Origin: Chlorops oryzae
Taxonomy: Eukaryota; Arthropoda; Insecta; Diptera; Chloropidae
NCBI GenBank assembly: GCA_020466095.1
Contig: CM035806.1
Location: forward strand, 113,169,080-113,233,079
Direction: 5' to 3'
DNA length: 64,000 bases
Shown one piece after another: positions 1 to 64,000 of this stretch. Under the pieces are notes generated by a model. That model was not told where the DNA came from. It was given only the letters and a program-made list of their open reading frames with translations, and did no database searches. Position 1 is the stretch's first letter. Every line of letters starts with the position of its first letter. The translations under genes and the position numbers were made by a program.

Positions 1-2485
1 TTGTTGCAGAACGCTAAAGACCTGTAAACAGGCGCATAACAAGCATAATTGGTACGCCTTAGGCCGAGATAAAATATATTAGAAAACCTCAAATGTCTAG
101 CAGGCGCATTAAAATTAATAAGTTCAAGTAAAGGGGGGCAGTCTATTCTTGAACTAACAATGTCAGCAATAAAAAGAACCGATAACATAGCTCGACGCGA
201 TTCAAGGGATTTTAAACCGATTAAAGAACAGCGAACAATATACGGAGGGAGCTCATTACCAAAGTTAATGGAACGAACCGCTAGACGGGTAAATGATTTT
301 TGCACCCGTTCGATGCGTGCAACATGCGTAGCATAGAATGGATTCCACACAATGGAAGCATATTCCAATCTAGAACGTACTAAAGAGATAAAAAGTGACT
401 TAAAAGTATAAGGATCCGTGAAATTTGTGCTATGTCGTCTTATAAAGGCGAGCATTTGATAGGCCTTAGGAATGACGTAGTTAAGGTGCTGCGTAAAGGA
501 AAATTTAGAATTAAAAACAACTCCCAAATCCTTTACAACAGCAACTTGCTTAAGAGGATTGCACTCAAGAGAATAAGATGTATTCAACACCGCATCAGCC
601 TTTGAAAAATTTGCAAATGCGCACTTATCGAAATTGAGGAATAGTTTATTATGAAAACACCAATCTGATATCGCATTGATGTCGGATTGGAGAATCATGG
701 GATCTTGCAGGTTACGAATTTTTTTAAAAATTTTCAAATCATCAGCATAAAGCAGACATTGAGAGCCTTTAATACAATTAGTGATGTCATTTATAAACAA
801 CACAAAGAGCAGTGGCCCTAAGATGCTGCCTTGCGGAACACCTGAGGTTCCAATGAAAGAATCAGGTTTAACATTATCAATACAAACAGCAGAAATTCTA
901 TTGGACAGATAGGACTTCAACCATAACAAAAATTTGGAGTGAAATCCAATTGAGGAGAGTTTACTGATTAAAATGTGATGTGAGACTTTATCGAAGGCTT
1001 TCGAAAAGTCCGTATAAATAACATCTACTTGAGAGCCTTGCGAAAAAGCTGATAAGCAATACTCAGAAAAGACTGTGAGATTAGTCAGAGTTGATCTACC
1101 CGCGACAAACCCATGTTGAGAAGTAGAGATAATATTTTTCGTCGCAAAAGCCATTTTAACCTTTACAATACCTTCAAATAGTTTGCTGATATTTGAGAGT
1201 TTGGAAATTGGCCTATAGTTGCACACAAGATTCTTATCACCAGATTTAAAAATCGGGCTAATAGTTGCAATCTTCCAGTCGTCAATAAAAACACCACTAC
1301 ATAGTGACTTATTAAAAATGATTTTTAAATGCAATTCTAGACTATGAACACAAGATTTAAGGATGATACTGGAAATCCCATCTAAATCTATTTTAGTAGA
1401 AGTATTCAACTGCGTAATACCCTGGATAATATTACAGTCCGTCAAATTTAACGAACCAAAATCTATCCCAGAGCTATGATCATGCGAACAGTGCCGAACA
1501 TCTGGAATGCTCGAGACAGGAGCAAAATTCGATTTAAAGAATAATGCAAATAAATTAGCAGACTCTAAGGCATTTGTAGAGGTAGTATCATTTAAATGCA
1601 TGGTTATAGGGATTTTTGAACTCTTTCTCTTTGAATTTACAAAACGCCAAAACTCTTTCGGATTTCTCTTAACGCTGCATTCGATTTTTGAAATATATCT
1701 AGTGAATAAGAAATTATTAAGGAAATTAAATTCACGCATATAGTGCCGGTATTTAGTAAAATAATCCAAATTACCCGTACCTACATACTTTTTGTAGAAT
1801 TTATTTCTAAGATTTTTTATTTTACTAAGCCCCAACGTTGCCCAGGGTATTTAGTATTTACGATGAGAAATACGCGGAATAATATCACTGCAGATATTAA
1901 GTAACACTGACTTGAAGTATCTGAACGCCATCTCGGTGTTTAACAGTTGCAACAAGGTATCCCAGTCAATACTAACAATTTTATGATTTAGAAGATCAAA
2001 ATTACAATTATTGAAGTCGAAATAAAATGAATTTTTAGAATTATAAACAAGTGGTAAAAAGTCATAAAACTCTAAGATAATAGAAAGTGGATAGTGATGT
2101 ATGGAAGCCGGCGAGAATTAAAATTCAGAAATCGTTACAGTACAATTAATATTATCACTGACCCATACCAAATCCAGCAAATTATTAAGCTTATTAAATA
2201 TATCATTAACCTGCGTTAGGCCAATACCCGAAAAAGTATCTATCAAATATGCATCAGTGTCTGTACACATAATAAACGGAATTAAAATTGATTCACTTGT
2301 ACTCGTACGAATCCAGTTTAATTTGCTCAGATTAAAATCTCCAACAACGCAGAGATTGTCACCCTGGGAATTAGAATTGGCAATGCACTGAGCGTTGACA
2401 ATATGCATTTTATATAACTCGAAAGAGCTATTAGGTGGTATATACGATGCACATAAAAATAAGCGACCATAACTACCACGAATAA

Positions 2486-2491
<6 letters not shown>
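1..2491 (-). pseudogene. 5'-truncated jockey/CR1-like non-LTR retrotransposon (endonuclease + reverse transcriptase)
   Basis: Read on the minus strand, one long frame runs from about 2491 off the left edge of the window. The first part (2491-2120) is the C-terminal half of an APE-type endonuclease, with the GDFN motif and an LDLVW tail. The reverse transcriptase follows, with GFVAGRST, DFSKAFD, GVPQGSILGPLLF and the catalytic YADD (738-749), then the thumb and connection region (HLNYVIPKAYQML, RLEYASIVW). Only two in-frame stops interrupt it, near 2118-2120 and at 1851-1853, so the copy is fairly young but dead. ORF1 and the endonuclease N-terminus are missing, as is usual for 5' truncation during target-primed reverse transcription. 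The 3' end lies outside the window. Family assignment rests on motif order only; jockey versus CR1 is not settled. Confidence 0.9.

Positions 2492-2534
<43 letters not shown>
2489..2534. repeat. (AT)n microsatellite
   Basis: About 23 uninterrupted AT units lie exactly at the 5' truncation boundary of the LINE fragment. Either the LINE joined into a pre-existing AT run or the run expanded at the junction. Confidence 0.95.
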
Positions 2535-2536
<2 letters not shown>

Positions 2537-2625
2537 TTAAAAACACTTTTTTTTTAATATATCCTTTTATTTTATAAAAACTACTATTTAAAAAAAATTT
2601 TGCTACTTTCTCAGATACGAAAACG

Positions 2626-2827
2626 ACAGCACTGCTCAGGAGCCGTTTCCATTTTGGCTCTTTTCAACACGGTCTTGGGTACCCACCAAAATGAGCATTT
2701 TTTACTTAGGTACTCACCAAAAGTATTTCTCTCTCGCTCTTTTTTTGCCTGCCGAGTACCATCTCTTTCTAACTGGCGCAAAACGTCCCGCGCAATAACT
2801 ATGAGAGTGACGTATATGGTTATATGT
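2626..2827. mobile_element. MITE, SMG family copy 1 (eroded left end)
   Basis: This copy is homologous to 26270-26503 (inverted) and 60668-60893. All carry the internal text GGTCTTGGGTACCCACC and end in GAGTGAC followed by an ATAT-rich tip. Here the left TIR is degraded and the internal 20-bp motif is present once; the other two copies have it twice in tandem. No coding capacity. Confidence 0.75.
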
Positions 2828-2880
2828 GCTTTCTGCTTTCGAGATGTTAACACCTGAGGTTTTTCGGGAAATATAAACCA

Positions 2881-3655
2881 AGTATTACAGTATGGGAAAG
2901 CCTGTCAAAATGCTATATTGCTCCAAATGGTGTGGTGAAGTTGAGTAAAAAACAGCTGACTGTCAAAAATAAGTCGAAGAATTTGCGATTTTTAAACATG
3001 CCGTAACTTTATATTTTGACCTTTTTTAGGTAAAATAGAAGTTGCAAACAACAAAGTAGAGATGCTCCTTCATTTTAGAGTACATTTGAGCATCTGCGAC
3101 CCTCGCAAATCAGTATAAATATTGCATTTAAATTGAATGATTTCGTCAGCGATGCACGAATTCTCTAAGCACAAAGCTTTTATCGATCCTGAACCGAGCA
3201 CTCAAAAGAATTCTTAAAACAAAATAAAACCAAATAAAAAGCAATAATAATTTTTTTAGCAAGATAATTTCGACATTAAAGGAATTTATATATTGTTAAA
3301 ATGCATGTTTCAAAATTAAAAAAGTAAGGGTGTTATAGTAAAGCGAACCTGACCAAAGAGTACCCTACACAGATAAACAGCTCAATATTTTTTAATCGGA
3401 GGCTAAAACAAAGCTCAAATTCTTTATTTCACAAAAATATATCGAAAGATTGTGACTTTACACAATTCAGATGATTTTTGAAGTAAAAAACTAGTGCTGG
3501 ATGTACCCTTTAAAATCGTCCGATGAATTATTTTTTTGTAGAGGGTGTCAACGATTATAAAAGAAGTCTATATGCTGTCTTTGGTACAAGCGTTATCTGA
3601 ATTTTGGGTGTAAAATTCAATTTTCGAATAACGCCTTTTGGCGCTCCCAATTTTT
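2881..3655. repeat. Dispersed repeat L, copy 1 (uninterrupted)
   Basis: About 770 bp nearly collinear with 51387-51790 plus 59679-60030, the flanks of the young gypsy insertion. This copy lacks the retrotransposon and so shows the pre-insertion state of the site. It starts at CCAAGTATTACAGTATGG and ends near the palindromic CGCCTTTTGGCG. No ORF of note; the class of the repeat is unknown. Confidence 0.85.
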
Positions 3656-3915
3656 AGTTTATTTTGTTTATTTACTGAAAATAACGGTTAATTTGAATTT
3701 TTAGGTTTACATAACTAAACATAAAATAAATTTTGAATTTCATAGCGAAGACTTTAAAAAATTCAAGCTAGGACCTGTTTGCAGACATATGGGGTACCAA
3801 ACTAAAAGTAATCTATCCAACATTTTGAATAAAATAAAAAATTTGGGTGTTAATTGGGCACTTTTCATACCAAAATGACTTTCAAAGTAATGCTATGTTC
3901 TCACTAGGCCGGGTT
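3656..3915. other. Unassigned AT-rich DNA
   Basis: I see no gene. A 17-bp copy of the foldback terminus that starts at 3916 occurs just upstream at 3890-3906, so the tip of that element is tandemly duplicated. Confidence 0.6.
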
Positions 3916-5691
3916 ATGCTATGTTCTCACTATAGGGGTTAAGTTCTTAACCCGATAATTTAACTCAAAGCGTTCATATCAGCTTCGAGCAAGTTAGGGT
4001 TTACTAACGTCATAGATCCAGCCGGAAAGTTGACTACTTCTGCACTACTTCCGAAGTGGTGAAAATTCAAACTGCGGCTACTCGCATTACTAACCCTTAC
4101 TGTTAATGAAGTTTGTTGGGAGATGGCCGCTGTTTTCATTACATGCATGCGATAATGTCCGGCTTGGGAGTTTGAAATATAAAAAACGCGCAAGGTATAT
4201 CTGATATACTATATCATCGAGAAATTGCAACTAAAAATGGAATTTGCTTTATTAGAAATGTTAAAGGAAGCTGAAAAAGCAAAAAGAATATTGGAATCCA
4301 TAATATTAGAAGAGCATTGCAATATCCGCAGGAACAAAAAAATATTAATGGAGCTAATAGTGAAAGCGGCATCACAAAACGTTCCACGACCTGTGATTAA
4401 AATTTACATATCCAAATACGTGCATCCTTCCACACTCATTTTCGGCACGTGAAAGCAGGGAAGCTTTCCCGTGCAGCAAATGAGAGGTGAAGGATGTGTT
4501 TGGAAATGTTAATTTTGATCACAGGTCTTGGAACATTTTGTGATGCCGCTTTCATCATTAGCTCCATGAATCTATTTTTGTTCCTGCGGTTATTGCCATG
4601 GTCTTCTAATATTATTGCTTCCAATATTCCTTTGGCTTTTTCAGCTTCTTTAAACATTTCTAATGAAGCAAATTCCATTTTTATTTGCAATTTCTCGATA
4701 ATATAGTATATCAGATGTACCTTGCGCGTTTTATATATTTATAACTCCCAAGCCGGACATTATCGCATACATGTAATGAAAACAGCGGCCATCTTCTAAC
4801 AAACTTCATTAACAGTTAGGGTTAGTAATGCGAGTAGCCGCAGTATGAATTTTCACTACTTCGGAAGTAGTGCAGAAGTAGTCAACTTTCCGGCTGGGTC
4901 ATATGACGTTAGTAAGCCCTAACATATAGTACTATAGATGGCACTTGCCAAAAAACGTGTGTGTTGATTTGAAGTAGGCCCCCTGTGCATGCATTCTTAT
5001 GGAAAAATCAAAAACGTAGCACGGCCCTTGAAAATTCCGGTTCCGGTCTAACAAATATTTTATAATCTTGTAACATGAACTAAAATTTTTATTAAAAATC
5101 AGATATATATAAGTGTTAATCAAAGGTTTTTCATAAGAACTCATTACATTTTACAGCAAAATATGTTATTTTTATACAATTAAAAATAATTAGATAAAAT
5201 TTTGCTCATATTATGAGGGAACGATAAAGCAGAGTACTCATGCGTCGAATATGACCGATTATAAAAAAGTTTGAAATCCACTACAGAACAGCTGATATGA
5301 AATATTTAGTGATATCATAACTAATAATGCTCGATACATAAGTAGTGGCACAAGTACTTATTACATATCATGATAAATAGAATGCATAAACTATATAATT
5401 TTGTAGCTCTTCTGAATGAAAAAGGTACAAAAATGCATAAACTATCCTAAAAAACTAAAAAAGTTTTACATTAGAAAGAAAACGTTAAAAAATTCATCGC
5501 AATTATGTTTAGTTACAAAATTAAGTGAATATTCAAAAAATTATAGCATCACTAGTTCACCATGGAATTCGGTTGTTGTTGTAAGTGTCCCCTATATTAC
5601 TATATGACCCTAACTCGCTCGAAGCTGATATTAACGCTTTGAGTTAAAGTATCGGGTTAAGAACTTAACCCCTATAGTGAGAACATAGCAT
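3916..5691. mobile_element. Foldback (long inverted repeat) element, interrupted by a nested insertion
   Basis: The outer ends 3916-4000 and 5610-5691 are inverted copies and carry an internal small palindrome (GGGTTAAG, 2 bases, CTTAACCC). The inner arms 4000-4440 and 4500-4922 are also mutually inverted, so apart from the insertion at 4924-5606 the whole unit is a palindrome of roughly 1.1 kb centred near 4465. Each arm carries the same short open frame (4225-4452 plus, 4436-4690 minus; 75-84 aa, glutamate/lysine-rich). I do not recognise the protein. The arms share the CCAGCCGGA block seen at 34354 and 42437. A TA dinucleotide on each side is a possible target duplication. Confidence 0.75.
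4924..5606. mobile_element. Non-autonomous CATATAG-type element nested in the foldback
   Basis: The ends read ATATAGTACTATAG and CTATATTACTATATG. The flanks are GCCCTAAC (4916-4923) and ACCCTAAC (5607-5614), an 8-bp target duplication with one mismatch. Removing the insert restores the palindromic symmetry of the surrounding foldback, which confirms the boundaries. The 683-bp interior shows no coding signal. Confidence 0.8.
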
Positions 5692-6406
5692 TAAAAAAAA
5701 ATTGAACATTTTTTTCAGAATTTTTTACTTTGACCGTTTTTTCCCCTCAATGGGTCAATTTTTTACCAATAAATTAATTTTGCTTAAAAGCACATACAAT
5801 TGGCTTTCAAACTACATTAAAATTTTTTTTTCTACAGGTAACTATTGGTGTGGGAGAATTGTTTTTCTGGACTTAGTGTCAAAAAAACTTTAAAGCCACA
5901 TAACTTCTCAGGGGTGCATTTGGGACCCCACCCTCACATACGATTTTTTGTTCATCTTGTACCCCCCTACCACCCCTTATAAGGAATTTAATTCCCAACG
6001 GGACACCATGTAGAATACGAATTCTCAGAATTCCGGGACTCTTCCATTGTGCGTCGTACAATGTAGTTTTTGCTCTCTTTGTTGAGTTGTGTTTTCGAAC
6101 TTCTTGACGTTGCGCGTATAAAATGATCTCTAAAAACCAAAAGTGGCTTGATCTCATATAAAATATTTTTTCAATTTTTCCAAATACATAAAATTTTGTT
6201 TGAATCAGATTATTGGTTGGTTTTAGTATGACTACTAAAATATCGTTTAAAAGTATAATTCCAACTTTAATTTGGTCTAAAATGAAGACAATCATAAACG
6301 TCAACAATCTGGTAAACGTCAACACTTGCGGTTTTAATTAGTTGACGTTATCCCGAGTGTACTGTTTTATAGTTTATTTCTTTAAAAAAAGGATAAAAGT
6401 TTATAA
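5692..6406. other. Unassigned AT-rich DNA
   Basis: No recognisable gene. A 148-codon minus-strand open frame (5879-6325) resembles no family I know and its composition follows the background. The region separates the foldback from dispersed repeat A. Confidence 0.5.
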
Positions 6407-6858
6407 AAGTCTCATTTCTAAAAGCTAAACGTTTGTAGTCGGTTACTATTTTCACCATCGATTTGCACTCGTTCCGTTTGGGACCATCTGTTCTCCATGG
6501 ATGCCACACTCACGTCTAAATTAAACAAGACCAAAAACTCGGAAATCACTTTTTTGCAGTACGTGAATTTTTCTAATAATAAAAAGCAAAAATAAATGTT
6601 AAAAGAAAATCTACAGTTTAAAATGGTATAATCATTCTTAAAAAAAGTATATAATATCTGGTTTTCTCCGGTTATAAATGAAAAAAAAATGCCTTAAAAA
6701 ATAACTGTACTTGCCCAATTTCTAGAGACGACAACAACGCCCAAAGAGGCATCGTGGTGGATTGCCTGGTATGCCGTGTGGTTGTTGTTGCCTTTGGTGA
6801 ATTGCCTAGTAGCTTTGTTGAATTGCCTGTTAGCTCGTTTCTCATACTGTAATACTTG
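6407..6858. repeat. Dispersed repeat A, copy 1
   Basis: Collinear with 60175-60653 at high identity, including the landmarks ACCATCTG, GGTGGATTGCCTGG and the terminal CATACTGTAATACTTG. It directly precedes the MADF fragment here and a MITE plus a zinc-finger fragment in the second copy, so it may be the upstream part of a larger mobile unit. Confidence 0.85.
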
Positions 6859-6872
6859 ATATAAACTTTAAA

Positions 6873-7051
6873 ATGTCGGGGAAGTGGACGCGTGAATGCA
6901 TAGAAAAGCTAATTGTGCTAATGCAGCAAAATCCATGCATTTATTATATTAAATCGCCGGAATATATGGACCGCATTAAAAAGTCACAAGTCTTTAATGA
7001 TATTAAAAACAAAATGAAGCACGACGTTATTGGCATCAACGTAGAGAAGTG
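6873..7051 (+). pseudogene. MADF (Myb/SANT-like) domain N-terminal fragment
   Basis: The open frame starts at ATG 6873 in a good insect start context (TTTAAAATG). About 60 residues match the MADF pattern: basic start, EKLIVLMQQNPCIYYIKSPEY, then DRIKKSQVFNDI. MADF domains are DNA-binding modules of Adf1-type regulators and also accompany some PIF/Harbinger transposases. The frame is cut at 7052 by a hAT-type MITE. After the insert the frame does not continue as a MADF domain and soon reaches a stop, so this is a broken fragment. Whether it came from a host gene or from a transposon accessory gene cannot be told from the sequence. Confidence 0.65.
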
Positions 7052-7480
7052 TAGTGATGGGATATACCGATACGATAATATCGGGTATCGATACTTTTTG
7101 GGCGATACTATCGAAATTTGGCATCGATTCTTTCGCAGCGCGATACTTACTAGTATCGATACTTGGAGACTTAATTTAGAGTATTCTGTCTGAATTGCGT
7201 ACTCGTTGGAACATCTGTTCCTTGCGAAAGACTTTTTTCAATTGCGGCTTTAATAATGGATGAGTGTGGGAATTGACTTTCGCATTTGAAAAGAAGAATT
7301 TTCCTTGCTGCTCTGAACCAACAATATTGGTTTTCCCAATAATAGGCCAATTCACAGTTCATGCTAATTTATGGTTTAATATGCTAATTTGCTTTTTTTT
7401 TGGATTTTCATTAAAACTGCTCAAAATACTGTCTCGCGATACCCAAGTATCGATACTGGTTTCGGATTTGCCCATCACTA
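7052..7480. mobile_element. hAT-type MITE, TIR TAGTGATGGG
   Basis: The termini are TAGTGATGGG and CCCATCACTA. The flanks GAGAAGTG and GAGCAGTG form an 8-bp duplication with one mismatch. The subterminal parts are rich in TATCGATA-like motifs. The 429-bp element is inserted in the MADF frame. Confidence 0.85.
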
Positions 7481-7513
7481 GAGCAGTGTATGCCAAACTA
7501 TGACACTGGTGGC

Positions 7514-7720
7514 CAGTGATGCCACTCGCTCAAAAAATAAAGTATCAAAATAATTTTTCAAAAGTATCAAAACGTATCACCATTTTTTAAGAAAAGTATC
7601 AAAAGTGTAATTTGATAACCCCAATGAAAATGTCCATACAAAATTAAGAAAACTCTCTAAAAGTAGAAATGGAAACTCTTTACTTTCTTCCGGGCGCATA
7701 AGAATTTTAAAAAAAACTTC
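7514..7720. mobile_element. Probable hAT terminal fragment
   Basis: It begins CAGTGATGCCACTCGC and carries several GTATCAAAA repeats, like the ends at 25331 (GTACCAAAA) and near 42340-42377. The opposite end was not found, so only one terminus is annotated. Confidence 0.45.
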
Positions 7721-7846
7721 AAATGTCAATGTTAAAATAATAAGTCTTTATTTTCACAATTTCAAAACATAAAAAAAGGAACAAAAACAGCTATTCATAT
7801 CCTTAGAAACATAACAAACGGGCTTAAAATACACATATGTATGTTA

Positions 7847-8520
7847 CATTAGGGTGTCCCAAAAATATGAAATTAATTTTTCGTAAACGCATACCCTCCA
7901 ATTTTTTTCTAAATGGTCCTATTAGCTTAAATATTAAATATTATTGAGATTGGAATACGATAACTCGTGCCGAATTTCGTTCGAAGTTTAGTATGAAGTC
8001 TCTTCAAATTGAGTCCCCCAAAAGAATGCATCGAAAAATTTTGATATTAAGAATCGTGGGTTTTCTTGAAAATATTGCAACATTACCACGATGTCAGAAA
8101 TATATAATGAAATTATGTTTATCGTGCATTATAGTTCGAACAAAATTTCTCTGGAAAATATTCAAAACGAATAGGAAATTTTAGCCTTAAATATTGACAT
8201 GCATACCTTGAGGGTACAATTCATATTAAAATTCAACGCTTAAGATTTGTTAATATTCAAATATCTCACTCATTTTTCATTTGACGTGGTAACATTATGG
8301 TTTAAAATGTTACCAATTGAATAGGCTTGCGATTATAAAATCTTTATAGTTTTATACGAAGTGTTTGGTCTCGTAAAATATATTTAAAATCAGAAAAATT
8401 TTCTAAATGTTTAAGATTTTTTAATTTCCATAAGTTTGGTGGAGCTCTTTTTGCTAGAGCATCTAACCTCTAAAGTTTTTTGTCATGATAACAATCGCAA
8501 ACTTAAGTGTGTGAAGGTAG
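7847..8520. repeat. Dispersed repeat G, copy 1 (GGGTGTCCCAAAAA end)
   Basis: About 650 bp matching 40150-40795 in the opposite orientation, with clear but imperfect similarity throughout. It starts TTAGGGTGTCCCAAAAATAT. No intact coding frame; class unknown. Confidence 0.8.
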
Positions 8521-8999
8521 GACCACGCCCTGCCGAATGTCTTTGGAACTTTTAGATGCTAGCTAAGAAGGCTATAGCGCTCCAAAGTACGAAGGTTTCA
8601 TACTTCTATTGATAACATTAAGCAAATATGAAAGTTAAATCAAAATCGCACACTCCCAACACCACCCGTCCTACCACACTATACACCTAACAAATTTTTC
8701 CATATAAAACTTGTTTTTAATTTAGAATGCCTTAAAATGTCATACAGACCTCAAAAATCAATATAAACCTATTCTAAGAACTTACTCAAAGATGGGTCCA
8801 CCCAAAACTAATCTCTTAATACAAGAAAAATGTATATATTTCTCAATTTTAAAAAAATGTTCCTATTTTTGGAAATTTTTTAGATGTTTGGTATAATTTA
8901 TACTTTTTTAAGGCAAACACATTTAGCGTTTTAATGCAATTTCGAAAACTGCTCATTTTAACATCTGCTTTCCGAGTTTTTACGTTTAATTTTTAAATA
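8521..8999. other. Unassigned AT-rich DNA
   Basis: No gene, repeat or structural signal found. Confidence 0.5.
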
Positions 9000-9289
9000 G
9001 TGGTATTCAAGCAGGTAGGCAAAATTTGCGCCCTCGGAAATTTCGCGAGCTCGGAAATTATTTTGTATGAAAAATAGTTTCCGCAGCCTCGGAAATTTTG
9101 CACGCCTACTGTGGTGCGCAAAATATGCGCGATATTCGCTTCTCCTTCTTTCACCAAAGAAAACATTGAAACCAGCTGTTTTCGCAAAATTTTTACAAAC
9201 GCTTTGCATAAGGGTCGTTCAAGCAATAGTTCAAAATTTCAGCGCGCAGAATTTGCATCTAGCTATTTCCGAGCCTGCTTGAATACCAC
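9000..9289. mobile_element. TA-flanked MITE
   Basis: The TIRs are GTGGTATTCAAGCAGG and its complement, flanked by TA on both sides, as in Tc1/mariner-type insertions. The 290-bp interior repeats the block CTCGGAAATT three times near the left end. Overlapping open frames here are a by-product of low stop density. Confidence 0.8.
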
Positions 9290-9435
9290 TAATATCGACT
9301 CAAAGATTTTGAAAACTTTAAAAACGTTAGACATCGAGATAACATAAGTTCTAGTCGGAATGGCTGTGTTACGGGTGTTACATGTAGAGCAGAGACCTCC
9401 ACGCCATAGAAAAATTTTTCTCGCTCACTTCACAC

Positions 9436-10389
9436 TAGAGATGGGCACGGGCCTCAATTTTGAGGCCCAGCCCGAAGCAGATTTTTCCGGGCCTGTCCCG
9501 GCCCGGCCCGGAAAATTTTCAAAGAGGCCCGGCCCGGCCCGAAAAAAATGATCAAAAAAAATTAGTTTGAAGTTGCAGTAGTAAGAAGTTCTTCGACTAT
9601 ATAACAGAGTGTATTATATATAAAAGTAGTTTTTTTTACATTTATTTTAGAAATATTAAAAATAGTGAGGATATAATCTTTCTGAAATATTTTGAGGAAA
9701 TTAGTGTTTTATATATAAGTACATACTTTTATAGCTACAAAATAAAGCAAAAGTCAATCAAATAGAAAAAAAAATAACTCAAAATTAAATTTAAGCTTGA
9801 AAAAAAGGAGTCTCTTAAAAAAAAATCATGAAATTAGAAATCTCTCCAAGAATGAGAGATATAGATACAGATTACGACATCAGAAATTTTTGTTGTAAAT
9901 GACTTTTTTGTTCCATTTTTCCCATGTTTGGGCTGCGACATCTTTGTTCTCCTGAGCCATTTTCAAAGCTGAGTTCTAATAAAAAACTTTTCATTTGCCG
10001 AAATAACGCAATGAAAGAAAACGGCCTTAAAAATGGCATAGGAACACAGAGATGTCGTAGCCCAAACATAGGAAAAAATTGAACAAATAACGTCATTTAC
10101 AACTAAAACATTCTAATTTCGTGATCTGTGTATCTATCATTCTTGAAATCTCCCTACATATTTTTATGTAATTATGTAATTCAATGAAATAAGTGCCTTT
10201 CCGATAAAAACATTGTTCAGTGCTTAATATGTAGCGGGCCTCTTTTCGGGCCTACGGGCCTGCGGGATTTCAACCTGAGGCCCGGGCCCGCACGGAAAAA
10301 GCCCGTTTTTGATTTTTTGGCCCGAAGCCCGTATTTTTTGACCTAGGCCCGGCGGGCCCCAGGCCCGGCCCGGCCCGTGCCCATCTCTA
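9436..10389. mobile_element. hAT MITE with GGCCCG-rich subterminal repeats
   Basis: TIRs TAGAGATGGGCACGGGC and complement; exact 8-bp duplication CTTCACAC (9428-9435, 10390-10397). Both ends are dense in GGCCCGG/CCGGGCC blocks, strikingly GC-rich in this AT-rich window. Inside, 9836-9902 and 10090-10155 are inverted copies, apparently a further small hairpin MITE. Confidence 0.9.
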
Positions 10390-10505
10390 CTTCACACGTA
10401 TGCCTTACGCTCTTTCTTTAGTCGGTAGCAATCGCCCGACGAAAACACTTCGAGCGGATCTGCGCAACTTTTTTTTAAAAAACACTTAAAAAATATTTTA
10501 TCAAA

Positions 10506-10820
10506 ATGGAATGCAAAGCCTATTTTATGATCCCAAATGCTTTTGAGAACATGCTTTGGGTTATATGTGGGAAGTCATTTAAAACAAGGAATGAATCGTT
10601 TTTAAGAAAACATGTTGAAAGTCAACATTCTGAGTTCAATAAAATCCATGGCGTGGAAAGGGAAAAGGTTTTTAAATATGAAAAAGAATCTGTAGTGCAA
10701 AAATTTAAACTGTGGATTTCAAGAATCGAAGAAATAGAAAATGTAAAAGTAGCTAAAATAAAACAAAATGATTTGAAAATGTCTTTGTCTAACTTAATTT
10801 CGTATGATATTATCAAATAG
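10506..10820 (+). pseudogene. BED-type zinc finger fragment of a hAT transposase
   Basis: The 104-codon frame begins in a good start context (TCAAAATGG). Residues 15-45 resemble a BED finger: the second cysteine is in VICGKSFK, followed by RKHVESQHSEF with the paired histidines. The first zinc cysteine appears replaced by tryptophan or lost. BED fingers sit at the N-terminus of hAT transposases and bind transposon ends. The catalytic RNase H-like domain is missing, since the frame ends in a stop soon after, and the element's right TIR follows. I read it as a deletion derivative of an autonomous hAT. Confidence 0.6.
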
Positions 10821-10960
10821 GTAGACCTTTTTCAGATGGAAAATTTTATTGAGCGCACGCAATTAGTGTTGAAATTTTTTTCAGCGCATTCGCTCTCTTG
10901 CTCACTAACACAAATGCGTTCCCATTTTGGAGATGCCTGATGTAGAGCAGGGGTCGGCAC

Positions 10961-11672
10961 CAGTGTGGCCACTTCTACCGCATATGCGGTAGATCTACCG
11001 CATATTTTGTAAAATTTGGCATTCTACCTATTCTACCGCACGAGGCCCAAAATCTACCTACATCTCGGCAGCACAAATCAAATAATTGTGCAAGGAAATA
11101 TTAAAATTTTACGTCAACATTATTAAGGAACTTTACTTCAACAATTATTTTTCAACGATTTGAAAATTAGAGGACTTAATTGGCGCCAATTTTAGTTGCA
11201 ATATCAAGATGAAATGAGTGATATACGAATAGTCAAGTCTGGCAGCGCTCTTATCTGCCATCAATTTGAGTTAAAAAAATAACAGCGGCAGCGTAACGTT
11301 CTTTAATTTCTTTGAATTGAAACTTTTGAAGCAAGTTCTCTTCGGCGGCAAAACTATTTTAAAATGGACAAGTTCATAAAAAGGTAAATTAATATCAACA
11401 TTGGTTTATAAGTGTGCGTCAGTTTTATAATTAATTTACCAGAACCTCAACCTTGAGCGCCGTTAATGCTTCGGATATAAGAGATTTTAGTTTTGTTTTA
11501 TTTTTTAAAAACAAGAAAATGTTTGTATTGCTTTTTTGTTTTTAATATATTATTGTTATATAGTATTAAATTAAATAATTTCTTTGGATAAAAAATCTAC
11601 CGCATTTTGCTGAAATCTACCTACATTTTTTGAGAATTCTACCGCATTAAAAAAAAATAAGTGGACACACTG
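10961..11672. mobile_element. hAT MITE with TCTACCGC repeats
   Basis: TIRs CAGTGTGGCCACTT / AAGTGGACACACTG with an exact 8-bp duplication GTCGGCAC (10953-10960, 11673-11680). It is inserted inside the TIR region of element Y. The subterminal motif TCTACCGCAT is repeated at both ends. Related in style to 50251-51365. Confidence 0.9.
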
Positions 11673-11729
11673 GTCGGCACGCTAGGAACAATTTTTGCGA
11701 CAGCCACCAAAGAGTATTAATATATAATA

Positions 11730-13017
11730 TTAGGTGTAGTAAAAAGAAATCCATTATTTTTCCAATAGATGGCGTTATTTATCTGCATCTCGCGTTGTAT
11801 AAGTCCGATCGTGTTCCGCTAGGGGGCATTAGAAAGATGACAGTTCCTACTAAAAAAGCTTTTTTGAAACTTTTTTGATTGATTGATTCAGTTTTGTTTG
11901 AGAGCTTGTCAAAGATGAACATCAGCAAAGAGAAAATTCGCTACATTTTACAGTTTTTCTTCGATAAGGGAGAAAACGCAAGCCAGGCGGCTGAAAATGT
12001 GAATAGCGTTTATGGACCTGATACTGTAACAGCCACTCATGCGCAATTTTGGTTTCGTCGATTCCGTTCCGGTAACTTCGAAGTCAAGGATACACCACTC
12101 ACTGGAAGGCCAATTGTCGAAAATGTCGATAAAATCATGGAAATTATCGAGTCCGACCGTCATGTTAGCATTGTTTCGATTGCAAAACAGCTAAAGATTG
12201 CACAAAAAACCGTTTGGAACCATTTGAATAAGGCTGGATACACAAAGAAGCTCGATGTATGGGTGCCACACGAGTTAACGCAAAAAAACCTCATAGACCG
12301 AATTTCCATCTGCGAATCGCTGCTGAACCGCAACAAAATCGACCCATTTCTGAAGCGGTTGGTGACTGGTGATGAAAAGTGGGTCACTTACGACAACGTC
12401 AAGCGAAAACGGTAGTGGTCGAAACACGGTGAACCGGTGGAAACGGTGGCCAAGCCAGGATTGACGGCCAGGAAGGTTTTGCTGTGTGTTTGGTGGGATT
12501 GGCAGGGAATTATCTACTATGAGCTGCTCCCATACGGCAAAACTCTTAACTCGGAACTCTACTGTCATTAATTGGACCGTCTGAAGGAAGCAATCGCCCA
12601 TAAGCGGCCAGCTTTGGCCAATAGGAGAGGAATTGTGTTCCATCAGGACAACGCCAGGCCACACACATCGATAGTGACTCGCCAGAAGTTCCGGGAGTTT
12701 GGTTGGGAGGTTCTTCTGCATCCACCTTATAGTCCGGACCTGGCACCAAGTGATTACCATCTGTTCCTGTCCATGGCGAACAATTTTGCTGGTGAAACAT
12801 TCGCTTCAAGAGAGGCTTCTGAAATTCGACTGTCTCAATTTTTTGCTAATAGGAACGAGGGCTTCTATGAGAGAGGCATAATGAAATTACCTTTAAAATG
12901 GCAACAAGTTATCGAACAAAACGGCGCATATTTGACCTAAATCGGGTCATTCTAACTATCTTAAATAAAGCCCTCAATTTAATGCAAAAATAATGGATTT
13001 CTTTTTACTACACCTAA
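11730..13017 (+). mobile_element. mariner element (DD34D, mellifera/capitata-like), complete with TIRs
   Basis: TIRs TTAGGTGTAGTAAAAAGAAA and complement, flanked by TA (11728-11729, 13018-13019). The 1288-bp length is normal for mariner. It lies inside element Y. Confidence 0.95.
11915..12940 (+). pseudogene. mariner transposase with two nonsense codons
   Basis: One frame of about 341 codons runs from ATG 11915 (MNISKEKIRYIL) to the stop at 12938-12940. The N-terminal paired helix-turn-helix region is present (SQAAENVNSVYG, FWFRRFRSG, GRPIVENVDKI). The catalytic triad is complete: first Asp in VTGDEKW, second in HQDNARPH, third in APSDYHLF, with 34 residues between the last two. Two in-frame stops, TAG at 12413-12415 and TAA at 12568-12570, each look like a single-base change. 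There are no frameshifts. The copy is therefore recently inactivated or a minor pseudogene. The sequence style fits the mellifera/capitata subfamily known from tephritids and bees. Confidence 0.95.
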
Positions 13018-13144
13018 TATATAAGAGACGCCAACGTACTCTATGGAAAATCCCATTTTTCACTCGTTCTCGATGATACCACGTAGATGAGGATACACTA
13101 TGCTTTGGCAAATGAAACACTCAAAAAGCATGAAATCGAGGAAA

Positions 13145-13399
13145 GAAAGACACTCGAAATGTAGGAATTGATAGAAAGGATCAAAACAAAAACGAAAATC
13201 TGACTTCTCGCCTTTACGCATTGAGAAACGGTTTTCATTCATAGTTTTTCGGCAGTCGCGCGATTGTTCTGTTATTCTTTCGATTGCGTGCCGCGCTTAT
13301 GCGCATATATGAGCTTGTGTGTGCGCCAATCTACATACGTACGTTTGTATTTGGCCTTTGCAATTTTCGGCCGCTGAAAAATTCAAATTGATATATTAT
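13145..13399. repeat. Internal repeat of element Y, copy 1
   Basis: The stretch from GACACTCGAAATGTAGGAATT through TATGCGCATATATGAG to GGCCGCTGAAAAATTCAAA recurs at 15560-17215. The second copy is interrupted by the Harbinger element at 15991-17054. This suggests a tandem duplication within Y or two joined copies. No coding signal. Confidence 0.65.
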
Positions 13400-13539
13400 T
13401 AGGGATGTGCCGGATATCCGGTAACTATCCGGTATCCGGCGTATCCGGCTGGTTTTTAGATATCCGGCAAGCCCACCGGATATCACTACTATCCGGCCGG
13501 ATACCGATACATACCGCAGACTTTGATTTGTCCATCTTT

Positions 13540-13680
13540 ATACCCGACACACTCTGTGTCGAGGGTATATTGCGTTTGTGTGATTGTGTGTAACACCCAG
13601 AACCAGTCGATATAGACCATACAAAATATGTATAGAAATGATCAGCGTTACCAGGAGATTCGATTTAGACATGTCCGTCC

Positions 13681-13730
<50 letters not shown>

Positions 13731-14425
13731 ATACAGTTATCTTATCGAAGGAGTTGAGCTATCTCGACAAAATTTGGTATGCGTGCTCACGGCGACATGA
13801 GTAAGAACAAGTTCGAGAATGGACCCGATCGGACCATTTTTAGGGGTACCTCCAGTACTAGGGTCTGTTATGAAAATCACAAAAACTGCTCTAAAACCGA
13901 AGTTTTTCAAGATATTTTGATGAAAGTTGATATTTGATCATGTTTAAAGGCCAGTAATATGATTTCCAAAAATTGTAAAAGTGGGCGTGGCAGAAGAGAG
14001 TTTTTCGAATATTGTCTCTTACACCCGAAATTCAAATGGGACTTGAACGAAATTTGGCAGTTATACTTCCTTTGTAGCCATAAACATCCTCTCCAAAAAA
14101 ATTTTTGATAGGTCCATTATTAAGGGTACCTCCAGTACTAGGGTCTGTCACAAAAATCTCAAAATTGCCCCAAAATCGGATTTTTTTTGAGATATTCCAC
14201 TGAAACTTAGAATTTGAGCGTATATTAAGGCCTACGATTAGAATTCAAAAAAAAATTGGAAAAGTGGGCGTGGCAAAAGGGCGGTTTTCATAAAGAAATT
14301 CAACAAATGTCAGTATATGGGGCCCGTAATGGCCTTAAACACCTCTTGATATTAAAAATTATTTGAACATGTGTGTCTGTGTCGGGTATTCTATTGTCAG
14401 GCTCGCCTGACTATAACACCCTTAC
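13540..14425. repeat. mini-me-like repeat with (GTCT)n tract
   Basis: It begins TTTATACCCGACACACTC and carries the GATTTAGACATGTCCGTCC landmark followed by about 12 GTCT units (13676-13723). It ends near CTATAACACCCTTACTTG. Similar in organisation to 37450 and 38715. Known dipteran mini-me elements carry (TA)n and (GTCY)n proto-microsatellites. Non-coding. Confidence 0.7.
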
Positions 14426-14602
14426 TTGTTGAGTTTTGTTTTTTGTTGAACGTGCAAATTAAATCAGAACAGCTGATTATGCTAAAGCTCAAAAGCAATC
14501 GATATTATAATCGATGGTATCGATGTTTTTAAATTTCTTTTAATAGATATTGATCGAAATAAATTAAGTCAAATTAACTTAAATTAAATCCTAACAAACT
14601 TA

Positions 14603-15077
14603 TAGGCTATTTCCACTGCGTACTTATCTCATATTTTGTACTTATCTCGTTAAAGTGTACTTACAGATGTACTTACCCATACAAAATCTGACAGTCGATA
14701 AGTACACTTTAACTGCAAAGTACAAACAAAGTACAAAATTGCGCATAGTTGTATTTGGAATATTTAAGGAATATCGATAGTTTTCTGAAAATTGCAACAC
14801 TGATTGCTACGAATGACAGGAGAAATAGAAGGCAAAACTATTCAAAACTAATCATACTCGCTTCATAATTCATTAAATCGCCGCAAATATCCTTAATACT
14901 CATTTTAATAAATGTTTTTTAATTAAAAAAATTTTTCTTTTCCTTGATCACTCAATCAGATTTTTCGTCAGCTGTCGTTTGACAGGTGTAAGTACGAAAT
15001 TGCAGTGGAAACACCCATACTTACAGAATGTACTTAGCGCTAAGTACAGGCGGTAAGTACGCAGTGGAAATAGCCTA
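14603..15077. mobile_element. PIF/Harbinger-type MITE
   Basis: TIRs TAGGCTATTTCCACTGCGTA and complement with the 3-bp duplication TTA on each side (14600-14602, 15078-15080). TAAGTAC motifs repeat near both ends. 475 bp, non-coding. Confidence 0.85.
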
Positions 15078-15082
15078 TTAGT

Positions 15083-15242
15083 AGTTTATGGAAAAGGATA
15101 GACGGTCGTAGTATGAACTTCGATAATGCTTGAAATTGAAAAACATTGATGTTAGTTAGATACTAACAATCAGATTGATGTTTTTTAATTTTAAGCATTA
15201 TCCAAGTTTTTATTGCGATTGTCTATTTTTTACCATAAACTA
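15083..15242. repeat. Hairpin (small inverted-repeat MITE)
   Basis: The arms starting GTTTATGGAAAA and ending TTTTACCATAAAC fold into an imperfect hairpin of about 160 bp with a GATACTAAC loop region. Non-coding. Confidence 0.65.
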
Positions 15243-15990
15243 GATTTGGTTTTTATTTTTTGTGATAAATAATTAATTTAGTTTAATGAAATTTAAAAAC
15301 ATCGATAATATCAATGGTGGAATCGAATGTTTTCCAGCTCTATATTATACCAATGAACGGCGTTGACAGAAAATCATTTATTTCGGACAATCTGTTCAAT
15401 TGTGGCCAGCGAAAGTACAATTTCAAACAGAGAAAAAATTTTTCAGATATCCGGCCGGATACTATGTATCCGGCTACATATTTTTACCGGATATCCGATA
15501 TCCGGTTATCCGGCAAATTCACTATCCGGCACATCCCTATATATTATATTAAATACTCTTTGGACACTCGAAACGTAAGAATTCATTCCCAGCCAGAAAT
15601 TTTCTCATAAATGACCAATTCATTAATTTTTTTACCAAGAATATCATGGGGAAAATTTGAGTACTTCTCAATTGCAATGGCAATGTCATCGAGAGGTAAT
15701 ATTGTTCATCGCAACTCCAATGGCATTGTCATCGATAAAGGTATCGATACGACGGAGTAGATCTACTCCACTGTCGATGACTAATTCGTGACTTGTACTC
15801 TGATGACGGCCAAGCCGTTTGTGTGTAAATTTCATTAGAAAGTTGGTGTATAATCAGGAGCAGTCACGGCTCTATGTCATGCTGAAATCATTGATTCACC
15901 GGGACATTTCCGGCTGGGTTAATGGATCAAGACAAAAACGAAAATCTGACTTCTCGCCTTTACGCATTGAGAACCGGTTTTCATTCCTTA

Positions 15991-17054
15991 AGTGACGGTT
16001 AGACGATATGGTTAATGACCAACCGTTTGGTTGAAATCATTTGGTTAAATTTTGGCTTGTATGCTCATTTGTCAGCAAGACATTTGTTTAGCGGTTACAC
16101 GATATGCACATTTTGTCCCAAAACGTTTGCGCACCACCAATTCTAGATAGTGTCCAAATATTGTTCGGTCCCAAATTGCTTTTTCGGTTTGCTTGGGTGT
16201 TACACGATATGCACGATAGTGACCAAATTAAATTATGGCCAACTGTCAATTGACGCTAAATAATATTGTTGTGCATAGAGTGAACACATCGGCCAGAGAT
16301 TGTTTTAATAAAATTTTTTAAAAATGTCGCTAAATGCAAAAAATAAAAGAATTCTTGCCGTCGTATTGGCCGGCTATATTTTTGACGACGATTCGGACCG
16401 AACTGTGTTTGAAAAGCCTCGTAAACGTCCTTGAGTTTAGGTAAGGAATTGGGTTACTCGTCGGGACCAAGAAGGGTTTTGCGCAAAGTTGTACAAAGAG
16501 CTGGAAGAAGAAAAGGCCGTTTTGTACAACAATTTTCTTCGAATGACGAAAGCTCAGTTCGAAAATCTGCTTTCGTTGGTTTCACCCCTTATAGTCAAAA
16601 AGGATACAATTATGCGAAAAAGCATTTCGGCTTGTGAAAGGCTCATTTTGAAAACATCGATACGTTGAATATCGATTTCTTTCAAAAAGTTTTAGATTTC
16701 TGTTGAAATAAATAAATAAAACCACTTTTTTTTAAAACCGCTTGAATTTATCTTAAGTTTCGGCACAAACGTTTGCCATTTGGTCATGGGTATATTTTTG
16801 AGCTTGACCAAATGACAAATCAGCGCAAAATCATCCCATTTGTTAAACAAATTTGTCCGTGTTGTCCCAAAGGGGTGTTACACGATATGGCTAGTTTGGC
16901 ATCCAAACGTTTGGCTGCAGCATGAACAAACGTAACCAAATGACATTTGACCATACGTATGGTCGGTGGTTACACAGTTTGGACTGGATTGGGACAAAAA
17001 ATTACTCAAAAACAGCCAAAATTTGGTTATTAACCATATCGTCTAGCCTACCCT
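15991..17054 (+). mobile_element. PIF/Harbinger element, deletion derivative
   Basis: The ends AGTGACGGTTAGACGATATG and complement share the core TAGACGATATGGTTAAT. The 3-bp duplication is TTA (15988-15990, 17055-17057). GTTACACGATATG is repeated at several subterminal positions. It interrupts the second copy of the Y internal repeat, whose other copy at 13230 shows the empty target. Confidence 0.85.
16324..16656 (+). pseudogene. N-terminal remnant of a PIF/Harbinger transposase
   Basis: Frame 1 starts at ATG 16324 (MSLNAKNKRILAVVLAGYIF) and soon hits a stop. A shifted frame then reads RRDQEGFCAKLYKELEEEKA, NNFLRMTKAQFENLLSLVSP and MRKSISACERLIL. That order is typical of the N-terminus of insect Harbinger (HARBI1-like) nucleases. 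The catalytic DDE region is absent; the right half has been deleted. At least one frameshift and stops make this a clear pseudogene, and it supports the class assignment made from TIR and TTA duplication. Confidence 0.8.
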
Positions 17055-17615
17055 TTATAGTTTTTCGGCAGTTCAGCCGCTGTGCTGTTATTCTTTCGAT
17101 TGCGTGCCTTACTTATGCGCATATATGAGTTTGTGTGTGCGCCAATGTACATACGTACGTTTGTATTTGGCCGTTGTGTGCCTTTGCAAATTTCGGCCGC
17201 TGAAAAATTCAAAAATCGTTTTTCGAGTCGGTCTCTTATGTTGTTTTCCTGTTTCTACGTGACCAATGCAAAGTCACTACCGTATGGTTCTGTAGGGTGA
17301 CTTGCGCGGCGCTAAATGCGAAAAAGTCGAAGCTTGGTCGCTTCGATTACCTTTTGTAACATTATGTGCTTGTTTTTTTTAGTTTTAATTCGACCCTTTT
17401 AATATTTTAATTTTAATTACTTTAATATTTTTTCGGGCCTACGGTGCAAGCATTGCTATTACGAAATGTAAATTTTTAGCAATCGAACATTTTTTTTTCC
17501 TGATGTTTTTCTGATGCTAATGTAATTTTACTTTTGATATTAACAATTAAATCTCTTTAAAATTTTTCCTCTGCTGGAATTAGTATTTTCAGCTGTAAAA
17601 ATACTCCCTTTAAGG

Positions 17616-18371
17616 CATATAGTACTATAGGTCTAACTGTCGACGTCGAAAGGCCTCTGCCGCTAATAAGAAACTCCCCATTAGGCAGGGATAGGAAACT
17701 CAACTCTTTCGAGAAATTCACCAAAAAGCTACCAACAAAAACCTTAAGCAGGAATAGGAAATTCAACTCTTTCGAGAAATTCACCAGAAAGCTACCAACA
17801 ACAATACGGGCAGACAAAAAGTTGCACTATGATGCCACTTGCAAGAAAATTATCAAAGATACACGTCGTCGGATCGGTTTTTTATATAGCTTTAGAAGTT
17901 ATAATTGAAGCTTTAATAAATGCATTACGATATGTTTTTGCTTAATATGCACGAATGTGTTCATTTTGTAATAAATTGACAAACATTTTTGACTACGGCT
18001 ACGAATTTAATTGTACATAGAATTTAGTATTTTCGCTGAAACAGTGTGATCAAAAAGTTAAGTGGACAGGGTAGAACTAAAAAAACAATTTATTTTTCTC
18101 CTTGATATTGAGTTTCCTTGATTAGTTTTATGTTTTTCAAGCTTTTCATATCATTTTATGATTTTGGTAGATATTTTATATGTAATGAACTCGAAAATCT
18201 TCCAAAATTAAAAATAAAAGTGGCAATGCATTTCACCACAGCAGAGCTACAGATTTCGCTGCCATAGCGTGCTTCTCTTTTCCTCATGCTATATGCCTAT
18301 GTTGAAGCAGCGTAGCTCTAACACATTGCAGGGATTACGAAGAAGAAGAGTTAGACCTATAGTACTATATG
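17616..18371. mobile_element. CATATAG-type element, 756-bp copy a
   Basis: TIR CATATAGTACTATAGGTCTA and complement; exact duplication CTTTAAGG (17608-17615, 18372-18379). Near the left end a unit of about 65 bp containing GGAAATTCAACTCTTTCGAG is repeated twice in tandem. Nearly identical to 28129-28884. No transposase; 8-bp duplications fit hAT or P-type mobilisation. Confidence 0.92.
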
Positions 18372-18379
18372 CTTTAAGG

Positions 18380-19285
18380 TGGGGCTAAATTAAAAATGAA
18401 TTTTAAAAGACTTTTTGAATTGCCTTTATTGAAATTTTTTCAACTAATATAAGGATTTTTTTGAATATTACCAAAATATTAAATTTAAATGTAAGAGAAA
18501 AAATGGTTGAAGTCAATAGCAAAATTGAAATTTTCAAAAATCTTTTTTATGGGTCTTCAACGGACAATGTATTTGCACCATCGAATGTAAACAAGCTGAA
18601 TCATTCCATTTTAAATACATACAAGCATTGTTATGTTCATACATATAGAACTTCTTTTCCCTTCCACCGTCCTTCCACGAACGAATTTTGCTCATTTCAA
18701 TCAATCCTACTAAAAAAAATTTCAAAAGTATGATACAGTGTGCAAATATCGAGTCTCTTCCTTTCATTTTATAAAAAAATTTTCATGAACTATAAATTCT
18801 GAATACAAAATTCAGCAAAATAGCTTTCTTAATGTCTAGAAACAATTTGATAACATCTCATTTTTTATTTTACTATAAAAATTATATCAATAATAAGTAA
18901 AATCGAACTTGTCTGAAGAAAGATTTGAAATAGTCAAATATTGCACACTGTGTTCGGCTATTTTTTCTTCGTATCGTCAAGTAGCCTTTGCATGCGACAA
19001 GCTTAAAAAAATTTCCATCCCTTTTACTCTGCGCGAAAGCAAACGCACAATTCATTCAAGAATTGTCCTTTTACGCAAGCTTCTAACATTCGCCTTTCGT
19101 TTTTCTGTTTTCAATTACTGTTCGCATTATGAGACGGCACGAAATGGCATTTGGTACGAAGTGTATCGCCATATCCGTGGTATGATTTTCAAAATGCAAA
19201 GAGAGCCGATAGAGTAGATTGTCACCTCTTTATATATTATATTAATACCATACAATACTACAAGCGACACTCTCTAAATTTTTTG
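18380..19285. other. Residual element Y DNA without recognisable genes
   Basis: Short open frames only (90-102 codons), none of a known family. 19236-19272 (CATACAATACTACAAGCGAC) is an inverted copy of 25294-25330, so the region around the CCCAGC element is bracketed by a short inverted repeat. Confidence 0.5.
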
Positions 19286-19479
19286 AACCCAGCAAACATT
19301 CTGAGTCCTAACAGAGTCATATATGACTCCTAATTTGGAGTCGGAGCCCTCATAATGAGCTCATATAAGAGTCTGAAATGAATGTGTTTCCCTTCATGGG
19401 AAGGTCGTCTTATAAGAGCCGGATTTCATATATCGAATGAGTCCATATAAGAGTCATATACGACTCCTTCCGCACTCTT

Positions 19480-20420
19480 TTCTGACTCCTATTTAGTCTC
19501 ATATAAGAGTCATAAAGGACTCCTTCCGCACTCTTATCTGACTCCTATTTAGTCTCATTTAAGAGTCATATAGGACTCCTTCCGCACTCTTATCTGACTC
19601 CTATTTAGTCTCATTTAAGAGTCATATAGGACTCCTTCCGCACTCTTATCTGACTCCTATTTAGTCTCATTTAAGAGCCATAAAGGACACCTTCCGCACT
19701 CTTATCTGACTCCTATTTAGTCTCATTTAAGAGCCATATAGGACTCCTTCCGCACTCTTATCTGACTCCTATTTAGTCTCATTTAAGAGCCATATAGGAC
19801 TCCTTCCGCACTCATATCTGACTCCTATTTAGTCTCATTTAAGAGCCATATAGGACTCCTTCCGCACTCTTATCTGACTCCTATTTAGTCTCATTTAAGA
19901 GCCATAAAGGACACCTTCCGCACTCTTATCTGACTCCTATTTAGTCTCATTTAAGAGCCATATAGGACTCCTTCCGCACTCTTATCTGACTCCTATTTAG
20001 TATCATTTAAGAGCCATATAGGACTCCTTCCGCACTCATATCTGACTCCTATTTAGTCTCATTTAAGAGCCATATAGGACTCCTTCCGCACTCTTATCTG
20101 ACTCCTATTTAGTCTCATTTAAGAGCCATATAGGACTCCTTCCGCACTCTTATCTGACTCCTATTTAGTATCATTTAAGAGCCATATAGGACTCCTTCCG
20201 CACTCTTATCTGACTCCTATTTAGTCTCATTTAAGAGCCATATAGGACTCCTTCCGCACTCTTATCTGACTCCTATTTAGTCTCATTTAAGAGCCATATT
20301 GGACTCCTTCCGCACTCATATCTGACTCCTATTTAGTCTCATATAAGAGTAATAAAGGACTCCTTCCGCACTCTTATCTGACTCCTATTTAGTCTCATTT
20401 AAGAGCAATGAAAGACTCCG
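19480..20420. repeat. 56-bp tandem array (left subterminal)
   Basis: About 16-17 units of 56 bp, each with GACTCCTATTTAGTCTCATT, AAGAGCCATATAGGACTCC and TTCCGCACTC. Units differ by single bases (TATA/TAAA, CTC/ATC). There are no unique spacers. Confidence 0.95.
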
Positions 20421-20639
20421 TGCGCACTCATTACTAATTTAACCCTGCGTTTGCTTTATAATCAGAAATTATTTGTACAGGTTAATTCATTTTATTAAAT
20501 AATTCATTAAATGAAACAATTCATTAAATTCAATAATTCATAAGTTTTGAAAGGGAAAGTTTGAATGAAAGCTTAAAAATAAAAAAAAAGTTACAAGTAG
20601 TTCAAAAAATGTATGTTCATTTGTTTTTCTTATTTTGAT

Positions 20640-21480
20640 AATTTAGTCGATCTTTTGCAGTTTGGAACCACTTCGTAGTGAATTTCTTGAAATCCAATTC
20701 ATTCGTAAATTTTCGTGAAAAAGCTTCTGTAGAAATAATGTTAAATTAACAAAATTAAATTGCAATTCTATGAGATTACCCTTGAAGGCACTAGTGAGGG
20801 CCAAGTTTTGGATGGAAATTTTTCCTTCCACATTAATCCAAGTTATTGCAGCTCCAAGATCGCCTGTTACTAGACGCTTCCAAACTGACCGCACGAATTT
20901 CCCTGGGTCAGGGATGCCAATCAAGTATATTTCGTTTTCCTAAAATGGCAGAACATAGAAATAGTCTTACTTTACATGTTGCTGATTGCTTTTCCCCTTA
21001 CAAGCATTTTAAATTTGCCGGCATCATTTTGTAGTGATTGTTCGAAAATGAAGAAATTTTCTTTCGTATCCAAAGGGGACTTCGGAAAAACGGACTGTAC
21101 TCTTAACGAGACATTTTGGTCAGTTGTAAGCCGCTTGATGCTTAAAATTTCTGTCAGCAACTTTGTTTGGAATTTTTCCTGTTGCTCGTTAGCATCGAGC
21201 AGTTTACGTTTCAAATCTAAAGTAAATAGAAAAGATTAATATATATAATGTATGTTGCAGTTCGGTTGTATTTTTAGTTTTTTGTAGGCTTTAGCGTTTA
21301 AGGAAGAAAATTATCTTCTTTTTGGATGACTAAACGGCTAAACGGCTAAACCTACAAAAAATTTCTCCTTTTTAAAGTATAATCGTAACTTATTACTTAC
21401 CTCTATTTTCATCCTTTAGCGACTGAATTTCTTTTAGACATACATCTAACTTTTTTTCTATATTTGATAAGTTCCCTAAA
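20640..21480 (-). pseudogene. DUF4806-like accessory gene of the CCCAGC element
   Basis: At least four minus-strand exons can be traced. A coiled-coil exon (about 21476-21403, NLSNIEKKLDVCLKEIQSLK) ends in a strong donor GTAAGT. The next exon (from about 21216) starts after TTTACTTTAG and carries the pattern SVFPKSPLDTKENFFIFEQS. A third follows GCCATTTTAG with IPDPGKFVRSVWKRLVTGDL, and a fourth follows TTTCTACAG near 20730. The order coiled coil, FP...FE.L, VRSVW..L resembles DUF4806 proteins, often encoded beside insect transposases. One frameshift seems needed near 20990-21010 to keep the splice phase. Function is unknown; the identification is by pattern only. Confidence 0.55.
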
Positions 21481-21801
21481 ATTAAAAATATTTTAACAAA
21501 CATAACAATGTCAGCTTTACGCTTGTTTCGAACCATAAAAGAACGCTATCGAAAACAAGGAAACAAAAGAGTCCCGTTATGGACCGATAATTCCAACTAT
21601 CGATTGGCAACAAGTGTAAGGCCGGCATAATTAAATATGAAATTCGTACGAACCTGGGACTTTTGACGAATGAATTATTGGAAATACATCTTGCGACATA
21701 TATGCGTTTGAGGGGACCGTGGTTAGTTCTTGGAATTGAGTTGGAGATGCATTTAGGTTCGTATCCGCAAAAAAATTATAAGCTTTTTCTGCCATTTAAC
21801 T

Positions 21802-23680
21802 TTAAAACAAATTGTGTAAAAGTGGAACAAATATATATAAAGGAATAAAATTGCTATGTAATAGTAAACATTTTTCTTTTAACTGAGAGTAAGCGTGAAT
21901 TGTGGTTGCGAAATTTAAAGAAAGTGACTCCGAACATTTTATATTCAAACAACTTGATTTAATTGGTGTTTCAAAATGATCTTTCAAATTTGTTACTTCG
22001 TTAGAATAACATAATGTTTGAGTGCCCTCGGTTACAATCGATTGAATTTTAAATATTTTCTTTTCCAAGATGTAAAAGTTATCTGGAAATTTTTCCGACC
22101 AAAATATTTTTTCGTCAGCAATGGTTAATTCTTTCCTTTCAGGATTAATGCTCAATACACTACGCTCAACCAGACGATTATATATTTGCGTCGCTACATA
22201 ATTCCCTTTCTTAACCATTTGCTTGACTTTCGATAAATAATTTTCAAATTTAAACGCACCTAACGTGTCCAGATTTTCACGAAAATACAATACTTCATCA
22301 GGTAAATGCAAAAGGCAATGAAAATTATATTTCAGCAATGTTGTATCGTATAGATCCGGAATTTCATTAACAAAATCATTAATAAGTTCCCTAGCGCACA
22401 TGTTATTTGATAAGCAATAAGTTGTATGAAGCAAAATTCGTATGACGATGCTAAACTTTAAAAAATGCTTATAATGATGTTCCGATAAAACATCTTTTAA
22501 AACAATGGGACCGGTGTAAAGCAAAAACTGTGGGAATTCAACAGCCTTCCATCTATCTAGATCAGAAAGCGATCTAGGTTTTCTTGCAAACTCTCTTGAA
22601 ATATTTGACTTCAAGGAAAGTAATCGCTGTTCCAATATGGCAATATCATCCTTGGAAAATGAATATTTTTTACGCTTAGTTGTTATCCAAGCATTTATTA
22701 AAGTTTTAACTATACCCAAGCAAATTATGTGCATATAGTCATATGCAAACTGCTGAACAATATCAATGGGTAATTCCTCAATAGCTAATTCAGTCATGAT
22801 ACATATTATGATGGTTTGGGTCACATCTATTTCGAAATTGTTCATCAGTCCTTATGTTATTATCTTCCAGCTTATAAGTAATTCGTTTTTCAATAGACTC
22901 GCCCCGTTGTTGGCATTTTATGCAACTAAAGTATCCGCTATGACTTTTAACACCTAAGACATATGCTCTTGCGGGAGCGTCGCAAATAAAAGCCCTTATT
23001 TTTATTTCATAATAATTGTCTTTATAAGTAAGCCCCTCATTTACTATTTCCTTCAGTTCTTGGATGAAAACTTTTAAATAATTATTAACATTTTCAGGTT
23101 TTTTTAAACCAACGTAGGTACCTACCATTAAAACCTTTGAGGTGCTGTGAACGTTAACTAAAATTGGCCATGTTTGTAGCCGAGAGCTCTTGCAAAGAGG
23201 CAACCCATCTATATTGATATTAAGGGAAATAGTCTTGCTTTCAAATATGTTACTCTCTAAAAAATCTGTTAAGCAATCTGTAAGTCCGTAGTGCATATAT
23301 TCGCCTTCTCCCATTTTCGAAGTAACAACTTCTTTAGGGGTTCTTTTTAAAGTTCTAGCGTCAGAAGGTAACTCAGGAATCAGAGATTTCAAAATTTGTA
23401 ACAATTGATTCAAAGCTTCAATTGTTATATTGTGCTCTACAGACCACAGTGCCAACATTTCTAAAATAGTCTTTTCTGGACACTTCCCATTAAATTCACT
23501 ACCATTTTCTTCAAATCGCAAATTTGAACTTTCATTCTGAACACCAATTTCATTCGAATCGCCTTCAGAATCGGTCGATTCAACAACAAGTTCAGCCGCA
23601 ACACTACATTTTTCTTCATATTTTCTTTTTAATGATTTTATAATCTGAACTGCGGTTTTATGATCACTTCTTCGCGACAT
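21802..23680 (-). pseudogene. Transposase-like protein of the CCCAGC element, split by one frameshift
   Basis: The first frame (23680-22790) starts MSRRSDHKTAVQ and carries NINIDGLPLCKSS, LVNVHSTSKVLMVGTYVGLK, IRAFICDAPARAYVLGVKSH and a zinc-like SGYFSCIKCQQRGE motif. The second frame (to 21802) continues with FAYDYMHIICLGIVKTLINA, RKPRSLSDLDRWKAVEFPQF, LLYTGP and FHCLLHLPDEV. Joined, this is the layout of a large arthropod/cnidarian transposase family distantly like CACTA/DUF4218 proteins, with candidate acidic residues in IDGLP, CDAP and YDYMH. A single indel near 22790-22795 shifts the frame between a histidine-aspartate end and an LAIEELP start. Otherwise it is open for about 630 codons. 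The superfamily name is not certain. Confidence 0.8.
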
Positions 23681-23869
23681 TTAAAAATTGCAACTCACAG
23701 TCCTCACTTACTAAGCCAAAACTTTCAAAAGAAATTAATAGTTCTTGCGCGATAAATTGGAATCGAATTTGTTCGACAGTTACAGTTTCAATAAAAAATT
23801 TTCTATAAGCCCAGCAAAGATTTTAAGAAAAAAAATCCTTCCTTACACAAAATTATAAGCCTGCTTGTA

Positions 23870-24420
23870 TTCTGAGCCTCATTTTTCCTTCAAATTTCTG
23901 ACTCATTTTAGACTCATATTTCTGAGCCTCATACTTAATTCATATATCTGACTCATTTTGGACTCACATTTCTGAGCCTCATTTTTCTTTCAAATTTCTG
24001 ACTCATTTTGGACTCATATTTCTGAGCCTCATTTTTCTTTCAAATTTCTGACTCATTTTAGACTCATATTTCTGAGCCTCATACTTCATTCATATTTCTG
24101 ACTCATTTTGGACTCACATTTCTGAGCCTCATATTTCATTCATATTTCTGACTCATTTTGGACTCACGCTTTTGAGCCTCATATATTTCTCATATTTCTG
24201 ACTCATTTTGGACTCACATTTTTGAGCCTCATATTTCTGACTCTTTTTGGACTCACACTTTTGAGCCTCATATATTTCTCATATTTCTGACTCATTTTGG
24301 ACTCACATTTTTGAGCCTCATATATCTCTCATATTTCTGACTCATTTTGGACTCACATCTCTGAGCTGCATATTATTTTTAAAATTTCGGACTCATTTTG
24401 GACTCATAAATATGAACACT
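23870..24420. repeat. 50-bp tandem array (right subterminal)
   Basis: About ten units of roughly 50 bp, each with TTTCTGACTCATTTTGGACT and TTTCTGAGCCTCAT. It shares the GACTC/GAGYC core with the 56-bp array at the other end, in mirror-like position. Confidence 0.9.
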
Positions 24421-24440
24421 CCTGAAATGTTTGCTGGGAA

Positions 24441-25322
24441 TTTGCTTGTAGGTATGATAAGAATATGCGAGTGCGATAGAGACAGAGAACAGTTTACATG
24501 AGTGCGACTGAAAAAGATAGAGTTTTGTCAACGACTGCTGTGGTGAACAGTTCAACAGCCCTGCAGGAAGTATGAGTAGTTAAGCTCTAGCGTTTTACTA
24601 GTTCTAATTCCACCAGCACTGGTCCTTCTTTATACCCCTGGTTATGTATTACTCTGTACAAAAATAACATTGCGTGTGGGCTAAAAATCACTAATTGTTT
24701 ACTTGAACTAACGCCTTTTTAGTGATTTGGGAACCAATTGAGTATAGTAAAACACTAGTTCCTTTGAAAGATTATTGACCATATTTTGTGGTTTTTTGGT
24801 TATTTTTGTTCTAAAATTTTTTCAGCCTCCAATACGCAATATTTAAAAGACACCTAATTATTTTTCGTGTTTGTTTTATTTACAAAAATATTTGTAATAT
24901 ATAAAGATAGATTTTTTTTGGATTTCGGAGCACCAACGCTCTTTGCAACAACTATATAATGGCAACTCTTATTACTGACACGAAAAACCATTTTTCCATG
25001 CAATACTAGTCGGAGCTTTATACGAAGCTCTACCCCCCTTTGCACTAGTTCTTTAGTTTTGGTGAAAGTACTAGTTGCATCCGGGCAATATACCTCACGC
25101 TTCCTAGAGGGTAATAAGCATTGAGCTCTGCTGTGTTGAAAGTCAGATTGTAATGTCGATGTGTGAGTTCATATATACACAAATCGTGGTGAAAGTCAGT
25201 TTATTTTATGTGAATGTGTTAACTGTGGGCAAAGTCAGATTGTGAATGGGCAAAGTCGGTTTATACAAGCTCCCCTCACCCGTCTTAGTGATTTTGGGAA
25301 GTGTCGCTTGTAGTATTGTATG
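24441..25322. other. Residual element Y DNA without recognisable genes
   Basis: No coding signal. ACTAGTTC recurs at about 24598, 24750 and 25048 and near 25070 as ACTAGTTG, hinting at another eroded repeat that I could not delimit. Confidence 0.45.
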
Positions 25323-25520
25323 ATTAATACCACGGCTGCCACTCGCCTTAAGTATTTTTGTACCAGACCAATCCAAAAAATGTACCAAAACCGAAAAAAA
25401 TGTACCAAAAAAATATTTTAGCTTCGCATATTTATTATACAAAAAAGTAATAACAAAAACAGTATTCAGCCAAAAAACCAAAATAAAAAGGTACAATGCT
25501 TTTTGTGCAAAAAATATTTT

Positions 25521-26045
25521 TTAAATTATAATACTAAAAAAACAGTCTTTAGGTGACCAAACGTTATGAGAATCATTATTAGTTTTACACAGCTCTTTTG
25601 ACAGCATAATATTATTAAGTGAGGCGTATTCTAACTTATTTCTTAGTTTCGTTTTTATTAAAGAAAGATCGAAAAACTTTCTTTCTGCAACTGCAGAACT
25701 GTGGGGCAAGCACATTTGGTCATTAACAAATTTAACTAGTTCGTTAAAAGCAATTTCACCGAATCCATTTTTAAATAATCTTACTTTTTCCCAAAACGTT
25801 TCCAAGCTGGTGCAATTTTTTAAATCAATATTGGAAAGCCTTAAAAGAGACCACTGAGTTGCGATTACATCAGGGTCACATTCAATTAAATAACTGAAAT
25901 TCTCAAGTAACGGCGAAATTGAAACATCATCTTCTGACAGAACTTTGGCAGGTGTAATGATAATTAAAGCTTTAAAATCTTCCCGACTGTAATCGAAACG
26001 GTATTTAACTTGTGCCAAAAACTCTAAAAAAAAGAGCTTTTTCAT
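25521..26045 (-). pseudogene. hAT transposase C-terminal (dimerisation) fragment
   Basis: A 174-codon minus-strand frame. The middle (IATQWSLLRLSNIDL, TSLETFWEKVRLF) and the end (LVKFVNDQMCLPHSSAVAER, KFFDLSLIKTKLRNKLEYAS) match the hAT C-terminal dimerisation domain, including the conserved P-H-S-S-A-x-A-E-R block that supplies the last acidic catalytic residue. The BED finger and the first two catalytic aspartates are gone. Sequence beyond 26045 is unrelated non-coding DNA, so the gene is truncated at its N-terminal side. Confidence 0.85.
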
Positions 26046-26269
26046 TCATAAAAATGTGAAAATCCGAACGGATTCGATCCGTCGGAATACATAACCAGAC
26101 CGATTATTTTAATTCTCGCCTAGAAAACGAGAATCGAGGTATACAATTGAGTTGTGTAGAAAGCATCAATTAATAAATGTTGCCTTCGATTAATCGTGTT
26201 ACTGATGAATCGGATAGAGATTTTTTTCATCACTACGCCTCGCACCATGAACTCAATCACTGTTGCAGC

Positions 26270-26503
26270 CATATATTACTATATATGTCACTCTCATAGA
26301 TTTTGAGCGGGACATTCCGCGCCAGTTAGAAAGAGATGTTACTCGGCAGGCAAAAAAAGAGCGAGAGAGAAATACTTTTGGTGAGTACCTAAGTGAAAAA
26401 TGCTCATTTTGGTGGGTACCCAAGACCGTGGTGGGTACTCAAGACCGTGTTGAAAAGAGCCAAAATAGAAACGGCTCCTGAGTGACATATATAGTTATAT
26501 ATG
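26270..26503. mobile_element. MITE, SMG family copy 2 (intact)
   Basis: Ends CATATATTACTATATATG and CATATATAGTTATATATG, then GTCACTC on each inner side. Exact duplication GTTGCAGC (26262-26269, 26504-26511). The GGGTACCCAAGACCGTG block occurs twice in tandem. 234 bp, no coding. Confidence 0.92.
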
Positions 26504-26547
26504 GTTGCAGCTATACCAGTTTTGGCGCAAAATCACTTTCTTTAAAT

Positions 26548-26652
26548 ACTAGGCCTGTTCCCGTACTGCACGAAACTGCCGAAAACTGGCCAATGTTTTA
26601 AAAATTGTATGAAAATTGGGCAGTTTCGTGTAGCCCGGGAACATACCTAGTA
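26548..26652. mobile_element. Short hairpin MITE
   Basis: The inverted ends TAGGCCTGTTCCCG and CGGGAACATACCTA plus the inner arms CACGAAACTGCC / GGGCAGTTTCGTG give a hairpin of about 105 bp. Flanking TA is possible. Confidence 0.7.
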
Positions 26653-26707
26653 TCATCGATTTGTAACCATCTGAAAAATGTACAAATTTGACAAATTGTG
26701 TACCAAT

Positions 26708-28002
26708 TAGGGATTCCAATCCCGGGATCCCGGGATCCCGGGATCCCGGACGTTTTCTAGTCCCGAAAATCCCGGGATTAGTCTTCGTTAGTCCCGGGGC
26801 ATTTTTGCAATTATTTTTAACTGTCGAGGTAGAAATATCGAAATATAATCAGTTGAAAATGCTTTAAGATATAACGTTGCAAGTGGGTGTAATACGTTAG
26901 TGGACATAAAATTCTATACGATGGTTATTTTTGTACGTTTAGTACATTAAATGCGATAACTACATGTTTTACGTAGCGTGCCATCATTTATCTCTTGTGT
27001 AGCCTCACAGTTAGCCGAATGATCTCCGATCAGCTGCAGTGTTGTTAAATGTAGGTACAATTCCCTCACGACTTTGACAGCTGGGTTTGGTGGTAAACGA
27101 AAAAACTGATTAGAAAATAATTTGATTTGTGAGAGAAAATCGATTTTTGTATTTTAAACCATTAAAATACGCAGTCGCCAGACTATTGTAATTCAGCTAT
27201 GATAATGCATATATAAGTAAATAAAATCGTAAGGATTTTTGTAGGAAAAAATTTGTGTAAGGGGCTGTCCATTAATTACGTAAGGGCGATTATGACCATT
27301 TTTGACCCCCCCCTCCCCCATGTAAGCACAAATAAGAATTTTCAAACTCCTCCCCTCCCCTTCTTACGTAAGATAACCCAAATTATTTTTTTAAATATGC
27401 TCTTTGGGTTTAGTAAACTGAAAACAGTTCAATTGTAAATTTATTTAATGAAAAAACTTTCAATTTTAACTGTTGCGAGCCAATAGCACTGTAAATCAAA
27501 TTATATTACAAAAAGAAAAAGTGGAAAAAAAGATATGTTCAGAAAATAACAGTCTTTAAATTAGATAAAATAAAAAAAAAAATTTTACACGAGAATATTT
27601 TCACACACCATAATATTACGCAAAAATTTTTAAGACCCGCCCCCTCCCCCATATAAGTGAGCGTAAGGTTTTTCGAACCCCCACCTCCCCCTTTTATGCT
27701 TACGTAATTAATGGACAGCCCCTAAGCAAAGGAAAAAGTAGTGATTTTTTGGGGCTGTGTAGGGAATATCAGAAAAAGAATTTAACATCACTGATTCAGC
27801 TGTTATGCTTCAAATAACTGGAATATTATTAAGTTTTTGTTTTTTTTTATTATTGTTAAAGTGAAACATAGCTTAAATAAAAAAAATTTAAAAATTTATT
27901 CGTTTAAAGCATTCTTCCTAATCCCGGGACCGATCCCGGGATTGAAATTTTGGAATCCCAAAATCCCAGGATTGGCATTTTGGCCATTTTTTGGAATCCC
28001 TA
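26708..28002. mobile_element. hAT element, TIR TAGGGATTCCAA
   Basis: Ends TAGGGATTCCAA / TTGGAATCCCTA with an exact duplication GTACCAAT (26700-26707, 28003-28010). Subterminal ATCCCGGGATCC blocks are repeated. No transposase. It contains the 462-bp element below. Confidence 0.9.
27261..27722. mobile_element. Non-autonomous element, TIR GGGGCTGTCCATTAATTACG
   Basis: Near-perfect TIRs of about 24 bp ending at GGACAGCCCC, flanked by TAA on both sides (27258-27260, 27723-27725). Tracts of CCCCCTCCCCC lie inside both ends. TAA suggests PIF/Harbinger-like mobilisation, but no protein is present. Confidence 0.85.
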
Positions 28003-28128
28003 GTACCAATGTACCAAACGATAAAAAATGTACCAGTTTTGGTACAATTGTACCATAAGTGGCAACCGTGATTAATACTCTTTGCAGCCACTCATACGTA
28101 TTGCTTACGCTCTTGTCTCAGTTTGACG

Positions 28129-28884
28129 CATATAGTACTATAGGTCTAACTGTCGACGTCGAAAGGCCTCTGCCGCTAATAAGAAACTCCCCATTAGGCA
28201 GGGATAGGAAACTCAACTCTTTCGAGAAATTCACCAAAAAGCTACCAACAAAAACCTTAAGCAGGAATAGGAAATTCAACTCTTTCGAGATATTCACCAG
28301 AAAGCTACCAACAACAATACGGGCAGACAAAAAGTGGCACTATGATGCCACTTGCAAGAAAATTATCAAAGATACACGTCGTCGGATCGGTTTTTTATAT
28401 AGCTTTAGAAGTTATAATTGAAGCTTTAATAAATGCATTACGATATGTTTTTGCTTAATATGCACGAATGTGTTCATTTTGTAATAAATTGACAAACATT
28501 TTTGACTACGGCTACGAATTTGATTGTACATAGAATTTAGTATTTTCGCTGAAACAGTGTGATCAAAAAGTTAAGTGGACAGGGTAGAACTAAAAAAACA
28601 ATTTATTTTTCTCCTTGATATTGAGTTTCCTTGATTAGTTTTATGTTTTTCAAGCTTTTCATATCATTTTATGATTTTGGTAGATATTTTATATGTTATG
28701 AACTCGAAAATCTTCCAAAATTAAAAATAAAAGTGGCAATGCATTTCACCACAGCAGAGCTACAGATTTCGCTGCCATAGCGTGCTTCTCTTTTCCTCAT
28801 GCTATATGCCTATGTTGAAGCAGCGTAGCTCTAACACATTGCAGGGATTAGGAAGAAGAAGAGTTAGACCTATAGTACTATATG
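28129..28884. mobile_element. CATATAG-type element, 756-bp copy b
   Basis: Same length and almost the same sequence as 17616-18371; exact duplication GTTTGACG (28121-28128, 28885-28892). The two copies differ by only a few bases, so both moved recently. Confidence 0.93.
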
Positions 28885-29511
28885 GTTTGACGGGAGCAGC
28901 CGAGCATGCCACATCGAGAGCGAGTATGCGGAAATTTATAGCTTTTTCCGTCAGTTTCAACTCTTTTATGCTACTTCTAGCTTTTAGTTTTAGCTAGTTT
29001 CAGCATTTTTTTGTTTATTTTCGGCTATTTTTAGTAGTCGCTCTGCTCTCACTCACACAATTACATACCCATTTTGCCGACCCCTGATGTAGAGTAATTT
29101 GCTTGGTCTTGTCCTTATACAAAACGGTTTTAAAAAGTAATAATTTTTACCAAAATACTTATTAAAATATTAAATAGCAGGGACCCAAAATACCGGTTAT
29201 TTTAAAAATTTCAATGTAAAAAAGCAAAGCGTTAGCCAAGGTTCAAAAAAGTTTAGGGCACTGAAATATGATCCCTGTGACCCAAGGATTCAAATTCTTC
29301 AAAGATTTTGATTTTCGAGATTTTTAAAATAAAAATCATTGGTAAACCGGTACTTCAAACTTTTTATTTTATTGAGCTGAAATACCGAGTTTTTTTTTAT
29401 AAATATTTTTTCCCTCAGAAAATAAAACTCAAATATGATTTTTAAAATTTTGATCACAACATACCGATTAAGTAAGCTTTTTATTTTTTCGAGCCCAATA
29501 TAAAAATCTTT

Positions 29512-30066
29512 TTATGCAATTCGACATCATAATAGGCCTATTATGATGTCGATTTTAAAATCATAATGAAGCATATTATGACACTAGTTTTGAGAAAGTA
29601 TAAAAAATTGTTTATACAAACAAAAAGCATGGCATACTACATGGTTTTTTAAGAATAAATTTCAAGGCGTGCAATAATAAATTTCAAAACGCACGCATTT
29701 CAAAAAATACAAGGCAAGGCGTGCAATAATAAATTTCAAAATGCACGCATTTCAAAAAATACAAGGCAAAAATAAGCAGAGCATACTACGAAGTTGTATA
29801 ATAAAGAATTTCAAATTATGAATCTGTCAAATCAAAATAAAAAATTTCTTCACAATAACAAACAAACAAAAAACACGCTTTCTTAAATTTAGGTTAAAAT
29901 CCAGTTTGAAATCTTATTGCATAAAATATTGTTCGGCACTCGTGTCGAAACTCAGCTTTTTTCGCACTCGTGGTATTGTAAAACTCGGCTGCGCCTCGTT
30001 TTACAACATTTACCACTCGTGCAAAAAAAAGCTTCATTTCGACACTTGTATCGAAAATATCTATTT
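29512..30066. repeat. 555-bp direct repeat, left copy
   Basis: Matches 32573-33127 with about four differences. It includes a 24-bp perfect palindrome (CATCATAATAGG plus its complement), two tandem units with GGCGTGCAATAATAAATTTC, and a long hairpin with GCACTCGTG on both arms (about 29938-30050). Confidence 0.93.
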
Positions 30067-30165
30067 TGATTTTTATTTTTTCGAGCCCAAATAAAAAGCT
30101 TTTCTTGCTTTATATTTTTTCGAGACGAAAATAAAAATCTTTTTGATTTCAATTCTGTTTCGAAA

Positions 30166-32118
30166 ATGGGACGAAAACGAAATTTTTTAATTCGCGACTA
30201 TTTTAATCACTGTGAAGGAGATTGTGAGTGCAAAATATGTGGAAAAAAAATTAAAAACTACATAACCAACCTGAAGAGACACGTGGAAACTGCACATTCG
30301 GAAGCGTATCACAAGAACCAAAAACTTTTGAAGTTGAGTAACTCTGAAGGTGATGAACGTGAGAAGCGAAATAAAATTGTCATCCACATCTCCGCAAATG
30401 AGGTTATCAGATCATGCGTGGAAATCATTACCAATGAGGCAAAACCTTTTGCATTTCTTGATTCAAAACCTTTCAAGACACTCACAGGACAAATTTTTGA
30501 TGGTTTAAAAATGGAGCGAATAACTTCAAACAATGTAATGGTTCACGTGAATGAGACGTATGAAATGGTGAAAGCTGATATAAAGAATGCATTGCGTGGT
30601 AAAGTTTTCTGTCTAAAAATTGACACTGCTACTCGGAATGATAGGTCCATTTTAGGGGTGAACGCCCAAATAATAATGAATAATAAAATTAGGATATTTA
30701 CGCTGGCCATGATTGAATTAAAAGTGAAGCATACCGCGGAAAATCTTAAATCTGAGATTGAATCAGTGCTTAAGGCTTTCAACCTCGATATTCGACAGGT
30801 GTATTCAATCACCAGCGATAACGGTCGCAATATGCTAAAATGCGTAGAATTGTTGTCTCTGCAGAACGAACACGGTGAAAATGAATATCATGAAGATATT
30901 GATGGTGGGGATGTTGCAGATGAAATTTCATATGACAATGTCATATCTGTAAAATGTGCCGCGCATACACTGCAATTAGCAGTGAAAGACTTTTTAACAA
31001 AAAAAGATCAAGGTATAATTAATAAATTCCGATGCTTAGCAAAGCTTTTAAGAACTGCTACGTTTCGGTAAGATTTAATTTATATACCTATTTATTTTAT
31101 ATATATACATTTTTAAATTCTTAGATATACGCTTCAGACTTTAAATCTTATGAAACCAATATTGGATGTGGCGACGCGTTGGAATTCAACTTTTTTGATG
31201 CTAGAAAGCCTGTTACAACTCAAGGAGTACTGCATTGAAAATGTTACATCATCTCCGCAACTAAAAATTGAAGATTGGAATGAAATTAAAAGCCTTGTTG
31301 ATGTGCTTCAGCCTGTTTACCGACTCACCCTTAAATTGCAGAGCAGTCAAGCGCTTTTCGGAGACTTTTACAAGGATTGGTTAAGCCTAAAATTTGACCT
31401 TGACTCCCTTAGCACAGCCAACAGCCAAGCACTACTTCAATGCATTGAGTCAAGGCAAAAACGCTTATTAGAAAATGACACCATGTACGCTGCTTTATAT
31501 TTAGACCCAAGGCTCAGGCGTGTGCTAACAAGGGAAAATATGTATAGAGCTAAAAGTCACTTAAAAAGTATTGCTCTCAGAATTATCAACCTAGAGAAGG
31601 TATTTTAAACTATTTTATACTTAATTGAATAAGCTTCGTATTAAAACTTAATAATATCTCAGGAACCCTCAGAATCATCAAGTGAATTGTCCGAGATTGA
31701 ATCTTCTGCTTTTGAAGAATCAACAACTTGCAGCACAAGCCAAAGCAGTTCTTCCAGGCTAAGAGATGGATTGAGAGCCATGGAAGCTACCGACGTTTCT
31801 TCAGATGAAGAGGACTGCGTAACAAATGAGGAAATTCAAAAGGTCTATTTTGAAATTGAAAACTATAAAGAAAAACGCTTGGATGTAGATATCAATATAT
31901 TGAAATATTGGGAAGACAAAAAATATGTTTATCCCTGGCTGCGACAATTGGCCTGCATTCTACATTCGGTACCCGCAACACAAGTCAGTGTTGAGCGGGC
32001 ATTCTCAGCTCTACGGTTGGTGTTAAGTGACTTGCGTGGAAACTTATCACAGAATAATTTGTCTGCTATCCTCATGATAAAATTGAATGGTGCAACATTC
32101 TTAGAGAACGATAATTAA
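30166..32118 (+). CDS. hAT transposase, 610 aa, three exons, intact
   Basis: Exons 30166-31067, 31125-31599 and 31663-32118, with introns of 57 and 63 bp (GTAAG...TTCTTAG, phase 2; GTATTT...ATCTCAG, phase 0). The join is in frame throughout with no stop before 32118. The protein starts with a BED-type finger (C22, C25, H39, H44), which binds the element's ends. The RNase H-like core follows with D153 (LKIDTATRND), D218 (ITSDNGRN) and CAAH at 264-267. Exon 2 has the ATRWNST block. The C-terminal dimerisation domain contains PATQVSVERAFSAL, with E570 the probable third catalytic residue. A length near 600 aa is normal for the superfamily. TIRs and target duplication are intact, so the element may be active. 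I take ATG 30166 (MGRKRN) because the BED finger begins at once; the same start occurs in the inverted partial copy. Confidence 0.93.
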
Positions 32119-32339
32119 TATAATTAAAACGATTAATTAACCCTTTCAGCCCCGAATTTTTTTTCGTACTTTAAAAAAAAATTTGTTATTGCCATCATCA
32201 AATACTTCAACAAGGAGCCCACAAACAAACTACATATCCAAGTAAGAACAGCAAAAATAGCAGGAATTTTTGTTAGGGTAATGTTTTTACATATTTTAAG
32301 CTGAGCAAAAGGTATGTGTGCAATCGGCTAAGCCGATGT

Positions 32340-32560
32340 AAACTTCTTGTGTTCTTGTGATATGCTTCCAAATGTGCAGTTTGAAGTTGGTGATGTTGTT
32401 CTTAATTTTTTTGTCACAAAGATCAAAATATTCGCTCGATACCAAATTTCGTTTTCGTCCCATTTTCGAGACAGAATTGAAATCGAAAAGATTTTTATTT
32501 TCGTCTCGAAAAAATATAAAGCAAGAAAAGCTTTTTATTTGGACTCGAAAAAATAAAAAT
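32340..32560 (-). pseudogene. Inverted partial copy of the hAT transposase 5' end
   Basis: The minus strand repeats the leader and first codons of the gene at 30166 (MGRKRNLVSSEYFDLC, then KKIKNNITNFKLH), with diverged and lost zinc ligands. With 30085-30320 it forms a long inverted repeat around the transposase gene. Confidence 0.85.
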
Positions 32561-32572
32561 CCAAAAAAGATT

Positions 32573-33127
32573 TTTATGCAATTCGACATCATAATAGGCC
32601 TATTATGATGTCGATTTTAAAATCATAATGAAGCATATTATGACACTAGTTTTGAGAAAGTATAAAAAATTGTTTATACAAACAAAAAGCATGGCATACT
32701 ACATGGTTTTTTAAGAATGAATTTCAAGGCGTGCAATAATAAATTTCAAAACGCACGCGTTTCAAAAAATACAAGGCAAGGCGTGCAATAATAAATTTCA
32801 AAATGCACGCATTTCAAAAAATAGAAGGCAAAAATAAGCAGAGCATACTACGAAGTTGTATAATAAAGAATTTCAAATTATGAATCTGTCAAATCAAAAT
32901 AAAAAATTTCTTCACAATAACAAACAAACAAAAAACACGCTTTCTTAAATTTAGGTTAAAATCCAATTTGAAATCTTATTGCATAAAATATTGTTCGGCA
33001 CTCGTGTCGAAACTCAGCTTTTTTCGCACTCGTGGTATTGTAAAACTCGGCTGCGCCTCGTTTTACAACATTTACCACTCGTGCAAAAAAAAGCTTCATT
33101 TCGACACTTGTATCGAAAATATCTATT
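32573..33127. repeat. 555-bp direct repeat, right copy
   Basis: Partner of 29512-30066, same orientation, almost identical. Recombination between the two copies would remove the transposase and leave a short non-autonomous element. Confidence 0.93.
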
Positions 33128-33377
33128 ATATTGGGCTCGAAAAAATAAAAAGCTTACTTAATCGGTATGTTGTGATCAAAATTTTAAAAATCATATTTAA
33201 ACTTTTTTTCCGGTGCGAAAAAATAAATTTAAAAAAAATATCGGTATTTTAGCTCAAAAAAATAAAAATCATAAAATAACCGAAATTTTATATCAAAACA
33301 ATAGAAATGTAAAAATAATCATTTCGAAAGGATTTTTTTGTGAAAAAGGCATAACCGGTTGGGTCCCTGTTAAATAG

Positions 33378-34351
33378 TAATAGTTTTTGGGTATATAATA
33401 AGTGTTTTTTTTAGTAAAGAAACTCCAACTTAAGAAACTTCAGTTATATGTTGTAAGTAAGGTCAGTGCACCACATAAGGCCCACCTAACACCTTTTCCA
33501 TTGCAGCGTACAAAGTATTGATGATACAGGCCCGATTGTTTTTGTGTTGTTTTATTTGATAAATTTTCTATAGAACAACAAAAAATTCTACCAAAAAACC
33601 TTATCGGAAAAGCTCTTAAAATGCGATTTAAAAAAACGACTTTTTGGGCCTTACGAGGAACATGTGTACCTTAAAAGGCCCATTTATTCCTTGTTTGAGA
33701 TTATGAACCCAAACCTGCATTAATTATTTTTGATAGCTTTATAAGTTAATCTATATTGTAAAAGCTAGTAAAAAAAAAATTAAAATAACAGGAACAATTC
33801 GTTTATTTAAAAAAAAAACTAATTAAATGTAACTCAGCTTTTTTAAATTTCGAATAAAAAATAAAACGCTATTTAAGGATAAAAATCGTATAGCCGTTCG
33901 TCCTACTATTTTGACCTCAGAGCAACTCAAAAAATGGTTTCTTAATGTCCGTCAAGGCATTTTTTTAGAACGAAGTTCTTTATGAAACGATAGCGAAAGG
34001 GGACCTAGTCGAGAAAAAGTTAAAAACCGCTATAAAATCCGTGTTACCTAAATTGAAGTTCGCAAAAAAGGGTATAATAACCTTTGCAAAAAGAAAGAAA
34101 TATACATATATTTACGTAAAATGACTTCCTGATGCGGCCGAGATATTATACTTTTTTAGGCGACACTTATTTCCGACGATATCCCAAAAAAACAATTAAT
34201 TATTAAATTCAGAAACTACACAGACACATACAAGCATAAATGCATTCAAACAAAATAAAACAAAACAATATGTGGTGCTGCCAGACTGAACGTTTTCAGA
34301 ATAACTCCGATTAGTTGGTTTTTGCAAATATATAAGGGCATTTTAGGTAGC
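33378..34351. other. Unassigned AT-rich DNA
   Basis: No gene, terminal repeat or array recognised. Confidence 0.5.
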
Positions 34352-34353
34352 TT

Positions 34354-35153
34354 CCCAGCCGGACTTTATCGCATGCATGACAAAATCATCGATGCAGAAG
34401 TATGGAAGAATGCATTTGTAAAGAGACCAATTGGTGCTGTTTCGAATGGTTTTGTAGTGAAAATTTCATGGAAGCAAGAGCTCGTTACAAGAGATCCTTC
34501 TTCAAACGAAATTTTCATTTGAAAAAGGGTTGATTACTCCTTTTTCCAATAAATATCTTATGCAATTTTCATAAAAACAGTGTTTTGCATATTTAAAATT
34601 TTCTGCTATGATTTACACATTTTTTGAGCAAATTTCATTCACTTCTGCTTTTCATCCAAGTGCATTTAAAACTAAAAAATTGTGATGGAATCGGTAATGT
34701 TTTATGTTATTGTTGATCAACACTATGAGCTAGCATTATATTATAACATAGTCAATGAAGTACTTTTAACAGACATGGAAATAAAACATTTTAAAATTAA
34801 AAAAAAAATATTAATCTTTTTTTACCTCCCAGATCCCAGTAGCGTAAACTTTTTTCAAATGAAACTTTCATTTGTATTAGGATTATATACTCTATTTTCA
34901 AATGAAATAATCATGCACGTTGGATCCTTCTTAAGTCAACCAGCACGTGTTCTTTTCCCAAATGAAGTTTTCATGCGGAACAAGGTCATACACTCCTTTA
35001 CCAAATGAATAACACATGAATTTTGAAGTACTGAAAATAGCGGCCATGTCCGAACAAACTTCATTGGAAGTAAGGGTTAGTAATGCGAGTACTCGCAGCA
35101 TGAATTTTCACCACTTCGGAAGTACTGCAGAAGTAGTGAAATTTCCGGCTGGG
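34354..35153. mobile_element. CCCAGCCGG-ended non-autonomous element, copy a
   Basis: Ends CCCAGCCGGA and TCCGGCTGGG, flanked by TT (34352-34353, 35154-35155). Homologous in reverse to 42437-43032. The block with ATTACTAACCCTTA and ACTTCGGAAGT is shared with the foldback arms at about 4030-4110. The middle (34700-34850) has an extra AT-rich insert relative to the other copy. Confidence 0.82.
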
Positions 35154-35229
35154 TTATAATTTTTTTGCGCTATCAAAGCATACGTCAATTCGTACATAAT
35201 TAACACTTATTCAAAAACATCGATTGTAT

Positions 35230-36146
35230 CCCAGCAAACATAATGACAAGCGTTTTGCAAACCAAGCTTTAAAAAAGCTTGCATGAAGAAGTTTATTGCA
35301 AGCGTTGCAAACTAAGCTTATGCAAAGCTTTCATTAATAAGGCTTTCATAAGCATTTTAAGGTAGCAGCCACCGACATTTGCAATATGTTTGGTATTGCA
35401 AGCGTTTTGCGAGTGTCGCTTACATTTTGGTTGTCAGTGCAATCGTTTTATAAATGTTGACAGCGTCCGATTGAATTTACAGTTAACTTTCAGAGAAAAC
35501 AAGAATTAAATTTCTAGAAATCATTCTAGTTGTGATTGCTGAGAAGGCAGTTAGTTTAAAAATTAGTGAAAAATTAAGCGTGTGTTTGAATTTATAAATT
35601 TCAAATAAATATATTTATATCATCATCGAAAAAAAAAGAAGTGTTGTGCGTAGCACCAACGAAATTTTTCAACATTTATGGGATAGCGAGGCTCCAGGCT
35701 CCGAGGCTTTTTATTCCTCAACATTTACTCTTAAGACATGAAGTTCCTTTTGTTTTTATATTTTAGTTAGCGAAAGTGAAAAAACTCGCATTTTAATTTA
35801 TATATGTTTATATTTTTTGTATTACTAATAAAAACCATATAAAACACACACAAAATAAATGTTTGCAACGCTTACTTATTTCATTAGAAATACGTGTTTT
35901 GCAACCGTATTTACAAAGCTTAGGGAAAGCGTTAAAAAATTAATTAGAAAACGTTTTTTGAACACATTTACAAAACACGTAAATACGTGTCTTAAATAAC
36001 ATGTTTTGCAATCGTCTTTTCAAAGCTTATAAAGATGGTGCGTTTCGATTATAAACCGCTTACTTTGATGCCTTTTATAAATATCATAGCAGCGTTTAAT
36101 AAGTGTTTTGCTTACATTTGAACGCTTACAAAACGTGTTTGCTGGG
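35230..36146. mobile_element. CCCAGCAAACA-ended MITE, forward copy of an inverted pair
   Basis: Ends CCCAGCAAAC / GTTTGCTGGG, flanked by AT (35228-35229, 36147-36148). The interior is full of AAGCTT, TTTGCAA and CGTTTTG motifs. Non-coding. Confidence 0.88.
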
Positions 36147-36234
36147 ATTCCAGGGTCTGCGGATTCAATACCAGTGAAAAATATCAATACTTTAATACAT
36201 CTTTATGTATGAAAATTCGCATTTTCGAGACTAT

Positions 36235-37170
36235 CCCAGCAAACAATTACATATAAAAATACACGTTTTGTAAGCGTTCAAATGTAAGCAAAACACTTAT
36301 TAAACGCTGCTATGATATTTATAAAAGGCATCAAAGTAAGCGGTTTATAATCGAAACGCACCATCTTTATAAGCTTTGAAAAGACGATTGCAAAACATGT
36401 TATTTAAGACACGTATTTACGTGTTTTGTAAATGTGTTCAAAAAACGTTTTCTAATTAATTTTTTAACGCTTTCCCTAAGCTTTGTAAATACGGTTGCAA
36501 AACACGTATTTCTAATGAAATAAGTAAGCGTTGCAAACATTTATTTTGTGTGTGTTTTATATGGTTTTTATTAGTAATACAAAAAATATAAACATATATA
36601 AATTAAAATGCGAGTTTTTTCACTTTCGCTAACTAAAATATAAAAACAAAAGGAACTTCATGTCTTAAGAGTAAATGTTGAGGAATAAAAAGCCTCGGAG
36701 CCTGGAGCCTCGCTATCCCATAAATGTTGAAAAATTTCGTTGGTGCTACGCACAACACTTCTTTTTTTTTTCGATGATGACATAAATATATTTATTTGAA
36801 ATTTATAAATTCAAAAACACGCTTAATTTTTCACTAATTTTTAAGCTAACTGCCTTCTCAGCAATCACAACTAGAATGATTTCTAGAAATTTAATTCTTG
36901 TTTTCTCTGAAAGATAACTGTAAATTCAATCGGACGCTGTCAACATTTATAAAACGATTGCACTGACAAGCAAAATGTAAGCGACACTCGCAAAACGCTT
37001 GCAATACCAAACATATTGCAAATGTCGGTGGCTGCTACCTTAAAATGCTTATGAAAGCCTTATTAATGAAAGCTTTGCATAAGCTTAGTTTGCAACGCTT
37101 GCAATAAACTTCTTCACGCAAGCTTTTTTAAAGCTTGGTTTGCAAAACGCTTGTCATTATGTTTGCTGGG
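36235..37170. mobile_element. CCCAGCAAACA-ended MITE, inverted copy
   Basis: Almost an exact reverse complement of 35230-36146, flanked by AT (36233-36234, 37171-37172). The two are separated by only 88 bp of unrelated sequence and so form a palindrome of nearly 2 kb. Confidence 0.9.
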
Positions 37171-37449
37171 ATCTCATTTGCAATGGAAAACCCTTTTCAC
37201 GTATGCTTTTTCAGTTCCAGTATATTCTGCTTATCTAACTTAGCACCTTGAGGGCTCAACGCTGTTAAAGTAAATTGAAAGGAAGTAACGAGCTCACTAC
37301 TTTGAAGAAAGGAAATCAGAGTTGAAATTTCGATGACAGGTCGACAGAAACATAGGAAATGTGTGACTTAAATGCAACCCTGTGAGTCCGATTACTTGTA
37401 ATAAGCGTATGCGTTCAAGTAGCGAAAGTAAGTCAAAGTACTTATTTGT

Positions 37450-38206
37450 TTTTATACCCAGCGTAAGCAGGGTATATTGGGTATCTTGTAACAGCCAGAA
37501 TTACGCTCCGTAGATATAGACATATATATATATATATTCTTGATTAGGATCAAAAATTGAATCGATTTAGACATGTCCGTCTGTCCGTCCGTCCGTGTCC
37601 GGATCTCCTCCGAAACGGCTGGACCAATCAAGTCGAAATGTGGCACACAGGTATATCGGGGTCCGAGTATGATCTTAACTAAAAACGGAAGACATCCAGT
37701 CACTCCCACGCCCACAAATGAATTTAATGTGTTTTCAGTAAAATGCTTGTAACTTGCGAACCACTCAACACATTTCATTGATATTTGGTGTAGTGGTAAA
37801 CTACGAAAATGGACATATCCTGGGGGAAAATAGACGCCGTCCTCCTCGAACCACGCCCACAAATAAGGGTTTATCGTAACTTATGAAGTAAAAGGCGTAG
37901 AAACCTCAAATTAGCAACATAGGTTGAACAAAGCGAATGAAGGGTGTAGGAAAAAAGTTATGTGGCCCGCCCACTGCCACGCCCACAAATGAAGATTTTT
38001 GGTAACTTCCGAAGTAAAAGGCGTAGAAGCTTCAAATTCGCAACATAGGTTGACCAAGGTGAACGATAGGTGCAGGAAAAAAAGTTATGTAGCCCGCCCA
38101 ATGCCACGCCCACAAATGGAGATTTTTCGTACCATAGTCAGCCAATAATGTCGGGACGCTGGGAATTTCAAAGTCGCGCTTGCCGACTTTAGCTTTCTTA
38201 CTTGGT
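37450..38206. repeat. mini-me-like repeat, copy a
   Basis: Starts TTTTTATACCCAGCGTAAGC and ends near CCGACTTTAGCTTTCTTACT. It has a (TA)n tract and GTCCGTC repeats around 37520-37600. Open frames of 106-136 codons on the minus strand recur in both copies and are incidental. About 75% or better similarity to 38715-39484. Confidence 0.8.
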
Positions 38207-38714
38207 TCCACATGTGTTTGGTATTGGAAATTTACTTGCAGCTTTAGAGCGTAGAGCCCTTTAGCGCCCATGTAAGTTAGATACCTGCACAAAAATATTC
38301 TACGGCAGCATTTTTGTCTGTATTTGTATGAAAATTTCTCTTTTAGCTGCATTCAACTTAGGTGCACATTCGCTTTAACAGTATCCTGTTTCTAGTTTTT
38401 GAAATAAAATTTCATGGTAAAATGTTCCTTTAACAGCCCTGTTGAAAATTTATCTTTTGAATTTCAAACGCTTTCCTATCGACCTAAAATGCCTTTGCTT
38501 TGTTAGAATTTTTCAAAAATGTTGATACAAAATTAATAAACCTGGTTTAAGCTCTCATAGCGACTATCATTTGAAAGTTTAAACCATCAAAAAGTTTAAG
38601 CTAGGTTGAAGACGATAAACCTCAATTTTTTTTTTTCATTTCATTTTACTGCATTTTTTTATTTCTAGTCAGTTATGAAAGAATTTTCCTTTTATTACAA
38701 AAGTTAAATATGTT
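38207..38714. other. Unassigned AT-rich DNA between two mini-me-like repeats
   Basis: No gene recognised. Confidence 0.5.
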
Positions 38715-39484
38715 TTTATACCCAGCGTAAGCGGGGTATATTTGTTTTGTTCAAATCATGTAACAGGGAGAATTAAGCTCCGGAGATATGGAAAAATATA
38801 TATAGAAATGATCAGGATCAAAAACTGAATCGATTTAGATAGGTCCGTCTGTCCGTCCGTCTGTCCGTCCGTCCGTGGTCGGATCTCCTCCGAAACGGCT
38901 GAACCAATGAAGTCGAAATTTGGCACACATGCATATGGGAATCCCAGTATGATCCTAAGTAAAAATGGGAGACATCCGCCCAATGCCACGCCCACAAATG
39001 AATATATTGTGTTTTCAGTAAAATGCTTGTAACTTGCGAACCATCCAACACATTCCATTGATATTTGGTGTACTGGTAAACTAGAAAAAAGGGACATATC
39101 CTGGGGGAAAATGGACGCCGTCCTCCTCGAGCCACGCCCACAAATAAGGGCTTATCGTAACTTCCGAAATAAAAGGCATAGAAGCTCGAAATTCGCAACA
39201 TAGGTTCACCAAGGCGAATGAAAGGTGTAGGAAAAAATTTTATGTGCCCCGCCCACTGCCACGCCCACAAATGAAGATTTATCGTAACTTCCGAAGTAAA
39301 AGGCGTAGAAGCTTCAAATGCGCAACATAGGTTCACCAAGGCGAACACAAGGTGTAAGGAAATAATTAATGTGGCCCTCCCACTGTCACGCCCACAAATA
39401 GAGAAGCAAAACATAGTGCGCTCATAATGTCGGGACGCTGGGTATTTCAAAGTCGGGCTTGACCGACTTTAGCTTTCTTACTTG
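38715..39484. repeat. mini-me-like repeat, copy b
   Basis: Same start, same end and same (TA)n/(GTCY)n landmarks as copy a. Internally it repeats a unit with CACGCCCACAAAT and TCGTAACTTCCGAA about three times. The 210-codon minus-strand open frame is an artefact of this repetition. Confidence 0.82.
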
Positions 39485-40149
39485 TTTGTTAATAAAATTA
39501 ATATTTGGACGGCGTTCTTTTAAGAATTCAAGTGTTGTTAAAGACATTCTGATATGTTACTCAAAAATACAGGAAAAAATTTCGGGTAGGTGCGTTTTTC
39601 ACGTAAGTGCATAAAATTGTCTGGAAAATAATTGAATGCAGCTAAGCAGAATATACTGTATCGCATTTTCGCTTGTGAAAAACAGTTGAAAACAACAAAC
39701 AGCCGTCTGGTATACATATATATTTTTCGATTAATAAAAACAATTGAGTTTTGCGAAAAACCTTGCTGCGAATTATATTTACTAACATTTATAAATACCA
39801 TAATGAACTTCGTTCTTATCTGGTGTCCTATGACACAACTCAACTTGTTTTTTTTTGTATGGGCTTTCAGAGGCTTTCCAAGAAAAAAAAATTTGCAATA
39901 GAATTTTTTCCATAAACATACCTCTGTATCTTCACAATACAACAAAATTTCTTATTTTAAGAAAGCAACCCCCACAATTTCACTATATATAATTCTTTGT
40001 TAAGCGCAGACCACTATAAAAATGCCATTTTTACGTCTCTGTTATTTTCAATTGACTGTGGGCGCCGAAAATATTGTGCGATTGTCTTAATTTTTTATTT
40101 CTGCGAAATAACTTGAGGACATGTTTCAACATGTGCAAGTACAAGAACA
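39485..40149. other. Unassigned AT-rich DNA
   Basis: Short overlapping open frames on both strands (89 and 135 codons) lack any recognisable domain. Confidence 0.45.
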
Positions 40150-40795
40150 GTTGATAGTTAGAAGTTGGTTAAAGTGAAAGTGGGCAACGGGCTTTACGTG
40201 ATGCACTTCTCTTACAAAGAGTTCTACCAGACTTATGAAAGTTAAAAAATCGGAAAAATCAACGATTTCCAAAATTTTTCTGATTTGCAATATATTTTAC
40301 TATACCATACATTGCGTATAAAATATTTAAACTTTTAAGACCACTATCCAGTTTCATTAATAACATTTTAAGCCCTTATATGTCCAGATCAGGTAAAAAA
40401 TGTGCGAGATATTCGAGAATTAACAAATTTGAGGCGTTGAATTTGAATATGTATTGTACCCTCAAGGTATGCATGTCAATATTTAGGGCTAAAATCTCCT
40501 ATTAGTTTTGAGTATTTTCCAGAAAAAATTTGTTCGAGCTATGATGATAAACATTATTTCACTATATATTTCTGACATCGTGGTAATGTCAAATTTTTCG
40601 ATGCATTCTTTTGGGGGACTCAATTTGAAGAGACTTCATACTAAACTTCGAACGAAATTCGGCACGAGTTATCGTATTCCAATCTCAATAATATTTAATA
40701 TTTAAGCTAATAGGACCATTTAGAAAAAAATTGGAGGGTATGCGTTTACGAAAATTTAATTTCATATTTTTGGGACACCCTAATGTACATCCTTC
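40150..40795. repeat. Dispersed repeat G, copy 2 (inverted)
   Basis: Reverse-orientation partner of 7847-8520, ending in TTTTTGGGACACCCTAA. Confidence 0.8.
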
Positions 40796-41159
40796 AATAG
40801 GGTATTTGACTACTTTTGGGAAAGTGTCTCAATCAAACCCTTATGGCCCCAAGATAAGGCAATCAAAATATTTCCCCAATATCTTTCGTATTTAAGGCCG
40901 GTATCGAGCAGATACTAATTTATCTTTGTAGAGTTGGCCATATATTTCACGCGCTAAAGTCAGCTGAGTTTTGTTTACATGTGAGCTGTCATTGTCAATG
41001 AAAGCGAATAATTTCTTGGATTTAAAAGTTAAGTGAAATAATTCGCATAAGCTCGGAAACCAGCGCCACACATGTGGTATGTTATGTTTAGGTGATGTTG
41101 CTTTCTCTTTGGAAAATAATGGCAATGTTTTACGAACATTGATGCTGATTAATTCTTAC

Positions 41160-41366
41160 CTGATATTCCCAAGCACTCGGCGATCTCGCGCCAAGCTCCA
41201 GATACTTCATGTTGTTGCTGTGCGATCCGGAAGTTATATCCCATATGCAAGGGAATTCTTTAACTTTATTACAGAGCAGTTGTTTTTGGTCATAATTGAA
41301 AGTTGTTCTCCGTCTTTTTGATACCGATGGTCCAGCTTCAAAAAATTGGTCTTCGCCGCCATCCAT
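41160..41366 (-). pseudogene. MADF-domain exon with one frameshift
   Basis: The minus-strand frame starts MDGGEDQFFEAGPSVSKRRR and enters a MADF-like domain (DQKQLLCNKVKEFPCIWDIT, then NNMKY). At about 41205-41215 the domain continues in another frame as GAWREIAECLGIS, which the family pattern requires, so one base seems lost. The exon ends at a perfect donor, CAG followed by GTAAG (from 41159 down). No second exon of the domain was found downstream. This is the only candidate for a host-gene remnant apart from 6873, though MADF genes also travel with PIF/Harbinger transposons. Confidence 0.55.
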
Positions 41367-41755
41367 GCTTCAGCTTTCAGCATTTTAATTTTTTGGGCGA
41401 TTCGTGCAACTGATTCAGCCTTTTCGCGGTGGAATAAATGTCAACCACTTTATTTCACTAGCTAAACTAGTTCCAGTGTATATAACTTATTACTAATAAG
41501 TACATACTAGATTGTACGAATGTTTTTTTTTTTTTGGAAATATAAAAATGTCCACACGGAATTCGAAAGATAATTGTCTAAAAAGATTTTGAGCATTTTT
41601 TCAGATTTTTTGTGGGACGTTTAGAGGTCGCGTAAATGAATTTTATGGGGAAACCTCCACTTTTGAGGGAAGGATTGCAATTTATACCTCAAATCGATGC
41701 CTACGTGTAAAATTTTATTGTGAAATGTAATCAGGTCCAAAGATAATGAATTGAG

Positions 41756-41988
41756 CATGATACAAGAAAACAAGATAGCGCCACTTCAGTACCGCTATTT
41801 TGAGGCTCTCTCTGAGAGCCGAAAATTGAGTTTGTGACGTCACTGAGCGAGAAATTGTTGTTCTTTCCCATGCTTTTCAAAAAAGTAAAAAGCCGGTTTA
41901 ACGTGGGAAAACAACAACAACGAATCGCGATTTTGAGTTTGTGACGTTGCCTCTCTCAAGTGGCACTATCTTGTTTTCTTGTATCATG
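41756..41988. mobile_element. MITE, TIR CATGATACAAGAAAACAAGA
   Basis: TIRs of about 30 bp ending in the complement CTTGTATCATG; exact duplication GAATTGAG (41748-41755, 41989-41996). The terminal CATGAT plus 8-bp duplication recalls P-type elements, but a hAT origin is equally possible. Non-coding, 233 bp. Confidence 0.92.
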
Positions 41989-41996
41989 GAATTGAG

Positions 41997-42377
41997 CTTT
42001 ATTTTGGGTTGTACAGAAGGGGGCTTAAAATCGTTTTTCAGGATTGAAATGAAGTTTTTTTGAAAAAACCAAAAAAAAAATCGTTTTAAATGTTAAATCT
42101 GAGTATGCAGATTTAAAGTCTAATCAATTCTTAGCAAATAAAAAACAATGTTCGTTTTGCTTTTATTTTGACGAAGCTATGCTAATTTAAAATTTGTGTT
42201 CACCTGTGTGTGCGCAATTTTTGGTTTTCGATTTATGGTGTCCTTTATTTACCCGAAGGCAATTTGGTCGCCCTACTCAAAACAAAAAACGTATCAAATT
42301 CAGAAAAAGAGTATATCCGTATCATGTGGGGAAAAAAGTATCACTTTTGATACAATTGTATTAGTTTGGCAACACTG
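41997..42377. other. AT-rich DNA ending in a hAT-like terminus
   Basis: The right end AGTTTGGCAACACTG with GTATCA repeats before it resembles the terminus at 7514 in reverse. The matching left end was not found. Confidence 0.4.
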
Positions 42378-42436
42378 CTGGTGGCAAATTCAATTTCACA
42401 ACAGCACACACACAGTATGCGTCATATAGAACTATA

Positions 42437-43032
42437 CCCAGCCGGAAATTTCACTACTTCTGTAGTACTTCTGAAGTGGTGAAAATTCATACTGCGACTA
42501 CTCGCATTACTAACCCTTATTTCTAATGAAATTTGTTAGAAGATGGCCGCTATTTTCAGTACTTCAAAATTCATGTGTTAAAGGAGTTTATGACCCTAAA
42601 TCGCATGAAAATTTCATTTGAAAAAAGTAAACGCTACTGAGATCTGGGAGGGAAAGAAACAGAAATATTTTTTATTATTAATTTTATTTTATTATTCTAT
42701 CACAATTGTTTAGTTTTAAATGCACTTCAATGAGAAGCATAAGTGAATAAAACTTGCTCAAAAAATGTGTAAATCATAGCAGACATTTTGAAAATATGGA
42801 AAACACTGTTTTCATGAAAATTGCATAAGATCTACATTGAAAAAAGGAGTAATCAACTATTTTTCAAATGAAAATGTCGTTTGAAGAAGGATCTCATGTA
42901 AGGAGCTCTTGCTTCCATGAAATTTTCACTAGAAAATCATTCGAAACAGCACCAATCGGTCTCTTTACAAATGAATTCTTCAATACTTCTGCATCGATGA
43001 TTTTGTCACGCATGCGATAAAATCCGACTGGG
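42437..43032. mobile_element. CCCAGCCGG-ended non-autonomous element, copy b
   Basis: Reverse-orientation homologue of 34354-35153. Ends CCCAGCCGGA / TCCGACTGGG, flanked by TA (42435-42436, 43033-43034). Confidence 0.85.
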
Positions 43033-43034
43033 TA

Positions 43035-43185
43035 GCTGCAACTTCGGCCAAATTTTGGCGCGTTATGGCATGATTTGGTGAAAAAGTTCAACTGAGGTGA
43101 ACCACGCCATAAGCCGAGTGTTGTGGTGAACCACGTAATAGTAAGTGTGGTGTATCACGTAATAGCTTTTGGCCGAAGTTGCAGC
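43035..43185. mobile_element. Small TA-flanked MITE, TIR GCTGCAACTTCGGCCAAA
   Basis: Perfect 18-bp TIRs; TA on both sides (43033-43034, 43186-43187). The inner GTGGTGAACCACG is itself palindromic. Confidence 0.85.
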
Positions 43186-43871
43186 TATAGTTCTATATGG
43201 TATGCGTGTAGCTGCTGATTTTCGTTTAGTCTGTATTGTATGTTTAGCAGCATATAGGACTATAGGTCTAACTGTTCTTCTTCCTAATCCCTGCAATGTG
43301 TTAGAGCTACGCTGCTTCAACATATGCATATAGCACGAGGAAAAGAGAAGCACGCTATGGCAGCGAAATCTTTAGCTCTGCTCTGGTGAAATGCATTGCC
43401 ACTTTTATTTTTAATTTTGGGAGATTTTCGAGTTCATTAGTAATGTGAGTGAGTAAAAAAAGCCAGAAAAAACCCGAAAATAAGCGCTATAAAAAGCTCG
43501 AAAAAACAAGGAAAATAGTCCGAAAAATATGTAGTTAAAATTTATTTTTTATTCAGCGGAGTTATTAAAATATATGACTAGATGTTGTTATACATTTTCA
43601 AATAAAAAATGTTAGCGTTTCTCTCATAAAAGGTTTTTATACAATGAAAAAGAACGTTCAACGTCTGAAATGGTAAGGGGGCCAAATTTGAAAACACACT
43701 CCAACGTAAATACGCGATCGAACGTATACGCAAGCATTGGACACAGCGCTTAGAAGCAGTGTTACCAGTTTAGAGGTTTTTCCTCTAAATTTAGAGGGTT
43801 TTTATTAATTTAGAGGTAGATTTAGAGGGACAAAACTTTTAGAGGGAAATTTAGAGGGATTCTATTCAAAG

Positions 43872-44330
43872 ATTTCGTTGATACATGGGCCAAAATTCTT
43901 TTTAATGCCTAAATTTCTGTCTCTGTCAACGAAATTCAGTGTTCGTAAGAGAGCAAATCAAATTAATAACAAATAAATTTTACCTTAAAATTTATTAATA
44001 ACGAAATAAAATACTCTAGTCCAATTGGAAAAAATCGAATATTACCAAACTTCCATCTTGTTTACTCGCAAATTACAGTAACATTGTGGTCTTGTTTGGC
44101 AAGACAAGACAAGATAAGACAACAATGTTACTGTAATTCGCGAACAAAAAAAAGTGGAGTTTTGGTAATAATTGATTTTTTTCAATTCGACTAGAGTATT
44201 TTATTTCGTTATTCATAAATATTTTGTTAAAATTAATTATTTATTAATTTGGTTTTCTCCTTCAAAAAAACTGAATTTCATTGACAGGGACAGAGTTAAG
44301 GCATTAAAAAGAATTTTGACCCACATATTA
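43872..44330. repeat. 460-bp palindrome
   Basis: Inverted arms run from GCATTAAAAAGAATT-type ends through TCTGTCAACGAAATTCA and ACTCTAGTC...GACTAGAGT to a centre near 44103 (GTTTGGCAAGACAAGACAAG). Probably a foldback MITE. Confidence 0.8.
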
Positions 44331-44344
44331 CACTGTCAAACAAA

Positions 44345-47300
44345 AAAAAAGCAACTGAATATTTGTGCAATTTTCCTGTAGATCTCGGCCTCCTAAGCAA
44401 GAAAAAAAATTTTTTTAATTTTTTTATGGAAGAGTTTTTGAGAAAAAATTTTTTGAAATTTTTTTCAGTGCATTTCGTAGGTGCACTTGCTATTTCAAGC
44501 ATATCTCGGGCCCCGATCTACCGATTTTAATAAATATATTTTCCAAATATAGATAATTAAGCTCCCTACAACTTTTAGAAACAAAGTTTTTGATTTGCAT
44601 GAGTAGTTTTAGTGCTAGAGGTGCAATTATACAAGAAAATTGTGTTTTTTTCAAAAAAATCAGGGTAAATTTTTCATATAAAAATTTGTAAAAAATAGAA
44701 ATCGAAGTGGAAAACCCATTTTCAAATTTTTTTCGTATAGCTAAGTATTTCTTCTAAAAAATAAGCCCCGTTTGGCTAAAAGCGGTGAAAAATTTACGGA
44801 GCTATGATTTTTTTGCCAAAACACTAAAAAATCGATATTTCACAATTTTTGCTTTGTTCACAAAACTTGTTCATATGAGCCGAAATTATTTTATGAAGGT
44901 GCAATTGAGTAAATTTTCACATATATAAATGCATAAATGCTGCCTCTTTATTGATTAAAAATGAATGTCGTTTTGCCCTGCCTTTTAGAATATTGTGGTG
45001 GATTTGTTTACCTGCCGGTCTCAATGACCTGTACCAGATAAAAAAGGGTGCAGTGCTTTCCCTTAGTGGAAAAAAATATAAGGTATCATGAATACGTTTT
45101 GTGCGTTAACGTCAGTTTTTATACTAAACGTGTTTCTTTACTTTCAATTTTGCCTAATGAATTGAGCGTAGTATAAAATACCTGAGGTTTTGCATACTTT
45201 ACATACATACTTACATACTTACATACATACACCGGGGCCGCTGTGATGCAGCCCACTTTAAGACAACATGAACTACCAAATTGGTACAACTCCTGTAAAA
45301 CATTTGTGAAATAAGCTCTAATGCAAAAGTGTTAAAGAAATAAAAATTTATTTCCAAAATTATTTTTATACAATTTGAAAAAAGTTCTTGCTTCCGCTTT
45401 GTCTTTTATATTTACTACCATCATTTTCACGCACAAGGGACCACACGTAATCACCCATCATTGCCGTGTCGAAAAGGCCGCTATAGCGATTTTCAATATC
45501 CTTTAATTGCTGATGAAAACGTTCGCCATGCTCATCGCTTACGTCTCCTAAGTTTTCAGGGAAAAAATCCAAGTGCGAATCGAGAAAGTGGATCTTCAAC
45601 GACATGTGTACTTCGGCTTTCTTATAATTCTTTAGTAGGTTATTTACTATTTGCTTGTAATCTGGACTTTTGTGGGTGCTCAAAAAATTGTGTATAACAA
45701 GTTTGAATGAGCTCCACGCTGCTGCTTCGACTGGGGACAAAAGGCTTGAGAACTCGTCGTCTTGCAAAAGTTTACGTATTTCTGGACCATTTAGAACTCC
45801 TTCCTTGAGTTTTGCGTGTGAAAGGTAGGAAAAGATCGCCTTTAAGCGGGCAAAAGCTTCCTGTGTTCCATCTTTTGCCAATTTTTTTATAAAGTTCTTA
45901 GCAAGTCCTAATTTTATATGCAGTGGCGGTAATATAATATTATTTTTATCAACGAGAGCAGTGCGTTGAATATTGTCTGCACCAACTATAATGTTGGTTC
46001 GCAAAGGCCAATCTTTTTTAAAATAGTGTAAGTGGTCAGCGCGACTATCCCACTTGCACAAAAAACAACAATATTTTGTATATCCTCCTTGAAGCCCGCA
46101 CAGAATTGCCACTACCTTGAGATCAGCGCATATTTTCCATCTATGCTTGTCATATTCAATATGATCCAAAAGCGTTTTCATTGTTTCGTAGGTTTCTTTA
46201 GAATGCGATGCATATGCGACAGGAAGAGACGGTTTTTGGTTGCCATTGTGTAGGAGGACAGCTTTTAAGCTCTCTTTGTTGCTATCGATAAATAAACGCC
46301 ACTCTCCGGGATTGTAGACTTCATTGAGCTCTTCGAATAGGCCTAAAATATTGCTGCAGAAACAGATATCGTCTACTTTTGCGTAAAATTTTCCGTATTG
46401 CAAGTGCCGATTTCTGTAAATGCTTGTTTTGACATCAGGAGCCACAAATCCGCGTTCTTTCATTCTAGATGCAAAAAGTTCAGCTTTACCCTTTGAAAAA
46501 CCAAAATCACGAATCCAGTCATTTAATTCGGCCTGTGAGAGTATTCGTTGCGTTAAACTTGTTTCAAACTGACTTCCACTAGACCCCAGCATTTCCTCTG
46601 ATGATCCTTCTATTTTGGGTGCTGAGCCAGGGCATTCTGGATAAGGCACATCACTTGAATGAGGTAGAGGAAATTTTACCGAATCAACTTTCGCGTATTC
46701 CCATTTTAAATGTTTCCCAAATCCACTTCTTGCACTAAGGCAAAAATAGCAGTCCACCGAGTGACAAAAGGGCTCACTCCATTCCATTGCCGTGTCAAAA
46801 TCCATGTAACAGCTAGAATGCAAATAGTTAGTTTTTTTTATAGCGTATTAAATTTTAATTCTTACCGTTCTCCAGAAGCCCATTTTGATAACTTTCTATG
46901 ACATAGGTCACATATTCTTTTAGGCGTCCACGGCTCATTGAGAGTTGGCAAAACACCGAAGTAATGGAAATAGTGCTTTTGCAGTGCTTCAGTAAACGCT
47001 AATCCTTTATTTTTTAACATATATAATCCACAAATATTGCAAAAATCGTCCGGATTGTTTTTGCACATGAATACACGAGTTCTTTTACTCATTTTTTTAT
47101 ATTTTAAAATTTGTTTTATTTTCAATTGATGTACGTTGTTCAAAATTTAGTTCAAGACTACTAATCTAAACGCATAAGTGTTACCCTTTTATATATTGCC
47201 ATAAATTTTCTATACTGTATGTAAGTATGTATGTAAAGTATGCAAAACCTCAGGTATTTTATACTACGCTCAATTCATTAGGCAAAATTGAAAGTAAAGA

Positions 47301-48085
47301 AACACGTTTAGTATAAAAACTGACGTTAACGCACAAAACGTATTCATGATACCTTATATTTTTTTCCACTAAGGGAAAGCACTGCACCCTTTTTTATCTG
47401 GTACAGGTCATTGAGACCGGCAGGTAAACAAATCCACCACAATATTCTAAAAGGCAGGGCAAAACGACATTCATTTTTAATCAATAAAGAGGCAGCATTT
47501 ATGCATTTATATATGTGAAAATTTACTCAATTGCACCTTCATAAAATAATTTCGGCTCATATGAACAAGTTTTGTGAACAAAGCAAAAATTGTGAAATAT
47601 CGATTTTTTAGTGTTTTGGCAAAAAAATCATAGCTCCGTAAATTTTTCACCGCTTTTAGCCAAACGGGGCTTATTTTTTAGAAGAAATACTTAGCTATAC
47701 GAAAAAAATTTGAAAATGGGTTTTCCACTTCGATTTCTATTTTTTACAAATTTTTATATGAAAAATTTACCCTGATTTTTTTGAAAAAAACACAATTTTC
47801 TTGTATAATTGCACCTCTAGCACTAAAACTACTCATGCAAATCAAAAACTTTGTTTCTAAAAGTTGTAGGGAGCTTAATTATCTATATTTGGAAAATATA
47901 TTTATTAAAATCGGTAGATCGGGGCCCGAGATATGCTTGAAATAGCAAGTGCACCTACGAAATGCACTGAAAAAAATTTCAAAAAATTTTTTCTCAAAAA
48001 CTCTTCCATAAAAAAATTAAAAAAATTTTTTTTCTTGCTTAGGAGGCCGAGATCTACAGGAAAATTGCACAAATATTCAGTTGCT
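44345..48085 (-). mobile_element. DNA transposon with about 870-bp terminal inverted repeats
   Basis: Arms 44345-45215 and 47215-48085 are nearly perfect inverted repeats, starting GCAACTGAATATTTGTGCAA. Between them lies one spliced minus-strand gene. No clear target duplication was seen. Such long arms recall Mutator- or foldback-type elements. Confidence 0.88.
45366..47092 (-). CDS. Transposase-like protein of the long-TIR element, 557 aa, two exons, intact
   Basis: Exon 1 is 47092-46866 (start MSKRTRVFMCK); a 53-bp intron (GTAAG...TTCTAG, phase 2) leads to exon 2, 46812-45366. The join is open to the end. Exon 1 has two CxxC pairs (FCNICG and ICDLCH), likely a zinc module. Exon 2 contains VYNPGEWRLFIDSNKESLKA, WKICADLKVVAILCGLQGGY, a CCFLCKWDSRA zinc-like motif, ILPPLHIKLGLAKNF, MSLKIHFLDSHLDFFPENLG and DVSDEHGERFHQ. 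This is a multi-copy protein family seen in many arthropod genomes, usually left as uncharacterised. The aspartates in FIDS and CADL and the glutamate in DEHGERFH are plausible RNase H-fold catalytic residues (inference). An upstream in-frame ATG (47143) exists, but MSKRTRV starts the conserved part. Confidence 0.82.
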
Positions 48086-49467
48086 TTTTATAAATTCCAA
48101 ATTTGTTAAGCAGTGTTATAAAAGAGAGTATGGTCCAGATTTATTTGACATATAAAATCTTCACTAATTGGCTCCCGCAGCTTTTTCGTCCGCGGTCAGA
48201 CCACATTCTGTCTTTCAAAGAAACTCAAGGCCACACACGTGAAACAATGCGGCGGTTGAGAAAGCATTTTCCACCGTGAATATTATTAAGATCAAATTGA
48301 GAAATAAAACTTCAATTCAAACTGCCGATGCCATAACGCGAATTGATTGAGTCATCTAAATCTTTTAATCCTTCCACAACAATGTTGAAAAAATTCAACA
48401 ATAAGACATTACCTACCAATGTGAATGCGATAACGAAGTATTAGACGCTTTCGCATGGTATGACCCTTCAGCTTAACTTTAAATTGTTGTTTTTGCTGTT
48501 TGTTGAAACTTTTTCAGTTGTTCCCAAATAAAAAATGTAACAAAGATGATTTGCCCTTATATTAATATATTTTCAAAAATTTAGAGGGATTTTTAGAGGT
48601 TTTTAAAAAATTTTTAGAGGGAAACACTGTATTTTAGAGGGAAATTGAATGACATTTCGAGGGAAGGCTCGAAAAAAACCTGACAAGACTGCTTAGAAGA
48701 GTCATTGACAAAGGAAAGCAATGAAGCAGAAATAAAAATATCAGAAAAGAACTCAACAGTGTTGATTTTTTTCGGAAATTAGGTAGGAAAAGGCTTTTAA
48801 AATAGTACTATTAACCAAAAACATGGGAAATATGCACAAAAAATAGTTTTTGGCAAGAAAATATCTCGCACTGCTAAAATATGCAAAAAAAAAAAGTAAA
48901 AAGTAGCTCGCACTACTAAAATATGCAAAAATAGTATGACGTATGCAAAAACAAGCATTTATTCACTCTGTTCATTACATATAAAATATCTACCAAACTC
49001 ATAAAATGATATGAAAAGCTTGAAAAACATAAAACTAATCAAGGAAACTCAATATCAAGGAGAAAAATAAATTGTTTTTTTAGTTCTACCCTGTTGACTT
49101 AACTTTTTGATCACACTGTTTCAGCAAAATACTGAATTCTATGTACAATCAAAATCGTAGCCGTAGTCAAAAATGTATATCAATTTATTACAAAATGAAC
49201 ACATTCGTGCACATTGAGCAAAAACATATCGTAATACATTTAGTAAAGTTTCAATTATGAAATTTTCAAGCAATATAAAAAACAGAGCCGACGCCGTGTT
49301 TCTTTTATAATTTTCTTGCAAGTGGCATCATAGTGCCACTTTTTGTCTGCCCGTATTGTTGTTGGTAGCTTTCTGGTGATTTTCTCGAAAGAGTTGAATT
49401 TCCTATTCCTGCCTAATGGGGAATTTCTTATTAGCGGCAGAGGCTTTTCGACGTCGAGAGTTAGACC

Positions 49468-50223
49468 CATGTAGGACTGTAGGTCTAACTGTCGACGTCG
49501 AAAAGCCTCTGCCGCGATGGGGATATACACCATTAGGCAGGCATAGGAAATTCAACAAATTGGGGATATTCACCAAAAAGCTACCAACAAAAACCTTAGG
49601 CAGGAATAGGAAATTCAACAAATTCGATAAATTCACCAGAAAGCTACCAACAACAATACGGGTAGACGCAAAGTGACACTATGATGCCACTTGCAAGAAA
49701 ATTATCAAAGAAACACGGCGTCAGCTCGGTTTTTTATATAGCTTTAAAAGTTATAATTGAAGCTTTAATAAATATATTACGATATACTTTTGCTTAATGT
49801 GCACGAATGTTTTCATTTTGTAATAAATTGACACACATTTTTGACTACTGCTACGAATTTGATTGTATATAGAATTTAGTATTTTTGCTGAAAAAGTGTG
49901 ATCAAAAAATTATGTGGACGGGGTAGGACAAAAAAAACCATTTCTATTTCTCCTTAATATTGAGTTTCCTTGATTATTTTTATGTTTTCCAAGCTTTTCA
50001 TGGCATTTTATGAGTTTGGTAGATATTTTATATGTAATGTACTCGAAAATCTCCCAAAATTAAAATTAAAAGTGGCAATGCATTTCACCACAGCAGAGCT
50101 AAAGCCTTCGCTGCCATAGCGTGCTTCTCTTTTCCTCATGCTATATGCCTATGTTGAAGCAGCGTAGCTCTAACACATTGCAGGGATTAGGAAGAAGAAG
50201 AGTTAGACCTACAGTCCTACATG
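49468..50223. mobile_element. CATATAG-type element, 756 bp, inserted in the TIR of a sibling
   Basis: Ends CATGTAGGACTGTAGGTCTA and complement. The duplication GTTAGACC (49460-49467, 50224-50231) is part of the family's own TIR, so this copy jumped into another copy's terminus. Length equals copies a and b. Confidence 0.92.
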
Positions 50224-50250
50224 GTTAGACCTACAGTCCTACATGTTTAG

Positions 50251-51365
50251 CAGTGCTCGGACTTGAAAATTTTTAAAGGTGGTAGATTTTTAACGAAAAA
50301 GTGTTAGATTTAAAATTGTTTAAAATAGTAATACAATATATCACATCTGATCATATAGAAAATTGAGAAACTTACAAGTTTTTAGGTATTTTCTCTTATT
50401 TTAAAAAAAATTTGTCAATATTTATTAGATGTCGTTAAGCGCCAATACTGCCATTCTTGACAACATTCCCAGCAAGAATCGTAACAGTTATATAACTAGT
50501 TACGTACCCGATACGGGTACCAGATGTTGCGGTATTTTCTTCGTTACAAGCTTATGGGCAAGACCAGATTTATACCGCAATGTTGCTGAAAAGATGTTGC
50601 GCACACTGCATACATGTAGCAACTATCTTTTTCTATTGCGCCAATCTGGGCATAGGTTCGCCTCTTTTTGGCACATTGCATGTATCTGAAATGTCGCAGT
50701 ACTTGTAACTAGTTAATACCCTGTTATTAGTAAAGAAAGTATATGGAAATCTTTTTTCATGCAACCCACCCTTTACCATTCGATTATTTGAAATAAAAAA
50801 AAAGTTATTTCTAAAAACTATTTTATATAAAAATAAGTACTTAAAGTTTTTTAAAGCATATTAGTCTCATAATATTCCTTCAATACTTCGAATCTGGCTC
50901 CGCCGCTTGCAACTTTTGAAATAATTAAATGGCGACATATCTTATTGATGTATAAACATCAGAGACATGCAGGAATGAGTAAATCAATGGGTACATCATT
51001 GAATACTTGCGTCAAAGTAGTATTTTGAAGTATTTCTGAGATTTATTTCCTTACTATGTACATATTATTTTAATTATGTTTTTATTCATGAGCATCACTT
51101 TGGCTTATCCCAGTTAAGGAGACTGGAAACAATTTACTGGTTACTTATCGCGAAAATTTAACACTAGAAATATGTGTTTACAGAATATGCATTGGTGTTA
51201 GTACCTGCAACATTTGCTCATATGTGCTAGTGAGTTTCGGTAGCAGTTTCTTGCTGGGAAATAAGTTAAAAAAAAGGTGGTACATTTGGACCTAGCGTGG
51301 TAGAAGTGGTAGAAAGCGAAAAAAGTGGTAGATCTACCACTAAAGTGGTAGAAGTCCGAGCACTG
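50251..51365. mobile_element. hAT element, TIR CAGTGCTCGGACTT
   Basis: Ends CAGTGCTCGGACTT / AAGTCCGAGCACTG, exact duplication ATGTTTAG (50243-50250, 51366-51373). GTGGTAGA motifs recur near the ends. No transposase. The neighbouring CATATAG element inserted across its left tip. Confidence 0.9.
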
Positions 51366-51790
51366 ATGTTTAGTCTGCTTTCGACCAAGTATTACAGTAT
51401 GGAAAAGCCTGTCAAAATGCTATATGGCTCCAAATGGTGTGGTGAAGTTGAGTAAAAATCAGCTGACTGTCAAAAATAAGTTGAAGAATTTGCGATTTTT
51501 AAACATGCCGTAGCTTTATATTTTGACCCTTTTTAAGTAAAATTGAAGTTGCAAACAACAAAGTAGAGATGCTCCTTCATTTTAGAGTACATTTGAGTAT
51601 CTGCGACCCCCGCAAATCAGTATTCAATATTGCATTTAAATTGAACGACTTCGTCAGCGGTGCACAAATACTCTAAGCGCAAAGCTTTTATCGAGACTGA
51701 ACCGCGTACTCAAAAGAGTTCTTAAAACATAATAAAACCAAATAAAAAGCAAGATAATTCGACATACAAGGAATTTATATTTTTAAAAGT

Positions 51791-52712
51791 TGTGACGACC
51801 ACAAAATCGTCACAACTTTGCACAAACAACAACGGGAAGAAACACAACGTCCACAAAAGACAACAACAACTGCAAGAAGACACAAAGCAGACATGCGCAA
51901 CAACAACACAACTAAACGATCGAAATCGAACGGCGCGACGCAGCAGAGCAGCACGCAGAGCGCATGCGGATAATGCATGTACACAGTCCAAAGGTCGACA
52001 CGCAGGAAAAGCGTGACTCAGAGGCCAAAGGTCGACACGCACGAAAAGCGTGACTAATAGTCCAAAGGTCAGTCCAGAAATGGATATAAAAGCAAGCGAC
52101 GGCACAAGGAAAAGGCAGTCAGTACGAGAACAGCACAAGAGAAAATTCCTAATCGTAGTTAACGAGACCTTGCCTCACAAGCGATTAAAGAATTTAGGAC
52201 AAATCTGAAGGATAATTGTTTGATCCTGGGTTTCTGGTAACGAGACAAAGCCTCACAAGGAAACTAGGTCCGATTATTATCCTTTCAGAGCATCTTTCTC
52301 AGAGCATCCTCGACAGTAAAACCGCGACAACGAACTGCAGTGGACATCGACTAGAGGACCAACAGTGAAGCCCTCCGTGGAACTACAGTGAAACCCTGCT
52401 CGTGGAACTACAGTGAAACCCCGTTTCATGGAACTACAGTGAAACCCCGCTTCATGGAACTACAGTGAAACCCCGCTTCGTGGGACTACAGTGAAACCTC
52501 ACTTCAGAGGACTCCAGCAAGACGCAGCCAACAATTACACGCAAACTACTTGAATTATATATTGAATTACATTGAATTATATATTACATTTACTGAATTA
52601 TATTAAAATTAAACAACCATTGAAAATCCTTAGATAACTGCGTTGAAATATAAATTTCTTGTACGACCCCTGGACACGACTGAGCGCTACCCCGGCAGGA
52701 TAGGTCGTTACA
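51791..52712 (+). repeat. 5' LTR (922 bp)
   Basis: Starts TGTGACGACCACAAAATCG, ends GGATAGGTCGTTACA. It contains two tandem copies of CCAAAGGTCGACACGCA and about six 26-bp units with GGAACTACAGTGAAACCC (52363-52510). Nearly identical to 58757-59678. Confidence 0.97.
52085..52124 (+). promoter_or_regulatory. LTR core promoter (TATA box and initiator)
   Basis: TATAAAAG at 52085-52092 is followed by TCAGTA at 52119-52124, matching the insect initiator TCAKT about 35 bp downstream. The equivalent in the 3' LTR is at 59051-59090. Confidence 0.7.
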
Positions 52713-52713
52713 A

Positions 52714-52728
52714 GTGGCGCCCGAGCAA
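52714..52728 (+). other. Primer binding site
   Basis: GTGGCGCCCGAGCA starts one base after the LTR. TGGCGCC is the usual tRNA 3'-end complement; the sequence is close to tRNA-Lys-type sites, but the tRNA was not verified. Confidence 0.7.
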
Positions 52729-52751
52729 AATTTGACAAGAAGACACACAAG

Positions 52752-53843
52752 ATGGTAAAAACTACATGGATATACTCTCTTCGGAAAGAGGACCTCTTAA
52801 ATTACTGCGAGACTGTAAAAATCGATACCCAAGGCACCGTCGACGAGCTACGAAAACGACTGGCCGCATTCGCAAATGAGCACGCATCAGATGACGAATA
52901 CGCACGAATATTACACGAATGGGAGGTAAAACACGCAAGAGCACCTTCACCACTTTTACCACTGGATGCAGACGCAAACCAAAATAATCCAACGGGAGCC
53001 ATTCCGAAATACGTACAAGCAGAAACTCTCCGAACAACCACATCGCCACCGTCAGTAACCGCAATTTCCATGCCAGCATACACGGACATTATCGACAAGG
53101 TCCGCAAATGGGGACTGAAGTACGACGGCAAGCAGGACGCTCTGAGCTTCATAGAAAGAGTGGAGGAATTGGCAGAAGTCTACGACCTACCGAAAAATAT
53201 GCTGCCCAGAACAATGCCAGAACTTTTAAAAGACATGGCCCTATCCTGGTACAGGAACAACAATGCAGCATGGCGCATCTGGAGCAACTTCAAGCGAGAT
53301 TTCCTAGAGTTCTTCCTACCACCACGATATTTCGAGCTATTAGAGGACACTATTCGCAGAAGAGAACAACAAGAAGAAGAGCCGTTTAAACAATACCTAT
53401 TAGCAATGCAGGAATTGATGCGACACACCGAATACACGGAAATAAAGAAACTGGATCGCATATATGAGAATAGCACCCACGAATTCCAGGGATATGCCAA
53501 GAGACGAGACTTTGCAACACTGAGAGGACTCATCGATTTAGCAGACGATTTCGAAAGGTTAAAAAGCAAAAAACAAGACAGAGCGAAACAAAAGAAACAG
53601 CCACAAAACCGAACCGAAGAGCGAAGTCGCCGAGTTACCGAACAAAAACCACCAGAACCAGCACAAGACACCCAAGACAAAATCGATGTCTACAATGCAT
53701 GCCGCCGATGCGGCCAACCAGGCCATCGCCAATTTGGCTGTAAAAATCCACAAATCCTATTTTGTTGGATTTGCGGGAAACGAGGAGTAAGGACAATTGA
53801 ATGCTGCAGGAAATCGGGAAACGAGCAAGGGGACCGCCAATAA
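52752..53843 (+). CDS. gag: Gag polyprotein, 363 aa
   Basis: Structural protein that packages the element's RNA. The N-terminus has a SAP-like helix pair (residues 8-45, SLRKEDLLNYCE...VDELRKRLAAF). The capsid-like core (about 110-280) has WGLKYDGKQDALSFIERVEE, LLKDMALSWYRNN and FKRDFLEFFLPPRYF, typical of gypsy Gag. A basic linker (QDRAKQKKQPQ) precedes a canonical CCHC knuckle (C317, C320, H325, C330) and a second one in which valine stands at the histidine position (C338, C341, V346, C351), a variant seen in related gypsy Gags. The ORF overlaps pol, which lies in the -1 frame. Start chosen at the first ATG after the primer site (AAGATGG). Confidence 0.93.
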   Translation: MVKTTWIYSLRKEDLLNYCETVKIDTQGTVDELRKRLAAFANEHASDDEYARILHEWEVKHARAPSPLLPLDADANQNNPTGAIPKYVQAETLRTTTSPPSVTAISMPAYTDIIDKVRKWGLKYDGKQDALSFIERVEELAEVYDLPKNMLPRTMPELLKDMALSWYRNNNAAWRIWSNFKRDFLEFFLPPRYFELLEDTIRRREQQEEEPFKQYLLAMQELMRHTEYTEIKKLDRIYENSTHEFQGYAKRRDFATLRGLIDLADDFERLKSKKQDRAKQKKQPQNRTEERSRRVTEQKPPEPAQDTQDKIDVYNACRRCGQPGHRQFGCKNPQILFCWICGKRGVRTIECCRKSGNEQGDRQ

Positions 53844-56800
53844 CGAGGCACGGCGACAAACCCCTACAGGAGGCCTCGAATTTAAAATTCTTAAATAATA
53901 CCATAGTTGCTCATATTAAACTGGGAGAAATACCCTTAGTAGCAACCATCGACACCGGAGCCACAAGAAACTACATAAGTAGGGCTATGGCCGAACAAAT
54001 TCGGGACTCCAGCCAACGACACAAAATTCGTGCCAACATACAACTAGCAGACGGCACCAAAACACTCGTAACTGAAGCAACTACAACCACGCTACAACTC
54101 GGACAAAACCGCCTACAAATCGAATTAGCTATATTAGAGCAGGTGGTAGACGACGTCATACTCGGCATAGACACACTGGGAGCGCTAGACGCACAGGTGG
54201 AGATTGCAGGCCAGAGTATAAAAATTCCAAAGATTCAAACCGCTGACTGGAATGCACTCTCAATACGAGAAGTCGCCGAAAACACAACCGAGTCACAAAG
54301 CAAACCAATCTCCCGAGCAGAAGCGGAAGAAATAATTCAAACAGAAATAAAACGTTTCGAAAGCATTGAAGGCCCGTCTAACATCGCAAAACACTACATA
54401 AGAGTAAAAGACGACATTCCCATCAAAGCCAGATACTTTCCGCAAAACCCTGCAAAACAAGAAATCATAAACAAAGAAATCGATGATATTCTCGAAAAAG
54501 GATGCATAGAACCATCGAACAGCCCATACAGTGCACCAACGGTCCTCGTACGCAAGAAAAATGGTAAATGGAGACTCTGCATCGACTACAGGCAACTAAA
54601 TGCTAAATCAATCCCTGACGCATACCCATTACCACGAATAAGCCACATTTTGGACCGTCTGAAGGATGCAAAAATTTTTAGCAGTCTGGACCTTAAAAAT
54701 GGCTACTGGCAAATTCCAATGGACGAGGCAAGCAAACAGTATACCGCGTTCACTGTGCCCGGACGGGGCCTTTTCCAATGGAAGGTAATGCCGTTCGGAT
54801 TACACTCAGCACCCGCAACTTTCCAACGGGCATTAGACTCAGTAATAACGCCTGAACTAGAACCGTTCGCTTTTGCGTACCTCGACGACATCATCGTACT
54901 AGGTCGAACACTGGAAGAACATATGACGAATTTAGTAGAAGTTTTTAGAAGATTACGTGAGGCCAACCTCAAAATAAATCCAGAAAAATGCGAATTTCTA
55001 AAAACAGAAATCAAATACCTTGGTCATATGGTAAGCGACAAAGGGATTCAAACAGACCCGTCAAAAATTGAAGCCATCGAACGTCTCAAGCCACCAACGA
55101 ACATAAAAGAACTACGGCAGTGCATCGGAATCACTTCATGGTACAGACGATTCGTACCCGAATTCGCAGACACCATACATCCCTTGACAACACTACTCAA
55201 AAAAGGAGTAAACTGGGTATGGACCGAAGAGCACCAACAAGCTTTCGAGAATTTAAAAAAGAAACTTACTGAAGCACCCATCCTTGCATGCCCGGACTTT
55301 AATAAACAATTCATTTTACAAACAGATGCCAGCGACTACGGACTTGGTGCAGTGTTGACACAGGATGATAATGGAAACGAGAGAGTAATAGCTTATGCAA
55401 GCCGCCACCTTAACAAACCGGAAACAAACTACTCAACCACCGAAAAAGAATGCCTTGCGATCGTTTGGGGAATTCGAAAAATGCGTCACTACCTCGAGGG
55501 ATACAATTTTATTGTCATCACTGACCACCTCTCATTAAAATGGTTAAATTCTATCGAAAACCCATCAGGACGCATCGCACGATGGGCACTAGAGCTGCAA
55601 CAATATAACTTCGAAGTTCGTTATAGGAAGGGGAGAGAGAACGTCATTGCTGACGCTCTATCAAGAGATCCACTGGAGACAACACGACGCATACACGAAG
55701 AAGAAATACCACCTCTGCCCAAGGACTGGGTCACACGGAAAACAGAGGAAATTAAAAAAGAGCCACATAAATTTCCAGAATATATAATAGAAAACGGAAA
55801 TTTATATAGACACCTACCGCCAAACGCAGACGATGAAGACAGCGTGGCTTGGAAACTATGTATAGGAAGGAAAGACATCGACCGAGTGCTAAACGAAAAT
55901 CACGATCACCCAACAGCTGGTCACCTGGGTATACGGAAGACATTCCTCCGAACAGCAAAAAAATATTTTTGGCCGAGCATGATGAAAGACATACGGAAAC
56001 ATGTGTTTCGATGCAAAAGCTGTCAACATTTTAAGGTAAACCAACAGAAGCCAGCAGGATATATGCTCACTAAAATCGCAGATGAACCGTGGGCCATCCT
56101 ATGCGCAGACTTCGTGGGACCATTGCCACGCTCTATACATGGGAACACAACACTACTGGTATTCTACGACAAATTTTCAAAATGGGTAGAATTAGTGCCA
56201 CTACGAAGCGCCACTGCCGACGCAGTCCGGAAAGCCCTTCGGGAGCGAATAATCGCACGATACGGGGTACCCAAGGTCTTGCTAACCGACAATGGCACAC
56301 AATTCACAAGCCGTAATTTAGAAAATTTTCTGGAAGAAATGGGTATACATCACCAGTATACGGCCCCATACACGCCCCAAGAAAATCCCACCGAACGAGC
56401 AAACCGCACGATAAAAACAATGATTGCACAGTATACACAATCATCACACAAACACTGGGACGAGGCGCTACCCGAAATCATGTTGGCCATAAACACCAGT
56501 GTTGCGGACACCACAGGCTTTAGCCCAGCCATGCTGACGCAAGGCAGAGAGCCGCGACTACCCAAAAGTCTTTTCGATGAAAAAACAACAGGTACAGTGG
56601 CAGAAGCACTAACAGTCACACAACGGCACAACCGACTTCAAGAAATTTTCAAAATTGTCGAAGTGAACCTAGCAAAGGCAAGCCAGGAACAAGCTCGCGC
56701 CTACAACCTACGGCGACGTCCGTGGAAACCTTATCGAGGACAACTGGTACTCCTACGAACTCACCCACTGTCGAAAGCCATTGACGATTTCGCGGCAAAA

Positions 56801-57004
56801 CTGGCACCAAAGTTCGATGGACCATTTATGGTTGAATCCTTCTCATCTCCCGTGATAGTGAAACTGAGAGACGGTAAAACGTTGAAGACAGCTCACATCT
56901 CTCAGCTTAAGCCATTTTACACTGATGAATCCGACCTGCAACAAAATGAAAACGTTGAGCAACCGCCAACACAAAACAATAACGTACCTTTTCCGTCGAA
57001 ATAA
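53801..57004 (+). CDS. pol: Pol polyprotein (protease, reverse transcriptase, RNase H, integrase), up to 1067 aa
   Basis: Expressed by -1 frameshift from gag. Aspartic protease active site is at 51-53 (TIDTGATRNYIS). Reverse transcriptase spans about 225-430 with WRLCIDYRQLN, GYWQIPM, FGLHSAPATFQRA and catalytic YLDD at 360-363. RNase H follows with LQTDASDYGLGAVL (D509). Integrase has an HHCC finger (H703, H708, C738, C741) and the D770-D830-E865 triad (ADFVGPLP, LLTDNGTQF, NPTERANRTIK) with the usual 34 residues between the last two. The C-terminus carries a GPY/F module (KFDGPFMVESF...KLRDGKTLKTAHISQLKPFY). No chromodomain. The domain order places it in Ty3/gypsy. No stops or frameshifts, so this copy looks competent. 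The first ATG is only the start of the open frame, since the shift occurs a few codons later. Confidence 0.97.
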   Translation: MLQEIGKRARGPPITRHGDKPLQEASNLKFLNNTIVAHIKLGEIPLVATIDTGATRNYISRAMAEQIRDSSQRHKIRANIQLADGTKTLVTEATTTTLQLGQNRLQIELAILEQVVDDVILGIDTLGALDAQVEIAGQSIKIPKIQTADWNALSIREVAENTTESQSKPISRAEAEEIIQTEIKRFESIEGPSNIAKHYIRVKDDIPIKARYFPQNPAKQEIINKEIDDILEKGCIEPSNSPYSAPTVLVRKKNGKWRLCIDYRQLNAKSIPDAYPLPRISHILDRLKDAKIFSSLDLKNGYWQIPMDEASKQYTAFTVPGRGLFQWKVMPFGLHSAPATFQRALDSVITPELEPFAFAYLDDIIVLGRTLEEHMTNLVEVFRRLREANLKINPEKCEFLKTEIKYLGHMVSDKGIQTDPSKIEAIERLKPPTNIKELRQCIGITSWYRRFVPEFADTIHPLTTLLKKGVNWVWTEEHQQAFENLKKKLTEAPILACPDFNKQFILQTDASDYGLGAVLTQDDNGNERVIAYASRHLNKPETNYSTTEKECLAIVWGIRKMRHYLEGYNFIVITDHLSLKWLNSIENPSGRIARWALELQQYNFEVRYRKGRENVIADALSRDPLETTRRIHEEEIPPLPKDWVTRKTEEIKKEPHKFPEYIIENGNLYRHLPPNADDEDSVAWKLCIGRKDIDRVLNENHDHPTAGHLGIRKTFLRTAKKYFWPSMMKDIRKHVFRCKSCQHFKVNQQKPAGYMLTKIADEPWAILCADFVGPLPRSIHGNTTLLVFYDKFSKWVELVPLRSATADAVRKALRERIIARYGVPKVLLTDNGTQFTSRNLENFLEEMGIHHQYTAPYTPQENPTERANRTIKTMIAQYTQSSHKHWDEALPEIMLAINTSVADTTGFSPAMLTQGREPRLPKSLFDEKTTGTVAEALTVTQRHNRLQEIFKIVEVNLAKASQEQARAYNLRRRPWKPYRGQLVLLRTHPLSKAIDDFAAKLAPKFDGPFMVESFSSPVIVKLRDGKTLKTAHISQLKPFYTDESDLQQNENVEQPPTQNNNVPFPSK
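53816..53879 (+). promoter_or_regulatory. -1 ribosomal frameshift signal
   Basis: Heptamer G GGA AAC (53816-53822) in the gag frame fits the canonical X XXY YYZ rule. Five bases downstream, AGGGG (53828-53832) can pair with CCCCT (53861-53865) and CGAGGC (53844-53849) with GCCTCG (53873-53878). The pairings cross, giving an H-type pseudoknot. The pol frame has a stop at 53798-53800, so the shift must occur in this short overlap. Confidence 0.8.
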
Positions 57005-57574
57005 ATATCCACGGCGACACAGGGCTCCCTCGGCGACGGCACGATAAAAAATTCATCCAAAACGGAATCGTCAGAGGAAAAATTGGTAAAAAAAAAAAAA
57101 AAAAAAAAAATATATTCGAGCATAAACTGCTTCAAATTGTAAAAATTTAAAAGAACCAGAGGAAAAGAAAACATATGAAAACTAAAGCCCGGTTATAATA
57201 CAAAATAGGCAAATCTACATTATAACTGAAAATAAAATCCACAAACCCAATAGGAATCAGGTCATTGACCCAAGAAAGGAAGAAAATGGGAAAATTAATA
57301 TCAGCCAATGGCACACAAGTAGATAGGAGTAATCACACACATAAACACATATGGAACAGAGGAAAGTAATGTGCAACAGTTGGTTAGAAAAGCAGCAGAC
57401 AAGAATTATGAAATATGCTTTCCCACTCTATGCCAAAAAAAAAAATATGCATATGCAGTAACAACGGAGGATCGACGGCGGCGTCGCAGCACTCATGAGA
57501 TCAAATAAAGTTCAAGGCCATATAATATGCAAAAGAAAGTCTCGACCGAGGATAATGGAAAAAATGCAAATATG

Positions 57575-57590
57575 ATTTCTCCTTTTCAGG
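57575..57590 (+). promoter_or_regulatory. Strong splice acceptor candidate upstream of ORF3
   Basis: TTTCTCCTTTTCAG followed by GG, AG at 57588-57589. A polypyrimidine tract ending in CAG would allow a spliced subgenomic mRNA for ORF3, as used for env in errantiviruses. A matching donor was not identified with confidence. Confidence 0.5.
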
Positions 57591-57654
57591 GAAATAGCGT
57601 TATTGTCAAATTTATTTCTTTTTCATACAACAACAAATCCTTAAATTAGAACAT

Positions 57655-57691
57655 TATAAAAGGGAGCAGTATCCCGACGAATAAATCATTT
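57655..57691 (+). promoter_or_regulatory. Putative internal promoter of ORF3
   Basis: TATAAAAGGG at 57655-57664 and TCATTT (exact insect initiator TCAKTY) at 57686-57691, about 33 bp apart. This would give a leader of about 50 nt before the ORF3 ATG. Confidence 0.5.
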
Positions 57692-57737
57692 TGCGAGTAA
57701 AATACAACGCGATCACAATTACAAATTTTTTTTAAAC

Positions 57738-58628
57738 ATGCAACACCCAACTGGAAATTCCGCCGGAGTCATCGGAACATACCCAAAGACAGGCCGAGGT
57801 TATTCAATCTTCAAGACGGATGTGGAGAGATTGGCCGAAGGAAAATGGGTGAATGACACCATCATCGACGTTTACGGGGCGTGGTTAATCCAAGGGCTGA
57901 TATCACCTGAAGATCGGGAAAAGGTATATTTATTCAGCGGTCTTTTCTTCCCACAGCTACTGGCGATCAAAAATGGAGAACGGCCACGAGATTTTTTGAA
58001 TGGATGGTTGCGAAGGGCAAAAATCTTCGAGAGAGATTATGTCATCATACCAGTTGTTGACAAATTCCACTGGACGCTCGTGATCGTGGACAGCACCCGG
58101 ATTCTACACTGCGACTCACTAAGAGGAACCCGGCAACACGACGTGGCGCAACTAATCCACCAGTTCCTCCAAGACGAAGCAGCACGAACCGGACCGGAAA
58201 ATGTAGAAAGAGTAAAGGCGATGAAGATCGTGGAAGTGCCCACAGCACAGCAAGAAAATGGTGCCGACTGCGGTTTATTTACCTTGAAATTTTTAGAGCG
58301 GTTCCTCACGACCATTCGCGCGGGGAAACGGTTCCAACCACACCACCTCATATTTGAAGCAGCGACGACATTGCCCACACGCCAAAAGTTGGTAGAGGTG
58401 TTCCAGGATATCTGCGACAAAGATGTGTTATGGTCGGAACTGATGAACGGAGTACTCGGAAGCGCACAACATGAAAATTTGGAGGAAAAACTACAGCAGA
58501 TCGGGGTCGAGATGCGAAAACGCTGGAAGAAGGGCACCCAAAGCAACTGTGTGCGGAAGCTTGGAACGATCACGGCCATAATCTCGATAACGCGAGCTGG
58601 AAAAATAAAAATACAAAGGAAAAATTAA
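57738..58628 (+). CDS. ORF3: Ulp1/SENP-like (C48) cysteine protease, 296 aa
   Basis: Predicted deSUMOylase-type cysteine peptidase. The start ATG sits in an excellent insect context (TTTAAACATGC). The family's substrate-binding helix is seen at 33-52 (AEGKWVNDTIIDVYGAWLIQ), then VYLFSGLFFPQLL (63-75). The catalytic histidine is in KFHWTLVIVD (H111, W112), the aspartate in LHCDSLRG (D126), the oxyanion glutamine at Q172 and the nucleophile in ENGADCGLF (C178). The Q-to-C spacing of six is the same as in yeast Ulp1. The C-terminal 100 residues are basic and not recognised. It replaces env between pol and the 3' LTR, has no signal peptide or membrane segment, and is uninterrupted, arguing for selection or very recent insertion. 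C48 proteases occur in some DNA transposons; I know of no standard gypsy family with one. Alternative: a viral adenain-like peptidase, less likely given the WVND helix. Confidence 0.88.
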   Translation: MQHPTGNSAGVIGTYPKTGRGYSIFKTDVERLAEGKWVNDTIIDVYGAWLIQGLISPEDREKVYLFSGLFFPQLLAIKNGERPRDFLNGWLRRAKIFERDYVIIPVVDKFHWTLVIVDSTRILHCDSLRGTRQHDVAQLIHQFLQDEAARTGPENVERVKAMKIVEVPTAQQENGADCGLFTLKFLERFLTTIRAGKRFQPHHLIFEAATTLPTRQKLVEVFQDICDKDVLWSELMNGVLGSAQHENLEEKLQQIGVEMRKRWKKGTQSNCVRKLGTITAIISITRAGKIKIQRKN

Positions 58629-58740
58629 CTGCGAAACATTCAAACCAATAACACAGCTGATCACGGGCAAAATAAAGCCGTGTTATAATGAATGGGACCC
58701 ACACGAGCACACAAGTTTGACAAAGGCAACGTCACGTTTC

Positions 58741-58756
58741 GGAAGAAAGGAGGGAG
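58741..58756 (+). other. Polypurine tract
   Basis: Sixteen consecutive purines (GGAAGAAAGGAGGGAG) directly before the 3' LTR: the plus-strand primer site. Confidence 0.92.
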
Positions 58757-59678
58757 TGTGACGACCACAAAATCGTCACAACTTTGCACAAACAACAACG
58801 GGAAGAAACACAACGTCCACAAAAGACAACAACAACTGCAAGAAGACACAAAGCAGACATGCGCAACAACAACACAACTAAACGATCGAAATCGAACGGC
58901 GCGACGCAGCAGAGCAGCACGCAGAGCGCATGCGGATAATGCATGTACACAGTCCAAAGGTCGACACGCAGGAAAAGCGTGACTCAGAGGCCAAAGGTCG
59001 ACACGCACGAAAAGCGTGACTAATAGTCCAAAGGTCAGTCCAGAAATGGATATAAAAGCAAGCGACGGCACAAGGAAAAGGCAGTCAGTACGAGAACAGC
59101 ACAAGAGAAAATTCCTAATCGTAGTTAACGAGACCTTGCCTCACAAGCGATTAAAGAATTTAGGACAAATCTGAAGGATAATTGTTTGATCCTGGGTTTC
59201 TGGTAACGAGACAAAGCCTCACAAGGAAACTAGGTCCGATTATTATCCTTTCAGAGCATCTTTCTCAGAGCATCCTCGACAGTAAAACCGCGACAACGAA
59301 CTGCAGTGGACATCGACTAGAGGACCAACAGTGAAGCCCTCCGTGGAACTACAGTGAAACCCTGCTCGTGGAACTACAGTGAAACCCCGTTTCATGGAAC
59401 TACAGTGAAACCCCGCTTCATGGAACTACAGTGAAACCCCGCTTCGTGGGACTACAGTGAAACCTCACTTCAGAGGACTCCAGCAAGACGCAGCCAACAA
59501 TTACACGCAAATTACTTGAATTATATATTGAATTACATTGAATTATATATTACATTTACTGAATTATATTGAAATTAAACAACCATTGAAAATCCTTAGA
59601 TAACTGCGTTGAAATATAAATTTCTTGTACGACCCCTGGACACGACTGAGCGCTACCCCGGCAGGATAGGTCGTTACA
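58757..59678 (+). repeat. 3' LTR (922 bp)
   Basis: Same length as the 5' LTR, about two base differences noticed. Ends GGTCGTTACA then AAGT. Confidence 0.97.
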
Positions 59679-60174
59679 AAGTCATGTTTCAAAATGGAAA
59701 AAGTAAGGGTGTTATAGTAAAGCGAACCAGACCATAGTATACACTACACAGATAAACAGCTATATATTTTTTAGTCGGAGGCTAAAACAAAGCTCAAACT
59801 TCTCATTTCACAAAAATGTGTCGAAAGCTTGTGACTTTACACAATTCAGATGATTTTTGAGGCAGACTCTAACGCTGGAGGTACCCCTAAAAATCGGCCG
59901 ATTAAATAAATTTTTGTAGAGGATGTCAACGATTAAAAAATAAGTATTTATGCCGTCTTTGTTTCAAGCGCCATCTGAATTTTGGGTGTAAAATTCAATT
60001 TTCGAATAACGCCTTTTGGCGCGGCCACTTTTCTATATTTGGAACCTACATTTTATGCCCTTAACTAAGTCCAATTAAATAATTCCACTATGTATTTCAA
60101 AAAATTTTGGTTTTTATGAATTTTATAAAAAACCCTACAATGAAGGGATACCTTTGAAAATCAGACAGACAGAA

Positions 60175-60653
60175 AGTCTCATTTCTAAAAGCTAAAAGTT
60201 CAAATTGTAGTCGGTTACTATTTTCACCATCGATTTGCACTATTGACTCGTTCCATTTGGCACCATCTGTTGTCCATGGATGCCCCACTACCGTCTAAAT
60301 TATACAAGACCAAAAACTCGGATATCAGTTTTTTGTAGTACGTGAATTTTTCTATTACTAAAAAGAAAAAAATAAATTTTAAAATAAATTCTACAGTTTA
60401 AAATGGTACAATCATTCTTTAAAAAACCTTTATAATATCTGATTTTCTCTGTTTATAAATGAAAAAAAATCCCTTAAAAAAACTAACTGCTTGTACGTGC
60501 CCAATTTCTAGAGACGACAACAATGCCCAAAGAGGCATCGTGGTGGATTGCCTGGTATGCCGTGTGGTTGTTGTTGCCTTTGGTGAATTGCCTATTAGCT
60601 TTGTTGAATTGCCTATTAGCTCGTTTCTCATACTGTAATACTTGCTTTGGACT
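60175..60653. repeat. Dispersed repeat A, copy 2
   Basis: Collinear with 6407-6858. In both loci repeat L lies upstream and repeat A downstream, so both are probably parts of one larger duplicated unit that has since gained different insertions. Confidence 0.85.
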
Positions 60654-60667
60654 CCCGAAGCGGAAAG

Positions 60668-60893
60668 CATATATAACTATATATTATATGTCACTCAGGA
60701 GCCGTTTCCATTTTGGCTCTTTTCAACACGGTCTTGGGTACCCACCACGGTCTTGGGTACCCACCAAAATGAACATTTTCCACTTAGGTACTCACCAAAA
60801 ATATTTCTCTCTCGGTATTTTTTGTCTGCCGAGTAACATCTCTTTCTAACTGGCGCGAAATATCTCTGAGAGTGACATATATTATTATATATG
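60668..60893. mobile_element. MITE, SMG family copy 3
   Basis: Ends CATATATAACTATATATT and the complement side TATTATTATATATG; exact duplication GCGGAAAG (60660-60667, 60894-60901). Internal GGTCTTGGGTACCCACC block twice. Confidence 0.92.
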
Positions 60894-60901
60894 GCGGAAA
60901 G

Positions 60902-60917
60902 ACATATAGAACTATAT
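60902..60917. mobile_element. 16-bp CATATAG micro-element or excision scar
   Basis: ACATATAGAACTATAT lies between GCGGAAAG (60894-60901) and GCGGAAAG (60918-60925). It matches the tip of the CATATAG family (same start as the 24-bp unit at 42423). Confidence 0.65.
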
Positions 60918-60954
60918 GCGGAAAGGTGTGCGCTCGGATGTGTTGACAAAACGA

Positions 60955-61148
60955 CCGATAAACTGCGAAAAATTAGTTTGAAAAATTTGATAATGTTCAG
61001 AGACAGCTGGGAAGAAGATTTTTTTGTTTTGGAATATGTTGAAAACGATATTTCCAAAGCAAAATGTTTGATATGTGGAAAAATATTACGTTCCAAAAAG
61101 TACAATAGTTTTAAGTCTTTTATTACTGCTAAAAGTTATATATACTAA
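60955..61148 (+). pseudogene. Zinc-finger N-terminal fragment, hAT-transposase-like
   Basis: The frame reads MFRDSWEEDFFVLEYVENDI followed by SKAKCLICGKILRSKKYNSF. The W-x-x-x-F-F-V...C-L-I-C...K-K-Y-N pattern is typical of the N-terminal finger in hAT-derived proteins of the FAM200/ZBED5/GTF2IRD2 kind, which continue with paired histidines. Here the histidines are lost (FKSFITAKSYIY) and a stop follows at 61146. No catalytic domain downstream. The apparent ATG near 60891 comes from the adjacent MITE and scar, so the true start is unknown. Confidence 0.5.
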
Positions 61149-61266
61149 TTATATTTTACGAATTTTATGTTAACTCTAAGTTTTATTGTGAATTTTCGAA
61201 TTGAAATTGTACTGACCAGCAAGAAAAAGATTTTAAATCTTATTTGCTGGGGATCAACTAATAAAA

Positions 61267-61270
<4 letters not shown>

Positions 61271-61306
<36 letters not shown>
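61271..61306. repeat. (TAA)n microsatellite
   Basis: About 12 uninterrupted TAA units. A small hairpin (AAGATTTTAAATCTT inside CCAGCAA...TTGCTGG) lies just upstream at 61216-61254. Confidence 0.95.
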
Positions 61307-61308
<2 letters not shown>

Positions 61309-61422
61309 CTTAAATTGCATGCTTCACGTATAGTTAAGGCGTTGCAATGTTAAAACGGGTGTTTAAAAGCTAGTGTGAATAGCTCTCATGATTTTTTTAG
61401 GACTTTCATTTCATTCATTGCA

Positions 61423-61710
61423 AGTGACATAGCTTTCCTATGATCTTGAGAAAGCGATCCACACCTGCAAGTACTTTTTGATTTGTGCCGATATAACATA
61501 CAATGCCTTGCAGCTGTGCAGTCGCTTTGCTCCTTTATTCTTCATTATGCTTTATTCTTCATTACGTTTCATACTTTACCTTTTATGCTTTGCACTTTTT
61601 GTTATTCTCTTTGTTTAAAAAAAAGTACAGTAACCTTAGCTTTAAGTTCAAGTCAGTTTGGTAATAAACTTCTAAGAGGAATTAGAACAAATACCGTCTT
61701 TTCTTATCTC
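61423..61710 (+). repeat. Candidate 5' LTR of the second gypsy element
   Basis: Begins AGTGACATAGC, the style of 17.6/297 LTRs, contains an AATAAA signal (GGTAATAAACTTC) and ends before a primer-site-like GGCGCAGTCG. The 3' LTR is outside the window, so the left boundary is a guess. Confidence 0.4.
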
Positions 61711-61720
61711 GGCGCAGTCG
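61711..61720 (+). other. Primer binding site, tRNA-Ser type
   Basis: GGCGCAGTCG matches the core of the serine-tRNA primer site used by 17.6/297-like elements. Confidence 0.6.
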
Positions 61721-62190
61721 ATGTTATCGAATTTATCGTATAGCAACCGTTTAACGTTTGATAAGACGATATAACACTGATTTAAAAAATAAGTCATAAT
61801 AAAATGTCCTCAACTATAGCCCAAATTAAGTAACTTTCTAGAGTTTGATGAGTCTATAATGCATATGAAAGAGACAAAATGCAAAGTGTAATAACTAACG
61901 GAATTTAAAGAAAACAGTTACAAAATCGCCAGCTCCACTGGAATCTGTGAGAGCGATCGCAACATTACAATAGTTTCGCAACAATTTCAACCGAAATTAT
62001 TCAAGTGATAACTGGAATACTGGAACCGTCGTGTCAAGCCCTGATTTAAGTACAGTCAATCAATAAAATTTGCAAGTGTTGGAAGTGGCAAACGTTGCGT
62101 TAGTAAAATAGCAATCCCTGCGAACTTTGAATGCAAATATTCAATTGGAAAGTTTGAATAATCTATTTAGTAAATGAAAAATCGACGATA

Positions 62191-63156
62191 ATGAAATGGA
62201 GCCGAAAGAATTACCGAGAACTTATAATGCAACATATGAAGCAGCTACGGGTCCCATTCGATGGAAAAAAGGAGGAATTAGCAATATTCATATCGGGTGT
62301 CGATATTATAATCAATCTAAGCTCGCCGTTAACGAAAGACGATATAACACTGATTTCCAATGCAGTCATAAGAACACTACGTGGTGACGCCTTAAACGTT
62401 TTGCGTAGAGAGCAGCCTGGCGACTGGACTACCCTAAAGAAGCTTTTGATCAACGAATTTGGTGAGCATGTTCCAATAACAACGTTAATTCTAAATTTAG
62501 AAAATATAAGATTTAAAAGAAATGTGAAACTTTTGTTTGAGGAATTTAACTATGAATTATGTAGAATTAAGGACGCTATAAAACTCAACATTGAATTGGA
62601 ATTCGAAAAGAAACTCCTTTTAGAGGAAGCAAATAGCAGATGCCTCAAAAATTTTAAAAAACAATTGCCAAATCATTTAGTCGCACTTCTAAACGCACAT
62701 TTAGTCAAAAATATAAACGACGCTTTACGCATTCTACATGAAAATGACGCGTTTGAGGATGATGCTAAATTTACACAGAGAAAATTTGTTAATAAAAATA
62801 TATACCAACCACCCACACCACCCTTCCTCGGTAATTTTCCCCCTATACCTCAATATCAACCACCCACAACACCACCCTTCCTCAGTAATTTTCCTCCTAT
62901 ACCTCAATATCAACCACCCATACCACCCTTTCCTGGTAATTTCACCCATATAACTCAACCCCAACCCCCTCAGGGCAATTTAAATCGACAGCAGCTTAAC
63001 CAAAATCCCTTTCCGGCATACAACAGAAAACAAGATCACGATTCTAATCAGTCCCGCATAAGAAAATATGGCGTACCACAACCAATGGATACAAGCTCTG
63101 TGCAGGCAAATTTTCTAGTAGAAGCCTCGGAACAGAACTTCCAATTCTTAAATTAG
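62191..63156 (+). CDS. gag: Gag of a 17.6/297-type gypsy element, 321 aa
   Basis: The N-terminal part has the errantivirus-style Gag signature: VPFDGKKEELAIFISGVDII, then IRTLRGDALNVLRREQPGDW and LKKLLINEFGEHVPITTLIL. There are no CCHC knuckles, as usual in this group. The C-terminal third is proline-rich, with three tandem repeats of the type YQPPTPPFLGNFPPIPQ (about residues 205-265). The frame is intact and pol follows in the -1 frame, overlapping near 63100-63156. The start is uncertain: ATG 62191 opens this frame, while a second ATG at 62196 belongs to another frame. About 470 bp of leader precede it. Confidence 0.8.
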   Translation: MKWSRKNYRELIMQHMKQLRVPFDGKKEELAIFISGVDIIINLSSPLTKDDITLISNAVIRTLRGDALNVLRREQPGDWTTLKKLLINEFGEHVPITTLILNLENIRFKRNVKLLFEEFNYELCRIKDAIKLNIELEFEKKLLLEEANSRCLKNFKKQLPNHLVALLNAHLVKNINDALRILHENDAFEDDAKFTQRKFVNKNIYQPPTPPFLGNFPPIPQYQPPTTPPFLSNFPPIPQYQPPIPPFPGNFTHITQPQPPQGNLNRQQLNQNPFPAYNRKQDHDSNQSRIRKYGVPQPMDTSSVQANFLVEASEQNFQFLN

Positions 63157-63410
63157 AAATAGGAAAACAATTACTAAACTTAGTCATCGATACTTGCTCA
63201 ACCATAAGGTTAATAAATCTGGGCATAATTGATTCGAAGTGTTTTAAAACAGACACAATAAGTGTAAAAACCATATTAGGCTATAAAAATTTAGATGTAG
63301 TTCAAGCGCTTTTCGAGCCAAAATTGATTGAGGGATACCTTAAGTTTTACGTTTTGAAATTTTCAGATGATTTTGACATACAATACGTATGGACATTCTT
63401 AGGATATTAA
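63100..63410 (+). pseudogene. Retropepsin part of pol (second gypsy), damaged
   Basis: In the -1 frame relative to gag it reads TELPILKLEIGKQLLNLVID followed by TCSTIRLINLG. The invariant D-T-G active site is D-T-C here, which should abolish protease function. The frame ends in a stop at 63409-63411, while the reverse-transcriptase frame begins in another phase around 63389, so one indel near 63380-63390 separates them. Confidence 0.75.
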
Positions 63411-64000
63411 ACGCACGTATTGACTTGGTCGCCAACACAATCGAACTAAACGGACAAACTTATGAAATGACAAAACCCAAAGAGGAAGTGGAATATAAAA
63501 AAATGCTAGAAGAAATTAATATGACTCAGGAAATAGAAAAACCTAAATTTAGATTAGATCACCTCAATAACGAGGAAAGAGAAGAAATCAATAAATTACT
63601 TCAAAAGTACGAAGAAGTATTTTATTCTGACAGCCAAAAACTGACCTGCACTAATTCAATTAAGCATAAAATTCTAACGAAGCATGAGGACCCAATTTAC
63701 GTTAAACTTTATCGATACCCTCAAGTTCACAAAGCTGAAGTAAATAGGCAAATTAAATCAATGTTAGATCAGGGATTCAAACGTCCTAGTGAGTCTCCAT
63801 ATTCAGCACCCCTTTGGGTGGTACCCAAAAAACTTGACGCTACCGGAGAACAAAAATGGCGTATCGTCATAGATTATCGAAAATTGAATGACATCACAAT
63901 AGACGACAAATTTCCGATCCCTGTAATGGACGAAATCCTAGATAAATTAGGCCGATGCCAATACTTTTCAACGTTAGACTTAGCCAAAGGATTCCACCAA
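63389..64000 (+). CDS. pol: Reverse transcriptase part of pol (second gypsy), cut by window edge
   Basis: Open from ATG 63389 to the end of the window, about 204 codons. It carries [20 protein letters not shown] (the protease-RT linker of gypsy elements), then [39 protein letters not shown] and [15 protein letters not shown], the first blocks of Ty3/gypsy reverse transcriptase, ending just after the first catalytic aspartate (LDLA). The catalytic YxDD, RNase H and integrase lie beyond the window. The upstream frameshift and the mutated protease site mark the copy as defective. Confidence 0.88.

What the first reader, a model, noticed from the sequence alone, without database searches (positions are those of the whole stretch)
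57738..58628. A gypsy retrotransposon carries a complete Ulp1/SENP-like SUMO-protease ORF in the env position
Seen: an intact 296-codon ORF between pol and the polypurine tract of a very young element, with the C48 tetrad H111-D126-Q172-C178, correct Q-to-C spacing of six and the WVND helix. Known: C48 proteases occur in certain DNA transposons and Polinton/adenoviral cysteine proteases are distantly related; SUMO ligation (Su(var)2-10, Panoramix SUMOylation) is needed for piRNA-guided silencing in Drosophila. Inference: the element may carry its own deSUMOylase to blunt host transcriptional silencing, or use it for capsid or polyprotein processing. I am not aware of a described gypsy lineage with this gene.
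Basis: partly seen in the sequence, partly recalled or inferred. Interest (0 to 1): 0.93.

Follow-up and report, generated by a model that had tools for sequence, protein, structure and literature searches.

The report
Jumping gene carrying a SUMO-clipping enzyme
A young virus-like jumping gene in an animal genome carries what looks like an intact copy of an enzyme that clips the protein tag SUMO, and other elements in the same genome carry it too, which suggests these parasites may interfere with a host control system.

Summary
Confirmed. Window 51791-59678 is a young Ty3/gypsy element (922-bp LTRs, 2 mismatches; 4-bp target duplication). Between pol and the polypurine tract lies an intact 296-codon ORF3 with a Peptidase_C48 domain (Pfam 3e-21; SENP2 4e-19) and the tetrad H111-D126-Q172-C178. 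It is no one-off: 16 loci carry ORF3 within 2 nt of it, 10 a 98% subfamily, and 42 of 44 close pol copies have it downstream. Between subfamilies dN/dS is 0.11 (0.07-0.17). The genome gave 150 scored C48 matches. Some lie in other gypsy families, including env-bearing ones and one with a tyrosine phosphatase. 15 of 15 ULP ORFs tested share a C-terminal module that a host SENP exon lacks; sister gypsy families without the protease keep it on a different ORF3. So the protease is one half of a modular third gene. Activity on SUMO and suppression of piRNA silencing are inferred. Against necessity: in one env-type family only 6 of 39 near-identical pol rows have a listed ULP, and two copies lack ULP and env. 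No other species could be searched.

The parts
51791..52712 (+). 5' LTR (922 bp, TG...CA); target duplication AAGT before it
52715..52726 (+). Primer-binding-site-like TGGCGCCCGAGC, 2 nt after the LTR (tRNA-Lys type by recall, not tested)
   Evidence: sequence
52752..53843 (+). gag (363 aa): Retrotrans_gag 3.8e-7; SAP-like N-terminus and CCHC knuckle both below Pfam's cut-off
53801..57004 (+). pol (1067 aa), -1 frame relative to gag, overlapping by 43 nt: aspartic protease, RT, RNase H, integrase
57005..57737 (+). AT-rich spacer (34% GC) between pol and ORF3; no ATG-started + strand ORF of 30 aa or more with a transmembrane-like stretch
57576..57589 (+). Splice-acceptor-like TTTCTCCTTTTCAG, largely kept (small differences) in the 78% subfamily although much of the spacer diverges; may serve a spliced ORF3 mRNA (inferred; no donor identified)
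57738..58628 (+). ORF3: SENP/Ulp1-like cysteine protease (296 aa); catalytic H111, D126, Q172, C178
58431..58625 (+). C-terminal module of ORF3 (residues 232-296): basic, predicted helix plus three strands; shared with ORF3 of protease-less sister elements
58741..58756 (+). Polypurine tract GGAAGAAAGGAGGGAG
   Evidence: sequence
58757..59678 (+). 3' LTR (2 mismatches to the 5' LTR); target duplication AAGT after it

Best explanation
ORF3 is a genuine third gene of a Ty3/gypsy lineage. It encodes a SENP/Ulp1-like SUMO isopeptidase joined to a C-terminal helix-beta module found in this genome's retroelement ORF3s. Shown: the ORF, the catalytic residues, spread of the gene together with the element, purifying selection between subfamilies, recurrence in several gypsy families, and modularity. 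Inferred: it is made from a spliced subgenomic RNA (acceptor-like site upstream), cuts SUMO from conjugates, and is brought by its basic tail to the element's own nucleoprotein or chromatin. There it removes SUMO from host proteins that restrict the element, the piRNA-heterochromatin machinery being the leading candidate.
For: C48 match and tetrad. A profile of 8 ULP ORFs (carrier unresolved for L032 and L035) matches SENP7 9.6e-35, SENP2 5.2e-33 and SENP1 7.8e-30, but the NEDD8 protease SENP8 only at 4.1e-5. dN/dS against the 78% subfamily is 0.110 (95% 0.066-0.173). 42 of 44 pol hits at 80% identity or more have an ORF3 match within 4 kb downstream; against the capped Pfam list, 37 of 44 plus 26 of 100 env-type pol rows, where random placement on the three large contigs gives 0.07 on average. 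H111, W112, D126, Q172 and C178 are invariant in those 8 ORFs, and 14 of 15 ULP ORFs keep the Cys. The tail is shared with protease-less ORF3: hhalign score 45.9, 0 of 200 column shuffles reach it. No Gly-Gly in Gag or Pol. [quoted passage not shown]
Against: No biochemistry or expression data. The fold model has pLDDT 47. Of four places without a match that were fetched, L066 and L067 lack both ULP and env, L068 keeps at most the first 32 codons of the ULP frame, L069 (74% pol) has none. So ORF3 is dispensable in cis there. Two of 44 close pol copies lack it. Within the youngest pair of subfamilies selection is not visible (4 synonymous, 7 non-synonymous changes). L060 has Tyr for the catalytic Cys. 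The SUMO target is unknown.
Confidence: 0.6

Rival explanations
1. ORF3 is a Ubl protease that acts on the element's own proteins: it strips SUMO or another Ubl from Gag, integrase or the virus-like particle to favour assembly, nuclear entry or integration, rather than disarming silencing.
For: In the close families ORF3 nearly always goes with pol (42 of 44). The basic tail is shared by otherwise different ORF3s, which suggests a common element-internal partner.
Against: No direct evidence of modified Gag or integrase. ORF3 and env are both absent from two copies with identical pol ends (L066, L067), as expected of an accessory gene.
Confidence: 0.25
2. ORF3 is a maturation protease, as adenain is in adenoviruses, that cuts Gag or Pol.
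For: Distant relation of C48 and adenain-type proteases (recalled). Location in a retroelement.
Against: Pol has its own retroviral aspartic protease. No Gly-Gly dipeptide in Gag or Pol. Sister elements without the C48 domain keep long open pol frames (many over 1,000 aa; their gag was not looked at).
Confidence: 0.06
3. ORF3 is a recent one-off capture of a host SENP with no function in the element.
For: It resembles SENPs, and a host SENP-like exon (L052) exists in the genome.
Against: Many loci and families, purifying selection between subfamilies, a shared tail absent from L052. The window ORF3 scores 48.9 bits against L052 but 57-110 bits against 12 of 13 ULPs of other families.
Confidence: 0.03
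4. Independent captures of host SENPs in different gypsy families rather than one ancient acquisition.
For: ULP lies before env in some families and after it in others. The window ULP is only 24-33% identical to those of other families. The single, long host row attaches near the window lineage with weak support (64/77). The window ORF3 scores lower against L058 (34.4 bits) than against the host exon (48.9).
Against: 15 of 15 ULP ORFs tested carry the same C-terminal tail, L052 does not. The window ORF3 is nearer to L033 (106 bits) and 11 other ULPs than to L052 (48.9 bits) or, for L033, to SENP2 of the PDB (72 bits).
Confidence: 0.25

Closest known systems
Ginger1 DNA transposons with a Ulp1 domain (PMC2836005, passages seen)
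   Same: A mobile element with a gypsy-type integrase carries a Ulp1 C48 domain.
   Different: Ginger1 is a cut-and-paste DNA transposon with terminal inverted repeats; Ulp1 is a C-terminal domain of the transposase. Here: LTRs, RT, a separate ORF3 after pol.
Mutator-like elements with ULP genes (named in PMC2836005; primary papers not seen)
   Same: A transposon carries a ULP gene.
   Different: DNA transposons; no RT or LTRs (recalled).
Insect errantiviruses / env-bearing Ty3/gypsy elements
   Same: gag-pol plus further ORFs before the 3' end; relatives in this genome have Gypsy/Baculo_F env next to ULP.
   Different: The window element has no env; the relatives carry ULP, and L033/L047 a tyrosine phosphatase, besides env.
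MDG1-group elements with sORF2 (PMC11952523, abstract seen)
   Same: Env-less LTR retrotransposons with an accessory ORF.
   Different: sORF2 is a short transmembrane fusogen-like protein; ORF3 here is a soluble-looking enzyme with no transmembrane-like stretch.
SENP1/2/6/7 and Ulp1 SUMO proteases
   Same: C48 domain and catalytic tetrad.
   Different: Encoded by a retroelement; extra C-terminal module.

Membership tests
Ty3/gypsy LTR retrotransposon | LTRs with TG...CA, target duplication, PBS and PPT | tested here: met
Ty3/gypsy LTR retrotransposon | PR-RT-RH-IN order in pol | tested here: met
Ty3/gypsy LTR retrotransposon | Placement in a named clade by RT tree | not tested
   no eukaryotic reference elements available
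Peptidase C48 (SENP/Ulp1) | Profile match above curated cut-off | tested here: met
   PF02902 76.7 bits vs 20.7
Peptidase C48 (SENP/Ulp1) | His-Asp-Gln-Cys tetrad | tested here: met
   H111, D126, Q172, C178
Peptidase C48 (SENP/Ulp1) | SENP fold | tested here: inconclusive
   single-sequence model pLDDT 47; not compared with structures
Peptidase C48 (SENP/Ulp1) | Cuts SUMO | not testable with these tools
   needs an enzyme assay
Errantivirus (env-bearing) | env glycoprotein gene | tested here: not met
   window element: ORF3 is the only long + strand ORF between pol and 3' LTR and has no transmembrane-like stretch; relatives L033, L036-L038, L047-L051 do have env or env pieces
Ginger1 | Ulp1 fused to the transposase, no LTRs or RT | tested here: not met
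   LTRs and RT present; ORF3 separate from pol

The most novel reading that the evidence does not exclude
A whole radiation of gypsy elements and endogenous retroviruses carries an exchangeable third gene whose shared C-terminal module anchors different effector domains to the element. In many families the effector is a SUMO protease that dismantles SUMO-dependent piRNA heterochromatin at the element's own loci: an encoded anti-silencing device in a retroelement.
Probability: 0.3. Interest if true: 0.92.

Novelty: new variant of a known kind. Interest (0 to 1): 0.78.

Why it matters
In Drosophila, retroelements are silenced through a nuclear piRNA pathway that involves a SUMO ligase (PMC7272611, passages), and encoded counter-measures by retroelements are, to my knowledge (recalled), little known. 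A conserved, selected SUMO-protease-like gene found in several gypsy families gives a concrete, testable candidate. The shared tail on protease-bearing and protease-less third genes points to a modular accessory gene in Ty3/gypsy elements.

Tried and rejected
Protein database search with ORF3 and with the alignment of 8 ORFs: no hit at E<=0.001, so no cross-species evidence. Viral contigs with ORF3, with the alignment and with pol, and genome contigs with pol: none. Genome contigs hold bacteria and archaea only and the others seem poor in eukaryotic DNA, so this says nothing about other insects.

Transmembrane or fusogen ORF in the spacer: none among ATG-started + strand ORFs of 30 aa or more. 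Pfam on 7 sister ORF3s: nothing over a cut-off. L032, L034 and L035 have no gypsy pol match in the stretch fetched; their carrier is unresolved. L053-L062 and L065 are short pieces without context.

Rows and sequences left out: of 12 newly fetched ULP loci (L054-L065) 7 went into the tail and tree test; L054 and L056 look like near-copies of L055, and L057, L059 and L061 have ORFs that end before the tail. Of the 15 ULP ORFs tested, 8 have gypsy pol shown beside them (window, L030, L033, L036, L037, L038, L063, L064); 7 do not (L032, L035, L055, L058, L060, L062, L065). The tail boundaries were set after the likeness was seen, and the L036 tail was cut by hand; E-values are for 7 to 16 sequences. 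In one search, 127 of 136 ULP rows (9 fragment rows dropped) and 109 of 110 pol rows (1 fragment dropped) were used. One search used 50 of 100 pol rows and is superseded (all 100). The 17 A1 sequences count the window twice (also as L007), so 16 loci. In one search the flank column is wrong for loci on the minus strand; one search repeats it for both strands. A full-length hhalign shuffle control timed out and crashed (second half); only the tail control is complete.

Papers: most search listings were capped (listed of found: 30/44, 20/141, 15/385, 14/14, 5/5, 10/20, 25/3184, 15/116). PMC12440569 and PMC12992720 were searched for terms only (none found). The Crypton, rotifer and plant aORF papers of these listings were not opened. 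Labels recalled, from no call: tRNA-Lys type of the PBS; adenain's relation to C48; Panoramix SUMOylation (seen only as a citation; the paper is not held).

Full report
Observation. The window holds a complete-looking Ty3/gypsy element at 51791-59678. The two 922-bp LTRs differ at 2 positions, end in TG...CA and are flanked by AAGT. Gag (52752-53843) carries Retrotrans_gag and a weak zinc-knuckle match; pol (53801-57004) carries protease, RT, RNase H and integrase. ORF3 (57738-58628, 296 aa) follows a 733-bp AT-rich spacer and is followed by 128 bp that end in a purine tract, then the 3' LTR.

ORF3 is a C48 protease by sequence. Pfam PF02902 scores 76.7 bits (cut-off 20.7), E 3e-21. SENP2 is the best PDB match, 3.8e-19. 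The tetrad is H111, D126, Q172, C178, with W37 and W112. A profile of eight ULP ORFs matches SENP7 (9.6e-35), SENP2, SENP1, SENP5, SENP3, Ulp2 and Ulp1; SENP8, the NEDD8 protease, is far weaker (4.1e-5). There is no fold confirmation: the single-sequence model is poor (pLDDT 47).

It moves with the element. Searching the window's own genome (442 Mb, 1044 contigs) with ORF3 gave 136 matches. In the 28 near-identical loci L001-L028, ORF3 stands in register with spacer and LTR and mostly with the pol end (L008 and L025 lack the pol end, L017 has only an inverted piece of it, and some LTRs or spacers are shortened). The 3' flank could be read in 26 of the 28, all 26 different; in L008 it is a primer-binding-site-like sequence, i.e. 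the start of another element. Sixteen loci including the window are within 2 nt in ORF3, and ten form a second subfamily (98.4-98.8%). With the last 378 residues of pol as query, 44 of 109 pol hits are at least 80% identical; 42 of these 44 have an ORF3 match within 4 kb downstream, or 37 of 44 against the Pfam hit list, which is capped.

It is under purifying selection between subfamilies. Window against the 78% subfamily: dS 1.21, dN 0.133, ratio 0.110, bootstrap 0.066-0.173. Pol in the same pair of loci: 0.067-0.069. In four L033-type copies the ratios of the six pairs are 0.23-0.50; two of the four copies have a stop. Against: between the two youngest subfamilies there are only 4 synonymous and 7 non-synonymous changes, which shows nothing; ORF3 differs by 1.23%, the spacer by 2.56%, the pol end by 1.04% and the LTR by 1.02% there.

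It is part of something larger. The Pfam model gave 150 scored matches, all over the cut-off, of 513 candidates. At least two look like host genes (L052, a SENP1/2-like exon; L053, SENP6/7-like; my reading). 64 of 150 lie within 4 kb downstream of a pol hit of my two pol searches; random placement of the pol hits on the three large contigs gave 0.07 on average, 2 at most in 200 trials. Fetched loci show pol-ULP-env (L036, L037, L051) and pol-env-ULP (L038), while L033 has integrase end, tyrosine phosphatase (PF00102, 4.3e-71), env (PF07253, 7.7e-20) and ULP in that order. L047 repeats phosphatase-env-ULP; L048, L049 and L050 repeat env-ULP. Thus the protease is an addition to env, not a replacement, in these families. 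L032, L034 and L035 have a ULP without a gypsy pol match in the stretch fetched; L032 has an env ORF on the other strand.

A modular ORF3. 65 pol hits at 54-66% identity have no ULP match downstream (0 of 65; both ULP lists are capped). I fetched the 3.3 kb after pol for 8 of the 65: 0 of 8 have a ULP, and 7 of 8 have another ORF of about 180-400 aa there. Its last 50-60 residues match the tail of the ULP ORFs: hhalign probability 95, score 45.9, against a maximum of 15.6 in 200 column shuffles and 10.2 for the reversed alignment. When whole ORFs are compared only the tails align (residues 243-295), and residues 1-225 do not match (probability 0.3). The ULP-tail HMM finds 6 of 7 sister ORF3s (E 0.0034 or better) and misses the one of L045 (E 7). 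Built from eight ULPs, it also hits all 7 further ULPs tested (E 5e-6 or better) and not the host exon L052 (E 1.3); the sister-tail HMM hits 7 of 15 ULPs at E<0.01 and is no better on L065 (E 2.5) than on the host exon (E 2.2), so the link is clear for the set but weak for single members. The tail is basic (+8) and predicted as a helix plus three strands (pLDDT 74).

Kinship. On one scale the window ORF3 scores 531 bits against its 78% subfamily, 57-110 bits against 12 of 13 ULPs of other families, 48.9 against the host exon L052 and 34.4 against L058. In a tree of catalytic domains the window lineage stands apart from the rest and the single, long host row joins near it with weak support (64/77), so one origin is neither shown nor excluded. 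Because ULPs with the tail occur both in the window lineage and in the more distant env-type pol families, while the sisters nearer in pol keep only the tail, I infer that a ULP-tail gene is old and the sisters lost or replaced the catalytic part; a later gain in the window lineage is not excluded.

Results against. Of four places without a match that were fetched, L066 and L067 (100% identical in the pol end) have neither ULP nor env in 2.8 kb, L068 keeps at most the first 32 codons of the ULP frame and a piece of env, and L069 has none. The gene is therefore dispensable in cis in that family, though intact copies could supply it. L060 has Tyr in place of the catalytic Cys, and L057, L059 and L061 have shortened ORFs.

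Mechanism. The most likely reading is a deSUMOylase guided by the tail to the element's own nucleoprotein or chromatin. Polyprotein processing is unlikely: Pol has an aspartic protease and neither Gag nor Pol contains Gly-Gly. A splice-acceptor-like site (57576-57589), largely kept in the 78% subfamily, suggests a spliced ORF3 mRNA; no donor was identified. [quoted passage not shown] this step is inference.

Literature. Searches for Ulp1, C48 or SUMO protease with gypsy, LTR, retrotransposon, errantivirus or accessory-gene terms listed no gypsy element with a Ulp1 gene; only listings and the passages named were seen, most listings were capped, and Repbase reports and subscription journals are largely outside the library. 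Ulp1 in Ginger1 and Mutator DNA transposons is described in PMC2836005 (passages). PMC12440569 and PMC12992720 have no mention of Ulp1 or SUMO in the main text (term searches).

Noticed in passing
L033 (G000:C3:65657191-65663200) 4223-5698 and L047 1-888: A protein tyrosine phosphatase domain (PF00102, 4.3e-71) lies in frame after the integrase end of an env- and ULP-bearing gypsy element; a 94%-identical copy lies before env and ULP in a second locus.
   Followed up: partly
L039-L043, L045, L046: Sister gypsy families carry a charged, unnamed ORF3 with no Pfam match over a cut-off; for 6 of these 7 the ULP-tail HMM finds the same C-terminal module.
   Followed up: partly
L066, L067: Env-less and ULP-less derivatives of an env-type family with identical pol ends; the many pol rows without a ULP match suggest they were amplified.
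   Followed up: partly
L034 (G000:C3:72244685-72251000): A ULP ORF lies in a tandem array of about 2.3-kb units.
   Followed up: no
L060: A ULP ORF of 285 aa with Tyr in place of the catalytic Cys but the tail kept.
   Followed up: no
window 62191-64000: gag-like ORF (321 aa) and the start of another gypsy-like pol, cut by the window end.
   Followed up: no
window 11879-12415: Mariner-like transposase ORF (by eye, recalled), apparently incomplete.
   Followed up: no
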